Assembly (NCBI RefSeq): GCF_034479635.1
Contig: NZ_CP140153.1
Location: 627,501 to 691,500 of the forward strand
DNA: 64,000 nucleotides
Source of the DNA: Guyparkeria halophila
Lineage (GTDB): Bacteria > Pseudomonadota > Gammaproteobacteria > Halothiobacillales > Halothiobacillaceae
Direction: 5' to 3'
Position 1 is the first letter of the stretch; every line of letters begins with the position of its first letter. The position numbers were made by a program, and so were the translations under genes. This document shows positions 1-64,000 of this stretch, one piece after another. Below the pieces are notes generated by a model. That model saw nothing but the letters and a program-made list of their open reading frames with translations. It ran no database searches and had not been told where the DNA came from.

Positions 1-2577
1 CGACTCGATCGGCTCGACCTCGTCCAGCGGGATCGGCGAGACATTCTCCTTGAGGTGGAACATGTCGCGGAAGGCCGCCACCGGGCGCTCGTTGACGTGG
101 GCGGCGTATTCCTCCCAGGCCGTGTAGTCGTCTTCCTTGACCGCCTTTTGCAGCGTCTGGACCACGTCCGGGTTGTAGGCGTGGTACTCGCCGCCGTCGA
201 TGTACTTCAACAGGCCACCCTGGCGCGGCAGCTTGCGCTTGGTGAAGGCCTCCTTGATCAGGATCTTCTGGTCGGCCTCCAGATCGACGAAGCTCGCGCC
301 GGCCACGCGGCTGGTGGTGTCCTTGAAGCACAGGTCGACGACCTCGTCGGCCAGGCCGATGATCTCGAACAACTGGGCGCCGCGGTAGCTGGCGACCGAG
401 GAGATGCCCATCTTCGACAGGATCTTCTTCAGGCCCTTGTTGATGCCCTTGACGTAGTTGCCGGCCAGCTTGTCGGCCTGCTTGACGTCGATCTGGTTGC
501 GGCGACGCATGTCGTTGATCGACTCGAAGGCCAGATACGGGAACACCGCGGTCGCGCCGTAGCCGATCAGCACCGCGTTTTGGTGCGAATCACGCGCGGT
601 GGCGGTTTCGACGACGATGTTGGCATCGGTGCGCAGGCCTTCGCGGATCAGGCGATGATGGACCGCGCCGGTGGCGAGCAGGGCGTGGACCGGCAGGCGA
701 TCGGCGGCGATGTTCCGGTCGGAGAGTACCAGTACGGTGTGCTCGCCCTGGATGGCGGCGACGGCCTCGTCGGTAATGCGACGGACGGCCGCTTCCAGGC
801 CCTCGTCCGGGGCGTAGTTGAGTTCGATGCGCTGCGAGGAGAATTCCTTGTCGGCCAGTTTGGTCAGGGCCTCGAAGCGAGCCGGCGTCAGGATCGGACT
901 TTCCAGCTGCACGCGGTGGGCGTGCTCCGGGGTTTCCTCGAAGACGTTGCGTTCCCGGCCGATCAGGGTCTCGAGCGACATGACCACCGCCTCGCGCAAC
1001 GGATCGATCGGCGGGTTGGTCACCTGGGCGAATTGCTGACGGAAGTAGTCGAACAGCGAGCGCTGGGTCTGCGAGAGCACGGCCATCGGCGTGTCGTCGC
1101 CCATCGAGCCGATCGCCTCCTGGCCATTCTCGGCCAGCACGCGAATGACCTGGTCGCGCTCCTCGAATGAGAGCAGGAAGGCCTTCTCGTAGGTGCGGAC
1201 CGTGTCGTCGTCCATCGGCTCGCGCGACAGGACTTCCTCGTCGGTGATCGAGTTCTTCAGGCGCACGGACTGTTCACGCAGCCACTGGCGGTAGGGCTTG
1301 CGGGTCTTGAGCTGGCCATCGATTTCCGGCGGCAGCAGCAGCTTGCCCTCGGCGGTGTCGACCGCGACCATCTGGCCCGGGCGCACGCGGCCCTTCTGAA
1401 CCACGTCGGCCGGATCGTAGTCCCAGACGCCGATCTCGGAGGCGAGCGTGATGTGGCGGTCCTTGGTGATCACCCAGCGGGCCGGGCGCAGGCCGTTGCG
1501 GTCCATGGCGCAGGCGACAAAGCGGCCGTCGGTCATGACGATGCCGGCCGGGCCGTCCCACGGCTCCATGTGCAGGGAGTTGAATTCGTAGAAGGCGCGC
1601 AGGTCGGCATCCATGTGCTCGACGTTCTGCCAGGCCGGCGGCACGATCAGGCGCATGGCGTGGATCATGTCCAGCCCGCCGGTGATCAGTACCTCGAGCA
1701 TGTTGTCCATGGAGGACGAGTCCGAGCCGGTGGTGTTGACCAGCGGCTGGATGCGGTTCATGTCCGGGATCAGCGGCGAGGAGAACTTGGCCGCGCGCGC
1801 CAGCGCCCAGTTGCGGTTGCCGCGGATGGTGTTGATCTCGCCGTTGTGGGCCAGATAGCGGAACGGCTGGGCAAGCTTCCATTCCGGGAAGGTGTTGGTC
1901 GAGAAACGCTGGTGGAAGACCGCCTGCGAGGACTCCAGCTGAGGATCGTTGAGATCCTTGTAGAAGCGCGGCAGGTCCTCGGGCATCAGCAGGCCCTTGT
2001 AGGAGATGACCTGGCTCGCGAGCGACGGGATGTAGAAGTCCGGATCGTCGTGGATCAGGTTCTCGGTATCCCGGCGCGCGACGAACAGGGCGGCGTTGAA
2101 CTGGCTCTCGTCCATGCCCTCGGCCGGGGTGATGAACAGGTGCTCGATCTCCGGGCGCTTCTCGGCCGACATCTCGCCCAGCACCGACGGGTCGGTCGGC
2201 ACGGTGCGCCAGCCGGCGAGGTTGAGCCCCTGTTCGGCGATCGCGCCGATCAGTGCTTCGCGGGCGCGCTCGCGCTTGGCCTCGTCACGGGAGAAGAACA
2301 CCACGCCTACGGCATAGGTCTCGGGCAGGTCAATGCCTTGAGCGCTTGCCGCCTGACGGAAGAAGCCATCGGGTTTTTTCAGCAACAGGCCGCAGCCGTC
2401 GCCCGACTTGCCGTCGGCGGAAATGCCGCCGCGGTGAGTCATGCGAGCCAGCGCACCGATCGCGGTCGATACCAGGCCGTGGCTGGCGTGGTCGTCCATG
2501 TGGGCGATCAGGCCGAAGCCGCAGTTCTCTTTCTCGAAACTCGGGTGGTACAGACCTTGGGTGGGGGCTTGGCTCAT
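1..2577 (-). CDS. gltB: Glutamate synthase large (alpha) subunit, N-terminal 859 residues (partial)
   Basis: NADPH-dependent glutamate synthase makes two glutamates from glutamine and 2-oxoglutarate; this subunit carries the glutaminase and the FMN/3Fe-4S synthase sites. The frame opens with ATG at 2577 and runs off the left edge. Residues 17-22 read ENCGFG: Cys19 is the expected N-terminal nucleophile exposed after removal of a short propeptide. Further family hallmarks follow, such as FHQRFSTNT, RYLAHNGEINT and GSDSSSMDNMLE, and later VLSDRNIA and GGEYHAYNPDVV. The visible part covers the class II amidotransferase domain and most of the central domain; the FMN-binding and C-terminal helix domains are missing from view. 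It is last in the order damX-gltB, and its partner gltD is not adjacent but lies at 15631-17040. A good sigma70 promoter sits at 2754-2782. Confidence 0.97.
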   Translation of the reverse strand, partial: MSQAPTQGLYHPSFEKENCGFGLIAHMDDHASHGLVSTAIGALARMTHRGGISADGKSGDGCGLLLKKPDGFFRQAASAQGIDLPETYAVGVVFFSRDEAKRERAREALIGAIAEQGLNLAGWRTVPTDPSVLGEMSAEKRPEIEHLFITPAEGMDESQFNAALFVARRDTENLIHDDPDFYIPSLASQVISYKGLLMPEDLPRFYKDLNDPQLESSQAVFHQRFSTNTFPEWKLAQPFRYLAHNGEINTIRGNRNWALARAAKFSSPLIPDMNRIQPLVNTTGSDSSSMDNMLEVLITGGLDMIHAMRLIVPPAWQNVEHMDADLRAFYEFNSLHMEPWDGPAGIVMTDGRFVACAMDRNGLRPARWVITKDRHITLASEIGVWDYDPADVVQKGRVRPGQMVAVDTAEGKLLLPPEIDGQLKTRKPYRQWLREQSVRLKNSITDEEVLSREPMDDDTVRTYEKAFLLSFEERDQVIRVLAENGQEAIGSMGDDTPMAVLSQTQRSLFDYFRQQFAQVTNPPIDPLREAVVMSLETLIGRERNVFEETPEHAHRVQLESPILTPARFEALTKLADKEFSSQRIELNYAPDEGLEAAVRRITDEAVAAIQGEHTVLVLSDRNIAADRLPVHALLATGAVHHRLIREGLRTDANIVVETATARDSHQNAVLIGYGATAVFPYLAFESINDMRRRNQIDVKQADKLAGNYVKGINKGLKKILSKMGISSVASYRGAQLFEIIGLADEVVDLCFKDTTSRVAGASFVDLEADQKILIKEAFTKRKLPRQGGLLKYIDGGEYHAYNPDVVQTLQKAVKEDDYTAWEEYAAHVNERPVAAFRDMFHLKENVSPIPLDEVEPIES

Positions 2578-2745
2578 GAGTTGCGCAACCTCTTGGATTC
2601 TTCCGGCTTGCCGGGCGAGCGACGCTCATCCCGCCCTCGGCTTGGCGGCCCGGCCGTCTCGTCGGCGCGCTCTGACAGCGCGCCTTCAGTCCAGGTGCCG
2701 ACCGTGGTTCGATGTGCGCCCGTATCCGGGGGATTTGGGCAAAAT

Positions 2746-2766
2746 GGGCCGGAATTTTACCGGCCC
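2746..2766. repeat. Perfect 7-bp inverted repeat (GGGCCGG/CCGGCCC) over the gltB -10 box
   Basis: The arms are 2746-2752 and 2760-2766, separated by 7 bases. Read on the minus strand the hairpin is followed by ATTTTG, so it might also serve as a weak terminator for the damX transcript that arrives from upstream. Whether it is operator, terminator or both cannot be decided from sequence. Confidence 0.55.
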
Positions 2767-2782
2767 CGGGGGATTCAGGCAA
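2754..2782 (-). promoter_or_regulatory. Sigma70-type promoter for gltB
   Basis: On the minus strand TTGCCT and TAAAAT are separated by exactly 17 bases, a near-consensus sigma70 promoter about 170 bases upstream of the gltB start. The -10 hexamer lies within the 7-base spacer of a perfect inverted repeat (2746-2766), so a DNA-binding protein or an upstream RNA hairpin could interfere with it. Confidence 0.7.
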
Positions 2783-2878
2783 ATCGACAAATCCGCGCGT
2801 CACCGCCTCGGGTCAGGCGGATGACGCGACGGAGGCGGGTGGGGCGCGGATTGCCTGGCGGCCGGGCCGCGAGGTCCC

Positions 2879-4342
2879 TTAATCAGTGGCGTCGATGAGT
2901 CGATCCTGAATCGCCCCGATCGAGCGCGGGTAAGGCTTGAGGTCGCGCAGCGCGGTCGGCAGGGAGTCGATGGCGTGCTCGGCTCGTTCGGCCGAGGCGA
3001 AGTCGCCGAAGGTCACCGTGTAGAGGATCTTGCCGTTGATGGCCTGGGTGTAGATGCGCCACTGATCACGCGGCTGGGCGTCGGTTGCGAAACGCTCGAT
3101 CATTGACTCGGCGCCATCGAGGTTGCCGAAGGCGGCCAACTGGATGGCGGCCCGGGCCCGTGGCTGGTCGCGGAACCAGGCGTTGTCGACGTCCGCCGGT
3201 GGCGTGGACGCGGCGGTGCCACGGGCCTCTTCCGTGACGGGGGTCGTCGCGGCATCGGCCTCTTGTCCGGTGGCGTCGCTGCTGGACGTCTCGCTGCCGT
3301 CGGTCGATTCGGTGGCATTGCTGTCGGAGGCGGCGGCGTCCGCGGTGGCAGGCGCACTGCTCTCGCCCGTGCTTTCCTCCGGGAATGGGACATGCGGCGG
3401 CAGGCCGTGGTCGACCGGTGCGGCGGTTTTGGCCTCGGTGTCCGCCGCTTTCTCGGAGGCGATGTCGGTGCCGCTAGGTGTCTCGCTGTCGGCCCCCTCG
3501 TTCGCTGTTTGCTCCTCGGCGCCCTGGGCGTCGGCCGACGCTCGCGCGGCGGATTGCTCGCTTGACTCGTTCAGGGCGATCGCCTTCTCGGTGGTCGAGG
3601 GCGTGGGGGCCTCCGACCGGCCGAGCAGGGCGAACACCCCAATGGCGACAACGGCAACGCTGATGACTGCGGCAATCAGCAGGGTCGGGCTGGCCCAGAG
3701 CGGGCGACTTGCCGGCGCCGGCCGGGAAGGCTGGTTGTCTGTCGGCGGGGCTGAGGAGGTTGTCGTGGCGGCCGCGGCGGCGCTATCCGGGGTGCCCGCG
3801 GCGGCCGCTGGTGCCGCCGCGGCCGCTTGCGTGCTGCCGAGCAACTGGGCGCAATGCAGATCGGCGACCAGGCCGGCCAGCGGTTGGGCCGTTTCCGCCT
3901 GTTCACACAGGCCGGCGGCGCCGACCAGGAGAAAGAGGATGCGTTCGCGTGCCAGTTCGTGCGACTGGGTGATCAGGTCGAACAGGGCGTCGGCGGCGTC
4001 TGATGCCAGCCAGTGGTCGGCGTTTTCCACCACGATCAGCAGTCGCTCCTGGCCCTCGAGCGTGGCGGTGGCGGCGCTGATCAACTGGTCGATCGTTTCG
4101 ATCCCGGCGGACAGATGCAGCATGGTGCTCAGCTGGTCGATCAGGGCGGCGGAGCCGTTGCCGCTGTCGGCACGCAAGACGGCCGGGCGGACCTGGCGGG
4201 GCAGTTTCTGGCCGATCAGCTTGACGAAGGCGCGGCGCTCGGCGGCCGATTCCCCCTCGACGACCATGAACCGGTCGGAGTACTTGGCGTACTGGACGAT
4301 TCGTTCGGCCTGTTCCAGGGCGTGTTCCGTCGCTTCGGTCAT
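2879..4342 (-). CDS. damX: DamX-like SPOR-domain membrane protein with AAA-like N-terminal domain
   Basis: A 487-residue bitopic protein. Residues 1-170 resemble the ATPase-like domain of the DamX/ExeA group, but the P-loop is degenerate: residues 28-38 read VEGESAAERRA, with no GK[ST]; a Walker B-like strand LLIVVENAD lies at 101-109. A low-complexity Ala/Pro/Thr linker (about 171-215) precedes one membrane segment (220-240), then a long acidic Ser/Thr/Ala/Glu linker, and a C-terminal SPOR domain (about 405-487) expected to bind denuded septal peptidoglycan. Position between aroB and gltB is the classic gammaproteobacterial site of damX. Its role in E. coli is in cell division; that role here is inferred from architecture and synteny. 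The gene begins 41 bases after aroB and probably shares its transcript. Confidence 0.85.
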   Translation of the reverse strand: MTEATEHALEQAERIVQYAKYSDRFMVVEGESAAERRAFVKLIGQKLPRQVRPAVLRADSGNGSAALIDQLSTMLHLSAGIETIDQLISAATATLEGQERLLIVVENADHWLASDAADALFDLITQSHELARERILFLLVGAAGLCEQAETAQPLAGLVADLHCAQLLGSTQAAAAAPAAAAGTPDSAAAAATTTSSAPPTDNQPSRPAPASRPLWASPTLLIAAVISVAVVAIGVFALLGRSEAPTPSTTEKAIALNESSEQSAARASADAQGAEEQTANEGADSETPSGTDIASEKAADTEAKTAAPVDHGLPPHVPFPEESTGESSAPATADAAASDSNATESTDGSETSSSDATGQEADAATTPVTEEARGTAASTPPADVDNAWFRDQPRARAAIQLAAFGNLDGAESMIERFATDAQPRDQWRIYTQAINGKILYTVTFGDFASAERAEHAIDSLPTALRDLKPYPRSIGAIQDRLIDATD

Positions 4343-4383
4343 GGCAGCATCCTTCGTTGCTTGAGTCGGGAATCAATCAGTGT

Positions 4384-5502
4384 TCAGTCGGCGGCCCGCG
4401 TGGCCTCGATGGTGGCGCGAATGTCCTCGTCCGCCACCCGGTCCACCAGGCGTGCCTGGCCGAGCCGGCCCAGCAGGACGAGTCGCAGTCGACCATCCTC
4501 GACCTTCTTGTCGCTGTCCATCAACTCCCGCAGGCGGTCGGTGGAGAGCTCGGCCGGGGCCCGGGTGGGTAGACCCGCCGATTCGACCAAGGTTTCGATG
4601 CGCTGGACCGTGGGCGTGTCGATCAGGCCGAGGCGGCGGGACAGGTCGGCCGCCATGCACATGCCCGCACCGACCGCCTCGCCGTGCAGCCAATGCCCGT
4701 ACCCCATGCCGGCCTCGATGGCGTGGCCGAAGGTGTGGCCCAGGTTGAGCAGGGCGCGAATGCCGCCCTCGCGCTCGTCCTGGCGGACGATCTCGGCCTT
4801 GATCAGGCACGATTGGCGGATCGCCTCGGTGAGTGCGGCGCGGTCACGCTGGCGCAGCGCGCCGATGTTGCTCTCGATCCAGTCGAGGAAATCCTCGTCC
4901 CAGAGCAGCCCGTACTTGATCACCTCGGCCAGCCCCGCCGAGAGCTCGCGATCGGGCAGTGTGTCGAGGCTGGCGGTGTCGGCCAGCACGCAGCGCGGCT
5001 GATAGAACGCGCCGATCATGTTCTTGCCGCGCGGGTGGTTGACGCCGGTCTTGCCGCCCACGGAGCTGTCGACCTGGGCGAGCAGGGTGGTCGGCACCTG
5101 GATGAAGGGCACGCCGCGTTGGAAGCTCGCCGCGGCAAAGCCGGTGATGTCGCCGATCACCCCGCCGCCCAGGGCGATCAGGGTGGTCTTGCGATCCACC
5201 TGCTTTTCCATCAGGAAATCGTAGATGCGCTCGAGTATTTCGAGATTCTTGTATTGCTCGCCGTCGGGCAGGGCGATCAGGTCGACGCGCTTGTCGGCCG
5301 CCTCCAGTGCCTGTGTCAGTCGCTCGGCGTACAGCGGGGCGACCGTGGTGTTGCTGACGATCACCGCCCGCGAGGAGGGAACGAAACGGGCGATCTGTTC
5401 GCCATCGATCAGTCCGGCGCCGATGAAGATCGGGTAGCTGCGCTCACCCAGGTCCACATTGACGGTGGTGGGCTGCGAGTTGGGAGCGGCGGGATCGTGC
5501 AT
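4384..5502 (-). CDS. aroB: 3-dehydroquinate synthase
   Basis: Cytosolic, NAD- and divalent-metal-dependent second enzyme of the shikimate pathway, converting DAHP to 3-dehydroquinate. The 372-residue length is normal. Visible family motifs include the NAD-binding [14 protein letters not shown], the substrate-region [20 protein letters not shown], the metal-binding stretch with [12 protein letters not shown], and HGEAVGAGM. It lies 70 bases downstream of aroK in the usual aroK-aroB order and is followed by damX. ATG at 5502 gives a normal N-terminus with a short extension before the first conserved strand. Confidence 0.97.
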
Positions 5503-5572
5503 GATCGGTGCCCTGTCGGCTGCATTTCGTCGGATATCGACGGCCTCGTGGGGCCGCCTTGGGAAGTCTACA

Positions 5573-6112
5573 TCAACCCGTCTGGTTGTCGTCGGCGTCG
5601 AGCCCGCTCTGCCGGCTTGCGGCGAGGATGCGGTCGGCCATCGCCCGCGGGGTCTGGCCGCCGGTCTCCAGCACCACGTGGGCGGTTTCCCGGTAGAGCG
5701 GGTCGCGCTCGTCCATCAGCCGCCGCAGTGTCGCCTTTCGGTCGCCGTTCTGCAGTAGCGGTCGCTGGGTGTCGTGCTGGGTCCGTTCGAACTGGCGTTC
5801 GACCGAGGTGTACAGGTAGACGACCAGGCCGTTTTTCCGCAGCAGTTCCCGGTTGTCCGCTCGCAGAACCGCGCCACCGCCGCTGGCGAGCACCATGCCC
5901 TGGCCCGCGGTCAGGCTGGCGAGCATGTCGTGTTCCCGCTCACGGAAGCCCGCTTCGCCTTCGATATCGAAGATCAGCGGAATGCTCGCGCCGGTGCGTT
6001 TCTCGATTTCGCGGTCGGAGTCGTGAAACTGCCAGTCCAGGCGGTTGGCCAGGATCCGGCCGATGGTGGTCTTTCCGGCCCCCATCGGGCCGATCAGGAT
6101 GATATTGCGCAT
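5573..6112 (-). CDS. aroK: Shikimate kinase
   Basis: Phosphorylates shikimate at O3 with ATP, fifth step of the common aromatic pathway. The 179 residues include the P-loop GPMGAGKTT (residues 8-16), the shikimate-binding DSDREIE (about 34-40), a GEAGFRERE motif and GGGAVLR, all as in AroK. The gene lies between pilQ and aroB as in other gammaproteobacteria. An intrinsic terminator (6145-6164) separates it from pilQ, so aroK-aroB-damX probably needs a promoter of its own in the short gap 6113-6144; the sequence TTATACC-like AT-rich stretch just upstream of the start does not give a convincing hexamer pair. Confidence 0.97.
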
Positions 6113-6144
6113 GTGATCCGATTATACCGACAGGGGACACGAAA

Positions 6145-6164
6145 AACCCCGCCGAAGCGGGGTT
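6145..6164 (-). terminator. Intrinsic terminator downstream of pilQ
   Basis: Stem AACCCCGC/GCGGGGTT (8 bp) with a 4-base loop (CGAA on the plus strand, TTCG on the minus strand). On the minus strand it is followed directly by a run of Ts (five in all, including the stem end), so it ends the pilMNOPQ transcript before aroK. Confidence 0.85.
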
Positions 6165-6188
6165 GGTTTTATCCACTCAGCGGTCTGA

Positions 6189-8402
6189 TCAGTTATTGAT
6201 CAGCACGCCACGGTTGTGGTTCGCCAGGTTGTCGCGATCGACGATCTTCGGCGTGACGAAGATCAGCAATTCGAACCGCGAGTCATCGCGCAGCCGGTTC
6301 TTGAACAGGTTGCCGATACCCGGCAGGTCACCGAAGAACGGCACTTTCTCCAGCTGGGTGACGTTCTCGAACTCGTAGATGCCGCCCAGCACCACGGTCT
6401 GGCCGTTCTGCACCTGCACCTTGGTCTGCACCTCGCGGGTGTTGATCGGCGGCTCACCATTGATCGCGCGGGTGTAGTCCGGCTCTTCCTTCATCACCAG
6501 GATGTCCATGATCACCATGTCATTGGGCGTGATCTGCGGCGTGACCTCGGTCTTGAGCAGGGCTTCCTTGAACTCGATGTTGGCGATGGCGCCACCGCCC
6601 GAGGCCGTCTGGGACTGGTAGGGGATCTCCACGCCCTGCGAGATGGTCGCCTTGTGGCCGTTGGTGGTGATTACCTTCGGGTTGGAGACGATCTTGCCGG
6701 TGCCCTCGCTCTGCATGGCCTGGAGCTCGAGGTTCAAGAGCACGTTCGAGCCGAGGATGGCCAGCCCCAGCGAGCCGGTCGGATCGCCGCTGATCGGGGT
6801 GTTGACCATCCAGCTGTCTTGGGCCGCGAACGTGGTGCTGTTCAGAGTGCCGTCGCCCGTATCGATCGGGAAACTGGGCGCGTCGCTGCCGTCGTAAGCA
6901 CCACCCCCAAAGCCAACGCGCTGTCCGCCGCGGTCAAAGCCGCCTTGCAAGCCCCAGCGAACGCCCAGTTCGCGCGAGAAGTTGTCGGTGGCGATCACGA
7001 TGCGGGTCTCGATCAACACCTGCTTGACCGGACGGTCAACCTGCTCGATCAGGCCACGAACGCGATCGAGCGCCTCGGCGGTGTCGGTCACGATCAGGTT
7101 GTTGGTGCGCGAGTCGACCGTGATCGAGCCGCGGCGGCTGAGGAAGTTGCCGTCGCTCTTCTTTTCGCCCGAACTCTCGCCCAGTCCGGAACTCTGGCGC
7201 ACCAGGGCCGCGATGTCGTCGGCCTTGGCGTAGTTGATCTGGACGATGTCGGTGATCAGCGGTGCCAGCTGCTGGGCCTGCTCGCGGGCGGCCAGCTCGG
7301 CCTTGTCGCGGGCGGCGATCTCGTCGGTGGGCGCGACGTAGATCACGTTGCCGTTCTCGCGTGAGGAAAGGCCCTTCGTGGTCATGATCAGGTCGAGGGC
7401 CTGGTCCCAGGGCACGTTTTCCAGTCGCAGGCTGATCGAGCCCTGGACGGTGTCGCTGACCACGATGTTGTTGCCGGTGAAATCGGCAATCAGTTGCAGC
7501 AGCGGGCGGACCTGGATGTCCTGGAACTTCAGGGTCAGGCGCTCGCCGGTGTATTCCTTCTTGCCCAGCGAGGTGCGTTGCTCTTCCTCGGGGATCGGCT
7601 GGACCTCGATGACCAGACGGTTGCCGGTCTGGTAGGCCAGGTGTTCGCCGGCATCCTTGGTCTTGAGGGTCACCCGGCTGCCGTTGCCTTCGCGGCGGAC
7701 ATCGACGCGTTCGACCGGGGTGGCGAAGTCGTTGACGTTGTAGCCGCCTTCCTCGATGCGGGTGCCGGGCAGACGCACGACGATCTGGCTGCCCTGGCGG
7801 CGGATGTCCATCGGTGCCTCGGTGCTGCCGACATCGAGCAGCAGGCGACCGGCGCCGCTGGAGGCGCGGCGGAAGTCGATCGGCTGGCCGGCGTCCATGG
7901 CCGTGGCCTCGGAGCTGCCCGGGGTGGTCACGGCCAGCCCGCTCTCGGTGGTCGTGGCCTGGCGCACCTGGTCAAAGGAGACCGTTACGCGGTTGCCGTT
8001 TTGGTCGATGGAGTAGGGCACCGATTGGTCGAGGTTGAAGACCGCGCGGGTCTTGCCGTTGGCCTCGGCGAGCATGACCGATTTCACCGCACCCAGGCCG
8101 ATCTCCGTCTGGCGGCTGCCGGTCTGGTTGTCGACGTCCGGCAGGTCGACCGCGACACGCGCCGGGTTGTCGATCTTGAAGCTACCCGGCTCGCCGGCCA
8201 GCGGCTCGGAGAGGCTGAAGTGCACTTGGACCGTGCCGTCGCTGGTGCGGTCGTAGGTGATCTCGTCGAGATCGCCGGCCAGTGCCAGGCATGGAGCCAG
8301 AGCGGCGGCCATGGTGATCGCTGGGAGGCCAAGCCCTCGACGCAGTCCGGTGCTCAGGCGTGAAGGTTTCTTGAGGTTGTCCATATCGCTGCTTCCCATC
8401 AT
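6189..8402 (-). CDS. pilQ: Type IV pilus secretin PilQ
   Basis: Outer-membrane secretin that forms the gated channel through which the type IV pilus leaves the cell. The 737-residue precursor has a signal peptide ending near residue 43, two AMIN domains (about 45-130 and 165-270) that anchor the complex at peptidoglycan, a secretin/TonB short N-terminal domain starting near LTLKFQDIQVRPLLQLIADF-type sequence (about 290-360), a secretin N1 domain, and the C-terminal secretin barrel with VPFFGDLPGIGNLFK and LLIFVTPKIV. ATG at 8402 abuts the pilP stop; an internal ATG six codons later (8384) is an alternative start. It is the last gene of pilMNOPQ. Confidence 0.97.
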   Translation of the reverse strand: MMGSSDMDNLKKPSRLSTGLRRGLGLPAITMAAALAPCLALAGDLDEITYDRTSDGTVQVHFSLSEPLAGEPGSFKIDNPARVAVDLPDVDNQTGSRQTEIGLGAVKSVMLAEANGKTRAVFNLDQSVPYSIDQNGNRVTVSFDQVRQATTTESGLAVTTPGSSEATAMDAGQPIDFRRASSGAGRLLLDVGSTEAPMDIRRQGSQIVVRLPGTRIEEGGYNVNDFATPVERVDVRREGNGSRVTLKTKDAGEHLAYQTGNRLVIEVQPIPEEEQRTSLGKKEYTGERLTLKFQDIQVRPLLQLIADFTGNNIVVSDTVQGSISLRLENVPWDQALDLIMTTKGLSSRENGNVIYVAPTDEIAARDKAELAAREQAQQLAPLITDIVQINYAKADDIAALVRQSSGLGESSGEKKSDGNFLSRRGSITVDSRTNNLIVTDTAEALDRVRGLIEQVDRPVKQVLIETRIVIATDNFSRELGVRWGLQGGFDRGGQRVGFGGGAYDGSDAPSFPIDTGDGTLNSTTFAAQDSWMVNTPISGDPTGSLGLAILGSNVLLNLELQAMQSEGTGKIVSNPKVITTNGHKATISQGVEIPYQSQTASGGGAIANIEFKEALLKTEVTPQITPNDMVIMDILVMKEEPDYTRAINGEPPINTREVQTKVQVQNGQTVVLGGIYEFENVTQLEKVPFFGDLPGIGNLFKNRLRDDSRFELLIFVTPKIVDRDNLANHNRGVLINN

Positions 8403-8951
8403 TTAGCTCCGGCCGCTCTGAGACTTGACGACCGTTGTCTGTTTTCTCCAGCCACCCTGTCCATCGGGTACGACTTCCTCCAGCGTGACGCTGGTCTCAC
8501 CGATCTCCATGACTTCGCCGTAGTTGCGACCCATGTGGTCACCCAGCATTACCTCGTGAATGACGCCGTTGCCATCGCGGATCAGGGCGTAGGTATTGCC
8601 CTGACGAGTGATGATGCCGCGCATCGCGAGTGCATCCAGCGGGAACTGCTCCAGCGGTTCCTTGGGACGATCGACATCCGGCTTGAGACCATCCGAGTCG
8701 TCGATGTCGTCTTGCGTCATTGGCATGAACGGCGTCCGCGCCTCTTCGGGCACGCTGTAGGCGTACTTGGGCAAGGGTTTCATTTCCGGGATCGGCTCGA
8801 TCTTGCCGCCCGGGCGGGCCTCCAGCTCGGCGACCTTCTGCTTGAGATCGGTCATGTCCTGGGCGCAGCCACTGACGACGCCGATCAGAACGAGCCCCGA
8901 GCCGATCAAGCCCAGCCGGGTCAGGCCGGTTCGCTTGTGATCCATGTTCAT
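8403..8951 (-). CDS. pilP: Type IV pilus assembly lipoprotein PilP
   Basis: Inner-membrane lipoprotein that links the PilN/PilO platform to the PilQ secretin. The 182 residues begin with a lipoprotein signal peptide with lipobox VSGC and lipidated Cys29. A proline-rich, flexible N-terminal part (EPIPEMKPLPKYAY) is followed by the compact beta domain with FPLDALAMRGIITRQGNTYALI and the typical V..GDHMGRNYGEV motif that recognises PilQ. The start overlaps the end of pilO by 4 bases and the stop abuts pilQ, indicating translational coupling. Confidence 0.95.
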   Translation of the reverse strand: MNMDHKRTGLTRLGLIGSGLVLIGVVSGCAQDMTDLKQKVAELEARPGGKIEPIPEMKPLPKYAYSVPEEARTPFMPMTQDDIDDSDGLKPDVDRPKEPLEQFPLDALAMRGIITRQGNTYALIRDGNGVIHEVMLGDHMGRNYGEVMEIGETSVTLEEVVPDGQGGWRKQTTVVKSQSGRS

Positions 8952-9571
8952 TGACCGCCTCCTTGCTCGCCGCTTTCGAGATACCGGTAGGTCTTCGCCT
9001 GGATGCCCATCGTCAGTTCGCGCGGGCTGTCCGCATCGTCCGCGGTGCTGGCGTCACGCGGCTTCATCGCCGGGTTGTGCAGGGTGACGATCCGCGGCAG
9101 GTTGGCCGTGTCGCTGATGAATTGCGTCAGTTCACGGTAGGTGCCGCGCAGCGACAGGTGATAGGTCATCTCGGCATAGAAGTCGTGCTTGACCTCACCG
9201 CCGGGACGGATCTGCTCGTTTTTCAGCCCGTTGGAGAGCGAGGTCTGGGCGACGTTGTCGATCAGGTTTTCCGCCTCGCGCTTGTTCGGCAACTGGCGCA
9301 GCAACTCGCCGAAACGGGTCTCCATTTCCTTGATCTGGGCCTGGTAGGCCTCGAGGTTGGCTGCCAGGCGCTGTTTCTGGTCGACGGTCTGCAGGAGCGA
9401 TCGCTCTTCCCGCTGTTCGCGCTCGAGCAACTCCTTCTGCGGCATGGTGTCGAAATACACCACCCCGCCAACGATCAGCACGAAAACGAAGGCGAAGATG
9501 ACCAGTCGCGTTCCCAGCGAGGTCAGGCCAATCGTCTGAAAATCGAGATTTCTCAGTTCGTTGAGATCCAT
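8948..9571 (-). CDS. pilO: Type IV pilus inner-membrane platform protein PilO
   Basis: Bitopic inner-membrane protein that dimerises with PilN in the pilus alignment complex. The 207 residues show a short cytoplasmic N-terminus, one membrane segment at about 24-42 (LVIFAFVFVLIVGGVVYF), a coiled coil (about 45-95, rich in Glu/Gln/Arg), and a periplasmic ferredoxin-like domain with GTYRELTQFISDTANLPRIV. It lies 3 bases after pilN and overlaps pilP by 4 bases. Confidence 0.95.
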   Translation of the reverse strand: MDLNELRNLDFQTIGLTSLGTRLVIFAFVFVLIVGGVVYFDTMPQKELLEREQREERSLLQTVDQKQRLAANLEAYQAQIKEMETRFGELLRQLPNKREAENLIDNVAQTSLSNGLKNEQIRPGGEVKHDFYAEMTYHLSLRGTYRELTQFISDTANLPRIVTLHNPAMKPRDASTADDADSPRELTMGIQAKTYRYLESGEQGGGQ

Positions 9572-9574
9572 GGC

Positions 9575-10162
9575 TCAGTTCTCCTGGTCCGCGTCATCTT
9601 CCTTGGGCGGCGTGATCTTCGCTTCGATCGAGAACACGTACTGGCCGGCATCGGTGGTCTGGCCCGAGCCCTCGGCAAGGATGCCCGACCCCACCAGGCT
9701 GGCGCTGCCGATGTAGTCGGCGCTGTTCAGGCGGCGGAGATAGGCCGCGACCCGTGCTTGGGCATCGGCCTTGCCCTGGATGCTGATCTTCTCGTCGTTG
9801 GTCACCGTGACGTCGGTGAGCTGGACGCCGTCCGGCAGGGTGGTGATGAAGCTTTCGACCAGGTGGACGATCGTCGGTCGGCTGGACTGAAGCTTCTCGA
9901 TGACCTGCATGCGGGCGGTGAGCTCGGCTTTGCGCTGCTTGAGCTCGTTGATCGTCTGGATCTGGCGGTCGAGCTTCTTGATCACGTCCTCGAGATAGGC
10001 GTTGCGGGCCTGCTGGTTCTCGATCTGCGACTGCATGTAGCTGTGGATGCCGAAGGCGACACCAACGGCGATCAGCGCGGCCAGCACGAGGTGGACGACA
10101 AAGTCGCGTTGCCGCTTCTGGCGCCGTTCCTCGCGCCAGGGGAGAAGGTTGATCCGTCTCAT
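9575..10162 (-). CDS. pilN: Type IV pilus inner-membrane protein PilN
   Basis: Partner of PilO and PilM in the alignment subcomplex. It opens with MRRINLLPWRE, the conserved cytoplasmic peptide (INLLPWR) that docks in the groove of PilM, followed by a membrane helix (about 22-42), a coiled coil (about 45-90) and a periplasmic domain with GVQLTDVTVTNDEKISIQG. 195 residues is the usual size. The start codon shares one base with the pilM stop. Confidence 0.96.
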   Translation of the reverse strand: MRRINLLPWREERRQKRQRDFVVHLVLAALIAVGVAFGIHSYMQSQIENQQARNAYLEDVIKKLDRQIQTINELKQRKAELTARMQVIEKLQSSRPTIVHLVESFITTLPDGVQLTDVTVTNDEKISIQGKADAQARVAAYLRRLNSADYIGSASLVGSGILAEGSGQTTDAGQYVFSIEAKITPPKEDDADQEN

Positions 10163-11256
10163 CAGTCGAAGCTCCTTAACGCAAGCCCGCAGGCAATCAG
10201 CATTGCGGTGCCATGCCGAGCCATTTGCTCGGCGGACACGCCAGGTCCCTTGGCGAGTGCGGCGAACGGATTCGCCAGCCGGGTCGGTACCCCGGTCTCG
10301 TTGTTGATGCGCTCAACGGCGCCGGCGGTGTTGGCCGCGCCGCCGCCGAGAAGAATCAGGTTGACGGTGCTACCACTGGATTCCGAGTAGTAGTACTGGA
10401 TGAATCGCTCGATGTTCATGGCGAGCGAGTCGAGGTAGGGCTGAAGCACCTTGCGGGGATAGTCCTCGGGAAGGCTGTCGTCGCGCTTGCGCTCCTCCGC
10501 CTCCTCGAGCGTCAAGCCGTACTGGGCAGCGATCTCGCTGGTGAGCTGCTGGCCGCCGCCTTCGTGTTCGCGGGTATAGACGATGTCGTCGCCAACGAAG
10601 ATGCTCAGCGTCGTGGTGGTGTCGCCGAGGTCGAACACCGCGACCGGCTGGGAACGTTCTTCCGGGGCGAGTGTCTGAGCGATTATCTCGGTAAACGCGT
10701 TCTGCAGGGCGAAGGATTCGATGTCGACCACGTCGACCGTCATGCCGGCCGCCTCGGCTACCGCCACCCGACTGTCGACATTGTCGGTGCGCGTGGCGGC
10801 CATCAGGACGTCGACACCCTCGGATTCCCCGGTGCGTCGCTTGGTCTGCTTGCCGAGGATGTCGGTCTGGACCGGTTCGAAGTCGAAGTTGACCTCGTCG
10901 ATCGGGAAGGGGATGTACTGGTCGGCTTCCAGTCGCACCTGTTCCTCGAGTTCGAATTCGTCGCCGGGGTTGTCGATATGCAACACCCGGCTGACGGCCG
11001 AGGAGGTCGGCACCGCCATGCACAGGTGGCGTCCCTTCAGTCGGGTCCGCCGCACGGCGCGGGTCAGCGCGTCAGCGACGGCTTCCGTGTCGGTGATCGA
11101 CTTGCCCTGTACGGCGCCTTGCGGCAGGGGTTCGATGGCGAATGCCGTGGTGCGATAACCACCGCGGCGTTTCTCCAGTTGGATTAGCTTGACGGCGGTC
11201 GAGCTGATGTCGACGCCGAGGCGAGCGGGTTTAGCGCTGAATAGTGGCACGGTCAT
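10162..11256 (-). CDS. pilM: Type IV pilus actin-like ATPase-fold protein PilM
   Basis: Cytosolic actin/FtsA-fold protein that binds the PilN N-terminus and couples it to the pilus motors. The 364 residues show the first phosphate loop GVDISSTAVKL (about 14-24), the second loop VFDLGDTTTTLSIF (about 199-212) and an adenosine motif with LLGGGAANTAG (about 303-313). A strong ribosome site (AAGGAAGGG) precedes the ATG. It heads the pilMNOPQ operon and is divergent from the PBP1a gene, the classic arrangement. Confidence 0.97.
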   Translation of the reverse strand: MTVPLFSAKPARLGVDISSTAVKLIQLEKRRGGYRTTAFAIEPLPQGAVQGKSITDTEAVADALTRAVRRTRLKGRHLCMAVPTSSAVSRVLHIDNPGDEFELEEQVRLEADQYIPFPIDEVNFDFEPVQTDILGKQTKRRTGESEGVDVLMAATRTDNVDSRVAVAEAAGMTVDVVDIESFALQNAFTEIIAQTLAPEERSQPVAVFDLGDTTTTLSIFVGDDIVYTREHEGGGQQLTSEIAAQYGLTLEEAEERKRDDSLPEDYPRKVLQPYLDSLAMNIERFIQYYYSESSGSTVNLILLGGGAANTAGAVERINNETGVPTRLANPFAALAKGPGVSAEQMARHGTAMLIACGLALRSFD

Positions 11257-11405
11257 TCCCTTCCTTTTGAGCGTGCGTTAAGGTTTCGCACACACGCACC
11301 TTGTCTCCCAGAGATGCATCCTATGGCATAACCGTCGCGCTTGTCGACAACGGCGCCGGTGCGTGCCCGCAACAACAGGCACTGGGCCTTTTTTTCGCTA
11401 TTCGA

Positions 11406-13781
11406 ATGAAGCTTATCAAGATTATTTCCTATCTAGTTGGTTTGGGGTTGATTCTGGCCCTTGCTGGCGCTGGTGTCCTGTATCATGTTTACAACACCCA
11501 ATTGCCCAGTGTCGACGAGTTGGGCGAGGTGCGATACCAGATGCCGATGCGCATCCACGACCGTGAGGGCGGCTTGATCGCGGAATTCGGCAACCAACGC
11601 CGTTTCCCGGTCTCCTACGAGCAACTCCCGCCGGTCGTGGTGGATGCGTTCGTCGCCGCCGAGGACGATCGGTTTTTCGAGCACATCGGGGTGGACTTCC
11701 TGGGGCTGGCCCGAGCCGCCGTCGAACTGGTGCGTACCGGCGAGAAGTCGCAGGGCGGCTCGACCATTACCATGCAGGTGGCGCGCAACTTTTATCTCGG
11801 GCGGGAGAAGACCTATACCCGCAAGCTTTACGAGATCCTGCTGGCGGTGAAGATCGACCGGGCCTTCAGCAAGGAAGACATCCTTGCGCTTTATCTGAAC
11901 AAGATCTTCATGGGGCACCGGGCTTACGGCGTCAAGGCCGCTGCCCAGATCTACTTCGACAAGGATCTGCCGGAGCTGACGGTCGCCGAAGCGGCCATGC
12001 TGGCGGCTCTGCCGAAGGCCCCCTCGACGACCAATCCCGTCAGCGATCCCGAGCGCGCCTTGGCGCGCCGCGCCTACGTGCTGGGGCGCATGCTCAAGCT
12101 GGGCCAGATCGACCAGGCCACCTTTGATCGCTCGATCGATGAGCCCTTGCCGGGACGCCTGTACACCTCGTCCGAGATCGAGACCCCGGCGCCTTACGCC
12201 GCGGAAATGGCGCGGCGCGACCTGGTCGAGAAGTACGGGCAGGAAGCCTACGAGATGGGCCTTGCCGTGCACACGAGCATCGATCCCGACGCGCAGCGGT
12301 CCGCGACCCGCGCCTTGCGCCAGGCGCTGATCGACTACGATCGACGCCACGGGTACCGCGGCCCGGAGTCCGACTGGAGTGAGTGGCTTGAGGATCGCGA
12401 GGCGCTGGAGAAACAGTTGGCGAACACCAGTCGGGTCGGCGGCCTGCTGCCGGGTGTGGTGCTGCAGGTCAACGCGGCCGAGGCGAGCGTGCTGGTGCGA
12501 GATGCGGGTGAAGTGATCCTCGACCTCGACTCGATGCGCTGGGCCTGCGAGTACCAGGCCACCGATCGCTGCGGGCCGAAGCCCAAGGCGGTCGACGAGG
12601 TGCTGGGCCGGGGTGATCTGATTCGGGTCGAGCCGATCGAGTCCGGTGACGGTGTGGCTTATCGGTTGGCGCAGATTCCCGAAGTGACCGGGGCGTTTGT
12701 TGCGCTGGACCCGGCCAGTGGGGCGATTCGCGCCATGATCGGTGGTTTCGACTTCTTCCACGACAGTGAATTCAACAACGTCCTCCGGGCCGAGCGTCAG
12801 CCCGGTTCGGGGTTCAAGCCCTACCTCTACTCTGCGGCGCTTGATCAGGGATTCACCTGGGCAAGCATGATCAACGACTCGCCGGTCGTGGTGGAGGATG
12901 GCGTCCGTCAGGGCATTGACTGGCGCCCAAGCAACTACGGTCGCAGTTTCGGTGGCATGCGTCGCATGCGTGACGCCCTGACGCGTTCGGTGAACCTGGT
13001 TTCCATCCGCCTGGCGCAGGCCGTCGGCACGCCGATGGTCCTGGAATATGCCGGTCGTTTTGGCTTGCCGGTGGAGAACTGGGAGCCGACCCTGTCGATG
13101 GCCCTGGGCAGCTATACCCTGACCCCGCTGGACCAGGTCGCCGGCTTCGCCGTGTTTGCCAATGGCGGCTACCGCGTCACCCCGTTCCTGATCACCGAGC
13201 TGGACAATCCGGACGACGGCGTGATCGACTCGCACCCGGCGGTCAGCCTCTGCGACAGCTGTCCGATCGATACGGCTGACCCGAGTCTGGCCCCGCGTGT
13301 GATATCGGCGCAGAACGCGTTCCTGATGCGTTCGGGGCTCAGGGGTGTCGTCCGCGAGGGGACCGGTGTGCGTGCCTGGCGGGCGCTGGAGCGCGAAGAC
13401 ATCGGCGGGAAGACCGGTACCACCAACGACCAGCGCGACGCCTGGTTCACCGGCTTTGGGCCCGGTTGGGTGGCCACCGCCTGGGTGGGATTTGCCGACA
13501 ACAGTGAACTGGGCCGGCGCGAGACGGGCGGCAAGGCGGCGCTGCCAGCGTGGATCGACTTCATGCGCGACGTGCTTCCGCCGCCCGGAGCGGCCGAGGA
13601 GCCGCCGGAGGGGGTCGTTACCGCCTGGATCGATCCGGACAGCGGCAAACGCTTGCCCGAGGGGCATCCCGGGGCGATCCGCGAGTATTTCGACTCGACC
13701 AACCCGCAGGCGGATCTTCCCGAAAAGGATGCGGCGGCCGCGTCGGGCACGTCGCGTGAGGTGATCGACAACCTGTTCTGA
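11406..13781 (+). CDS. mrcA: Penicillin-binding protein 1A, bifunctional class A PBP
   Basis: Polymerises glycan strands and cross-links them in the periplasm. With ATG at 11406 the protein has 791 residues and starts MKLIKIISYLVGLGLILALA, a normal membrane anchor; the frame stays open to a TTG at 11301 but that extension is not hydrophobic or conserved. The glycosyltransferase domain has EDDRFFEHIGVD with catalytic Glu86, QGGSTITMQ and RKLYEILLA. An OB-like insertion follows. The transpeptidase has the SxxK motif (Ser468, Lys471), SVN at 528-530 and KTGTT from Lys669. It is divergent from pilM as in Pseudomonas. No strong Shine-Dalgarno precedes the ATG. Confidence 0.96.
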   Translation: MKLIKIISYLVGLGLILALAGAGVLYHVYNTQLPSVDELGEVRYQMPMRIHDREGGLIAEFGNQRRFPVSYEQLPPVVVDAFVAAEDDRFFEHIGVDFLGLARAAVELVRTGEKSQGGSTITMQVARNFYLGREKTYTRKLYEILLAVKIDRAFSKEDILALYLNKIFMGHRAYGVKAAAQIYFDKDLPELTVAEAAMLAALPKAPSTTNPVSDPERALARRAYVLGRMLKLGQIDQATFDRSIDEPLPGRLYTSSEIETPAPYAAEMARRDLVEKYGQEAYEMGLAVHTSIDPDAQRSATRALRQALIDYDRRHGYRGPESDWSEWLEDREALEKQLANTSRVGGLLPGVVLQVNAAEASVLVRDAGEVILDLDSMRWACEYQATDRCGPKPKAVDEVLGRGDLIRVEPIESGDGVAYRLAQIPEVTGAFVALDPASGAIRAMIGGFDFFHDSEFNNVLRAERQPGSGFKPYLYSAALDQGFTWASMINDSPVVVEDGVRQGIDWRPSNYGRSFGGMRRMRDALTRSVNLVSIRLAQAVGTPMVLEYAGRFGLPVENWEPTLSMALGSYTLTPLDQVAGFAVFANGGYRVTPFLITELDNPDDGVIDSHPAVSLCDSCPIDTADPSLAPRVISAQNAFLMRSGLRGVVREGTGVRAWRALEREDIGGKTGTTNDQRDAWFTGFGPGWVATAWVGFADNSELGRRETGGKAALPAWIDFMRDVLPPPGAAEEPPEGVVTAWIDPDSGKRLPEGHPGAIREYFDSTNPQADLPEKDAAAASGTSREVIDNLF

Positions 13782-13837
13782 GCGTTGAGGGGTGGCCAGT
13801 CTCGACCCGGCGCCCCAACGAATGAGGAGAGTGCGAC

Positions 13838-14440
13838 ATGGGGCCGGCTTCACTGGAACTGTTGCGTTGTGCGGCGCGTCATGCGGCCGACTCGCCCGGC
13901 CAACCCCGCCGTGATTCGTTGCGTCTTGCGGCGGATGAGCTGGGCGAGACCCTCGATCCACGTTTTCGCGCCGCGGACCTGGAGCGGCTCGAGCTGGAAC
14001 TGGGGCATTACCAGGCGACCTTTCGCCCCGAGCAACGAGAACAGTTGGCGACGCTCCGGCGAGCGGCGCTCGAGGCGATGACCTTTTTTGCCCAGTTTCG
14101 GCCGCGGCTGGTGGGTGACGTGCTCACCGGCACGGCCGACGACTATTCCCCCATCGTCTTGCAGTTGTTCGCCCCGACCCCCGAGCGTGTGATCGAGTGC
14201 CTGCTCGGTCACGACATCCCGTTCGAGGAATCCGAGACCCGCTATCAATACCCCGACGGCCGGCAGGAGCGGGTGTCGGTATTCGCCTTCGGTGCCGGTG
14301 ACGATCACATCGTGCTGGAGGTCTTTCCCGAGGAGCGGCTGCGCGAGACGCCACTGGTATCCGGTGGGGCCAAGTTGCGCCGCGCCTCCCGGCGGCAAGT
14401 CGAGGCGCTGATGCAGGAAGGGGTGGCAGGCACGCACTGA
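13838..14440 (+). CDS. Unknown protein, nucleotidyltransferase-like (COG2413-like)
   Basis: A 200-residue soluble protein, 56 bases after the PBP1a gene and so possibly co-transcribed. No signal peptide or membrane segment. The central stretch FRPRLVGDVLTGTADDYSPI followed by a beta strand LQLFAPTPERVIECLLG, and HIVLEVFPEE near the end, resembles a small family of predicted nucleotidyltransferases (sometimes misnamed after MurC) found in beta- and gammaproteobacteria. The G-x2-x2-G-T-x5 arrangement fits a degenerate nucleotidyltransferase core, but I cannot identify a full catalytic Asp triad. Function unknown; recognition is from memory of the sequence pattern only. Confidence 0.75.
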   Translation: MGPASLELLRCAARHAADSPGQPRRDSLRLAADELGETLDPRFRAADLERLELELGHYQATFRPEQREQLATLRRAALEAMTFFAQFRPRLVGDVLTGTADDYSPIVLQLFAPTPERVIECLLGHDIPFEESETRYQYPDGRQERVSVFAFGAGDDHIVLEVFPEERLRETPLVSGGAKLRRASRRQVEALMQEGVAGTH

Positions 14441-14506
14441 CAGTGTCGGTTGCCGGAACCCCCGACAGGCTCAAGGGCGTTTTTCGATCACTGTCGCAGC
14501 AATGAA

Positions 14507-14533
14507 AATGCCCCCGGCGAAACCGGGGGCATT
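14507..14533. terminator. Bidirectional intrinsic terminator between convergent genes
   Basis: Perfect 11-bp stem AATGCCCCCGG/CCGGGGGCATT with a 5-base loop. It lies in the gap between the plus-strand unknown gene ending at 14440 and hemE ending at 14561, so it can serve both; T/A-rich tracts flank both sides but are short. Confidence 0.75.
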
Positions 14534-14560
14534 TCTGGTTGAGTCGGGGTGACGCCCGGG

Positions 14561-15625
14561 TCAGTCGCGCGCGCTCAGGCGGTGCACCGCGTCGACCAGG
14601 ACCTTTACCTTGTCCGGGTTGACGTGCTGGTGGATGCCGTGGCCGAGGTTGAAGACGTGGCCCGGATTGGGGCCGAATTCTTCCAGGATGCGAGCCACTT
14701 CGCGCTCGATCACCTCGTCCGGTGCGTACAGTACGCTCGGGTCGAGGTTGCCCTGCAGGGCGACGCGATCGCCGACCCGCTTGCGGATCGTGTCGAGATT
14801 CACGGTCCAGTCCAGACCGATGCCGTCGGCGCCGGTGTCCGCAATCCACTCGGCCCACTGGCCGCCGCCCTTGGTGAACAGCGTGACCGGCACGTAGCTG
14901 CCGTCCGGACGTTCGCGGTTCAGGCCGTCGACGATGCGCTGCATGTACTGCAGCGAGAAATCACGGTAGTCGTGCGGGGCGAGCACGCCGCCCCAGGTGT
15001 CGAACACCATCAGCGACTGCGCGCCGGCCTCGATCTGGGCGTTGAGGTAGTCGGTCACCGCGTCGGCCAGCCGGCCAAGCAGATCGTGCGCCGCCTTCGG
15101 GTCGCTGTAGACCAGACCCTTGACCTTGGCGAAGTCCTTGGTGCCGCCACCCTCGACCATGTAGGTCGCCAGTGTCCACGGGCTGCCGGTAAAACCGATC
15201 AGCGGTACGCGACCGTCGAGCGCCTGACGGATGGTGGACACGGCGTTCATCACGTAACCGAGATCCGATCCCATGTCCGGCTTGGGCAGGCGAGCGATGT
15301 CGGCGGCCGAGCGCACCGGGCGTTCGAACACCGGACCTTCGCCGGCAACGAACTTGAGTCCCAGCCCCATGGCGTCGGGGATGGTGAGGATGTCGGAGAA
15401 CAGGATGGCCGCGTCGAGGTCATAGCGCTCCAGCGGCTGGAGGGTGACCTCGCAGGCCAGGTCGGCCGAGCGACACAGGTCCATGAAGCTGCCGGCGCGT
15501 TCGCGCGTGGCGCGGTATTCCGGCAGGTAGCGACCCGCCTGGCGCATGATCCAGATCGGGGTGCGATCGACGGGCTGGCGCGCCAGTGCGCGTAACAGGC
15601 GATCGTTCTGCAGCGGAGCGGTCAT
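14561..15625 (-). CDS. hemE: Uroporphyrinogen decarboxylase
   Basis: Removes four acetate carboxyls of uroporphyrinogen III to give coproporphyrinogen III in heme synthesis. The 354 residues carry the signature [16 protein letters not shown] (near residue 23), [16 protein letters not shown] containing the catalytic Asp region, [13 protein letters not shown] and [11 protein letters not shown] near the C-terminus. It lies 5 bases after gltD on the same strand, the same neighbour as in Pseudomonas. Heme supply is relevant to the many c- and b-type cytochromes encoded nearby. Confidence 0.97.
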
Positions 15626-15630
15626 GAAGC

Positions 15631-17067
<1,437 letters not shown>

Positions 17068-17131
17068 TCAACGCGGTGCCCGGGGTAGGGGTCCGACGGT
17101 GCGGACCGCGGCCCGGGGCGATCCCCGTGGC

Positions 17132-17581
17132 TCAGGCCGAGAGGCGGGAGCGGACGGCCTGACTGACGGCGGCCATGTCGGCCCGTCCGGCCAGGCGTTC
17201 GCGGGCCGTCTTCATCACGGCCCCCATCTGGCTCAGGTCAGTGGCCTGCTCGGCGGCGATGATCTCGGCCACCGCGGCCTCGATTTCCTCGGGGGACAGC
17301 GGCTGAGGTAGGTAGGTCTCGATGATCGCGAGTTCGGCTTCCTCGATGGCCTTGAGGTCATCGCGACCGGCGGACTCGTACTGGGCGATCGACTCGCGGC
17401 GCTGCTTGGCCTGCTTGGTCAGGATCGCCATGGCCTCGTCTTCCGAGACCTCCCGGCGCTCATCGATCTCCCGCTGCTTGATCGCGGCGATCAGCATGCG
17501 GATGGTGGCCAGACGCGACTTTGCGCCGCTCTTCATGGCCGTCTTCATATCGGCGGTCAGGCGCGCCTTGATCGTGCTCAT
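17132..17581 (-). CDS. yqeY: GatB/YqeY-domain protein
   Basis: A 149-residue all-helical protein resembling the tail domain of GatB that contacts tRNA in the amidotransferase; the free-standing YqeY protein has no firmly known role. Sequence hallmarks: starts MSTIKARLTADMKTAMKS, then ATIRMLIAAIKQREIDER, the central QAKQRRESIAQYESAGRDDL and the C-terminal MGAVMKTARERLAGRADM. It sits 25 bases after rpsU, a very common neighbourhood (rpsU-yqeY-dnaG-rpoD) although dnaG and rpoD are not here. Confidence 0.93.
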   Translation of the reverse strand: MSTIKARLTADMKTAMKSGAKSRLATIRMLIAAIKQREIDERREVSEDEAMAILTKQAKQRRESIAQYESAGRDDLKAIEEAELAIIETYLPQPLSPEEIEAAVAEIIAAEQATDLSQMGAVMKTARERLAGRADMAAVSQAVRSRLSA

Positions 17582-17606
17582 GCGGTAGTGGCCGTCACAA
17601 GTGCGA

Positions 17607-17822
17607 TCAGTACAAGCGAACGCGACGCGCTTGTTCCTTCGAGAGGCGCTTCTGGTTGCGCTTCACGGCAGCGGCGGCCTTGCGCTTGCGGGCGGCCGTC
17701 GGCTTTTCGTAGTACTCACGCTCGCGCATCTCGCTGATGATGCCGGCTTTCTCGCAAGAGCGCTTGAAACGACGAACTGCTACCTCGAAAGGCTCATTTT
17801 CCCGAACACGTACAGAAGGCAT
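17607..17822 (-). CDS. rpsU: 30S ribosomal protein S21
   Basis: Small-subunit protein of 71 residues needed for initiation at many messages. It starts [19 protein letters not shown] and ends in a lysine/arginine-rich tail with [14 protein letters not shown]. The frame stays open upstream to 17927, but conserved S21 proteins begin with this Met at 17822. A good promoter lies at 17900-17927. tsaD is divergent on the other strand, as in many proteobacteria. Confidence 0.97.
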
Positions 17823-17899
17823 GAATGCGTTCCACCTCGTTGATTTGAAACTGAAATGTTTGGCTTCGGACCCACGCGGCCCAAAATAAAAGGTGTTGT

Positions 17900-17927
17900 A
17901 GTATAAAGCGTTGCCCGAGGTGTGCAA
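17900..17927 (-). promoter_or_regulatory. Sigma70-type promoter for rpsU
   Basis: On the minus strand TTGCAC and TATACT are 16 bases apart, followed by an AT-rich start region and a leader of about 70 bases. This is the best-matching promoter in the rpsU/tsaD divergent gap. Confidence 0.75.
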
Positions 17928-17991
17928 GAGGCAAATGCCAGCACAGGCGGCGCCTTCGGGATTACTAATGATGTGGTGAGGAGTATCGCGC

Positions 17992-19035
17992 GTGCGCGTA
18001 TTGGCAATCGAGAGTTCCTGTGACGAGACCGCCGTGGCCTTGTTCGATGGCGGCAGCGGTGAGTTGTTGGCCCATCGCGTCCATTCCCAGACCGATGTGC
18101 ATGCCGAATACGGTGGGGTGGTTCCGGAGCTCGCGGCTCGTGATCACATGCGTCGCCTGCCCAGTCTGACCCGCGCCACGCTCACCGACGCGGGTCTGGG
18201 CTATGACGTCATCGATGCGGTTGCCTACACCGCCGGTCCGGGGTTGGCCGGCGCCCTGATGACGGGGGCGGCGTTTGCCAAGGGTATTGCCGCCAGTCGC
18301 GGGTTGCCGGCGCTCGGCGTCAATCACCTGGAAGGGCATATCCTCGCGCCGTTGCTGGGTGATGACCCGCCGGCATTCCCTTTTCTCGCCTTGTTGGTGT
18401 CCGGCGGGCACAGCCAGTTGATCGAGGTGCGCGAGGTGGGTGACTACCGGCTGCTGGGCGAGAGCATCGACGATGCGATCGGCGAGGCGTTCGACAAGTC
18501 GGCCAAGCTGATGGGGCTGGGTTATCCGGGCGGGGCGGCCTTGTCGCGCCTGGCCGAGCAGGGTGACCCGACCGCGGTGCCCTTCACCCGGCCGATGGTC
18601 AATCGGCCCGGCCTGGACTTGAGCTTCAGCGGGTTGAAAACCGCGGTGGCGAACGCGATTGCCGCTGGTCACGCCCACCAGGACGTGGCGGCCTCGTTCG
18701 AGCGGACGGTGATCGACACCCTGGTGATCAAGCTCACGCGGGCACTGGACCAGACCGGTCTGGATCGCCTGGTGGTCGCCGGTGGGGTGGCGGCCAATCG
18801 GCCCCTGCGGCAGCGACTGGTCGAGATGATGGCCGATCGGCGCGGCGCGGTGCATTTCCCCGAGATCGAGTTGTGCACCGACAACGCCGCCATGATCGCG
18901 TTGGCGGGGTACCGTCGGCTTGCCGCCGGCGAGCGCGACGCCCAGCCGGGGTTCCGCGTGCGCGCCCGCTGGCCGCTGGCCGAGCTCGAGTTGCCGGGGG
19001 CGCTGGTGGGTTCGACGGTGGCCGTCACTCCTTGA
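17992..19035 (+). CDS. tsaD: tRNA N6-adenosine threonylcarbamoyltransferase
   Basis: Transfers the threonylcarbamoyl group to A37 of ANN-decoding tRNAs, in complex with TsaB/TsaE. The 347 residues start at a GTG preceded by GTGAGGAG and show the ASKHA fold: N-terminal [10 protein letters not shown], the metal-binding NHLEGH (His112, His116), LVSGGHSQL, the DxxG-like [18 protein letters not shown], and [13 protein letters not shown] and CTDNAAMIA near the end. The tail overlaps the end of convergent plsY by 11 bases. Confidence 0.97.
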
Positions 19036-19690
19036 TCGACGAGTCGGATTTTTCGCCGATGCGGGGTTCCTCGCCGCGCATCAGCCGGCGGATGTTGCCG
19101 TGGTGGCGCAGGATGAGCAGCAGGGACATCAGCGAGATCGCCAGGGCGATGAACGGTGGGGCGATGAAGGTGGCCAGGGTCGCGGCCACCACTGCGGCAA
19201 ACAGGGCGGACAACGAGGAATAGCGCGTTGCCCAGGCGGTGCTCAGCCAGCCGACAATGGCGAACAATCCAATCAGTGGTGCCATGGCGAGGATCGCGCC
19301 GGCGGCAGTCGCCACGCCCTTGCCGCCCTTGAAGCCGAAGAACACCGGATACAGGTGCCCGAGGAAGGCAAACAGGCCGGCGGCACCCATTGCCGCCTGG
19401 TGCGACGCGCCATCGACGGCCAGGCCGGCGACGATCACCGGGGCCAGGCCCTTGAGGAGATCGCCGACTAACGTGACAATGGCCGCCTTCTTGCCGCCCA
19501 GGCGCAGGACGTTGGTCGCGCCCGGATTGCCCGAGCCGGCCGAGCGCGGGTCCGGCAATCCCAGCAGGCGCGCCGTGATCACCCCGGTGGACAATGAGCC
19601 AACCAGGTAGGCGGCGACGGCGATGATGAGCAGAAGGGGCCAGTCGAGGGCAGTCAATTGCTGAATCCGGGGTTTGAATGGGGGCGTCAT
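19025..19690 (-). CDS. plsY: Acyl-phosphate:glycerol-3-phosphate acyltransferase PlsY
   Basis: Inner-membrane enzyme that acylates glycerol-3-phosphate using acyl-phosphate from PlsX, first step of phospholipid synthesis. ATG at 19690 gives 221 residues; the open frame extends further upstream but that part is Arg/Pro-rich and not membrane-like. Three catalytic loops are visible: [12 protein letters not shown] (loop 1), [19 protein letters not shown] (loop 2) and [16 protein letters not shown] (loop 3), between about five membrane helices. The start has about 20 extra residues before the first helix compared with E. coli. Confidence 0.94.
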
Positions 19691-19767
19691 TATCACGGTC
19701 CGATGGCTTGCTCGCAAACCACGGCGATGCGGTGGGGCCTCAAGCGTGTGGCGCAGGAGCGTGACGC

Positions 19768-20460
19768 GTGAGGCGCGATGCCCCCTCCGCCATGACGGCC
19801 TCGGTCGGGCTGGTTGCCGGCTGGTCCTTTCCCGCGACGGTGTTTGATCCGCTGGTGCGCCGGTTGCCCGGTAACGAGGTGGTGGCCTTCGACTGGTCCA
19901 CGTTTTCGGCCGACTGGCTTGGACCGGATGGACCGGAGTGCGCGGAATTGCCGCCGAGCCCCGCGGTCTGGGCGGGGTGGTCATTGGGCGGCGCGTTGCT
20001 GCTTGAGGCCGTGCGACGGGGAATCATTCGGCCCGCGCGGCTGGTGTTGATCCAGGCCACGCCGCGTTTCCTGACGGGGGATGATGGTTGGCCCGGGGTG
20101 AGCCTGGGCGACTGGCAGGGCCTGCGGCGAGCGGCGGGGCGGCAGCCCCTCGCGGCTGCCGCCGCCTTCCGGCGTCGCTTTGACCTCCCGGATGCGCCCG
20201 CCACGTCCGAACGGCTGGCCGCCGGCGACGGTCTCGACTGGCTGGCCCGGCTGGATCTTCGACGGACGCTTGCCGCCATCGATGTGCCCGTCGACATCTG
20301 GTTGGCGCCCGACGACCCGCTGGTGCCGGTCGACTGGCCGCGGCACCTCGACCTGCCCCCGCATGTGCGTGTGCACCGGTTCGAGCAGGGTGGGCACGCC
20401 GAATGGCTCGACCATCCGGACTTGCTGGTGCCCTCATTGATCCGTCCTGCTCGCCGTTGA
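19768..20460 (+). CDS. bioH: BioH-like pimeloyl-ACP methyl ester esterase (alpha/beta hydrolase)
   Basis: A 230-residue alpha/beta hydrolase with nucleophile elbow GWSLGG, a DIWLAPDDPLVP segment carrying the expected catalytic Asp and the GGHAEWLDHP catalytic His near the end. GTG at 19768 is chosen because AGGAG lies 8 bases upstream; ATG at 19792 is the alternative. The next gene is bioC, so the most likely role is to cleave the methyl ester of pimeloyl-ACP, freeing it for biotin synthesis. Sequence similarity to E. coli BioH itself is limited; BioG- or BioV-type esterases are the alternatives. Confidence 0.8.
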   Translation: MRRDAPSAMTASVGLVAGWSFPATVFDPLVRRLPGNEVVAFDWSTFSADWLGPDGPECAELPPSPAVWAGWSLGGALLLEAVRRGIIRPARLVLIQATPRFLTGDDGWPGVSLGDWQGLRRAAGRQPLAAAAAFRRRFDLPDAPATSERLAAGDGLDWLARLDLRRTLAAIDVPVDIWLAPDDPLVPVDWPRHLDLPPHVRVHRFEQGGHAEWLDHPDLLVPSLIRPARR

Positions 20461-20563
20461 CCCGGGTGCCCGTCGGCGGGCTGAGTAGCGCGTTTGCCGC
20501 GGCGCCTAGTCCCAACCGTCGCGGCTTCATACACAAGTTCAATCGTGAGCTCCTTTCGATAGC

Positions 20564-21412
20564 ATGTCTGCCTTGCCCTCCTTTGACCTGCGCCGCGTCC
20601 GTGACCGGTTCAACCGCGCGGCGTCCGACTACGACCGGCATGCGGCCGTTCAGCACGAAATTGGTCGGCGGCTCGATGAGCGCTTCGACTGGTTGAAGCT
20701 CGATCCGCAGCGGATTCTCGACCTGGGGGCGGGGACGGGGCAGATGGTTCGAGCCATGCGTGCGCGTTATCCGCATGCGGATGTGACGGGGCTCGATCTG
20801 GCGGATCGCATGTTGCGACACCTGCCCCGACGACACTGGTGGTCGCCGCACCGTGCGGCGGTGGCCGCCGACATGCACGCCCTGCCGTTTGCCGGCGGCA
20901 GCATGGATGTGGTGGTTTCGAACTTTGCCCTGCAGTGGAGCGATCGACCCGCGGCCCTGTTCGGTGAGGTGGCCCGGGTGAGTGCCTCGGGTGCGCCGTT
21001 CGTCTTCACCACGCTGGGGCCGGATAGCCTTCAGGAGATCCGGCGCGCCTGGGCGGCGGTCGACCCGACGCCCCATGTACACCAGTTTCTCGACATGCAC
21101 GATCTTGGCGATGCGCTGGTCGCGGCGATGCTGGCCGATCCGGTGATGGATCGCGAGATGGTCACGGTGACCTACCCCACGGTTGATGCCCTGCTGGCCG
21201 ATTTGCGGGGGGTGGGCGTCGGCAATGCCCAGGCGGGGCGCGCCGCGGGGATGACCGGCCCCAAGGCCTGGCGCCGCTTCCGGGAGGTGTTGGCCGCTCA
21301 AGCGGTCGACGGTCGCATCCCGCTGAGTTACGAGATCGTCTACGGCCTGGCGTGGGGGACGGGGGTCTCGCCGATGGCCGAGGGGGCGCACGGCCGGGTG
21401 GGTGCCAGTTGA
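20564..21412 (+). CDS. bioC: Malonyl-ACP O-methyltransferase BioC
   Basis: SAM-dependent methyltransferase that methylates malonyl-ACP so that fatty acid synthesis can build the pimelate chain. Residues 1-30 carry the family start (VRDRFNRAASDYDRHAAVQ), then motif I ILDLGAGTGQMVRA, an acidic motif VTGLDLADRML, and VVVSNFALQWSD, all as in BioC. The 282-residue length is slightly longer than E. coli BioC (251). It follows the bioH-like gene by about 100 bases. The later biotin genes (bioF, bioA, bioD, bioB) are not in the window. Confidence 0.93.
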   Translation: MSALPSFDLRRVRDRFNRAASDYDRHAAVQHEIGRRLDERFDWLKLDPQRILDLGAGTGQMVRAMRARYPHADVTGLDLADRMLRHLPRRHWWSPHRAAVAADMHALPFAGGSMDVVVSNFALQWSDRPAALFGEVARVSASGAPFVFTTLGPDSLQEIRRAWAAVDPTPHVHQFLDMHDLGDALVAAMLADPVMDREMVTVTYPTVDALLADLRGVGVGNAQAGRAAGMTGPKAWRRFREVLAAQAVDGRIPLSYEIVYGLAWGTGVSPMAEGAHGRVGAS

Positions 21413-21577
21413 TGGCCAGTTCGGGGGGCGTGTCGCACTTTTGCAACAGATAAAACTTGTGTGTTCAGCGATCAGCTTTGCTTATCCGTGGGCGGAATGG
21501 CCGCTAACTGCTTGAAAGCGCGTCCCGCGCGCCCTTTGCGGGCGAGTAAATTAGTAAATTCATAGGTTTTTGTCGGC

Positions 21578-21595
21578 AGGGGATTCGATTATGAT
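21578..21595 (+). promoter_or_regulatory. Possible -10 region upstream of ccoN
   Basis: TATGAT with a T-rich TTTTTG 17 bases upstream lies in the 249-base gap before ccoN, after an AT-rich direct repeat GTAAATTA/GTAAATTC that could act as an UP element. The -35 is poor. I searched this gap by eye for a TTGAT-N4-ATCAA FNR/Anr site and saw none. Position is approximate. Confidence 0.3.
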
Positions 21596-21661
21596 TGCCG
21601 CCCGAGAAAAAGGGTCTGGCCGCCGCGGCCGGGATGAACCTAAAAGTCTGGAGGGGTCACG

Positions 21662-23119
21662 ATGTCCACCAATGCAGTGCCGGTAGCTACCGAGCAGTAC
21701 AATTACGGCATCGTCAAGAAGTTCGCCATCATGGCCATGATTTGGGGCGTGTTGGGGATGCTTGCCGGTGTCTATATTGCCAGTGAGCTGGCATGGCCGT
21801 TTTTGAACTTCAATATCGCCGAGATCACCTTCGGTCGGCTGCGCCCGGTGCACACGACGCTGGTGATCTTCGGCTTTGGTGGTAGTGCGCTGTTCGCGAC
21901 GTCCTATTACATCGTGCAGCGCACCTGTCAGGCGCGTCTCTGGGGCGGCAAATTGCTGCCCGAGCTGACCTTCTGGGGCTGGCAGTTGGCACTGGTGCTG
22001 GGCGTGATCACCTACATGGCCGGCTACACGCAGGGCCGTGAGTACGCCGAGTTCATCTGGCCGATCGACCTGCTGATCACCGTGGTCTGGGTGATCTACT
22101 TCGCCGTCTACGCCATGACGCTGGTCAAGCGCAGCCAGCCGCACATCTACGTGGCCAACTGGTTCTTCATGGCGTTCATCCTCGCCACCGCCCTGCTGCA
22201 CATCTTCAACAACCTGCAGGTGCCGGTCGCCTGGAACAGCCTCGAGTCCTACGCGCTGTTTGCCGGCGTGCAGGATGCGATGACGCAGTGGTGGTACGGC
22301 CACAATGCCGTCGGCTTCTTCCTGACCGCCGCGTTCCTCGGCATGATGTACTACTTCGTGCCCAAGCAGGCGGGTCGCCCGATCTACTCCTACCGCCTGT
22401 CGATCGTGCACTTCTGGGCGCTGTCATTCCTCTACATGTGGGTTGGTGCTCACCACCTGCACTGGACCGCGCTGCCGGACTGGGTTTCCACCCTTGCCGC
22501 CACTTTCTCGATCCTGCTGCTTCTGCCCTCCTGGGGCGGCATGATCAACGGCATCATGACCCTCTCGGGTGCCTGGGAGAAGCTGCGCACGGATCCGATC
22601 ATGCTGTTTTTGATCACCTCGCTGGCCTTCTACGGCATGTCGACCTTCGAAGGTCCGATGATGTCGCTCAAGTCGGTCAACGCCCTGTCGCACTACACCG
22701 ACTGGACCGTGGGTCACGTGCACTCCGGCGCACTGGGCTGGGTCGCGATGATCACCATCGGCTCGTTCTATCACCTGATCCCGCGGCTCTGGGGCACGAC
22801 GCTCTACTCGACCAAGCTGGTGTTCGTCCACTTCTGGCTGGCCACCATCGGCGTGGTGCTCTACATCGTCGCGCTGTGGGTCGCCGGTATCGGTCAGGGC
22901 CTGATGCTGCGTGCCTTCGATGAGTACGGCAACCTTGCCTACACCTTCATCGAGACGGTGTCCTTCCTGCACATCCCGTACGTGGTACGTGCCATCGGTG
23001 GTGCCTTCTTCCTGTCGGGCATGCTGCTGATGTCGTACAACATCTACATGACGATCTCGGGTGCCCGTCAGCCGGCATCCGATGAAGGCCGCGACGCCGT
23101 TGCCGCCGCCGCACGCTAA
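21662..23119 (+). CDS. ccoN: cbb3-type cytochrome c oxidase subunit I
   Basis: Catalytic heme b/b3-CuB subunit of the high-affinity cbb3 oxidase; reduces O2 to water and pumps protons. The 485-residue protein has about twelve membrane helices. Visible ligand motifs include RPVHTT (His64, low-spin heme b), [11 protein letters not shown] (CuB His and neighbouring aromatic cluster), [13 protein letters not shown] (the two CuB histidines) and [13 protein letters not shown] (heme b3/b ligands). A clear GGAGG lies just before the ATG. First gene of ccoNOQP. Confidence 0.98.
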
Positions 23120-23137
23120 AGGATTGAGGTCAAGCGA

Positions 23138-23872
23138 ATGAAACACGAAAGCATTGAAATCAACTCCGGCCTGCTGATCGTCCTGACACTGGCGGTCATC
23201 AGTATCGGGGGGCTGGTCGAGATCGTCCCGCTGTTCCACATCGAGGAGACGGTCGAGGACGTGGACGGTGTCCGCCCCTACACGCCGCTGGAGCTGCGCG
23301 GCCGTGACATCTACGTGAAGGAAGGGTGCTACACCTGCCACTCGCAGATGATCCGTCCGTTCCGTGACGAGCAGCTGCGCTACGGGCACTACTCGCTGGC
23401 CGCCGAGTCGCAGTACGACCATCCGTTCCAGTGGGGCTCCAAGCGCACCGGGCCTGACCTGGCCCGCGTGGGTGGCAAGTACTCCAACGAGTGGCAGACC
23501 CAGCACCTGGTCAACCCGCAGTCGCTGGTGCCGGAATCGATCATGCCGGGCTACCCGTGGTTGCTCGAGAACGAACTGGACTACAGTCAGATCGAGGGCC
23601 GCATGGTCGCGCTCAAGCGCGTCGGCGTGCCGTACTCGCAGAGCCAGGAAGAGTACGACGCCAACGTCGAGCAGTTCGGTGCCGACATGGCCGACAAGCT
23701 CCACGTCTCCAACGCCACCGACGTGCTGGAAAGCCAGGCCGCGGCGCAGAACTGGGACGGCGACCCGAACCGCATCACCGAAATGGATGCCCTCGTGGCT
23801 TACCTGCAGATGCTGGGCACGATGGTCGACTTCTCGAAGTATGAAGACGGCCACTTCAACCAGTTCCGTTGA
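23138..23872 (+). CDS. ccoO: cbb3-type cytochrome c oxidase monoheme subunit II
   Basis: Membrane-anchored cytochrome c that accepts electrons from CcoP and passes them to CcoN. The 244 residues have one N-terminal membrane helix (about 10-32) and a single heme c motif GCYTCHSQM (Cys64, Cys67, His68); the distal Met ligand is probably in ESIMPGYPW. It starts 18 bases after ccoN. Confidence 0.97.
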   Translation: MKHESIEINSGLLIVLTLAVISIGGLVEIVPLFHIEETVEDVDGVRPYTPLELRGRDIYVKEGCYTCHSQMIRPFRDEQLRYGHYSLAAESQYDHPFQWGSKRTGPDLARVGGKYSNEWQTQHLVNPQSLVPESIMPGYPWLLENELDYSQIEGRMVALKRVGVPYSQSQEEYDANVEQFGADMADKLHVSNATDVLESQAAAQNWDGDPNRITEMDALVAYLQMLGTMVDFSKYEDGHFNQFR

Positions 23873-23902
23873 TACTGAAACGGCCACCGTCGAGGTGATC
23901 TC

Positions 23903-24133
23903 TTGATTGGCGATATTTTTGCGTGGTTGGGTGACATGGAGAACAGCAAGCCGTTGGCGCTGATCCTGTTCTTCGGCACGTTCGTCGGCATCATCCTGTA
24001 CGTCTACACCGGCAAGCGGCGCAAGCAGCGGCTGGAGTCGTACAAGGACATCCCCTTCATGGACGACGACGAGCTCGACCCGACCCAACAAAAGAAACAA
24101 CAGGTGAAGAAAGATGAGTCAACCGGAAAATAA
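23903..24133 (+). CDS. ccoQ: cbb3 oxidase small subunit CcoQ
   Basis: Small bitopic protein that stabilises the oxidase. A TTG start at 23903 preceded by GAGGTGATC gives 76 residues with one membrane helix (LALILFFGTFVGIILYVYTG) followed by the conserved basic/aromatic turn GKRRKQRLESYKDIPF and a Lys/Gln-rich tail. An in-frame ATG at 23936 would give a 65-residue protein but has no ribosome site. Its last 20 bases overlap the ccoP start. Confidence 0.9.
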   Translation: MIGDIFAWLGDMENSKPLALILFFGTFVGIILYVYTGKRRKQRLESYKDIPFMDDDELDPTQQKKQQVKKDESTGK

Positions 24134-25034
24134 GAAGGGGCAGGTCGAGACCACCGGGCACGTCTGGGACGGCGATCTGCGCGAATACAACAACCCCCTG
24201 CCACGCTGGTGGCTGTGGGCGTTCTACGTCACCATCGTTTTCTCGGTGGTGTACTGGATCCTCTACCCGGCCTGGCCGTATGGCGACAGCTACACCAAGG
24301 GCATCAACACGGTCGAGTACACCGTGGAAGGTGAGGACGGTGAAGAGAAGACAGTAAGCGAGCACTGGAACACCCGTGCCCTGTTCACCCGCGACATGCA
24401 GTCGAGCCCGTCGGCGCTCGCCCAGAAGGAGTGGGTCGGCAAGGTCGAGAACATGAGCTTCGAGGAAATCGAGCAGGATCCGGATACGCTGCAGTTCGCC
24501 ATGTCGATGGGGAACTACACCTTCGGTGACTATTGTGCCGCCTGTCACGGCGCCGGCGGTCAAGGCAAGATCGGCCTGTTCCCGAATCTGGCCGACAATG
24601 CTTGGCTCTACGGCAGCTCCTACGAGACCATCGTCAACAAGATCAATAACGGCATTCAGGGCATGATGCCGGCCCAGAACGTCCCGGAGGATACGATCGA
24701 CGACCTGGCCAAGTACGTGCTGAGCCTCTCGGGTAACGCCGAGATCAGTGGCGAGGCGGCAAGCCGTGGCAAGCAGGCCTTCGCCAGTTGCGCCGGCTGT
24801 CACGGTGCCGAAGGCAAGGGTAACGAGGCCATGGGCGCGCCAAACCTGGCCGATGCCATCTGGGGCGTTGCCGACGTGCCGGGCTGCGGCGATGACACCG
24901 CCTGCAAGGTCGACGAGATCAAGCATGTGGTCAACAACGGTATCCAGCGCCAGATGCCGGCCTTCGGTGATCGTCTGACCGAAACCCAGGCCCGCATGCT
25001 CGCCATCTACGTTCGCCAGATGGGCGGGAATTGA
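24114..25034 (+). CDS. ccoP: cbb3-type cytochrome c oxidase diheme subunit III
   Basis: Diheme cytochrome c that takes electrons from soluble or membrane cytochromes. The 306 residues contain the family N-terminus EYNNPLPRWWLW, one membrane helix (about 33-52), and two heme c motifs: CAACH at 141-145 and CAGCH at 226-230. GMMPAQNVPED and RQMPAFGDRL supply the likely Met ligands. It is the last gene of ccoNOQP and is followed by a strong terminator. Confidence 0.97.
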   Translation: MSQPENKKGQVETTGHVWDGDLREYNNPLPRWWLWAFYVTIVFSVVYWILYPAWPYGDSYTKGINTVEYTVEGEDGEEKTVSEHWNTRALFTRDMQSSPSALAQKEWVGKVENMSFEEIEQDPDTLQFAMSMGNYTFGDYCAACHGAGGQGKIGLFPNLADNAWLYGSSYETIVNKINNGIQGMMPAQNVPEDTIDDLAKYVLSLSGNAEISGEAASRGKQAFASCAGCHGAEGKGNEAMGAPNLADAIWGVADVPGCGDDTACKVDEIKHVVNNGIQRQMPAFGDRLTETQARMLAIYVRQMGGN

Positions 25035-25087
25035 TCAGCGATGGCTGACCACTGACGGCGCTACATCGTCGTTCGCGATACTCGGAG

Positions 25088-25116
25088 ACACCGGCCGTTT
25101 GGCCGGTGTTTTTTTT
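25088..25116 (+). terminator. Intrinsic terminator after ccoNOQP
   Basis: A 9-bp stem ACACCGGCC/GGCCGGTGT with a 4-base loop GTTT, followed by a run of eight Ts (25109-25116). It separates ccoNOQP from ccoG and its downstream genes. Confidence 0.92.
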
Positions 25117-25215
25117 GGGATATGGGGCGGGGCAGGGTGGATTTGACCCGATCGCGGGGCGACCGAGGACGCGGTGGCGACCACGGAATACCGCTTGCCG
25201 TGAAATATTATCTTT

Positions 25216-25254
25216 GGGTTTAGAGAAAAACCCTATGGGATATAAGATATTCCC
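25216..25254 (+). promoter_or_regulatory. Candidate ccoG promoter with two inverted repeats
   Basis: TTTAGA and TATAAG are about 16 bases apart (25219-25246). Two small inverted repeats overlap them: GGGTTT/AAACCC (25216-25221 and 25228-25233) and an imperfect GGGATAT/ATATTCCC. The repeats may be operators, but no known site consensus is matched. Confidence 0.4.
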
Positions 25255-25281
25255 CTGCGCATCCATTTCGGAGACCGACAG

Positions 25282-26706
25282 ATGGCTCATCACGACGATC
25301 CGAGCTACCCGGCTGACCCCTTGTACCAAGCCCGTGAGCCGATTCATCCCAAGGCGATCCATGGCCGGTTTCGCCGGTTCAAGGATCTGGTGCTGCTGCT
25401 GGCCTACGGCGTGTTCTTCTTGCTGCCGTGGGTGCGCTGGGAGCGCAGTGTCGGGCCGGATCAGGCCGTGATGTTCGATATCCCCTCGCGGCGGTACTAC
25501 CTGTTCGATCTGGTTATCCACCCGCAGGACATGTTCCTGCTGGCCGGTTTCCTGATCCTGGCGGCGTGGCTGCTGTTCTTCGTCACGGGGCTGGTCGGCC
25601 GGGCGTTTTGCGGTTACTTCTGTTTCCAGACCCTGTGGACCGACGTGTTCATGAAGGTCGAGGCCTTGGTGCAGGGAGATCGCAACAAGCGCATGCGGCT
25701 GGAGAAACAGCCCTGGAACGGGGAGAAGATCGCCAAGAAGGGGATCACCGTGGCCATCTGGACGCTGATCGCGTTCTGGACCGGCTTTACCTTTACGTCC
25801 TATTGGGCCGATGCGCCGCAGCTGTTCGTCAACTTCTTCACTCTGGAGGCGGTCGGCGCGGCGTATATCACCACCGGCATCCTCACCGCGACCACGCTCC
25901 TGGCCGCCGGCTTCGCCCGCGAGCAGGTCTGCATCTACATGTGCCCCTACGCCCGTTTCCAGAGCGTGATGTTCGACAAGGAAACCCTGCTGGTCTCCTA
26001 CGACGCCGGGCGCGGCGAAGGCGAGGCTGGTCGGCAGCCGCTCCATAAAGGGCTGATGACCCTCGAGGAGCGCCATGCCCAGGGCGTGGGTGACTGCATC
26101 GATTGCAACCTTTGCGTGCAGGTCTGCCCCACCGGGATCGACATTCGTGACGGGTTGCAGCTGGAGTGCATCTCCTGCGGGCTGTGCATCGATGCCTGCG
26201 ATCAGATCATGACCAAGCGCGGCTGGCCGACCGGCCTGATCCGTTACGCCTCGGAGCAGGAGCTGGAGACCGGCGAGAAGCCCAACCTGCTCAAGTTCCG
26301 CACCATTGGTTATGGTCTGGCCACCATCGCGGCGACTGTGCTGTTGCTCTACGGCATCTTCGCGCGCGCACCGGCTGACATATCGGTGGAACAGGTGCGC
26401 CAGCCGTTGTTCACCATGCTTGCCAGCGGCGACATCCAGAACAACTACAACGTCAAGATTAACAACAAGCTCCAGGAGCCGTTGGCATTCGATCTGACAG
26501 TGGTCGGGCTGCCGGACGCGCGGGTCAGCGTGGTGGGGGATTTCGAATCGCTCGAGCTGCCGGCGGACGGCTCGCGCAAGTATCTGGTGCATGTGCGCGC
26601 CCCGAGTGATGCGCAGGTGGACCGTCGCGAGATACAATTCATCCTCACCGAGGAAAATGGACTCGTCGAACCGCTGGAACATGACGCCAGCTTCGTGTTC
26701 CGCTAA
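25282..26706 (+). CDS. ccoG: cbb3 oxidase accessory protein CcoG (FixG/RdxA)
   Basis: Polyferredoxin-like membrane protein that helps cbb3 assembly, thought to reduce copper before delivery. The 474 residues hold several membrane helices with Cys-containing loops (GYFCFQTLWTDVF and CPYARFQSVM), a two-cluster ferredoxin core (CIDCNLCVQVCP near residue 272 and CISCGLCIDACD near 295) and a C-terminal periplasmic domain after the last helix (about 350-370) that resembles an immunoglobulin-like FixG C-terminal domain. It starts after the ccoNOQP terminator and probably has its own promoter. Confidence 0.96.
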   Translation: MAHHDDPSYPADPLYQAREPIHPKAIHGRFRRFKDLVLLLAYGVFFLLPWVRWERSVGPDQAVMFDIPSRRYYLFDLVIHPQDMFLLAGFLILAAWLLFFVTGLVGRAFCGYFCFQTLWTDVFMKVEALVQGDRNKRMRLEKQPWNGEKIAKKGITVAIWTLIAFWTGFTFTSYWADAPQLFVNFFTLEAVGAAYITTGILTATTLLAAGFAREQVCIYMCPYARFQSVMFDKETLLVSYDAGRGEGEAGRQPLHKGLMTLEERHAQGVGDCIDCNLCVQVCPTGIDIRDGLQLECISCGLCIDACDQIMTKRGWPTGLIRYASEQELETGEKPNLLKFRTIGYGLATIAATVLLLYGIFARAPADISVEQVRQPLFTMLASGDIQNNYNVKINNKLQEPLAFDLTVVGLPDARVSVVGDFESLELPADGSRKYLVHVRAPSDAQVDRREIQFILTEENGLVEPLEHDASFVFR

Positions 26707-26779
26707 TCACCCGCATTCACGTAACCCCGCCGACAGCGGCCGTTGGCGGGGTGCCAGTACCCAACCGGATTCCTGAACC

Positions 26780-27580
26780 ATGGCTGTATTGCTGCCTGCC
26801 GCCCTCGGCATGACCATCATTCCGATGCTGTTCTTCCTGCTGCGCTGGCGCTTTCCCAGCGCCGGGCGTCAGATCGCGTTCATCCTGGGCGTCTTGTCGC
26901 TCGCGGCCTATGCGCCCTACGCCATCATCAACTGGCCGGGGCTGGACGTGGTGGCAATGGTGGGCGCGATCCTGGTGATGACCGCTTTCATTCTCGGATT
27001 CATTTCGCCGCCCAAGCACGCCGAGTCGCAGAAGATGGCGTTTCACCGCGGTCCGGCGACCATCATTGCCTTCTTCGCGGTCATCATCCTGCTCGACTCG
27101 ATCTTCCTGACCATCGCGACCACGGGGCTGAGCGAGAACGTGGCGCGCCAGATTCTGCCCGAGCCTCAAGGTGGGCCGGTGGCAACCTCCTTCTTCCCCG
27201 GTACGGTCGCTCACGATTATCAGGAAAAGGTGCGTGCGTTCGAGGCCTACGATGCGGCGCGTGAGGAGCAGTCTGAGCGCGGCTGGCAAGTTCAGCGGGG
27301 TTGGATGGGGGAGGCGGTTGTTGGCCAATCGACCCCGTTCCGGATCCAGGTGCGCGATGGCCAGGGCAACCCGGTCGAGGGCGCCGAAGCGACAGCCCGG
27401 TTCCTCCGCTTTTCAAGCCAAAGCCTCGATTTCTCGCGGCGCCTCGAGGAGATCGATCCCGGTGTCTACCAGGCCGATGTCACGCCGTCGCGCCCCGGGC
27501 GATGGGAAGTGATTGTCGACGTCCGCCGTGATGGCGAAACCCACCAATTGCGTGGCATGACCGACGTCGCGGCCCGCTGA
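26780..27580 (+). CDS. ccoH: FixH/CcoH-family cbb3 assembly protein with extra N-terminal membrane region
   Basis: The C-terminal half (about 140-266) is a FixH domain: SERGWQVQRGWMGEAVVG, VRDGQGNPVEGAEATARF, IDPGVYQADVTPSRPGRWEV. FixH/CcoH proteins help incorporate subunits into cbb3 oxidase. This one is 266 residues, against about 160-170 for ordinary FixH, because the N-terminus has about four membrane segments (near 2-22, 30-48, 55-73 and 95-115) instead of one. It lies between ccoG and ccoI as expected. The extra helices may be a lineage-specific fusion; their role is not known to me. Confidence 0.85.
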   Translation: MAVLLPAALGMTIIPMLFFLLRWRFPSAGRQIAFILGVLSLAAYAPYAIINWPGLDVVAMVGAILVMTAFILGFISPPKHAESQKMAFHRGPATIIAFFAVIILLDSIFLTIATTGLSENVARQILPEPQGGPVATSFFPGTVAHDYQEKVRAFEAYDAAREEQSERGWQVQRGWMGEAVVGQSTPFRIQVRDGQGNPVEGAEATARFLRFSSQSLDFSRRLEEIDPGVYQADVTPSRPGRWEVIVDVRRDGETHQLRGMTDVAAR

Positions 27581-27614
27581 TCATCGGGGGTCGCGTGAGA
27601 AGCCTGTTCGTACG

Positions 27615-30086
27615 ATGTCGGTCGATCCGTTGAACGAGCCTCGCCCCGAGACCGCCCAGTCCGAGAGCGCGGCAACATGCTTCCATTGTGGTCTGCCCGT
27701 GCCCACGGGCTCGGACTACCGCGTTCGTGTGCTGGGCGAAGATCGCGACATGTGTTGTCCCGGCTGTCAGGCGGTCGCCCAGGCGATCGTCGAGGCCGAC
27801 ATGGAGGAGTACTACCGTCACCGCACGGAGGCCTCGCCCCGGCCGGACGACGACCTTGAGCGCGTGCTCGAGGAACTGGCGATCTACGATCGCCCCGAGA
27901 TGCAGAAGTCGTTCGTCGCCAATCGCGAGGGCGACAGGCGCGAGGCATCGCTGATCCTCGAGGGCATCGTCTGTGCGGCCTGCATCTGGCTGTCCGAGCG
28001 CCATGTCCGCCAGTTGCCCGGGGTGGAATCCTTCTCGGTGAACTTCACCACGCACCGTGCCCAGGTAGTCTGGGACAATACCCAGGTGCAGCTCTCCGAG
28101 ATCCTGCGGGCGATCGCGGCAATCGGCTATCGCGCCTATCCCTACGACCCCGATCGCCAGGACCGTGTCTACCGGCGCGAACGCCACGACATGATGCGTC
28201 GTCTGGCGGTCGCCGGACTGGTCTACCTGCAGGTGATGATGATCTCGCTGTCGCTGTACTTCGGCGACTTCCTCGATCTCTCCGATGACCTGCGCTACTT
28301 CTTCTGGTGGGTCAGCCTGGTGCTGTCCACGCCCATTGTCCTCTACTCCGGCCAGGCCTTCTTCCGTCCGGCCTGGCGCGACCTAAAGCAGCGTCGCGTG
28401 AGCATGGACCTGCCGGTGTCGATCAGCATCCTGCTGGCCTACTCCGGTAGCGTCTACGCGGTGTTGACCCACAGCGGCGAGGTGTACTTCGACTCGGTCA
28501 CGATGTTCATCTTCCTGCTTCTGGCCGGACGTTTCCTGGAGCAGGGCGCGCGCCACAAGGCGGGTGAGCTGGCCGAATCATTGAACAAGCTGGTGCCGCA
28601 GGTGGCGAACCGCTTCGAGGCCGATGGGTCGGTGACGGTCATCCCGGCGTTCGACCTGGCCCCGGGCGACCGTATCCTGGTGCGCCCCGGCGGGCCGGTG
28701 CCGGCCGACGGCGTGGTGATCGAGGGCGAGAGCGGCATCAATGCCTCGATGCTCACCGGCGAGAGCCTGCCCGAGTTCAAGCGCGCCGGGGATCGCGTCT
28801 CCGCCGGCACCGTCAATACCGAAAGCCCGTTGGTGGTCGAGGTCGACAAGGTCGGTCAGGACACCATGGTCTCCTCGATCGTCCGCCTGATCGACCGGGC
28901 CCAGTCACAAAAGCCGCGGATTGCCGAGACGGCCGACCGCTTCGCGCGCAAGTTCGTCATTGCCCTGCTGATTACTACCGCGCTGGTCACGGCGGCCTGG
29001 CTGGTTATCGACCCGACCCGCGCGTTCTGGATCGCCGTGGCGATTCTGGCCATCACCTGCCCCTGTTCGCTGTCACTGGCCACGCCCGCGGCGATCGCGG
29101 TGGCGGTGGGTCGCCTGACCCGTTCGGGGCTGCTGGTCACCCGGGGACGAGCGCTGGAGGGCCTTGCGCGGGTCACCCATGTGGTGTTTGACAAGACCGG
29201 CACGCTGACCACCGGCGAGTTGACGGTGCGCGACGTGGCGTCCTTGGCCGATGTCGAGTCCGCGCGCCTGGCGGATATCGTCGCGGCGCTCGAGCAGTAC
29301 GCCGATCACCCGGTCGGCCGGGCGTTGTCCGCCTGGGGCAATGAACACGCGGCTGGAGAGGCCTATGCGGTCACCCAGGTCGAGAACGCCAGCGGTCGTG
29401 GCGTGACCGGCTGGATCGACGGTGAACGCTTTGCGGTCGGCAATGCCCGTCTGATGGACGATCTGGTTGTGGATCTGCCCGAGCCGCAGGCCGCGGTCGA
29501 CGAGCTGGTGGTCTGGGTGGCGCGTGGTCCGCAGGTGATCGCCCGCGCCGTGCTGACCGACCGGTTGCGCGACGATGCCGTCGAGGTGGTCGAGCGTCTC
29601 AAGGGGCAGGGTGTGTCGGTCTGGCTGCTTTCCGGTGATCACCCGGACCGGGCGGCCATGATCGGGCAATTCCTGGGCGTGGATCATGCCGAGGGCGGCC
29701 TGTTGCCGGAAGACAAGATGGATCGCGTGGCCGCGTTGCAGGCCGACGGTGGTCGGGTGCTGATGGTCGGTGACGGCGTCAACGACGCGCCGGTGCTCGC
29801 CTGCGCGGACGTCTCCATGGCGATGGGCGGCGGGACCGCGGTCGCCAAGCACAGCGCGGACATGGTGCTGCTCAACGACCGCGTCGCCGAGACGGCCTTT
29901 GCGGTGGGCTATGCGCGGCGAACCATGGGCGTGATCCACCAGAACCTGACCTGGTCGGTCTGGTACAACGCCATCGCGATCCCGATCGCCGCGCTGGGCT
30001 TCGTTCAGCCCTGGCTCGCGGCCATCGGCATGTCGGTCAGTTCGATTGCCGTGATCGGCAACGCCCTGCGCCTGCGACGAGGGTAG
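27615..30086 (+). CDS. ccoI: Copper-translocating P-type ATPase CcoI (FixI-type)
   Basis: P1B ATPase that exports copper for maturation of the cbb3 oxidase CuB site. The 823 residues start with a Cys-rich domain (CFHCGLPVP near 22 and CCPGCQAV near 47) and a second metal domain with GIVCAACIW (about 116). Eight membrane segments frame the actuator motif TGES, the CPC metal site ITCPCSLSLATP, the phosphorylation site DKTGTLT, HPVG in the nucleotide domain and GDGVNDAPVL. Its position after ccoG and ccoH marks it as CcoI and not a detoxifying CopA. No ccoS gene follows. Confidence 0.95.
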   Translation: MSVDPLNEPRPETAQSESAATCFHCGLPVPTGSDYRVRVLGEDRDMCCPGCQAVAQAIVEADMEEYYRHRTEASPRPDDDLERVLEELAIYDRPEMQKSFVANREGDRREASLILEGIVCAACIWLSERHVRQLPGVESFSVNFTTHRAQVVWDNTQVQLSEILRAIAAIGYRAYPYDPDRQDRVYRRERHDMMRRLAVAGLVYLQVMMISLSLYFGDFLDLSDDLRYFFWWVSLVLSTPIVLYSGQAFFRPAWRDLKQRRVSMDLPVSISILLAYSGSVYAVLTHSGEVYFDSVTMFIFLLLAGRFLEQGARHKAGELAESLNKLVPQVANRFEADGSVTVIPAFDLAPGDRILVRPGGPVPADGVVIEGESGINASMLTGESLPEFKRAGDRVSAGTVNTESPLVVEVDKVGQDTMVSSIVRLIDRAQSQKPRIAETADRFARKFVIALLITTALVTAAWLVIDPTRAFWIAVAILAITCPCSLSLATPAAIAVAVGRLTRSGLLVTRGRALEGLARVTHVVFDKTGTLTTGELTVRDVASLADVESARLADIVAALEQYADHPVGRALSAWGNEHAAGEAYAVTQVENASGRGVTGWIDGERFAVGNARLMDDLVVDLPEPQAAVDELVVWVARGPQVIARAVLTDRLRDDAVEVVERLKGQGVSVWLLSGDHPDRAAMIGQFLGVDHAEGGLLPEDKMDRVAALQADGGRVLMVGDGVNDAPVLACADVSMAMGGGTAVAKHSADMVLLNDRVAETAFAVGYARRTMGVIHQNLTWSVWYNAIAIPIAALGFVQPWLAAIGMSVSSIAVIGNALRLRRG

Positions 30087-30113
30087 GGCGGAGTAGCCAC
30101 CCGGGGTGGAGTC

Positions 30114-30602
30114 TTAACCACCCATGCTGTGGATGTATTGGTTGAGCTGGGCGACGTCGGTGCTGGTGCGCCGGTAGAGGTGGTCGAGGCTGACGATCGC
30201 GTACTCGAGCAGCAGCACGGTAAACACCGGGTGCTCGAGGCGCAGCCGGTTGTATTTCTCTCGCGGCAGGCGGAGCAATCGCACCGACGAGCGCGCCCGC
30301 ATGCGGACATTGCGTGGCTGGCGGTCGAAGAAACTCATCTCGCCGAGCATCTCGCCAGCGTGGATCTGGCCCACCGGCACCTCGTTGGTGGTCGGGCCGA
30401 CGATCAGCTCGGCCGTGCCGTCGAGCAAGAAGTAGAGCGATTCACCCACTTCACCGATGTCGGCGATGATGTGGCCGCGATCGATGATCTCGAAGTCGCA
30501 GAAATCGAGGAACGCACTGACCTCGGCGTGGGTGAGGATCTGCGTGTCGACGTGTCGGGCGAGAAAGTCGACCAGGGCGTCGCGGTCGTTTTCGGTCATC
30601 AT
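30114..30602 (-). CDS. Small cyclic-nucleotide-binding-domain protein
   Basis: A 162-residue protein made almost wholly of one CRP-like nucleotide-binding domain: FLDFCDFEIIDRGHIIADIG, GESLYFLLDGTAELIVG, HAGEMLGEMSFFDRQPRNV resembling the phosphate-binding cassette, and RLLRLPREKYNRL. The C-terminal 30 residues form a helix but there is no helix-turn-helix, so it is not a CRP-type regulator on its own. ATG at 30602 is followed by another Met; GGAG lies 10 bases upstream. It faces away from glyA and converges with ccoI. Ligand and partner unknown. Confidence 0.85.
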   Translation of the reverse strand: MMTENDRDALVDFLARHVDTQILTHAEVSAFLDFCDFEIIDRGHIIADIGEVGESLYFLLDGTAELIVGPTTNEVPVGQIHAGEMLGEMSFFDRQPRNVRMRARSSVRLLRLPREKYNRLRLEHPVFTVLLLEYAIVSLDHLYRRTSTDVAQLNQYIHSMGG

Positions 30603-30776
30603 CGCTTGAATGCTCCCATGCCGTTTGCGGGGAAGTTGGGTTCCTTGGAGGGCTTCCATTGTCGCGAGCCGGCGCGGTTTTGTCGATCCTCGGGTGGCCA
30701 CCGGTCGCCATGACGCGGATTCATGCCGTTGTTGCAACGCGCTCCCATCTGCCAGGGGAGGCGACCGATCGCAACA

Positions 30777-30785
30777 TGCTAGAAT
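30777..30785 (+). promoter_or_regulatory. Extended -10 promoter element for glyA
   Basis: TGCTAGAAT, an extended -10 (TG-N-TAGAAT), lies about 115 bases upstream of glyA in the 297-base gap between the divergent cyclic-nucleotide-binding gene and glyA. No good -35 is visible. The remainder of the gap shows nothing else I can support. Confidence 0.5.
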
Positions 30786-30899
30786 TCGCGGCATTGTTCG
30801 GTCGCCCTCGATAATGCTCGGGGCGGCCGCTTGTCTTTCCGACCCGACCAGCGTGCGGGCCGAGCCGAATTTGATCTCACCTTTTTCAGGAGCCGATTC

Positions 30900-32162
30900 A
30901 TGTTTGCCAAGTCCATGACCATCGCGGGCTACGACCCGGAACTTGCTGATGCGATCAACGCCGAGGTGCGCCGCCAGGAAGATCACGTTGAGCTGATCGC
31001 CTCGGAGAACTACGCCAGCCCGCGCGTCATGGAGGCCCAGGGCTCCGTGCTGACCAACAAGTACGCGGAAGGCTATCCCGGCAAGCGCTACTACGGTGGC
31101 TGCGAGTACGTCGATGTGGCCGAGCAGCTGGCCATCGATCGGGCCAAGGAGCTCTTCGGCGCGGACTACGCCAATGTCCAGCCGCATTCGGGCTCGCAGG
31201 CAAACGCCGCGGTGTTCCAGGCACTGGTCGAGCCGGGTGACACCGTGCTGGGCATGAGCCTCGACGCCGGCGGTCACCTGACCCACGGCGCCAAGCCCAA
31301 CTTCTCCGGGCGCATCTACAACGCGGTGCAGTACGGCATCGACGACGAGGGCTACGTCGATTACGACGAGGTCGAGCGTCTGGCGAAAGAGCACAAGCCG
31401 AAGATGATCATCGCCGGCTTCTCCGCCTACTCGCGCGTGATGGACTGGGCCCGCTTCCGCGAGATCGCCGATGCGGTGGGTGCCTACCTGATGGTCGACA
31501 TGGCCCACGTCTCGGGCCTGGTCGCCGCCGGCCTCTACCCGAACCCGGTGCCGCATGCCCACGTGGTCACCTCCACCACGCACAAGACCCTGCGCGGTCC
31601 GCGCGGCGGCATCATCGTGGCCAAGGCCAATCCGGACCTGGAGAAGAAGTTCCAGTCGCGCATCTTCCCCGGCTCGCAGGGCGGCCCGCTGATGCACGCG
31701 ATCGCCGGCAAGGCGGTGGCCTTCAAGGAGGCGATGGAGCCGGAGTTCAAGACCTACCAGCAGCAGGTGATCGACAACGCCCGCACCATGGCCGAGGTAT
31801 TCGTCGAGCGCGGCCTGGAAGTGGTCTCCGGCGGCACCGACAACCACCTGTTCCTGGTCAGCTTCGTCAAGCGCGGCCTGACCGGCAAGGCGGTCGACGA
31901 GGCGCTGGGCAACGCTCACATCACCGTCAACAAGAACGCCGTGCCCAACGACCCGCAGTCGCCGTTCGTCACCTCCGGCATCCGTGTCGGCACCGCGGCG
32001 ATCACCACGCGCGGCTTCGGTACCGAGGAGAGCCGTGATCTGGCCGGCTGGATGTGCGACATCATCGATGACATCGAGAACGACTCGGTGATCGAGGCGG
32101 TGCGCGAGAAGGTCACCGCGCTCTGCCGTCGCCTGCCGGTCTACGAGGCCAACCGGGCCTGA
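30900..32162 (+). CDS. glyA: Serine hydroxymethyltransferase
   Basis: PLP enzyme that converts serine and tetrahydrofolate to glycine and methylene-THF. ATG at 30900, preceded by AGGAG, gives 420 residues. Hallmarks: [42 protein letters not shown], the PLP-Lys motif [16 protein letters not shown], and [15 protein letters not shown]. glyA leads into nrdR with a gap of only 21 bases. Confidence 0.98.
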
Positions 32163-32183
32163 TTGGCCGGACCGGGGCTCGCC

Positions 32184-32684
32184 ATGCGTTGCGCGATTTG
32201 TGGCAATGACGACACCCGCGTGATCGATTCGCGGGCGATCGACGCGGGTGAAGGCATCCGCCGCCGGCGTGAATGCGCCGCCTGCGGGCAGCGCTTCACT
32301 ACCTACGAGCGGGCCGATCGGCAGATGCCGAGGGTGGTGAAGTCCAATGGGGCGCGCCAGAACTTCGACGACCGCAAGCTGCGCGACGGGCTGATGCGGG
32401 CGCTGGAGAAGCGACCCGTGCCGACGCGACGCGTCGAGGAGGCAATCGAGCAGATCGAGCGCCAGCTGCGCAGTCGCGGCGAGCGCGAGATCGCCGCCCG
32501 CGAGATCGGCGACATGGTGATGGCCCAATTGCGTCGGCTCGACCACGTCGCCTACATCCGCTTTGCCTCGGTCTACCTGAGCTTCGACAGCGTCGAGGCC
32601 TTCCGTGACGCGATCGAATCGCTGGCCAATGACGTGATCAGCGACCCGGATCACCAATTGCCCCTGATCGGCGATGCCAACTAA
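32184..32684 (+). CDS. nrdR: Transcriptional repressor NrdR
   Basis: Zinc-ribbon and ATP-cone repressor of ribonucleotide reductase genes. ATG at 32184 gives 166 residues. The zinc ligands are Cys3, Cys6, Cys31 and Cys34 (MRCAICG and CAACGQRF); the usual Pro of the first CPxC is Ala here. The ATP-cone spans about 49-139 (RVVKSNGARQNFDDRKLRDG). Its last 11 bases overlap the start of ribD, the common nrdR-rib order of gammaproteobacteria. Confidence 0.96.
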   Translation: MRCAICGNDDTRVIDSRAIDAGEGIRRRRECAACGQRFTTYERADRQMPRVVKSNGARQNFDDRKLRDGLMRALEKRPVPTRRVEEAIEQIERQLRSRGEREIAAREIGDMVMAQLRRLDHVAYIRFASVYLSFDSVEAFRDAIESLANDVISDPDHQLPLIGDAN

Positions 32685-33813
32685 GGGCCGCCCCACGGCG
32701 ACGGCCGCGGATCGGCGCTGGATGACCCACGCGCTAACCGTGGCCGAGCGTGGCCGCTATACCACGTCGCCCAATCCGCGGGTGGGCTGTGTGCTGGTCC
32801 GTGATGGCGCGATTGTCGGCGAGGGCTTCCACGCCCGCGCCGGCGAGCCGCACGCCGAGGTGCATGCCCTGCGGGCCGCTGGTGAGCAGGCACGTGGGGC
32901 CACGGCCTATGTGACCCTCGAGCCCTGCAGCCATGTCGGTCGAACGCCGGCCTGTGCCCCGCAACTGGTCGAGGCCGGTGTGGTCCGCGTGGTCACGGCG
33001 ATGAGCGATCCCAATCCGCAGGTGGCCGGTCGTGGGCACGCCATTTTGCGCGAGGCCGGGGTCGAGGTGGTCGAGGCGATCGCCCCGGCGGCGGCCCGAA
33101 CGCTCAACCCGGGATTCGTCTCGCGCATGGAACGCGGGCGGCCCTGGGTGACGGTCAAGGTGGCCCAGTCGCTCGACGGGCGCAGCGCGCTGGCCAGTGG
33201 CGAGAGCCAGTGGATCACGGGTGAGGCGGCGCGCCGCGACGTGCAATTCCTGCGTGCCCGCCAGTGCGCCGTGCTCAGCGGCATCGACACGGTGCTGACC
33301 GACAGCGCCCGGCTGAATGTGCGCCTGGCGGCAGACGATCTCGGCATCGAGGGCGAAGTGCGCCAGCCGGTGCGTGTGGTGCTCGATTCGGGGCTGCGAC
33401 TGCCGCCCTTCGCCGCGATCTTCGATGCAGCGGGGCCGATATGGATTTACACCCGCGATGCGACCGACGGGGTGCATCACGAGGCCCTGCTCAGGCGCGA
33501 GGCAACCCTGATCGAGGCGCCGGCCGCGCCCCGCTTGGGTCTGGACCTCGACTTCATCCTGGCCGACCTGGCGCGGCGGGAAATCAACGAGGTGCTGGTC
33601 GAGGCTGGTGCCAAGCTCGCCGGGGCGTTTGTTGCAGCCGGGCTGTGCGACGAGCTGGTCGTCTACCAGGCCCCGATGCTGCTCGGTCACCAAGCCCGTC
33701 CCGCACTGGCGCTGCCCGAGCCGGCGGCGCTGGCCGATGTCAGGCGCTGGACGCTGGTCGACGAAACGCGCCTGGCAGACGACCTGCGCCTGACCCTGCG
33801 CCCGGTGCGCTAG
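32674..33813 (+). CDS. ribD: Bifunctional riboflavin-specific deaminase/reductase
   Basis: Carries out deamination and side-chain reduction of the pyrimidine intermediate in riboflavin synthesis. The 379 residues comprise an N-terminal cytidine-deaminase fold with zinc ligands His60 (PHAEVHAL), Cys85 and Cys94 (PCSHVGRTPAC) and a C-terminal DHFR-like reductase starting near VTVKVAQSLDGRSA. Second gene of the nrdR-rib block. Confidence 0.97.
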   Translation: MPTKGRPTATAADRRWMTHALTVAERGRYTTSPNPRVGCVLVRDGAIVGEGFHARAGEPHAEVHALRAAGEQARGATAYVTLEPCSHVGRTPACAPQLVEAGVVRVVTAMSDPNPQVAGRGHAILREAGVEVVEAIAPAAARTLNPGFVSRMERGRPWVTVKVAQSLDGRSALASGESQWITGEAARRDVQFLRARQCAVLSGIDTVLTDSARLNVRLAADDLGIEGEVRQPVRVVLDSGLRLPPFAAIFDAAGPIWIYTRDATDGVHHEALLRREATLIEAPAAPRLGLDLDFILADLARREINEVLVEAGAKLAGAFVAAGLCDELVVYQAPMLLGHQARPALALPEPAALADVRRWTLVDETRLADDLRLTLRPVR

Positions 33814-33836
33814 TTCATTACCCGCGGAGAGAGTTC

Positions 33837-34478
33837 ATGTTCACCGGCATCATCCAGACCGTCGGCACCCTGGTCGAGCAGACCCCCACGGGCGGCGATG
33901 CCCGCCTGACCATCGAGGCCCCGGGACTCGACCTGGCGCACACGTCCATCGGCGACAGCATCGCCGTCAACGGTGTCTGCCTGACGGTCACGGATCTGGA
34001 CGGCGATCGCTTCTCGGTGGATTGCTCGTCCGAGACCCTGCGGCTGACCACGGTCGGGCAGCTCGCGCCCGGCTCGCGCGTCAATCTCGAGCCGGCGCTG
34101 ACACTGGCCACGCCGCTGGGCGGCCATCTGGTCAGTGGTCACGTCGACGGGCTTGCGATCGTGGATGCCCGGCGCAGTGAGGCGCGGGCCACCGAATTCT
34201 GGTTGCGCGTGCCGCCGGAACTGGCGCGTTACGTCGCCAAGAAGGGCTCGGTCGCCATCGACGGGGTGAGCCTGACGGTCAACGAGGTCAGCGGGACGCG
34301 CTGTCGCCTGACCATCATCCCGCACACGCTGGACGTGACCATCATGGGCGAGTACCGCCCCGGGCGGCAGGTCAACCTGGAGGTGGACCTGATGGCCCGT
34401 TACCTCGAGCGCCTGCTGCAGGCGGGCGAGGGGAAGGCCGGTACCGGTGGCCAGAGTCCCTATCAGGCGTTGACCTGA
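33837..34478 (+). CDS. ribE: Riboflavin synthase alpha chain
   Basis: Dismutates two 6,7-dimethyl-8-ribityllumazines to riboflavin and the pyrimidine. ATG at 33837 follows GGAGAG and gives 213 residues. It shows the typical duplicated barrel: MFTGIIQTVGT at the start, then VNGVCLTVTDL with the partner site SETLRLTT in the first half and GVSLTVNEV in the second, plus GGHLVSGHVDG between them. It lies 23 bases after ribD. Confidence 0.97.
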   Translation: MFTGIIQTVGTLVEQTPTGGDARLTIEAPGLDLAHTSIGDSIAVNGVCLTVTDLDGDRFSVDCSSETLRLTTVGQLAPGSRVNLEPALTLATPLGGHLVSGHVDGLAIVDARRSEARATEFWLRVPPELARYVAKKGSVAIDGVSLTVNEVSGTRCRLTIIPHTLDVTIMGEYRPGRQVNLEVDLMARYLERLLQAGEGKAGTGGQSPYQALT

Positions 34479-34527
34479 GCCGCACGGGCCGGCTTGGAGG
34501 CCGGATGGTCTACAGTCGGGCCCGCGA

Positions 34528-34536
34528 TGATACAAT
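34528..34536 (+). promoter_or_regulatory. Extended -10 element upstream of ribB
   Basis: TGATACAAT (TG-N-TACAAT) lies 34 bases upstream of the ribB start in the 91-base ribE-ribB gap, so ribB may also be transcribed from an internal promoter. No good -35 and no FMN-riboswitch-like conserved core was seen in this gap. Confidence 0.5.
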
Positions 34537-34569
34537 CACCGATTGCCTTCGACGGCGCTGAGAGACCCT

Positions 34570-35682
34570 ATGAGCTTTAGTTCCATTGACGAGATCCTCG
34601 ACGAGCTGCGCGCCGGACGCATGGTCATCATTGTCGATGACGAGGATCGCGAGAACGAGGGCGACCTGGTCATGCTCGCCGAGCAGACGCGTCCCGAAGA
34701 CATCAACTTCATGGCGCGCTATGGCCGTGGGTTGATCTGCCTGACGCTCTCGCAGGCGCGTTGCGAACAACTGGAACTGCCGCTGATGGTCAGTCGCACC
34801 CGCGAGGCCTTCCAGACGGCATTCACCGTCTCGATCGAGGCCGCGCGCGGCGTGACCACCGGCATCTCGGCGGCCGACCGCGCCACCACCATTCGCACGG
34901 CGGTCGCGCCCGACGCCAAGCCGCTTGATCTGGTTCAGCCGGGACATGTCTTCCCGCTGATGGCCCGTCCCGGCGGCGTGCTGGCGCGTGCCGGTCATAC
35001 CGAGGCAGGCGTGGATCTGGCCCGGCTGGCCGAGGCGCGCGAACCCTCGGCGGTAATCGTCGAGATCCTCAACGAGGATGGTTCGATGGCGCGGCGCCCG
35101 GACCTGGAGCGGTTCGCGGCCGAGCACGACATCAAGATCGGCTCGATCGAGGACCTGATCCGCTACCGCATGCGTCACGAGCGCTCGGTCGAACACCAGT
35201 TCGCCACCGAGATCGACACGCGCCACGGCCGGTTCACGCTGCACGCCTACAAGGATTTCACCAGCGGGCAGTTGCAGTTCGCCGCGGTGCGCGGCACCCC
35301 GGATGCCGAGACGCCCACGCCGGTGCGCGTGCATGTGCACCACGCGGTCTGCGACCTGTTCGAGCCACAGGACCGCGATTGCGGCTGGCCGTTCTCCGAC
35401 GTGTTGGCCCGGCTGGGTGACATGGAGACGGGGGTGGCCGTGGTGCTGCGCTCGACGCCCAACGAGGACGAGATGCTGCGCCAGCTGCAGGGCTGGGAGC
35501 ATCCCTCGTCGCCGCCGGTCGGGGGTGAGGTCGAAGAGCTGCGAAATTACGGGGTGGGTGCCCAGATCCTCAAGGATCTGGGCGTCCGTCAGATGCGCGT
35601 GATGAGCGCGCCCAAGCGCTTCCATGCCCTGGCCGGCTTCGGTCTGGAAGTGGTTGACTACATTCACGACGAGGCGGAATGA
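34570..35682 (+). CDS. ribB: 3,4-dihydroxy-2-butanone-4-phosphate synthase with degenerate GTP-cyclohydrolase-II-like domain
   Basis: The N-terminal domain (about 1-200) makes the four-carbon precursor of riboflavin from ribulose 5-phosphate; [10 protein letters not shown] (24-33), the [12 protein letters not shown] region and [15 protein letters not shown] are intact. The C-terminal 165 residues align in place with GTP cyclohydrolase II but lack its metal site: where true RibA has a GD motif and three zinc cysteines, this protein reads [19 protein letters not shown]. It is therefore a RibB with a non-catalytic second domain, a type known in beta- and gammaproteobacteria; a separate ribA would have to supply GTP cyclohydrolase II. 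ATG at 34570 gives 370 residues. Confidence 0.93.
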
Positions 35683-35706
35683 CCGCCGCTCACGGGACAG
35701 ACAGGC

Positions 35707-36189
35707 ATGAATGAAGTTCAGGTGATCGAAGGCGGGCTGACGGCCCGCGCGGGACGTTACGCCATCGTGGCGACGCGCTGGAATGCACAGGTGGTCGACC
35801 GGCTGCGTGATGGCGCGATCGACACCCTGCGTCGCCACGGCATCGACCCGGCCCAGATCACGGTGGTGATGGCACCGGGCTCCTTCGAGCTGCCGCTGGT
35901 CGCCCAGCGTGTCGCGGCGAGCGAGAAATTCGATGCGATCATCTGCCTGGGCGCGGTAATCCGTGGCGCGACGCCGCACTTCGACTACGTCGCGGGCGAG
36001 GCCGCCAAGGGCATCGCCGGCGTGGCGACCGACTTCGACATGCCGGTGATCTTCGGCGTGCTGACCACCGACACGGTCGACCAGGCGATGGAACGCGCCG
36101 GCAGCAAGGCCGGCAACAAGGGCGCGGAAGCCGCCGCCACCGCCATCGAGATGGTCAACCTTCTCGATCAGATCGACCAGATTGCCTAA
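35707..36189 (+). CDS. ribH: 6,7-dimethyl-8-ribityllumazine synthase
   Basis: Condenses the pyrimidine with dihydroxybutanone phosphate. 160 residues with [44 protein letters not shown] and [12 protein letters not shown]-like sequence ([15 protein letters not shown]) as in icosahedral or pentameric lumazine synthases. It lies 24 bases after ribB and 6 bases before nusB. Confidence 0.97.
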
Positions 36190-36195
36190 GACGCC

Positions 36196-36729
36196 ATGAT
36201 CAAGCAGTTTCCCCAGGACGAGCCCACCGGTGGCGAGATGTCAGAGGGCCCGAGCGGCGCCGAGGGCAATCCCTCGTCTCGCGGTGGCAAACCCTCTCCG
36301 GCCCGCAAGCAGCGTCGCTGGGCGCGTGAACGGGCCGCCCAGGGGCTCTACCAGCAGCTGATGAATCCGATTCCGCTCGACCAGCTCGAGGCGCAGTTCA
36401 TGGAGGATGCCTTCATGCTGCGTATCGATCTGGACCTGTTTCGCCGCATCATGCGGGGTGTCGAGCAGCATGCCGCCGAACTCGATTCGGCCATCGAGCC
36501 ACACCTGGATCGCCCGGTTCACGAACTCGACCCGATCGAGCACGCCATTCTCCGCCTGGGTGCCTTCGAGCTGACGCACATGCTCGAGACCCCGCGCGCG
36601 ATCGTGATCAACGAGGCGGTCGAGCTGGCCAAGCGATTTGGCGCGACCGACGGGCATCGCTACGTCAATGGCGTGCTCGATCGGCTCGCCGACCGCACCC
36701 GCCCCACCGAACCCCGCCGCCGGGACTGA
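36196..36729 (+). CDS. nusB: Transcription antitermination factor NusB
   Basis: Binds boxA RNA with S10 (NusE) in rRNA antitermination. The 177-residue protein has about 35 extra residues before the conserved core, which begins at ARKQRRWARERAAQGLYQQ and includes DAFMLRIDLDLFRRIMRGV, DPIEHAILRLGAFEL and AIVINEAVELAKRFG with RYVNGVLDRLA. A later start at an internal ATG (36238, MSEGPSG) is also possible. Position after ribH and before thiL is typical. Confidence 0.95.
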   Translation: MIKQFPQDEPTGGEMSEGPSGAEGNPSSRGGKPSPARKQRRWARERAAQGLYQQLMNPIPLDQLEAQFMEDAFMLRIDLDLFRRIMRGVEQHAAELDSAIEPHLDRPVHELDPIEHAILRLGAFELTHMLETPRAIVINEAVELAKRFGATDGHRYVNGVLDRLADRTRPTEPRRRD

Positions 36730-36772
36730 CGGCCTCCACCCCGTCGGGTCGTCCGCAAGGAGACTGGTCGAC

Positions 36773-37741
36773 ATGCAGGAATTCGACCTGATCCATCGCT
36801 ATTTCGACTGGGCTCCGGCCCATCCCGAGGTCGCACTCGCCGTCGGTGACGATGCCGCGATCCTGGCCCCGCCACCGGGGCAGCATGTGGTGATCGCCAC
36901 CGACATGCTGATCGCCGGCCGGCATTTCCCCGAATCGACCGCCCCCGAGGCGATTGCCCACAAGGCGCTGGCGGTCAATCTCTCCGACCTGGCCGCCATG
37001 GGTGCCATCCCGCTGGGTTTCACCCTCTCGCTGGGGCTGCCCGAGATCGACGAATCGTGGCTGCAGCGGTTCTCTGCCGGGCTGCGCGCGGCAGCGGATC
37101 GCTGGGGTTGCGATCTGGTCGGTGGCGACACCGTGCGCGCCTCTCGATTGACCCTGTCGATCACGGCGTTCGGCTCGGTGGCCGTCGGGAAAGCCATTCG
37201 GCGGGGCGGGGCCCAGGCTGGTGACCGGCTGGCAGTGACGGGGACGATCGGCGACGCGGCGCTCGGCCTGATGCTGGCGCTGGAAACGGGCAAGGCACCT
37301 GCGAACCTTCTCGAGGCGGATGGCAGCTATCTCCGCGAACGACTCGACTGCCCGGAACCGAGGCTATCGGTGGGTCGGGCCCTGTCTGGCGTGGCCCGTG
37401 CCGGTCTGGATGTTTCCGACGGCCTGTTGCAGGATCTCGGTCACATGCTGAGCGCCAGCGGGCTCTCGGCCGAAATCGACCTCGACGCCATTCCCTTGTC
37501 GCCGGCGGCGCGACGCTGGCTCGAAGCCGACCCTACGGCCATCGATCATGTGCTGGGCGGGGGCGATGACTACGAGTTGCTGCTTGTCCTGCCGCCCGAG
37601 CTGCCACTGGACCCGGAGTGGGGACTGACGCTGATCGGTCGGCTGGACGATGCCGGGGCGGTGGGCGAGATCCGGGAACGGGCCGGCCGGCCCTTGCCGG
37701 GGCAGCGCGGCTATGACCATTTCACCGAGGATGGCGCATGA
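36773..37741 (+). CDS. thiL: Thiamine-monophosphate kinase
   Basis: Phosphorylates thiamine monophosphate to the active diphosphate. ATG at 36773, preceded by AAGGAG, gives 322 residues. Hallmarks: GDDAAILAPP and VIATDMLIAGRHFPE (ATP/Mg site), VNLSDLAAMGAIPLGF, GGDTVRA, and DVSDGLLQDL, then GGGDDYELL. Its stop overlaps the pgpA start by 4 bases. Confidence 0.96.
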   Translation: MQEFDLIHRYFDWAPAHPEVALAVGDDAAILAPPPGQHVVIATDMLIAGRHFPESTAPEAIAHKALAVNLSDLAAMGAIPLGFTLSLGLPEIDESWLQRFSAGLRAAADRWGCDLVGGDTVRASRLTLSITAFGSVAVGKAIRRGGAQAGDRLAVTGTIGDAALGLMLALETGKAPANLLEADGSYLRERLDCPEPRLSVGRALSGVARAGLDVSDGLLQDLGHMLSASGLSAEIDLDAIPLSPAARRWLEADPTAIDHVLGGGDDYELLLVLPPELPLDPEWGLTLIGRLDDAGAVGEIRERAGRPLPGQRGYDHFTEDGA

Positions 37742-38265
37742 TCGGCGGCAAGGCCTCTCGGCGCGTGCGGGTGGCAGACCTCGGTCGCAGCCCGGTGATG
37801 TGGCTCGCCTTCGGTGGCGGAACGGGACTCTCCCCACGTGCGCCCGGCACCGTCGGTACGCTACCCGGTCTCCTGCTCGGTTGGTTGCTGATGACGCTCG
37901 CCGCGCCCTGGGGCGAGGCGGTGGTGATCACCCTGCTGCTGGTCGCCACCCTGGTCCTCTCCGTCGTCGGGGTCTATCTCTGTGGTGAGGCCAGCCGGCG
38001 CCTGGGCGTGCACGACCACGGCGGGATCGTCTTTGACGAGATCGTCGGGGTATTGCTGGTGTTCACGGTGCTGCCGGAGACCTGGTGGCAGGTGGTGCTG
38101 ATCTTTGTCTGGTTCCGGGTGTTCGACGTGATCAAGCCGTGGCCGATCGGCTGGCTGGATCGGCGGGTGCACGGCGGGTTGGGGATCATGCTCGATGACC
38201 TGTTGGCGGGTGTCTATGCCCTGGTGGCCGTCTGGTTGACGCTGTGGGGCATCGGCGCGCTCTAG
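37738..38265 (+). CDS. pgpA: Phosphatidylglycerophosphatase A
   Basis: Inner-membrane phosphatase that makes phosphatidylglycerol. The 175 residues carry the conserved loop SPRAPGTVGTLPG, FDEIVGVLL with acidic residues, and DVIKPWPIGWLDRRVHGGLGIMLDD; about four membrane helices. ATGA overlap with thiL. It ends 10 bases before the convergent moaB stop, with a weak imperfect hairpin (38258-38281) between them. Confidence 0.95.
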   Translation: MIGGKASRRVRVADLGRSPVMWLAFGGGTGLSPRAPGTVGTLPGLLLGWLLMTLAAPWGEAVVITLLLVATLVLSVVGVYLCGEASRRLGVHDHGGIVFDEIVGVLLVFTVLPETWWQVVLIFVWFRVFDVIKPWPIGWLDRRVHGGLGIMLDDLLAGVYALVAVWLTLWGIGAL

Positions 38266-38274
38266 GAATCTTCC

Positions 38275-38796
38275 CTAGCGCTCGGTCAGTCGCGGCATCA
38301 GCTCGACCAGGTTGCAGGGACGCTTGCGGTAATCGAGCTGCGATTCGATCAGGTTGTCCCAGGCATCCTTGCAGGCGCCGGTCGAGCCAGGCAGGACGAA
38401 CAGATAGGTGCGATTGGCCACGCCGGCGGTTGCCCGAGACTGCAGGGTCGAGCTGCCGATGGTCTGGAACGACAGCGCCCGGAACATCTCGCCGAACCCG
38501 TCGATGGTCTTGTCGAACAGCACCGAGACCGCCTCGGGCGTGCCGTCGCGCCCGGTCAGGCCGGTGCCCCCGGTGGTGATCACCACGTCGCAATCGGGCG
38601 CGGCGATCCATCGCGAGACGGCCGCGCGGATCTGGTAGATGTCGTCCGGGCGCAGCTGGCGCTCGTAGAGCCGGTGACCGACGCCCTCCAGTCGCTCGAC
38701 CAGCAGGTCGCCGGAGCGATCCTCGGCCAGGCTGCGGCTATCGGAGACGGTCAGGACGGCAATGTTCAGCGGCTTGAAGTGACGTTCTTCGCTCAT
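38275..38796 (-). CDS. moaB: Molybdenum cofactor biosynthesis protein MoaB-type
   Basis: MoeA/MogA-fold protein of 173 residues. It starts with FKPLNIAVLTVSDSR and has the pterin-binding TTGGTGLTGRDGTPEAV, the FGEMFRALSFQTIGSS loop and a LPGSTGACKDAWDNL motif, all as in MoaB. MoaB can adenylylate molybdopterin in some organisms, while in E. coli its role is unclear. Its start overlaps the upstream DUF3565-like gene by 4 bases (ATGA), the last member of a coupled four-gene cluster. Confidence 0.95.
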   Translation of the reverse strand: MSEERHFKPLNIAVLTVSDSRSLAEDRSGDLLVERLEGVGHRLYERQLRPDDIYQIRAAVSRWIAAPDCDVVITTGGTGLTGRDGTPEAVSVLFDKTIDGFGEMFRALSFQTIGSSTLQSRATAGVANRTYLFVLPGSTGACKDAWDNLIESQLDYRKRPCNLVELMPRLTER

Positions 38797-39050
38797 GGTC
38801 GATTTCCCTCCGGGGGCGCCGGTTGCGGCATCGGGTCAGGTTCGGCCCCGTCGGCGCACTTTCGGCAGGGCAGTGGCGTGCCCAGCATGGCAATGCGCCC
38901 CAGGCTCTGTTCCACCCAGGGACGGTTGATCCAGGGCGGATCATGGCGGGTATGCTGGTGATGACCACACTCGAGTCGTGCGAACCAGTGGCCCTCGGCA
39001 TCGCGATGGAACGAGCGGATGGCCCGCGGCGGTGCCTCGACCGAGGTCAT
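38793..39050 (-). CDS. Small DUF3565-like protein, possible metal binder
   Basis: An 85-residue protein with a compact Cys/His pattern: HWFARLECGHHQHTRHDPPW (Cys28 and several His) and LGTPLPCRKC (Cys62, Cys65). The pattern matches, from memory, the uncharacterised DUF3565 family and could bind zinc or iron. The ATG at 39050 overlaps the rimO stop by one base (TGATG) and the stop overlaps moaB by 4 bases, so all three are translationally coupled. A longer frame up to 39071 exists but would overlap rimO by more. The Pro-rich tail (residues 72-85) is not conserved-looking. Function unknown. Confidence 0.85.
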   Translation of the reverse strand: MTSVEAPPRAIRSFHRDAEGHWFARLECGHHQHTRHDPPWINRPWVEQSLGRIAMLGTPLPCRKCADGAEPDPMPQPAPPEGNRP

Positions 39051-40447
39051 CAGGGGACGGGGATGCCCCACAGGTCGTGCTCGTCCGCCTCGATGATTTC
39101 CACCTCGAGGAAATCGCCGGGTGCGACGTCGGTAACCTCCGGCAGATAGACCACGCCATCGATCTCCGGGGCATCGGCCATGCTGCGGGCCACTGCCCCG
39201 GAGTCATCCACGGCATCCACCAGTACCGGCATACGTTGCCCCACCTTCTTCGCCAGTTTGGCCGCGCTGATCGCCGCCTGCTTCTCCATGAAGCGCGCCA
39301 GTCGCTCCTGCTTTACGTCCTCCGGCACCGGGTCGGGCAGGTCGTTGGCGGTCGCCCCGTCGACCGGCGAATAGGCGAAGGCGCCGACGCGGTCGAGTTG
39401 AGCCTCATCGAGGAAATCGAGCAGTTCCTGGAACTCCGCTTCCGTCTCGCCGGGGAAGCCGACGATGAAGGTCGAACGAATGGTGATCTCCGGGCAGATC
39501 TCGCGCCACTTGGCGATTCGCTTGAGCACATTCTCGCTGGAGGCCGGCCGCTTCATTAGCTTGAGGATGCGATGGTTGGCGTGCTGGAACGGGATGTCCA
39601 GGTACGGCAGCACCAGTCCCTCGGCCATCAGCTCGACGGCATCGTCCACGTGGGGGTAGGGGTAGACGTAGTGCAAGCGGATCCAGGCGTCTAGCGAGCC
39701 CAGCGCGGCGGCCAGCTCGCGGAAGCGGGTCTTGAGTGGCCGGCCGCCCCAGAAGTCGAGTCGGTAGCGGGTGTCGATGCCGTAGGCGCTGGTGTCCTGG
39801 GAGACGACCAGCAGTTCGCGCACGCCGGCGTTGACCAGATTTTCCGCCTCGGCCATCACCTCGCCGATCGGGCGGCTGACGAGATCGCCGCGCAGGCTGG
39901 GGATGATGCAAAAGCTGCAGCGGTGGTTGCAGCCTTCGGAAATCTTGAGATAGGCGTAGTGCCGCGGGGTGAGCTTGACGCCCACCGCGTCTTCCAGTGA
40001 CGGGGTCTCGCCCTCGACCTGGCCGCGGGCCGTCTGATTGGATGACTGGCTGCCCGGCTCGGGCATCACGTCGATGAACGGGTCGAACCGCGGCGGCAGG
40101 TGCTGGTGGACCGCGTCCATTACCTCGCGGTAGGCCTGCGGGCCGGTCACGGTGAGCACGTTGGGGTGCGTCTGGCGGACCAGTTCGCCCTCGTCGCGTC
40201 CACCCAGGCAGCCGGTGACGATCACCCGGCCGTTCTCGTCCAGCGCCTCGCCGATGGTGTCGAGCGATTCCTGCACCGCCGAGTCGATGAACCCGCAGGT
40301 GTTGATGATCACCAGCTCGGCGCCCTCGTAGCTGTCGGACAGGGCGTAGCCCTCGGCGCGCAGCTGGGTGAGGATGCGTTCCGAGTCGACCAGCGCCTTG
40401 GGGCAACCCAGGCTGACAAAGCCGATGCGCGGCGGATTGTGGGTCAT
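39050..40447 (-). CDS. rimO: Ribosomal protein S12 methylthiotransferase RimO
   Basis: Radical-SAM enzyme that adds a methylthio group to Asp88 of ribosomal protein S12. The 465 residues comprise the N-terminal UPF0004 domain with Cys15, Cys51 and Cys80 (SLGCPKA, NTCGF, VTGC), the radical SAM cluster CNHRCSFC (Cys173, Cys177, Cys180) and a C-terminal TRAM domain with GDFLEVEI. The insertion of about 25 residues before the radical SAM cysteines is Ser/Gln/Gly-rich. It starts 4 bases inside the upstream DUF3579-like gene. Confidence 0.96.
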
Positions 40448-40782
40448 GAGGAAGCCGTGTCCGGGGATGTCGGGGCGTTGTCGCCGGTGTATTCCTCGAG
40501 ATGACCGTCCGGATACTGGACGTGCATCTTGAGGTTGTTGCGCTCGATGAACTGAATCACCGAGTCGAACATCTGCCGGTTGCCGGTCTTGAGCCCGGGC
40601 TCGATGGCGAGGACCTTCTGCCCGTTGAGCATCACCGGGTGCAGGCGTTGCGAGTAGACCAGACGGTGCTGGGCAAACGTCGCATCCCAGCTCGAGATGC
40701 GATCGATCCAGTCACTCGGGCGGAATCGGGCGCCGGCCTTGGTCACTGACTCGACGATGTAGCGTTTCGGCTGGTTGTCCAT
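40444..40782 (-). CDS. DUF3579-like small protein
   Basis: A 112-residue protein with no signal peptide or membrane segment. The core [20 protein letters not shown] followed by [25 protein letters not shown] and [13 protein letters not shown] resembles the uncharacterised DUF3579 family of beta/gammaproteobacteria. It overlaps rimO by 4 bases and is the first gene of the coupled cluster ending with moaB. Function unknown. Confidence 0.85.
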
Positions 40783-41046
40783 GAAGTCGTGGCTTGCTCG
40801 GCCTGCACCGAATGTGGATGGGGCGTGTCGAAGGCGTCCAGCGGCCGGATAGCTTCGCGGGCCGCTGTTGGCCCGTCGCGATGAGCTCTGGCTCGATCGG
40901 TTCCCGCCCGGAGGAGGTCACCGTGGTGGTCACTCCTGGCCGGGCAATAGCCGGGCGCTCGACGCTTCCTTTAGAATCAATCGGCCATTTTACTTCACTT
41001 GGCCGGCAAACGCATCCGACCAGATAAAACGAGGCGAGGAGAGGGC

Positions 41047-41613
41047 ATGAAAACACGCGCAGGAGAGGGTCAAGCGTGCCGGGACGGGGCGTTGCCGATC
41101 ATCTTGGTGGATACCGGCGGCACGTTCAATAAGTGCTATCGGCCCGCCGCCGGCGACCTGGTCGTCGAGCCCGGCGCCCGGGCCGCACGCGAGATACTGC
41201 GTTCGGCCGAAATGAACCTGGATGTCGATTGGCTCGAGCCCGTGTGCAAGGACAGCCTGGACATGACGGATGCCGATCGTGATGCCATCGTCGCCTTGTT
41301 GGCCGATGTGGCGCGTCGGCGACCGGGTGCGCCGATTGTCGTGGTGCATGGAACCGACACCATGGTGCGCACCGGCGAGGTGCTTTCCCGGGCGTTTCCC
41401 GGGCATTGCGTGGTGTTGACGGGGGCGATGCGCCCCTACGAGATCGACCCGGTCGAACCGGCGTTGAATCTGGGATTGGCGTTGGGGTTCGTTCAGGGAT
41501 GCCCTCGTGCCGGGGTCTATCTCGCGATGAGCGGCCGTGTTTGTCCGTTGGGAGAGCTGGAAAAGGATCGAGTCGACGGCTGCTTCCGACCAATCTCTCC
41601 CCGGCCAGCATAA
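41047..41613 (+). CDS. Single-domain asparaginase-like protein
   Basis: Only the N-terminal catalytic domain of a bacterial L-asparaginase is present, in 188 residues against about 330 for the two-domain enzymes. The motifs are intact: LVDTGGTFNK (Thr23 and Thr26), VVVHGTDTM (101-106) and VVLTGAMRP (122-130). The end is a normal stop, not an obvious frameshift, and I recognise a family of such short proteins in gammaproteobacteria. ATG at 41047 follows GAGGAGAGGG. Whether it hydrolyses asparagine is uncertain because the usual second domain helps form the active site. The TAA stop overlaps the arm of a terminator. Confidence 0.8.
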   Translation: MKTRAGEGQACRDGALPIILVDTGGTFNKCYRPAAGDLVVEPGARAAREILRSAEMNLDVDWLEPVCKDSLDMTDADRDAIVALLADVARRRPGAPIVVVHGTDTMVRTGEVLSRAFPGHCVVLTGAMRPYEIDPVEPALNLGLALGFVQGCPRAGVYLAMSGRVCPLGELEKDRVDGCFRPISPRPA

Positions 41614-41615
41614 AA

Positions 41616-41641
41616 AAGGCCCCGCCAAGTGGCGGGGCCTT
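41616..41641 (-). terminator. Intrinsic terminator after soxB
   Basis: An 11-bp stem AAGGCCCCGCC/GGCGGGGCCTT with a 4-base loop; on the minus strand it is followed by six Ts, so it ends the soxB transcript. It may also stop the asparaginase transcript on the other strand, where the T-tract is poor. Confidence 0.88.
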
Positions 41642-41676
41642 GATGGTTCAGGCATCCCTCAAAAGGGATCCCGGCA

Positions 41677-43482
41677 TCAGCACTTGTTGGTGATGCCCGG
41701 GTTGCCTTCCACGCCCTTGAGGACGGGCTCGTTGAGCTCGACCGGCTTGATGTGCTTCTGATCACGCAGCCAGGTCTCGATCTGGTCCCAGATCATCTCG
41801 CCGGTATCGCCCGGGATGTTGCCCGGCTCGGCAACCGATGCCCAGCCCGCGACCTTGTAGGTCTTGTTTGGGTCGAGCGGCTCGCCGTCCAGTTCCATGT
41901 CCTGGATGCGCTTGCCCTTCTCGGCCTTCGGTGCGCAGGCGTACTTCAGGCCACCGACGCGAACCATGTCGCCACCCTGCTGGTAGTAGGGATCGGTGTT
42001 GAAGATGTTGTCGCAGACGTCCTCGAGGATGCCCTTGATCTGCTCACCGGTGAACTCGTTGACCGTGACGTTCGGGTAGGTCAGGGCCACGTGGGTCATC
42101 ATGTCGTCGTAGGTGATCGGCTCGCCCGGGATCAGGGAGGTGCCCCAGCGAACGCCCGGCGAGAACGAGATCTGCGCGTCGTTGACGTCGATCAGCGCGT
42201 CGCAGAGCAGTTGGTCCCAGGTGCCGGTAAAGTTGCCACGACGGTAGAGCAGGGCGTCGTTGGTCGCCAGCACGTCGCCGGTGCGCTCGCCCACGTTGAA
42301 GGTCTTGCCCTCGAAGGTGAGTTCCTGGCTGTACAGCTTATCGATGTACTCCTGCATCTCCTTGTCCGGCTCGATGAAGTCGGAGAAGACCGGCAGCAGG
42401 TGGTACTTGTAGTCCTGGACCTTGCCGTTGCGGACGTCGAGATCCAGCACACCCAGGTACTTGGCGTTGGAGCCGGCGTTGGAGACGATGGTCTGGCCAC
42501 CGCGGTTCTTGACGACGGTCGGCGTCGGAACGGCGTCGTGGGTGTGACCACCCATGATCGCGTCGATGCCGGTCACACGGCTGGCCATCTTGAGGTCCAC
42601 GTCCATGCCGTTGTGCGACAGGACCACGACCACCTCGGCGCCTTCGGCGCGGGCGGCGTCGACGGCTTCCTGCATCTTCTCGTCGCGGATGCCGAAGGTC
42701 CAGCCTTCCGTCATCCAGCTCGGGTTGGCGATCGGGGTATACGGGAAGGCCTGGCCGATAACCGCCACCTTGACGCCGTTCTGTTCGCGGATCACGTACG
42801 GCTTGAACACGCGCTCGTAGAAGTCGGAGTCGAGGATGTTCTGCGCGACGAAGGCCATGTCGGTGGCAGACTCGAGGTCGGCGATGCCTTCCATCATGCG
42901 ATCCTTGGTGTAGGTCGCTTCCCAGTGCGAGGTGAAGAAGTCCGGCTTGGCGATCTTCATCGCGTCGATCTGACTCTGGGCATCGGTCCACAGGGCCAGC
43001 GCGTTGCCCTGCCAGTTGTCACCGCCGTCCAGCAGGAAGGCGCCCGGACGCTGCTCGCGCATGTGCTTGATCAGGGTGAGCAGGTGCGCAAAGCCACCGA
43101 CCTTGCCGTACTTCTTGGCCGCCTCGGCGAAGTCGAGGCAGGTGAAGGCGTGGGCGGCCGGGGTGTTCGGCTCGAGGCCGAAGTACTCAAGGAAATGCTC
43201 GCCTACCAGGTGCGGCGGGTTGCCCTTCATGGAGCCCACGCCGAGGTTGATGTTGGGCTCACGGAAGTAGACCGGCTTGAGCTGGGCGTGCATGTCGGTC
43301 ATGTGCAGGATCGACACGTTGCCGAAGCGCGGCACTTCGTACATGTTGCTCGAGGCGTTGTTCGCCTTGACGGAGCTCGCTACGCGCTGGGTGCCGGTGC
43401 CGGCCTGGGCGGTCTCGAGGTTGATGCCGGCGGCCGAGGCCACGGCGAGCATCTGCAGAAATTCGCGACGAGAAAGACTCAT
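41677..43482 (-). CDS. soxB: Thiosulfohydrolase SoxB
   Basis: Periplasmic dinuclear-manganese hydrolase that releases sulfate from the thiosulfonate bound to SoxYZ. The 601-residue protein starts with a Tat-type signal peptide (SRREFLQ, then a mild hydrophobic stretch to about residue 27). The metallophosphoesterase core includes HMTDMHAQLKP (His60, Asp63, His65), LDGGDNWQGN (Asp155, normally the bridging metal ligand), SHWEATY, SHNGMDVDLKMA and MGGHTHDAV; the C-terminal domain has GNFTGTWDQLLCDA. Position next to soxA and soxX confirms the assignment, although a terminator separates it from soxA. Confidence 0.97.
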   Translation of the reverse strand: MSLSRREFLQMLAVASAAGINLETAQAGTGTQRVASSVKANNASSNMYEVPRFGNVSILHMTDMHAQLKPVYFREPNINLGVGSMKGNPPHLVGEHFLEYFGLEPNTPAAHAFTCLDFAEAAKKYGKVGGFAHLLTLIKHMREQRPGAFLLDGGDNWQGNALALWTDAQSQIDAMKIAKPDFFTSHWEATYTKDRMMEGIADLESATDMAFVAQNILDSDFYERVFKPYVIREQNGVKVAVIGQAFPYTPIANPSWMTEGWTFGIRDEKMQEAVDAARAEGAEVVVVLSHNGMDVDLKMASRVTGIDAIMGGHTHDAVPTPTVVKNRGGQTIVSNAGSNAKYLGVLDLDVRNGKVQDYKYHLLPVFSDFIEPDKEMQEYIDKLYSQELTFEGKTFNVGERTGDVLATNDALLYRRGNFTGTWDQLLCDALIDVNDAQISFSPGVRWGTSLIPGEPITYDDMMTHVALTYPNVTVNEFTGEQIKGILEDVCDNIFNTDPYYQQGGDMVRVGGLKYACAPKAEKGKRIQDMELDGEPLDPNKTYKVAGWASVAEPGNIPGDTGEMIWDQIETWLRDQKHIKPVELNEPVLKGVEGNPGITNKC

Positions 43483-43671
43483 TGAAAACTCCCCTTTACG
43501 TTTTCAGTTTGGGTCAGCTCCCGGCCCGGCGTGGAGCAGGGGACGGGATCCTTGGGATCTTTGGCGGTTCCCTGACCCGGCCCAAGCCCGGTGGGCACTT
43601 CGGGGCAGTGCCAGGAAACTGAACCGGGCCATTTAACCATACTGACCACGGCGACGATAGAAAAAATACTT

Positions 43672-43698
43672 ATGCCGGACCATGAATAACGCCGGCAT
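43672..43698. repeat. Inverted repeat in the soxB promoter region
   Basis: Arms ATGCCGG and CCGGCAT are perfect complements, 13 bases apart, about 190 bases upstream of the soxB start. The centre-to-centre distance of 20 bases fits a dimeric regulator binding on one face of DNA. No known site is matched. Confidence 0.4.
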
Positions 43699-43762
43699 GG
43701 CAAGGCTTGCCGGTCGAAATGCGGTGCGGGTGGCGCTCGTGGTGTCTGATCGCCGGGCATAA

Positions 43763-43788
43763 AAAAAGCAGGCCGAAGCCTGCTTTTT
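43763..43788 (-). terminator. Intrinsic terminator between soxA and soxB
   Basis: An 11-bp stem AAAAAGCAGGC/GCCTGCTTTTT with a 4-base loop, followed on the minus strand by several more Ts, 24 bases after the soxA stop. It should end most soxXA transcripts before soxB. Confidence 0.88.
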
Positions 43789-43811
43789 CGTTTCCCGATA
43801 ATCCCGGAGGA

Positions 43812-44672
43812 TTACTTGCGGATACCCGGACCGTTGAGTTCCAGTTCATTGTCGTTGTAGGACATGAAGAACTCGAGGTCGCGGTAGTACGGGGAGTACT
43901 GCGCGAACGGCACCGTGCCGGTGTCGCGGAAGCAGCCGTAGATCCGCTTGTGCAGGGTGAACATGCTGCCCTTGCTGTAACGGAACAGCGGGAAGTGGGT
44001 GGTGTTGCCCAGGTTCATGTGCAGGTGCTCGGCGCGGACGTACTTGCCGCCGTGGTACTGGTGGCAGTCGGCGCAGGAGTTATCCAGACGACCGGTGCGA
44101 CGGAACCACGCTTCCTTGCCGCGGTTGTAGGCATCCTTGGCGCCTTCGCTGTTGATCTGCACGTTGTTGGTCATGCCGTTCGACTCGCTGGCGAGGTAGG
44201 CAAGCACGTTGGCCAACTTCTTGTAGTTGTTCTTCGGATCCCAGACCTTCTCGGCCTCTTCGCCGGCGTTCTTCTGGCAATTGATGATGTCCAGGCCCAG
44301 GCTGTGCACTTCGCCGTCCTTCTCGTTGAAGTACGGGTACTTGGCGCGCAGACCCTTGGCCTCGCCCAGGCAGGAGGACAGCGGCTTGCCGTTCGGCAGG
44401 CGGTATTCGTTCCAGAGCTCTTCACCGGCAGCGACGTACTGGTCGGTCTCCGGGAAAACCATCATGCCTTCCCACTGCGAGCGGGCATCTTCGTCGATGG
44501 CGTAGACGCCGTTGTTGTACTCCTCGAACGGTACGTCCGGGTAGCGCTCGGCGTAGAACTCAACCATCAGGTCGCGGAATTCTGCCGGGTCGGACGGGTT
44601 GGCCGGCTCGGCCATCGCGCCGCCGGTAGCCAGAACGCTGGCGGCGATCATGCTGGAAAACAAGCGTTTCAT
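43812..44672 (-). CDS. soxA: SoxA, sulfur oxidation c-type cytochrome, monoheme type
   Basis: Heme subunit of SoxAX, which joins thiosulfate to the SoxY carrier with release of two electrons in the periplasm. The 286-residue precursor has a signal peptide (about 1-21). Heme motif CADCH at 200-204, and the persulfidated Cys ligand in YGCFRDTG (Cys247). Where diheme SoxA has a first CxxCH, only single cysteines remain: Cys101 (SSCLGE) and Cys132 (INCQKN), probably a disulfide as in monoheme SoxA of Starkeya novella. Nearby His residues (HLHMN) may help. It lies 56 bases after soxX; a terminator follows it. Confidence 0.96.
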   Translation of the reverse strand: MKRLFSSMIAASVLATGGAMAEPANPSDPAEFRDLMVEFYAERYPDVPFEEYNNGVYAIDEDARSQWEGMMVFPETDQYVAAGEELWNEYRLPNGKPLSSCLGEAKGLRAKYPYFNEKDGEVHSLGLDIINCQKNAGEEAEKVWDPKNNYKKLANVLAYLASESNGMTNNVQINSEGAKDAYNRGKEAWFRRTGRLDNSCADCHQYHGGKYVRAEHLHMNLGNTTHFPLFRYSKGSMFTLHKRIYGCFRDTGTVPFAQYSPYYRDLEFFMSYNDNELELNGPGIRK

Positions 44673-44728
44673 TATGGATATCTCCTCGTGATTCGGGTCT
44701 TGGCTTTTCTAGTTCCTGAGGCCTGTGC

Positions 44729-45112
44729 TTACAGGGTGTAGAGGTAATCGACGATGTTGCTGATTTCCTCTTTGCTCAGGATTTTGTTGGCCCCGAACGG
44801 CGGCATGATGGTCTGATCGCCGAACTTGTCGCGTGGGTCGTAGATGACCGCCTCAAGGTCCTCACGATCCGGATAGCGAGCTTGCATGGCGATCAGGGCC
44901 GGGCCGATGTTGCCGGCGAGATTACCGCCCTTCATCTGGTGGCACGCCAGGCAGTTGCCCGCGCCACGGCCGAAGGCGATTTCCTTGCCCTTCTTGGCGG
45001 AGTCAGACAGGCCTTCATCGTTCTGTGCCGCGGCGGCACCGGAGAAACCCATGCCGGCCGCAAGCAGTGCAGCGGCGCCTGCCGTGGTGATCACGGATGT
45101 GAACTTCTTCAT
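44729..45112 (-). CDS. soxX: SoxX, sulfur oxidation c-type cytochrome
   Basis: Small monoheme cytochrome that pairs with SoxA. ATG at 45112 with a perfect AGGAGG six bases upstream gives 127 residues; the frame stays open further upstream but lacks a signal peptide there. Signal peptide to about residue 29 (AAA-QND), heme motif CLACH (Cys54, Cys57, His58), distal Met103 in TIMPPFG, and the C-terminal LSKEEISNIVDYLY helix of class I cytochromes. First gene of soxXA. Confidence 0.96.
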   Translation of the reverse strand: MKKFTSVITTAGAAALLAAGMGFSGAAAAQNDEGLSDSAKKGKEIAFGRGAGNCLACHQMKGGNLAGNIGPALIAMQARYPDREDLEAVIYDPRDKFGDQTIMPPFGANKILSKEEISNIVDYLYTL

Positions 45113-45441
45113 TGTTATCCTCCTCTGCGGTCGCTGTGTCAGCGCCGAGATTCCTTGGTGAGTTGTCTCATTCATCGAATCGACGTGTACCACTTTAGTG
45201 GCCTGAACACTCGAGACAATAAAAAATAATTTATGGCGACATGATGGATTGATTATTAGCGTTTGTTGAAATTCCATCGTCTCGCCACCCCCGCCATGAG
45301 GCGGTTTGCGCAATCATTAGTATCACATCGTCGCCGCTTTTGCCGAGTTGGTGCGTCGAGGAGCGATTGGATCCACTGTGCATGCCGCACCGCCCATGCT
45401 GGCAGGCCCGATCCAATGATTTGCCTGCAAAAACCGCAGGT
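45113..45441. other. Upstream region of soxXA
   Basis: The 329-base gap between the upstream bepA-like stop and soxX is AT-richer than its surroundings around 45215-45265. It contains the candidate soxX promoter (45192-45219) and a perfect small palindrome CCACTTTAGTGG (45190-45201) over its -10 region. A weak hairpin CCTGC/GCAGG (45424-45440) directly follows the bepA stop on the minus strand without a T-run. I see no gene. Confidence 0.5.
45192..45219 (-). promoter_or_regulatory. Candidate soxXA promoter
   Basis: On the minus strand TTGTCT and TAAAGT are 16 bases apart, about 80 bases upstream of soxX. Each matches four of six consensus bases. The palindrome CCACTTTAGTGG covers the -10 hexamer, a possible operator. 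Confidence 0.4.
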
Positions 45442-46842
45442 TCACTCGTCCGTCTGGCCCGCGCGTCGTTCGATTTCCTGCAGGGTCGACTCGATGCGGG
45501 CCTGGGCGCGCGGGTTGTCTGCCGTGTAGGTGTAGGCGGTCTCCAGTTCCTGGTGGGCGGCTACCAGGTTGTCCTTGAGCAGGAAATAACGGCCCAGTTG
45601 TTCGTGATGCTCGAGAGGACGATTGGCGGCGCTGGCCGCGCGGGAGAGTGTTAGCGCCGCTTCGGCGTCCTTGGGGCGCTCTTCGACGGCCTGGCGTGCC
45701 GTCCGATAGGCCGTCTTGGCATCGCCGCGGTCGAGCAGCCAGTCGACCTCGACGCGCAACAGGGTGCTGTCGCCGGGGTAGAGCGAGATCAGATCGGCGA
45801 GGACACGGTCGGCCTCCTGCGTTCGACCGGTGTCGTTCAGGGCCCGTGCCAGCGGCAAGGCGTACCAGCGATTGCCCGGATGATCGCGGTAGAGCGGGCG
45901 CAATTTCTCGACGGCCTGATCGTGGTCTCCCCGGCGCTCGGCCGTGACGGCTTGGCGATAGGTCTCGGCAGGCTGTTCCAGAGAGAGCCCGCTAGTGCCG
46001 GTGAGCGCCGCGAGTCGTGCGCGGGCAAGCCGGAACGACTGGCTGTCGCTGGCGCCGAAGCGGTCAGCATTCAAGCCAGCGAGCCGATCGCGGATCGCGC
46101 TGATGCGTTCGCTGTTCATCGGGTGGGTGCGCAGGAACTCGAATTGTCGCCCGGGGCTGGCGCCCGCCCGTCTCTGCAGCGTCTCGAAGAAGCTGGCCAT
46201 GCCGCGTGGGTCGACATCCGCCCGCCGCAGGGTATCGATGGCAATCCGATCGGCCTCGCGCTCGTGCATGCGCGTGTAGTTGATGGCGTTCTGCGCCGCG
46301 CCGGCGATGCCGGCCGTCGCCACGGCGGCGCCGAGTTGCGGGTCGATGGCGCCGAGCAGGATGCCGGCGATGAAACCGGCAACGGCGGTCATGCTGTTGC
46401 CGGTCTGGGCGGCGACCATCTGGGCAATGTGCCGCTGGGTGGCGTGCGCAATTTCATGGGCGACCACGCCGGCCAGTTCGCTTTCGTTCTCGGCGGCAAG
46501 CATCAGGCCCGAGAATATGGCGATGTATCCCCCGGGCACGGTGAAGGCGTTGATCATCGGGTTGTCGACGATGATCAGTTGGGGGGCGAAGCGTGTGCCG
46601 GAGGCCGATGACATCAGGCGGATGCCCAGGTCGTTGAGGTAGGAGTCGAGCAAGGGGTCCTCGATCACGCCACCGCGGGCACGCAATTGCGCGAACACCT
46701 CCGCGCCGATCTGGCGCTCTTCGGCGGGCGAAAGCACGGTGTCTACCGGGTTGCCCAGTTCCGGCAGTTGCGCCTGCGCGCGGCCGGGCAGGCTGGTGAG
46801 CAGCAAGAGGGCCAAGAACAGGGTGAAGAGGTGTCGCGTCAT
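45442..46842 (-). CDS. bepA: BepA-like periplasmic M48 metalloprotease with TPR repeats
   Basis: Outer-membrane quality-control protease/chaperone of the M48 family. ATG at 46842 gives 466 residues with a signal peptide (cut near residue 24, AQA-Q). The zinc site is VAHEIAHA (His129, Glu130, His133) with a Glu ligand further on in HEREADRIA. A long hydrophobic Ala/Gly-rich stretch (about 145-190) lies between, as in BepA. The C-terminal 150 residues are tetratricopeptide repeats (YRQAVTAERRGDHDQAVEKL and following). An upstream ATG at 46872 is possible but lacks a ribosome site and would delay the signal peptide. E. coli BepA is 487 residues. Confidence 0.93.
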   Translation of the reverse strand: MTRHLFTLFLALLLLTSLPGRAQAQLPELGNPVDTVLSPAEERQIGAEVFAQLRARGGVIEDPLLDSYLNDLGIRLMSSASGTRFAPQLIIVDNPMINAFTVPGGYIAIFSGLMLAAENESELAGVVAHEIAHATQRHIAQMVAAQTGNSMTAVAGFIAGILLGAIDPQLGAAVATAGIAGAAQNAINYTRMHEREADRIAIDTLRRADVDPRGMASFFETLQRRAGASPGRQFEFLRTHPMNSERISAIRDRLAGLNADRFGASDSQSFRLARARLAALTGTSGLSLEQPAETYRQAVTAERRGDHDQAVEKLRPLYRDHPGNRWYALPLARALNDTGRTQEADRVLADLISLYPGDSTLLRVEVDWLLDRGDAKTAYRTARQAVEERPKDAEAALTLSRAASAANRPLEHHEQLGRYFLLKDNLVAAHQELETAYTYTADNPRAQARIESTLQEIERRAGQTDE

Positions 46843-47174
46843 GGGTTTCGCCTGGTATTTCTCGTGGCTCATGTTTTTGCTTGCGCTTGGACCGCGTGGT
46901 CGGCTGCGGGTTTCCGGGAGCCTTGATCGCGTCGCTGAACGCCAGGTGGAGCGACTCGATCCGAGCTGGGGCGATGCATTGCTTTTCCCGGCCATTTGGC
47001 GGCCGAGCTCGCCTTGCCCAACGATGGGCTCGCCGAGGCCCGGTTCAACTCGCCTAGGCGAGGTTTGCCCGCAATGGCTTTCGATTCCAGCCTGGGCCGG
47101 GGTGTTGATGGACGCGATGCGGCGCTCGCCGCTAAACTGCCGCGATTCCTACGTGAAACGGTCTGGAGACGATT
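46843..47174. other. bepA-rhodanese divergent region with a perfect 14-bp palindrome
   Basis: A 332-base gap between the divergent bepA-like and rhodanese genes. Its main feature is the perfect palindrome at 47049-47062. No convincing promoter pair could be assigned to either side; TAAACT near 47133 has no matching -35. No gene was supported. Confidence 0.5.
47049..47062. repeat. Perfect 14-bp palindrome CTCGCCTAGGCGAG
   Basis: A complete 14-base palindrome about 113 bases before the rhodanese gene and 207 bases before the bepA-like start. Its length and symmetry suit a dimeric repressor operator. It contains CCTAGG, which could also be only a GC-rich coincidence. Confidence 0.45.
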
Positions 47175-47495
47175 ATGGCAGCCTACGAAAGCATCAGTGC
47201 CGATGAATTGAATGCGCGCCTCGGCGAGGTCGCCTTGTTCGACGTGCGCGGCCCGGCCGAGACGGATCGCGGCGTGATCGAGGGGGCCACTCTGGTGCCG
47301 TTGCACCTGGTGCCCATGAATGTGGATCGTTTTCGCGGTGATCGTGACGTAGTCATTTATTGCCACAGCGGGGCGCGTTCGGCGCAGGCCTGCCAGTTCC
47401 TGGCAGGTCAGGGCATTGATCGACTTTTCAATCTCGAGGGCGGGGTGATGTACTGGGCCGGCTCGGGACTGCCGTTGGTGGCACCAGCGCAGTAA
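47175..47495 (+). CDS. Single-domain cytosolic rhodanese
   Basis: A 106-residue sulfurtransferase with no signal peptide. The active-site loop is YCHSGARSA with persulfide-forming Cys63; the loop length of six residues fits true sulfurtransferases. Family motifs FDVRGPAETDRGVI and NLEGGVMYWAGSGLPLV are present. It is followed after 68 bases by tusA, so it probably loads sulfane sulfur onto TusA in this sulfur oxidiser. Donor substrate unknown. Confidence 0.92.
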   Translation: MAAYESISADELNARLGEVALFDVRGPAETDRGVIEGATLVPLHLVPMNVDRFRGDRDVVIYCHSGARSAQACQFLAGQGIDRLFNLEGGVMYWAGSGLPLVAPAQ

Positions 47496-47563
47496 GGCTT
47501 CCCTTGATGGCCCGGGCGTATGGATTGCCCAGGCTTGTTTTATCGTCGCCGGAGGGTGTGTCG

Positions 47564-47800
47564 ATGACTGAAGAGACGCCGATCGAGGTGGATGCCCGGG
47601 GCTTGTCCTGTCCCATGCCGTTGCTCAAGGCGCGCAAGGCCTTGGCGACGGCGGCGATCGGGCAGCGGATCGTGGTGCTGGCCACGGACCGTGGGGCAGA
47701 GAGTGATTTTCGCGCCTACTGCGAGCGCGCTGGCCACGAGCTGGTGGGGCTCGAGTGGCAGGGGGACGAGTTGCGGGTCGAGTTGATTCGCGGCGAGTAG
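47564..47800 (+). CDS. tusA: TusA-family sulfur carrier protein
   Basis: A 78-residue protein with the TusA signature RGLSCPMPLLKARKAL; Cys16 of the CPxP motif carries the persulfide. ATG at 47564 follows GGAGGG; the frame is open further upstream but that part is not conserved. In sulfur oxidisers TusA is a central carrier towards sulfur oxidation (for example the Hdr-like pathway) as well as tRNA thiolation; here the rhodanese next door suggests a sulfur-relay pair. It could also serve another role, as several TusA paralogues often exist. Confidence 0.92.
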   Translation: MTEETPIEVDARGLSCPMPLLKARKALATAAIGQRIVVLATDRGAESDFRAYCERAGHELVGLEWQGDELRVELIRGE

Positions 47801-47996
47801 TGCCGTGGGAATGATCCGGCGGCTGTCGGTGATCCCGAGGATGGGGGGTCATGTCGTTGTGTTGTGGGGCGAGTGCCGATGTTCTGGGTGATGCTACCGG
47901 TCGGGGTAGGCGTTCGCGGGGGTTCTGGCGTATTGTCGGGATCGTCAATGACAACAACAACGACAGAACGAATTTGACACAAGGGAGTGATGAGCC

Positions 47997-48944
47997 ATGG
48001 GGAATGCCCACCCGATTCGCCTGCTGCTGGCAGGTATCTTCATGTTCGGCCTGCTGTTTTCCGGACTGGTCCGGGCCGAATTTCAGCCGTTTATCGAAGG
48101 CACGGCGATGCCGGGGGATGTCGCGGCGTCTGCCGACTCGGCCCGCGAGAAGTTGATCGCCGAAGGCTTCGAGGTGGTCGGTGACTATGCACCTACCGAG
48201 GGCGTGCATGTCCTGGTGGTGACCAATGACACCTTGCTCGACACGGCGGCGCGCAGTCCGCGAGGCGGATACGGCGCGGTCCTGAGCGTGGCGCTCGAGC
48301 AAACCGAGGCCGGCACGCGCGTTTCATACCAGCATCCGCAGTACGTCGCGCACGGTTACCGGCTGGAGTCGGACAACGAGGCCGTTTTTCAGACGATGGC
48401 AAAGGCGCTCGGTGCAATCGGCTATTTCGGTGCCGAGCCCATCTCCAGCACCAACCTGCGCACCTATCAATACGCATTCGGTCTCGAGACCTTCGAAGAT
48501 TCGGTCGATCTTGGCGGCTTCGATTCCTTCAATGCCGCCGACCGGCAGATCGCCAATCGTGCCGATAACGGCGAGTTGGGTACAGAGTTGGTCTACCGTG
48601 TGCGCATTCCGGGACGCGACCAGATGATCTACGGCGTGGGGATGCACACCGACGACCCGAATGCGAATGGGGCGGCACTGGTGCAGGCGGTCGACAATGA
48701 AGCGCCTCGCGGCTATGCGTTCCTGCCATACCCGGTGCTGCTGGATGGCACCGAGGCGGAGACGCTCAGCCTGCGTTTTCGCATGGCGCTGTTCTTCCCC
48801 GACCTGCCCATGATGGGCGGTGATGCCTCGTTCTTTAAGCTGCGCAAGGCGCCCGATGCCATCAACAAGTTGATGCTTGAGGTGGTTGATGGCGAGATCG
48901 AGCAGGAAGAGCGGAGTTCGGGCGGGGCCTTCGGTACCTTCTGA
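47997..48944 (+). CDS. Exported protein of unknown function
   Basis: A 315-residue protein with a clear signal peptide (residues 1-27, LLLAGIFMFGLLFSGLVRA). The mature part begins EFQPFIEGTAMPGDVAASA; then SAREKLIAEGFEVVGDYAPT and VHVLVVTNDTLLDTAARS, then a beta-rich stretch. The pattern faintly recalls DUF302, whose members bind small ligands or bacteriochlorophyll-like pigments, but I cannot confirm it. No cysteines or heme motifs are seen in the mature protein. It follows tusA by 196 bases on the same strand and may be exported to the periplasm as part of the sulfur locus, or be unrelated. GGGAG lies nine bases before the start. Confidence 0.7.
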   Translation: MGNAHPIRLLLAGIFMFGLLFSGLVRAEFQPFIEGTAMPGDVAASADSAREKLIAEGFEVVGDYAPTEGVHVLVVTNDTLLDTAARSPRGGYGAVLSVALEQTEAGTRVSYQHPQYVAHGYRLESDNEAVFQTMAKALGAIGYFGAEPISSTNLRTYQYAFGLETFEDSVDLGGFDSFNAADRQIANRADNGELGTELVYRVRIPGRDQMIYGVGMHTDDPNANGAALVQAVDNEAPRGYAFLPYPVLLDGTEAETLSLRFRMALFFPDLPMMGGDASFFKLRKAPDAINKLMLEVVDGEIEQEERSSGGAFGTF

Positions 48945-49335
48945 GGTCCGGGGTGATCGGGCGCTATCGCTCGTCGCGGGCGTCTGTGTTGCGCCCAAAG
49001 TGGTGAAATCTGTCCAATAACACGTTATATTGGCAGGTCTAGGATTGAGACCGCCGGGCCCTAACGGGCGCATCCGCGGTTGATGGCAGCCTGCTCGGTC
49101 GGCGATGATCTCGCCGCCCGGCGGGCTGCCGTCGTCATGGGCTGCGTTGATCGCGTTGCACTCTTTGCTTTCGAGCAAACTCAATGAGAAGTGGATGACC
49201 ATCCGGGGCACGCCCCCGGATGCGGGGACGGTTACCCCGAAATCGGACGCTCGCTCCGGTGGTTTGTCTACCGTCGAGTCGATCGTCAAGTCATTTAAGT
49301 CAGTGAAACGCGCAAGTTTCGAGGTGAGTACTCTC
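48945..49335 (+). promoter_or_regulatory. Structured leader region of ilvI
   Basis: This 391-base gap before ilvI contains an inverted repeat CCAATA/TATTGG (49014-49019 and 49028-49033) overlapping a TATATT-like -10, a nested hairpin (outer GGCAGCC/GGCTGCC at 49085-49091 and 49124-49130, inner CGGCGA/TCGCCG at 49100-49105 and 49111-49116) and a strong 9-bp hairpin CATCCGGGG/CCCCGGATG (49200-49208 and 49214-49222). A possible 34-codon frame (49083-49187) overlaps the nested hairpin and has a few Val codons (VVMGCVDRVAL), but no ribosome site. The structure suggests regulation of branched-chain synthesis; the mechanism is uncertain. Confidence 0.5.
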
Positions 49336-51036
49336 GTGGAATTATCCGGCGGTCAAATCCTGGTCGAGTGCCTCAAGTCGGAAGGGGTCGATACGGTCTT
49401 CGGCTACCCCGGTGGGGCGGTCCTGCATATCTACGACGCCCTGTATCAGCAGGAACAAGTGAATCACGTGCTCGTGCGTCACGAGCAGGGCGCGGTCCAC
49501 ATGGCCGACGGCTATGCCCGTGCCACAGGCAAGCCGGGCGTGGTGCTGGTCACCTCCGGTCCGGGGGCGACCAACGCCGTCACCGGTATTGCCACGGCGC
49601 ACATGGATTCGATTCCGCTGGTGGTGTTCACCGGTCAGGTGCATAGCGCGCTGATCGGCAATGACGCCTTCCAGGAAGTCGACAACGTCGGCATCACCCG
49701 TCCCTGCGTGAAGCACAACTTCATGGTCAAGGACGTGCGTGACATGGCCGAGACCATCAAGAAGGCCTTCTATGTTGCGACCACGGGCCGCCCCGGCCCG
49801 GTCGTGGTCGACATCCCCAAGGATGTGACCGATCCGAAGGTCAAGGTGCCGTTCTCCTACCCGGAGAAGGTCGCCATGCGCTCCTATCAGCCCACTGAGA
49901 AGGGGCATTCCGGGCAGATTCGCAAGGCGGTCGACCTGATCGTCAACGCCGAGCGGCCGATGATCTACACCGGTGGCGGTGTCATCCTGGGACGCGCGGC
50001 CGACGAGCTGACCCATTTCACGCGCAAACTCGGCTACCCCATCACCCAGACGCTGATGGGGCTGGGTGCCTACCCGGCGAACGACAAGCAGCACCTGGGC
50101 ATGCTCGGCATGCACGGGACCTACGAGGCGAACATGGGCATGCATCATTGCGATGTCCTGATCGCCATCGGTGCGCGCTTCGACGACCGGGTAACCGGCG
50201 ACCTGTCGAAGTTCTGCCCGCATGCGAAGATCGTTCATGTCGACATCGACCCGTCCTCGATCTCGAAGAACGTGATCGTCGACGTGCCGATCGTGGGCGC
50301 AGTCAAGTCGGTCTTGACCGAGATGATCGAGCTGATCAACCAGGCCGGCGGCGCGAAAAAGACCCAGCAACTCGAGACCTGGTGGGATCAGATCGAGCAG
50401 TGGCGCGGCATGAAGTGCCTCGATTACCACTGGTCCGACGAGATCATCAAGCCGCAGTACGTGGTGCAGAAGCTGTGGGAGGTCACCGGCGGTGATGCCT
50501 TCGTCACCTCCGACGTTGGCCAGCACCAGATGTGGGCCGCGCAGTACTACGGCTTCAACAAGCCGCATCGCTGGATCAACTCCGGCGGGCTGGGCACCAT
50601 GGGCTTCGGCCTGCCGGCCGCGCTGGGCGCCAAGTGGGCCTTCCCCGACGAGGAAGTTGCCTGCGTGACCGGCGAGGGCAGTATCCAGATGTGCAGCCAG
50701 GAGCTGTCGACCGCGCTGCAGTACAACCTGCCGATCAAGATCGTCAGCCTCAACAACGGCTATCTCGGCATGGTGCGCCAGTGGCAGGAGTTCTTCTATT
50801 CCGGCCGCTACGCGATGAGCTACATGGAATCCCTGCCGGATTTCGTCAAGCTGGCCGAGTCCTACGGCCACGTCGGCATGCGCATCGAGAAGCCGTCCGA
50901 CGTCGAGGGCGCGCTCCGGGAGGCGTTCGCCATGAAGGACCGGCTGGTCTTCATGGACTTCCAGACCGATCCGGAAGAGAACGTCTACCCGATGGTCCCC
51001 GCCGGTGCGGGCCTCAACGAAATGATCCTGTTGTGA
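49336..51036 (+). CDS. ilvI: Acetolactate synthase large subunit
   Basis: ThDP/FAD/Mg enzyme that makes acetolactate or acetohydroxybutyrate, first common step of branched-chain synthesis. GTG at 49336 after GAGGTGAG gives 566 residues that start ELSGGQILVECLKSEGV, matching the usual IlvI/IlvB N-terminus; an open frame runs further upstream to 49105 but overlaps the structured leader. Motifs: VFGYPGGAVLHIYD, PGPVVVDIPKDV, GGLGTMGFGLPAALGAK, and GEGSIQMCSQEL followed by the ThDP Asn-Asn (NNGYLGMVRQWQE). The small subunit gene ilvH follows 12 bases later. Confidence 0.96.
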   Translation: MELSGGQILVECLKSEGVDTVFGYPGGAVLHIYDALYQQEQVNHVLVRHEQGAVHMADGYARATGKPGVVLVTSGPGATNAVTGIATAHMDSIPLVVFTGQVHSALIGNDAFQEVDNVGITRPCVKHNFMVKDVRDMAETIKKAFYVATTGRPGPVVVDIPKDVTDPKVKVPFSYPEKVAMRSYQPTEKGHSGQIRKAVDLIVNAERPMIYTGGGVILGRAADELTHFTRKLGYPITQTLMGLGAYPANDKQHLGMLGMHGTYEANMGMHHCDVLIAIGARFDDRVTGDLSKFCPHAKIVHVDIDPSSISKNVIVDVPIVGAVKSVLTEMIELINQAGGAKKTQQLETWWDQIEQWRGMKCLDYHWSDEIIKPQYVVQKLWEVTGGDAFVTSDVGQHQMWAAQYYGFNKPHRWINSGGLGTMGFGLPAALGAKWAFPDEEVACVTGEGSIQMCSQELSTALQYNLPIKIVSLNNGYLGMVRQWQEFFYSGRYAMSYMESLPDFVKLAESYGHVGMRIEKPSDVEGALREAFAMKDRLVFMDFQTDPEENVYPMVPAGAGLNEMILL

Positions 51037-51048
51037 GGGCGGCCTGAT

Positions 51049-52621
<1,573 letters not shown>

Positions 52622-52663
52622 TCGCGGGACCGTCGCACGAGGTAATCCCGGGAGGGGCAGAAC

Positions 52664-53443
52664 ATGGATCACGACACGCAGACCGAGCAGCAACCGGCCG
52701 ACCGGCAGGATGACCATCGGCGGCGCAAGGCGATCTACCTTCTGCCCAACCTGATCACGACCGGCGCCTTGTTCGCCGGTTTTTTCGCGATTGTGATGGC
52801 CGTCCAGGACAACTTCGTTCCGGCGGCCATCGCCGTGTTCGTTGCCATGCTGCTCGACGGCATGGACGGGCGCGTGGCGCGGATGACCGGCACCGAGTCG
52901 GAGTTCGGCATCCAGTACGATTCGCTCTCCGACGTGGTCTCGTTTGGCATTGCACCGGCCTTGATCGTCTACCTCTGGAGTTTGCAGGGCATGGGCGATC
53001 GCTGGGGCATGCTCGGTGCGTTCGTCTTCGCCGCGGCGGCGGCCATTCGCCTGGCGCGCTTCAATGTGCAGGTGGAGACGGTCGACAAGGGGTATTTCGT
53101 GGGATTGGCCTCGCCGGCGGCAGCGGCCGTGCTGATGGGCATGGTGTGGTTTTTCGAGGCGCACGGGATCGCCTTTCACCAGCAGCAGGGCTGGGTCTGG
53201 GTGATCACCATCACCACCGGCCTGCTGATGGTCTCGAGCTTTCCGTACTTCAGCGGCAAGCGGCTCTCGCCGCGCCTGCGGCTGTCTTTCCTCAGCCTGC
53301 CGATCGCGATCATCGTGTTCGTGCTGCTCTTGAGGGATTTCGCGTTGACGCTGTGGGTGCTGGCCAGTGCCTATGCGCTTTCGGCCCCGCTGTGGACGCT
53401 CTCGCATGGATTGCGCCGGCGGCTGAAACGCTCGGCGTCTTGA
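52664..53443 (+). CDS. pssA: CDP-diacylglycerol-serine O-phosphatidyltransferase
   Basis: Integral-membrane alcohol phosphatidyltransferase that makes phosphatidylserine. The 259-residue protein has the family motif DG-x2-AR-x8-G-x3-D-x3-D: Asp68, Gly69, Ala72, Arg73, Gly82, Asp86 and Asp90. About seven membrane helices follow. It is 42 bases downstream of ilvC, an association seen in other proteobacteria. The N-terminal 20 residues are charged (Asp/Gln/Arg-rich). Confidence 0.95.
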   Translation: MDHDTQTEQQPADRQDDHRRRKAIYLLPNLITTGALFAGFFAIVMAVQDNFVPAAIAVFVAMLLDGMDGRVARMTGTESEFGIQYDSLSDVVSFGIAPALIVYLWSLQGMGDRWGMLGAFVFAAAAAIRLARFNVQVETVDKGYFVGLASPAAAAVLMGMVWFFEAHGIAFHQQQGWVWVITITTGLLMVSSFPYFSGKRLSPRLRLSFLSLPIAIIVFVLLLRDFALTLWVLASAYALSAPLWTLSHGLRRRLKRSAS

Positions 53444-53475
53444 ATCGGAGCGCCTGGGTCGTTAACTTGGCAAAG

Positions 53476-53589
53476 ATGAGCAGTCGTTTTTACGCAGCCC
53501 GTTGTTCCCTCCCGGCCACCGTTCCGGTGGTGGGGCTGCGTGGCGTCTGCCCGTCGCTGCTGCTGCGACTGCCCCGCTGGGGCTATTGA
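53476..53589 (+). CDS. leuL: Leucine-rich leader peptide upstream of leuA
   Basis: A 37-codon frame that begins ATG at 53476 and ends TGA at 53587-53589. Residues 27-32 are SLLLRL, encoded by CTG-CTG-CTG-CGA-CTG (53557-53571), close to the peptide end as in leucine attenuators. Hairpins frame it: a nested stem (ACGCAGCCC/GGGCTGCGT at 53492-53500 and 53533-53541, with inner CCACCG/CGGTGG at 53516-53521 and 53525-53530) lies within the peptide before the Leu codons, and a terminator-like hairpin lies just before leuA. No strong ribosome site precedes the ATG (only GGCAAAG). It is proposed as the control element of leuA; the evidence is codon content, position and structure. Confidence 0.65.
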   Translation: MSSRFYAARCSLPATVPVVGLRGVCPSLLLRLPRWGY

Positions 53590-53657
53590 GAGACGATGCC
53601 TGGCGAGGCGATCCACGCGACCAACTACCGACTAGATAAAGAACGTCCGACGGGAAG

Positions 53658-53684
53658 ACCCCGGCGGCGACACCCGAGGTTTTT
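53658..53684 (+). promoter_or_regulatory. Terminator-like hairpin and T-run overlapping the leuA ribosome site
   Basis: ACCCCGG (53658-53664) pairs with CCGAGGT (53674-53680) with one A-C mismatch, and TTTTT follows. GAGG (53676-53679), the leuA ribosome site, lies in the second arm, so the hairpin could stop transcription or mask translation start. An alternative stem CGGG/CCCG (53651-53654 and 53660-53663) shares the first arm, giving a switchable pair. Confidence 0.5.
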
Positions 53685-53687
53685 GCC

Positions 53688-55235
53688 ATGAGCAGCAGTG
53701 ACTCCCTGATCATCTTCGACACCACGCTCCGCGACGGCGAGCAGAGCCCGGGCGCGTCCATGACGCGTGACGAGAAGCTGCGCATCGCCCGTCAGCTCGA
53801 GCGACTGGGCGTGGACGTCATTGAGGCCGGCTTTGCCGCGGCGAGCGAGGGTGATTTCAACGCCATTCGCACCATCGCCGAGCACGTGGAACACTCCACC
53901 GTCTGCTCGCTGGCGCGCGCCGGCGAAAAGGACGTGCGTCGTGCCGGCGAGGCGGTCTCGCCGGCACCCAAGCGTCGTATCCACACCTTCATCGCCACCA
54001 GCCCGATCCACATGGAAAAGAAGCTCCGCATGACGCCCGACGAGGTGGTCGGGCATGCGGTGAACGCGGTCAAGATCGCGCGTGAGTACACCGACGACGT
54101 CGAATTCTCGGCCGAGGACGCGGTGCGCTCGGACATGGACTTCCTGGTGCGGGTGTTCGAGGCGGTCATCGAGGCCGGCGCGACCACGCTCAATGTGCCG
54201 GATACCGTCGGCTATGCCACGCCGGGGCAATGGGGCGAGCAGATGGCGACCTTGATCGAGCGGGTCAAGGGCTCGGACAAGGTGGTCTGGTCGACGCACT
54301 GCCACAACGACCTCGGTCTGGCCGTGGCCAATTCGCTGGCCGCGGTGCGCTCGGGATTCCGTCAGGTCGAGTGCACCATCAATGGTCTCGGCGAGCGGGC
54401 CGGCAACGCCGCGCTCGAGGAAGTCGTCATGGCCACCCGCACCCGGCCGGACATCTACGGCGTTTCGACCCGTATCGATGCCACCCAGATCGTGCCGACC
54501 TCCAAGCTGGTCTCGACCATCACCGGCTACCCGGTGCAGCCGAACAAGGCGATCGTGGGGGCCAACGCCTTCGCGCACGAGTCTGGCATCCACCAGGATG
54601 GCGTGCTCAAGCACCGCGAGACCTACGAGATCATGCGCGCCGAGGACGTCGGCTGGTCGACCAACCGGTTGTCGCTGGGCAAGCTCTCCGGGCGCAACGC
54701 CTTCAAGAGTCGCCTGAAGGATCTGGGTGTCGAGCTCGAGAGCGAAGAGGCGCTCAACGACGCCTTCCGTCGATTCAAGGAACTCGCCGACAAGAAACGC
54801 GAGATCTTCGACGAGGACATCCAGGCGCTGGTCTCCGAGGTCTATGACGAGCAGGAGGAGCTCTTCCGCCTGGTCGCCCTGCATGTCTGCTCCGAGACCG
54901 GCGAGACACCGGAGGCGACCATCACCGCCTCGATCCGCGGCGAGGAGATGACCGCCACGGCCACCGGGGCCGGCCCAGTCGACGCCGCGCTGGCCGCGAT
55001 CGAGAAGATCGTCGCCTCGGGCGCGAACCTGCAGCTCTATTCGGTCAACAACATCACCAGTGGCACCGACGCCCAGGGCGAGGTCAACGTGCGCCTGGAG
55101 CGCGCCGGTCGCATCGTGACGGGGCAGGGCGCGGACACCGACATCGTGATCGCCTCGGCGAAGGCCTACCTCAACGCCATCGAGCGCCTCGAGCATCCGC
55201 CCAAGCGCGCCCATCCGCAAATGGGTGACGTGTGA
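53688..55235 (+). CDS. leuA: 2-isopropylmalate synthase
   Basis: First committed leucine step, condensing 2-ketoisovalerate with acetyl-CoA. The 515 residues include the catalytic motif [14 protein letters not shown] (near residue 10-24), the metal motif [16 protein letters not shown] and [14 protein letters not shown], plus [17 protein letters not shown] and the C-terminal regulatory domain with [20 protein letters not shown] that binds leucine. It is downstream of a leader peptide. ATG at 53688 follows GAGG with 8 bases. Confidence 0.97.
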
Positions 55236-55254
55236 CTCGGAGCCCGGTCTGAGC

Positions 55255-55803
55255 ATGGCCTTGCGGGTCGATCGCGAGGCTGCTCTGGGGTGGCTCGGCA
55301 TCGAGGGCTTCCGCCCCAGTGGGCGCGTGCGCCCGGCTCAACGACGGCTGGCCGGTGAAAGTGATGTGCCGACCGCCGATGGGCCCGTCGAGCCACAGGG
55401 CGAGCGGCAGAACCAGCCACCGAACGGGCCACAGAATGGGCCACCGCCGGCCCCGATCGACATCCCGGTGGATACCTCGGCCGATCGCGCGAGCCCGGTG
55501 CCTGACGGGGCGGGCGACGAGCCACGCCGGGAAGCGCCCGTGGTCGAGGCCGCCGCGGCCCCGGTCGAGCGGGCCGACGAGGTGTTGCCGGATCGCGTGT
55601 GTCTCGCTGCCGACTCCCCTCACCGGGCGCTGGCCGAGGCGATTGCCCAGGTCGCCGGCCTGGCCTGCGAAACGGGCGAGGGTGGCGATATCGTGACCGT
55701 GCGAGGCGAAACCTGGGAGCTGGCGTCTCTGGCCGGCGACGGGGCGGCCAAGCGTCGGCTGTGGCGGGCCCTGACGGCCCGTGGCCGACGGGCGCGCGGG
55801 TGA
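55255..55803 (+). CDS. Candidate divergent DNA polymerase III psi subunit (HolD-like)
   Basis: ATG at 55255 gives 182 residues, directly before rimI. E. coli holD is also directly before rimI. The ends resemble HolD: near the start AALGWLGIEGFRPSGR recalls the LGI-x2-W-x3-R motif, and near the end TWELASLAGDGAAKRRLWRALTA recalls the WRL-x-n-LW pattern. A long middle stretch (about 35-115) is rich in Pro, Gly, Ala and acidic residues, unlike HolD, and looks disordered. Frame, codon use and coupling to rimI (GTGA overlap possible) support a real gene. The HolD assignment is an inference from position and weak motifs. Confidence 0.6.
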   Translation: MALRVDREAALGWLGIEGFRPSGRVRPAQRRLAGESDVPTADGPVEPQGERQNQPPNGPQNGPPPAPIDIPVDTSADRASPVPDGAGDEPRREAPVVEAAAAPVERADEVLPDRVCLAADSPHRALAEAIAQVAGLACETGEGGDIVTVRGETWELASLAGDGAAKRRLWRALTARGRRARG

Positions 55804-55820
55804 GGGCCGAGTCCGCCGTC

Positions 55821-56267
55821 ATGCCGACATGGGACTGGGCCGCACTGGCCGGCGAGGACCTGCCGGAGATCGTCGCGATCGAGGAGGCGGCCCATTCCTA
55901 CCCCTGGAGCGAGGCGATCTTCGAGGATTGCCTGCGGGCCGGTTATCGGCTCGACGGGGCCTTTTCGCGCGGGCAGTTGATCGGCTACTCGGTGGTCATG
56001 AGCGTGCTCGACGAGCGGCACCTGCTCAACCTGTGCGTCGATCCCGCCGTCCAGCGGCGCGGGGTGGGGCGATTCCTGCTCGAGCGACTGTTCGAGTCGG
56101 CGCGCGCCGGCGGGGCCCGGTGCGTGATCCTCGAGGTGCGTGCCGGCAACGACGCGGCCATCGCCCTCTACGAGTCAGCGGGCTTTACGGAGATCGGGCA
56201 CCGCAAGGCGTATTATCCGGCCCCCGGTGGCCGGGAGGATGCGCGCGTGATGCGCTGCCTGCTGTAG
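55821..56267 (+). CDS. rimI: Ribosomal protein S18 alanine N-acetyltransferase RimI
   Basis: GNAT enzyme acetylating the N-terminus of S18. ATG at 55821 gives 148 residues, the E. coli length; GTG at 55800 overlapping the upstream stop would give 155. Motifs: AIEEAAHSYPWSEAIF, the acetyl-CoA loop VQRRGVGRFLLERL, EVRAGNDAAIALYESAGF and RKAYYPAPGGREDARVM. It lies between the candidate holD and prfC. Confidence 0.95.
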   Translation: MPTWDWAALAGEDLPEIVAIEEAAHSYPWSEAIFEDCLRAGYRLDGAFSRGQLIGYSVVMSVLDERHLLNLCVDPAVQRRGVGRFLLERLFESARAGGARCVILEVRAGNDAAIALYESAGFTEIGHRKAYYPAPGGREDARVMRCLL

Positions 56268-56332
56268 TTCCCAGTCATTGTTCCATCGGCCCGTCGTGAC
56301 GGCGGGCCCTGTCATTGCAGACCCGAGAGTCC

Positions 56333-57934
56333 ATGAGCACTACCCCCGAAAACGATTACTCCAGTCGCCGCACCTTCGCGATCATCTCGCACCCGGACGC
56401 GGGCAAGACCACCATGACCGAAAAGCTGCTGCTGTTCGGCGGTGCGATCCAGCTGGCCGGCACGGTCAAGGGCAAGAAGTCCGGCCGGCACGCCACCTCC
56501 GACTGGATGGCGATGGAGAAGGAACGGGGCATCTCGGTGACCTCCTCGGTAATGCAGTTCCCCTACCGCGAACGCATCGTCAACCTGCTCGATACCCCCG
56601 GTCACGAGGACTTCTCCGAGGACACCTATCGCGTGTTGACCGCGGTGGACTCGGCATTGATGGTGATCGACGCGGCCAAGGGCGTCGAGGCGCGCACCAT
56701 CAAGCTGATGGAGGTCTGTCGCCTGCGGACCACGCCGATCATGACCTTCGTCAACAAGCTCGACCGCGAGGGCCGTGATCCGCTCGAGCTGCTCGACGAG
56801 GTCGAGACCGTCCTGAATATCCGTTGCGCGCCGGTGACCTGGCCGATCGGCAGCGGCAAGCGTTTTCGCGGCATCTATCACATTGCCCAGAACACTACCT
56901 ATCTCTTCGGCTCGGCCGATGGCACCCGCGATCAGGCCGTCGAGGCGATCAAGGGGCTCGACAACCCTCTCCTCGACGAGCGTCTCGGTACCCAGGCCGA
57001 CGAGTTGCGCGAGGAGATGGAGCTGGTGGAAGGCGCGGCCGACGTGTTCGACCTCGGCGCCTATCTGAAGGGCGAGCAGACGCCGGTGTACTTCGGCTCG
57101 GCGATGAACAACTTCGGCGTGCAGTCGCTACTCGATGACTTCGTCGAGTACGCCCCACCACCGCAGCCGCGCGAGGCGACCGGCCGAACGGTCGAGCCCT
57201 CGGAGAACAAGTTCACCGGTTTCGTCTTCAAGATCCAGGCGAACATGGACCCGCAGCACCGTGACCGGATCGCCTTTCTGCGCATCTGCTCGGGCGAGTT
57301 CCGCCGCGGCATGAAATCTCACCACGTGCGCCTGGGGCGCGACGTCAAGATCCCGGATGCGCTGACCTTCATGTCCTCCGACCGCGTGCGGCTGGAAACG
57401 GCCCAGGCCGGCGACATCATCGGCATCCACAACCACGGCACGGTCCGCATCGGCGATACCTTCACCGAGGGCGAGAAGCTGGCCTTCACCGGCATCCCCA
57501 ACTTCGCCCCGGAACTGTTCCGCCGGGCGCAGCTCAAGGACCCGCTTAAGTCCAAGCAACTGCTCAAGGGCCTGTCGCAGTTGTGCGAGGAAGGGGCGAC
57601 CCAGCTCTACCGGCCGATGACCAACAACGACCTGATCCTGGGGGCGGTGGGCGTACTGCAGTTCGACGTGGTCGCCCAGCGCCTGAAGGACGAGTACAAG
57701 GTCGACTGCCGCTTCGAGGCGGTCAACGTCAATACCGCCCGCTGGGTGGAATGCGACGATCCCAAGCGCTTCGAGGAGTTCAAGAACAAGAACCAGGCGA
57801 ACCTGGCCATCGATCACGCCGGTGAACTGGTCTATATCGCGCCGACACGCGTCAACTTGCAGATGGCGCAGGAGCGCTGGCCCGAGGTGCGCTTTCTCGC
57901 CACCCGTGAGCACGGTGACTACCGCACCGAGTAA
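56333..57934 (+). CDS. prfC: Peptide chain release factor 3
   Basis: GTPase that removes RF1/RF2 from the ribosome after termination. ATG at 56333 gives 533 residues. G1 loop SHPDAGKTT, switch regions ERGISVTSS and [16 protein letters not shown], and the C-terminal domain with [16 protein letters not shown] and [23 protein letters not shown] hairpin (56288-56308) lies just upstream in the rimI-prfC gap. Codon use and sequence are typical, with no signs of transfer. Confidence 0.97.
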
Positions 57935-57982
57935 CTCCGGTAGACGTTCACTCGTGGATCCTCCGCGCGGCGACGTCCCGAT

Positions 57983-58690
57983 TCAGTGGTCTTCCGGGTC
58001 GCCTTCGGGCGCTCCGCCCAGCGTGCGTTCGACCAGCTGGTCGAAGTGGGCCGGGTTGATGTACTGGAACAACTCCTTGTCGTCCGCTTCGACGGTGATG
58101 GCCAGTCCCTTCTCCGGGTAGAGCCACAGCATTGCCGGCGGTTCGTCGTCTCCTTCGCCGCGGGGGACCGCTCGCTTGTCCGCCGGTTCACCGAAACGTC
58201 GCGTAATGAGTTCCTCTTCAAAATCCGCGGTGGGCGCATAGCTGATCGAGCGGATCGGCTTTTCCTGTGCCTCGAGCAGTGCCTCGTCCGACATCGAAAG
58301 CTTGCGTGCCCCGCTCGGCGTCGGGTCCGCAATGCGCGATTCGTCCGCCCAGCGCTCCAGGGTCTCCTGGTCCACGTCGGCCACCAGGACCACGGTGGCG
58401 GTCAGGGGACCGACGTTCATCCGGCCGAAGAACGCCTCCATCGACAATGGCTCGTCGGGCTGGGCGAAGATCGACAGGTCGGCCTTCTGATCGTAGAGCC
58501 GCTTGAAGTCCAGCAGAGTCGATTCCTCCAGCGTCACGCCGAACACCGATACCTGCCCACGCTCGTTGACCTCCACATCCCAGGGCAGGAACGGGTGGTC
58601 GGGCGGGGTCGGTTCACAGCCTGCCAGCAGGCCGGCCAGGAGGGTCGCGCCGAGGGCGAGCGAGCGGGGGGCGGTAACAAGGCGGCGCAT
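57983..58690 (-). CDS. Putative lipoprotein of unknown function
   Basis: A 235-residue protein with a lipoprotein signal peptide (lipobox LAGC, Cys25). ATG at 58690 is chosen; another Met lies two codons upstream (58696). The mature part is acidic and mixed alpha/beta with VEVNERGQVSVFGVTLEEST and TVVLVADVDQETLERWADES, and ends with a proline/aspartate-rich tail. I recognise no family motif. It converges with prfC, 49 bases apart, and is divergent from the double rhodanese gene. Role unknown, probably in the envelope. Confidence 0.75.
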   Translation of the reverse strand: MRRLVTAPRSLALGATLLAGLLAGCEPTPPDHPFLPWDVEVNERGQVSVFGVTLEESTLLDFKRLYDQKADLSIFAQPDEPLSMEAFFGRMNVGPLTATVVLVADVDQETLERWADESRIADPTPSGARKLSMSDEALLEAQEKPIRSISYAPTADFEEELITRRFGEPADKRAVPRGEGDDEPPAMLWLYPEKGLAITVEADDKELFQYINPAHFDQLVERTLGGAPEGDPEDH

Positions 58691-58914
58691 GGGCATTCCA
58701 GAAGACTCGAGGGGGTGGAGGCGATGGCTCGTCAAAGCGACCGTCGGTCGCGACATGAGCCCGGATTTAATCAGCCCGGCGCGCGACGGGCAAGTCGCAG
58801 CTCAAGGCGGGCGTCTCGTCCGTATTGCGTCCAACGAGCGCAAGGGGGTATGTTGCCTTCATTCGGATTGTCACATAGGGAAACGCCTTCGCGTTTCCAC
58901 AGGGAGGGACGCAC

Positions 58915-59769
58915 ATGCCGTATGCCGGGAGTTCAAAGGGAGTTGTCAGTCGGTTGAGAGGGGGGCGGCGATTGTCGGGTGCGTTGGCACTGGGACTGAG
59001 CCTGCTCTTCACCGGCCTGGTCGCCGCGGACGATTTTCCGTTACGCGACAAGTACGCCTCGGTGGGCGTGCCGCCGGTGGAAACCGAGGAGCTGGCTTCC
59101 TCGCTGGATGCCATGACCGTGGTCGATGCGCGCTCGCCCTACGAATACGAAACCCTGCATATCCGGGATGCCGTCTCGATCCCGCTTGCCTCGCGGGACT
59201 TCGGTGAGTCCGTGCTGGGCTTGGCCAAGGAGTCGGGCCAGCCCCTGGTGTTCTACTGCAATGGCGTGACCTGCGCGGTCTCCTACAAGGCGGCGCTGAA
59301 GGCCAAGGAGGCCGGAGTGGAGGATGCGCGTGTCTACGATGCGGGTGTATTCGCCTGGGCCCAGGCCCATCCCGAGCACACGGTGTTGCTGGGCGAGCCG
59401 CTGCAAAGCGCCGACCGGCTGATCGCCAACGAGGCCTTCCAGGACCACGTGCTTGACGAGGACGCCTTCTACGCGCGCATCCAGTCGAGTACCAATCCCG
59501 TGATCGTCGACATCCGCAGTAAGAATCAGCGCCAGGGCGTGTCGTTGTTCCAGATGCAGGATCGTCACGTTCCCCTGACCAACGACAACCGCGAGCTCGG
59601 TGGGCTGGTGCAGGCGGCCATGGCGGAACAGCGGCCGATGTTTTTCGTCGATGCCACCGGCAAGCAGGTGCGCTGGCTGCAGTACTACCTCGAGGCGCAG
59701 GGCGTCACGCAGTACTGGTTCCTCGAGGGTGGCGCCAGCAAGATCTACGAAAGCATGGGGCTTCAATAA
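58915..59769 (+). CDS. Exported double rhodanese, second domain lacking catalytic Cys
   Basis: A 284-residue protein with a signal peptide (to about residue 38, VAA-DD). The first domain (about 45-160) has VVDARSPYEYETLHIRDAV and the active loop YCNGVTCAVSYKAA with Cys115 (and a second Cys120). The second domain (about 165-284) ends FVDATGKQVRWLQYYL, where the catalytic Cys is replaced by residues DATGKQ, so it is probably inactive and structural. A GGAGGG lies before the ATG. In the periplasm of a sulfur oxidiser it may handle polysulfide or thiosulfate. Confidence 0.88.
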   Translation: MPYAGSSKGVVSRLRGGRRLSGALALGLSLLFTGLVAADDFPLRDKYASVGVPPVETEELASSLDAMTVVDARSPYEYETLHIRDAVSIPLASRDFGESVLGLAKESGQPLVFYCNGVTCAVSYKAALKAKEAGVEDARVYDAGVFAWAQAHPEHTVLLGEPLQSADRLIANEAFQDHVLDEDAFYARIQSSTNPVIVDIRSKNQRQGVSLFQMQDRHVPLTNDNRELGGLVQAAMAEQRPMFFVDATGKQVRWLQYYLEAQGVTQYWFLEGGASKIYESMGLQ

Positions 59770-59814
59770 CGCCGCGCCACCCGCCGGTTGCCAGGCCGGG
59801 TCAGAGCGACCCGG

Positions 59815-60744
59815 TCATCCTGCGGGTCGGTGGGGGCTTGCTGGTTGGCGAGCTGCGGGGGCGCGGTCGCGCCATTCGGTGGTCCAGCGTTCCAGCAGGC
59901 CGGCTGCCGTCTCCCGGTCGGTCATCGCGGTGTCCAGTCCCAGCACGCCGGCCGCCTCTCGAAGGTTCTCCACGGCCCGCCGGTTGTCCAGCGGGGCGGC
60001 ATGATTGGTCTTGCTCAGTTTGCGCCCGTCGGGGCCATTGACCAGTGGCAGGTGCAAGTAGCCTGGCACCTGCAGCCCGAGCGCCTCGGCGAGTTCCGCG
60101 TGCAGCGGCGTGAGGTCGGCCAGGTCCTCGCCCCGGACGACCTGCGTGATGCCCATCTCGTCGTCATCGACCACGTTGGCCAGGTGATAGGCGATCGGCC
60201 CGTCGGCCCGTCGCAGGACCGGATCACCCACCTCGGTGGCCAGGCACTGTGCCAATTCGCCCAGGCGTCGGTCGGTGACCACGCGCCGATGCTCGCCCAC
60301 TCGGAATCGCCACGCATGACGTTCCTGCGCCTCGGCCGGCCGTTCGCGGCAAAAGCCGGGGTAGATCGGACCGATCGCCCCCATGGCCTGCCCGTGTCGT
60401 TCGGCCCAGTCGCGCAACCGGGCCCGTGTGCAGTTGCAGCGATAGACCCGTCCGGCCGACTCCAGTTGCGCCAGGGCGGTTTCGTACTGCGCGGTACGCT
60501 CGCTCTGAAAGACCACGTCGCCGTCGAAGACCAGCCCATGGGCCTGTAACTGATCGAGGATCGTCTCGATCGCCTCCCGACGGCTGCGTGCCTGGTCGGT
60601 ATCATCGATTCGCAGGGCCCAGCGCCCGTTGTGGGCCCGGGCATCCAGGAAGCTTCCCAGCGCCGCGACCAGCGAGCCGGCATGCAGCGGCCCCGAGGGC
60701 GTTGGCGCGAAGCGGCCATGGTAGGTCGTGCTGCTGGTGGTCAT
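59815..60744 (-). CDS. gluQ: Glutamyl-Q tRNA(Asp) synthetase
   Basis: Truncated glutamyl-tRNA synthetase paralogue that attaches glutamate to the queuosine in tRNA(Asp). The 309 residues show HGRFAPTPSGPLHAGSL (with HIGH-like motif), RIDDTD, the zinc site CNCTR (Cys102 and Cys104) with YPGFC, and GRKLSKTN replacing KMSKS. No anticodon-binding domain follows, as expected. It converges with the rhodanese gene. The usual neighbour dksA is not here. Confidence 0.95.
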   Translation of the reverse strand: MTTSSTTYHGRFAPTPSGPLHAGSLVAALGSFLDARAHNGRWALRIDDTDQARSRREAIETILDQLQAHGLVFDGDVVFQSERTAQYETALAQLESAGRVYRCNCTRARLRDWAERHGQAMGAIGPIYPGFCRERPAEAQERHAWRFRVGEHRRVVTDRRLGELAQCLATEVGDPVLRRADGPIAYHLANVVDDDEMGITQVVRGEDLADLTPLHAELAEALGLQVPGYLHLPLVNGPDGRKLSKTNHAAPLDNRRAVENLREAAGVLGLDTAMTDRETAAGLLERWTTEWRDRAPAARQPASPHRPAG

Positions 60745-60913
60745 GGGCGTGCCTGCATTGCGTGATGCCTTGCGATGTAATGGCCGATGGCAGCGAACTC
60801 AAGGCCGATCGGCGCATCCTACGGGATGCCGTTCGATCCGGAACTGAGCCGGGCCATGTTCTTCTCGTTTCCCCGGCGGCCCCTCCACCGTCCCGATGTC
60901 GTAGAGTATCGAT

Positions 60914-62935
60914 ATGTTCCGATTCCGTGTTCCCGCTCCCACTCCTGGTCGTGTTGTCGCCCGTCGCTTCAAGAAGGGGGCTGCCCTGTTGCTGGCGCTC
61001 GCGCTGCCCTTTGTCCCCGCGCTGAGCCCCGCCAACGAACCCAGCGGCGTCATGGGCGAGGCGCTGGATGGCAAGCTGGGAACGGCCCTCGAGGCGATCG
61101 AGCGCGGTGATCGTAACGTCCTGGATGGCGCCCTGGCACAGTTGCAAGCCGATCGGCATGGTGACCAGGTTGCCCGCTATCTGGAAGTGCGGTGGTTGCT
61201 GGCACGGGGCGAGCGTGAACCGTCGGCCGTGGCCGCCCGGCTGCGAGCGCATCCGGAAAGCCCGTTGATGCCAAGGCTCAAGCGCCGATACCTGGATCAA
61301 CTGGCCGAAACCGAGGCCTGGGGCGAGTACCGGTTGGTCTTCGACCGCGCCCCCGAAATCAACCCGGGCACCCGGCGCCAATGCGCCTACTGGCAGGCCG
61401 AGTTGGTGCTCGAGGGCGTCTTGAGTGATGGGCAGGCCGACGCTGCCCTGGCGGTGTGGAAGCGCGGTCGCAGTCAGCCGGAGGCCTGTGACCCGGCATT
61501 CGACTGGCTCGATGCCAATGGCTACCTCGACGAGTCTGCCTATCGGGCGCGCGTGCGCGCCGCCGTCGAAACGGGCCAGGATGGTCTGGCGCGTTACCTC
61601 GTCCGCCAAGGCCCCACGGGCCTGGCAGCCTACCGGGACCGTTGGCTGGCCCTGCGTGATCGTCCCGCGACCGCCGTGCCGGCGCTGATCGAGGCCGAGG
61701 GGGATGCCGAGGAGGTCACGCAGGGACTGCTCTGGCTCGCCAAGCGCGAGCCGGCGCTTGCTCGCGAGTGGGTGGCGCGTGCCGCTTCCCAGGAACTGAT
61801 CGACGCCGAGCAGGCCGGCCGCGTGTCCCGACTGGCAGCGCTGAAGGCCGCCTATCGCTACGAGCCGCAGGCGCACGAATGGCTCACCGAGGTGCCGTTG
61901 GCTGCCCGTGACGAGGAGGTCTGGACCTGGACCGTGCGTTCGGCCTTGCGGTACCTGGACTGGTCACGGGTCAAGGCGTCGATCGATGCCATGCCCGACG
62001 AATTGAGCGAGCGGCGCGAATGGCGCTACTGGCGGGCCGTTGCCGACGATCACCTGGGGCAGGCGACAGCGGCACGTACGGTCTGGCGCGAGTTGGCCAA
62101 GACACCTGACTACCATGGTTTCCTGGCCGCTGACCGGCTCGGTATCGTCTATCCCCTGCCCGCGGATCAAGGCGCGCCGCCGAGGCCCGCGGACGAGGCC
62201 GTCGCCACGCTGGCCGCCAATCCTTGGCTGTCGCTCGCCTTTGCCCTGCATCGGCTCGATCGCCCCGACGATGCCCGTCGCCTGTTCAATCACGAGATCG
62301 ACGGATTGGGCGAGGATCTCCTGCCGGCACTTGCCTACCTCACCGACCGGGCCGAATGGCACGACCGGGCCTCGGTGGTGATCGCGCGCATGGACAAGCT
62401 GCACGATCCCGAGTGGTATGCGACCCGTTTTTCGCTGCCGCACCGGGCACTGGTGCAGGCACAGGCCGAACGACAAGGCGTGCCGGCCGAATGGGTCTAC
62501 TCGATCATGCGCCGCGAAAGCCTGTTCATGCGCGACATCGGCTCGGGTGCCGGGGCGCAGGGGCTGATGCAGTTGATGCCGGCGACCGCACGCTGGATCA
62601 ATCGGCAGGCCGGGCTGGGGTTATCGCCGGGACAGCTGGCCGACCCCGGCACCAATGTCGCGCTGGGTACGGCCTACATCGGGCACATGGCCGAACGGTT
62701 CAAGGGACAGTACCCGTTGGCCACCGCGGCCTACAATGCGGGTCCGGGGCGCATCAAGGGGTGGTTGCCGGCGGTGCCGTTGCCGGGGGATGTCTGGGTT
62801 GACACGATCCTGTTCGACGAGACGCGCGCCTATGCGCAGGCGGTGCTGGCGGGCATGGTGACCTATCGTTGGCGGCTGACCGGTGAGCCCCGTCGCCTGG
62901 GCGAACTGCTGTCGGTGGTCACGCCGCAGGAATGA
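60914..62935 (+). CDS. slt: Soluble lytic murein transglycosylase Slt70-like
   Basis: Periplasmic exolytic transglycosylase. The 673 residues start with a basic signal peptide (to about residue 40), then the long superhelical alpha domain (about 50-500) and the C-terminal lysozyme-like catalytic domain: IMRRESLF with the catalytic Glu, GAGAQGLMQLMPATA, NVALGTAYI and ATAAYNAGPGRIKGW. The start ATG has no Shine-Dalgarno and is preceded by a TAGAGT-like element ending six bases upstream, so a leaderless message is possible. Confidence 0.95.
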   Translation: MFRFRVPAPTPGRVVARRFKKGAALLLALALPFVPALSPANEPSGVMGEALDGKLGTALEAIERGDRNVLDGALAQLQADRHGDQVARYLEVRWLLARGEREPSAVAARLRAHPESPLMPRLKRRYLDQLAETEAWGEYRLVFDRAPEINPGTRRQCAYWQAELVLEGVLSDGQADAALAVWKRGRSQPEACDPAFDWLDANGYLDESAYRARVRAAVETGQDGLARYLVRQGPTGLAAYRDRWLALRDRPATAVPALIEAEGDAEEVTQGLLWLAKREPALAREWVARAASQELIDAEQAGRVSRLAALKAAYRYEPQAHEWLTEVPLAARDEEVWTWTVRSALRYLDWSRVKASIDAMPDELSERREWRYWRAVADDHLGQATAARTVWRELAKTPDYHGFLAADRLGIVYPLPADQGAPPRPADEAVATLAANPWLSLAFALHRLDRPDDARRLFNHEIDGLGEDLLPALAYLTDRAEWHDRASVVIARMDKLHDPEWYATRFSLPHRALVQAQAERQGVPAEWVYSIMRRESLFMRDIGSGAGAQGLMQLMPATARWINRQAGLGLSPGQLADPGTNVALGTAYIGHMAERFKGQYPLATAAYNAGPGRIKGWLPAVPLPGDVWVDTILFDETRAYAQAVLAGMVTYRWRLTGEPRRLGELLSVVTPQE

Positions 62936-62962
62936 ACCGGAGCGATCCGGAATTCCCCGGAG

Positions 62963-62992
62963 TGACCCCGGAATGACCCCGGAACACCGGGG
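62963..62992 (+). repeat. Tandem 11-bp repeat with GC hairpin between slt and sbcB
   Basis: TGACCCCGGAA occurs twice in tandem (62963-62973 and 62974-62984). The last part, CCCCGG-AACA-CCGGGG (62977-62992), forms a 6-bp hairpin. No T-run follows, so it is at most a weak terminator of slt. Confidence 0.4.
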
Positions 62993-63011
62993 CTGATCCC
63001 CTTATTCACTG

Positions 63012-64000
63012 ATGCCACGGAGTCGGGCCTTGTCTGTTGCCACCACGCCACCGAGCTTCCTGTTTTTCGACCTGGAGACCACGGGGGCCGACCCGGTCTT
63101 CGACCGCCCGCTGCAGTTCGCGGCGATCCGTACCGACATGGCGCTCGAGCCGATCGGCGAGCCGGTGGTCTGGTACGCGCGTCCCCCCGAGGATTGCCTG
63201 GCGCATCCCGCGGCGGTCATGACCACCGGCCTGCTGCCCGATGACCCGGTACTGGCCGGGGCCGATAGCGAGGCGAATCTGGCCAATCGCATCCACCGAC
63301 TGGTGAGCCAACCGAACACCTGCGTGGTCGGATTCAACAACCTGCGCTTCGATGCCCCGATGTTGCGCTTTCTCTTCTGGCGCAACCTGCTCGATCCCTA
63401 TCGTCACGAGTGGGCCGACGGCAACAGTCGGTTCGACGTGCTGGATGCCGCGCGCGCCTATCGCCTGCTGGCACCCGATGCGCTCAATTGGCCGGTGAAC
63501 GGCGAAGGGCGACCGACGCTGCGGTTGTCCGAGCTGTCGGCGGCCAACGGGCTGACGCACGAGAATGCGCACGATGCCCTCAGTGACGTCGAGGCCACCA
63601 TCGAGCTGGCGCGCGCCCTGCGCGATGCCGATCCGGTGCTCTGGGAGCGCCTGCTGGCGGCAAGGGACAAGCGGGAGGTGGCGCGTGTGATTGATCAGCC
63701 CGGTCACGGGCCTTTCCTGCACGTCTCGCCACGCCTGCCGGCGCGGGTGGCCTCGGCATCGATGTTCGCCTCCTTCGGTCAGGTCGACCGCAATCGCAAT
63801 CGGCGCGAATGCTGGGACCTGCGCTTCGACCCGCTGCCCTGGCTGGATCTGGATGCCGAGCAGTGGGCCGAGCGTCGCTTCCTGAAAAATCCGCCGATCG
63901 ACGCCGAACGAGACTGGGACGACCTGCGCCTGCCGATCAAGTCGATCCACCTCAACCGCGTACCGGTCGTCCTGCCCGCCGAGACGCTCGAGCGCGACGG
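63012..64000 (+). CDS. sbcB: Exodeoxyribonuclease I, N-terminal part (partial)
   Basis: 3'-5' single-strand exonuclease of the DEDDh family. The frame begins with ATG at 63012 (TTG at 63030 after GGAG is an alternative) and runs off the right edge, about 329 residues of an expected 475. Catalytic FFDLETTGAD (Asp20, Glu22), RPLQFAAIRTD, VGFNNLRFDAPMLRF with the second Asp, and HENAHDALSDVEAT carrying the His-Asp pair. The start of the SH3-like middle domain is also visible (LHVSPRLPARVASASMF). Confidence 0.95.
   Translation, partial: MPRSRALSVATTPPSFLFFDLETTGADPVFDRPLQFAAIRTDMALEPIGEPVVWYARPPEDCLAHPAAVMTTGLLPDDPVLAGADSEANLANRIHRLVSQPNTCVVGFNNLRFDAPMLRFLFWRNLLDPYRHEWADGNSRFDVLDAARAYRLLAPDALNWPVNGEGRPTLRLSELSAANGLTHENAHDALSDVEATIELARALRDADPVLWERLLAARDKREVARVIDQPGHGPFLHVSPRLPARVASASMFASFGQVDRNRNRRECWDLRFDPLPWLDLDAEQWAERRFLKNPPIDAERDWDDLRLPIKSIHLNRVPVVLPAETLERD

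Follow-up and report, generated by a model that had tools for sequence, protein, structure and literature searches.

How is leuA controlled in Guyparkeria halophila, where a leucine-rich leader frame precedes the gene? LeuA commits carbon to leucine, and its control in Escherichia coli is the textbook transcription attenuator. The locus was studied in a stretch of 64,000 nt (hereafter, the window), where the gene order is ilvB-ilvH/N-ilvC-pssA-leuA (names other than leuA were given by eye from the sequence). As the initial annotation had it, pssA lies upstream and leuA is a lone gene and not part of leuABCD, since no leuBCD follows it in the window. The closest named leuA locus is that of Guyparkeria sp. 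SCN-R1, with 99% LeuA identity. The features of the leader are collected in Table 1. Further upstream, about 300 nt (49020-49330) precede the conserved part of ilvB and contain a TATATT-like hexamer and GC-rich repeats; a separate leader ahead of ilvB is possible there.

Table 1. Elements of the leuA leader and their positions in the window.
Feature	Position	Strand	Basis or conservation
-35 element TTGAAT (putative), overlaps pssA stop codon	53440-53445	+	TTGAA invariant in 9 genus loci
-10 element TAACTT (putative), 17-nt spacer	53463-53468	+	T, A and final T invariant in genus
Upstream reading frame, predicted leaderless; leucine leader peptide, 37 codons, stop TGA 53587-53589	53476-53589	+
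P0, nested hairpin inside the frame	53492-53541	+	helices 98-99% paired; 3 pairs changed on both sides in genus
P4 5' arm GTCGCTGCTGCT, overlaps Leu run	53553-53564	+	invariant in genus
Leu run CTG CTG CTG CGA CTG (control codons)	53557-53571	+	conserved in genus
P1, small hairpin where the Leu run ends (GCCCC gct GGGGC)	53571-53583	+
P2 hairpin (GCCU-GGCG-AGGC) and pseudoknot, GCG 53603-53605 with CGC 53616-53618	53598-53618	+	covariation
P3, hairpin upstream of leuA ribosome site (CCGaCGGG/CCCGgCGG)	53647-53667	+	kept in all 9 genus loci
leuA Shine-Dalgarno GAGG	53676-53679	+	sequence and spacing; invariant in genus
leuA, 2-isopropylmalate synthase	53688-55235	+	TIGR00973 above cut-off, E 9e-212
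P4 3' arm, leuA codons 2-5 (AGC AGC AGT GAC)	53691-53702	+

The leader frame and its promoter

The leader frame sits between pssA and leuA and translates as MSSRFYAARCSLPATVPVVGLRGVCPSLLLRLPRWGY*. It has the 37 codons initially described, ends 98 nt from the leuA ATG at 53688 and carries the CTG CTG CTG CGA CTG run near its 3' end. Conservation of the Leu codons and stems in relatives had been named as the check, and both are kept, in the same layout of frame, Leu run and stems, in eight other members of the genus. SLLLRLP is retained in eight of the nine genus loci; the ninth (L009) is short of one CTG, with its frame intact. A divergent genus-level relative (L013) has neither the leader frame nor the AGCAGCAG start of leuA, which is consistent with a joint loss of the leader and AGCAGCAG.

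Class-wide, 211 different sequences upstream of leuA were compared, and 90 of them contain a short frame in which six codons close to the end include four or more Leu. This is a strong enrichment, as the same count was 7 for the reverse complements and between 4 and 15 for block shuffles. CTGCGACTGC was present in 42 of the 211 leaders and in none antisense. The body of the peptide is another matter: the dN/dS of the leader frame is about 0.61 in the genus loci, where the codon positions vary nearly evenly, so most of it appears little constrained. Since peptide conservation is weak beyond the C-terminus, the frame is argued from its Leu codons, the placement of its promoter and the keeping of the frame, not from the peptide sequence. 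Judged on these grounds, all of them drawn from sequence, the leucine leader peptide before leuA is real.

The rare Arg codon CGA inside the Leu run (53566-53568, and homologous positions in relatives) is far commoner than expected. Among the final nine codons of 96 leaders, it accounts for 57 of 106 Arg codons, versus 18 of 247 elsewhere and 5 of 127 in five genes of the window. In the betaproteobacterial leuA loci (L041-L110), many frames end in LLLRxAR and have a GC-rich stop hairpin and then a C-rich stretch behind them; this variant is without the GRCG/ACGY pseudoknot core described below.

The initial annotation had overlooked a promoter and a leaderless start, as well as the conserved mini-pseudoknot. 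For a class-wide promoter profile, the sole criterion for the ATG was that it shared the reading frame of the Leu run. A -10-like hexamer peaked at -13/-12 of this ATG and a -35-like hexamer (TTGACA) at -36/-35, and a joint promoter at that position was found in 40 of 121 loci, versus 0-7 at shifted positions. Furthermore, no Shine-Dalgarno sequence was seen before the frames class-wide (mean match 2.4, versus 2.6 in random sequence and 4.1 before leuA). Given a -10 placed 12-13 nt upstream of the ATG and the lack of a ribosome site, we predict a leaderless frame: transcription would start at 53475-53476, at or beside the ATG, and translation would begin directly on it. A generic promoter scan reported no promoter in the leader region at its threshold, since the candidate -10 of this genome matches at only three of six positions; the promoter case in this window rests on conservation.

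Hairpins, the pseudoknot core and the terminator question

Inside the frame, the outer stem of P0 pairs ACGCAGCCC (53492-53500) with GGGCTGCGT (53533-53541), and the inner stem pairs CCACC (53516-53520) with GGTGG (53526-53530), plus one G-U. The nested 9-plus-6-bp stem of the initial annotation is therefore present, and it is kept in the genus with covariation. At the Leu run and stop, and exactly there, class-wide folding is 3-4 kcal/mol better than that of shuffles. The same excess appeared when Leu count was the sole criterion for choosing loci; the profile was repeated in this way because the earlier P1 counts were partly circular, the loci having been chosen with a hairpin term. The arm sequences of P1 vary between lineages.

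P3 has an energy of -9.7 to -15.9 kcal/mol across the nine genus loci, and it is not an intrinsic terminator because no T run lies directly 3' of it. Its 5' arm and the apical part of P1 (53573-53582; 53647-53667) are near direct repeats, either of which can pair with CCCGGCGG; a further alternative pairing through CCCGGCGG is possible.

A terminator-like hairpin with T5 had also been proposed over the leuA ribosome site, in line with the logic of E. coli leuL. The T5 is there (53680-53684), and the sequence of this genome allows a hairpin of -7.0 kcal/mol with T4-5 behind it. On the other hand, a terminator scan of the leader region gave zero terminator-like sites, the hairpin falls to -4.6, -2.8 or -1.5 kcal/mol in relatives, and the T run is broken (TTTAT) in two genus members. 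Terminators downstream of the frames were not clearly enriched class-wide (11 of 69 versus 12 of 138 shuffles at -8 kcal/mol), and a few relatives, e.g. L029 and L121, carry good terminator-like hairpins. An intrinsic terminator was rejected for this leader on the scan, the hairpin's lack of conservation and the class-wide counts. The Rfam Leu_leader covariance model, moreover, gave no match in the leaders of 20 relatives. These results make classical transcription attenuation, in which a terminator hairpin competes with an antiterminator freed by stalling, highly improbable here, even though the Leu-run leader peptide, the in-frame hairpins and the alternative pairings are what it would predict.

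Downstream of the stop codon, a consensus core of NCCU-GRCG-AGGN followed by ACGY was found. Its loop R and the downstream Y are G-C in 38 leaders, A-U in 11, G-U in 3 and A-C in none (Fisher p 6e-9, a statistic that ignores relatedness), and the A-U version occurs in at least three families, twice beside a close relative with G-U. The outer pair of P2 varies too, with 25 G-C, 16 C-G, 4 G-U, 3 A-U, 2 U-A and 1 U-G pairs and 5 mismatches. A mini-pseudoknot is thus supported by the R:Y covariation.

Regarding its distribution, 75 of 105 leaders of the class draw have the frame and hairpin, and 33 have the pseudoknot core. A covariance model of the core gave one strong match per genome, and all matches of at least 28 bits in 57 relatives adjoin leuA by coordinates. 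Among 398 genomes drawn over the phylum, a strong match was found in just two, both before leuA, so the core appears to be a trait of particular gammaproteobacterial lineages. Rfam gave no gathering-level match to the leader in the window and none up to E 5 around it. In the open-access literature, subscription papers being outside the scope, no prior proteobacterial leuA element with these features was found beyond the leuL-type leaders of enterics and Shewanella. It is apparently an uncatalogued RNA switch, conserved in many Gammaproteobacteria and absent from Rfam.

Weak matches of the R1 model outside leuA (below about 32 bits) were set aside as chance; those examined had no leuA and resembled Leu-rich or repetitive coding sequence.

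Such strong conservation of the core could also indicate that a protein or small molecule binds the pseudoknot and hairpin region, the Leu-rich frame being secondary. Protein binding was proposed for the actinobacterial LEU element, where leader-codon mutations departed from the predictions of classical attenuation (PMC1262725). This is improbable here, since many members with a Leu run and stop hairpin do without the core, and the core is rarely found without the frame (2 of 33); the Leu codons are the constant part. It is scarcely conceivable that the leader is a Leu-rich, GC-rich stretch arisen by chance with no regulatory element in it. CTG is indeed the commonest Leu codon here, and the whole-leader folding energy is ordinary (z -0.19), a value uninformative as evidence; the class-wide enrichment, the promoter placement, the covariation and the leuA-specific model matches contradict this explanation.

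Pairing of the Leu run with the leuA start

An alternative stem competing at the leuA start had been part of the initial annotation, and it is supported in the form of a pairing between the Leu run and the leuA start region (P4). It comprises 12 contiguous pairs, one of them G-U, is predicted in the minimum free energy fold of this leader and is the closing helix of the RNAalifold genus consensus. P4 does not vary within the genus, and covariation is therefore silent on it. Nevertheless, the four degenerate leuA codons in P4 are nucleotide-invariant in the nine genus loci, whereas only 36.5% of comparable codons are, and the chance of four such codons is 0.365 to the fourth power, or 0.018; matches of 12 bp occur in 0.14% of 36-nt windows.

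The partners of the Leu run elsewhere in the class differ. Its complementarity to the leuA ribosome site exceeds that of mismatched species pairs after row and column (composition) effects are removed (z -5.0); in the same permutation test, no such excess was seen for the 27 nt after the stop (z -0.2). In this window the run pairs with codons 2-5. Class-wide, complementarity was found to the -18..-1 region of leuA (z -4.0) and likewise to -51..-18 (z -4.0), so that precisely which stretch pairs varies from lineage to lineage. A simple duplex scan of the Leu run and start gave a small effect (mean z -0.47), being a weaker test than the composition-corrected permutation and the simulation described next.

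In this simulation, a ribosome-sized stretch was masked and the cost of opening the leuA start was computed, with folding that left out pseudoknots, proteins and kinetics. Masking the Leu run cut this cost by a class mean of 1.23 ± 0.19 kcal/mol. Control masks far upstream gave 0.36-0.41, a mask over the stop codon gave 0.31 and masks downstream about 0; the mask 40 nt before the stop gave an intermediate 0.84 kcal/mol, and that window overlaps the start of the run. Of the nine genus loci, six gained 3.8-5.0 kcal/mol and two about 1.6-1.9, and L009 had no predicted opening, losing 1.5 kcal/mol. The initial proposal that a ribosome at the CTG run frees the leuA start is thereby supported in simulation, in which the masking was relieved.

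Taken together, these results lead us to lean, with modest confidence, towards a leucine-responsive translational attenuator, in which leuA would be switched on by exposure of its start site when leucine is short. Transcription would begin at the ATG of the leaderless leader-peptide frame. With enough leucyl-tRNA, ribosomes would complete the frame and leave, and the freed Leu run would pair with the first leuA codons, enclosing P1, P2 with its pseudoknot, and P3, and blocking leuA initiation. Under leucine shortage, a ribosome would stall on the Leu codons, P4 would not form and leuA would be translated. The pseudoknot may help to organise the enclosed region.

The main rival is Rho-dependent attenuation, in which the untranslated stretch to leuA would let Rho terminate unless a stalled ribosome or an altered structure prevented it. 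E. coli tnaC is a precedent for this type of control. Rho has also been suggested for mycobacterial cys leaders (PMC1262725). The lack of an intrinsic terminator agrees with it, as do the C-rich stretches seen by eye after the stop in several relatives, and a blocked leuA start would itself favour Rho action. As the main mechanism it is nonetheless rather unlikely, since no conserved Rho site was identified in the leaders and it leaves both the complementarity of the Leu run to the leuA start and the constraint on the start codons unexplained. It could act alongside translational attenuation as a secondary effect.

Comparison with known systems

In ermC-type translation attenuation, a ribosome stalled in a leader frame, there on a drug, exposes a downstream start. 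The proposed leuA switch would share the leader-frame stall that exposes the start, with the difference that one arm of the blocking helix consists of the very codons that exert control.

The leuL leaders of enterics (Rfam Leu_leader) and the leuL-type leuA attenuator of Shewanella (PMC2659441) are alike in having a Leu-rich leader peptide before leuA and in letting the ribosome position pick between RNA structures, and a short Leu-run frame lies ahead of the leu gene here as well. What stands of the initially proposed leuL-style attenuation is the leader peptide, its in-frame Leu codons, the alternative pairing and the simulated relief; the terminator does not. The leader before this single leuA after pssA, unlike that of leuABCD, has a frame predicted to be leaderless and a pseudoknot, and it sets itself apart from the enteric Leu_leader because neither an intrinsic terminator before the first structural gene nor an Rfam match was found. 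This suggests that in many other Gammaproteobacteria the same kind of leader peptide senses leucine with a different output.

The ilvB-II uORF of Corynebacterium (PMC10272879; described in PMC11109978) is likewise a uORF attenuator for branched-chain amino acids that comparative genomics brought to light. It regulates ilvBNC in another phylum and does so through a predicted intrinsic terminator.

The closest architecture, by description, is that of the actinobacterial LEU element (Seliverstov et al. 2005, PMC1262725), in which a Leu-run frame before leuA is accompanied by a pseudoknot, there is no terminator and the start region of leuA is the pairing partner of the Leu run. The leader described here shares the position, the short Leu-run frame and the lack of a detected terminator. 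It also has a pseudoknot, which may or may not correspond to that of the LEU element, and a candidate pairing of the Leu run with the leuA start region. The GRCG...ACGY core, the stop-codon hairpin and CTG-CGA-CTG are described from the present element. The LEU element belongs to another phylum and its pairing covers the Shine-Dalgarno box, whereas the 12-bp pairing here covers leuA codons 2-5.

More broadly, it is tentatively proposed, at a little under even confidence, that non-enteric Gammaproteobacteria have a leaderless-uORF translational attenuator whose control codons themselves mask the leuA start and whose stop-codon hairpin and minimal H-type pseudoknot organise it, as an independent or ancient counterpart of the LEU element. 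Leader frames of this kind are easily missed, and the element is absent from Rfam. It offers a simple and testable system for studying what part a leaderless ribosome and a tiny pseudoknot play in gating a downstream start, and for learning whether the puzzling LEU element works alike.
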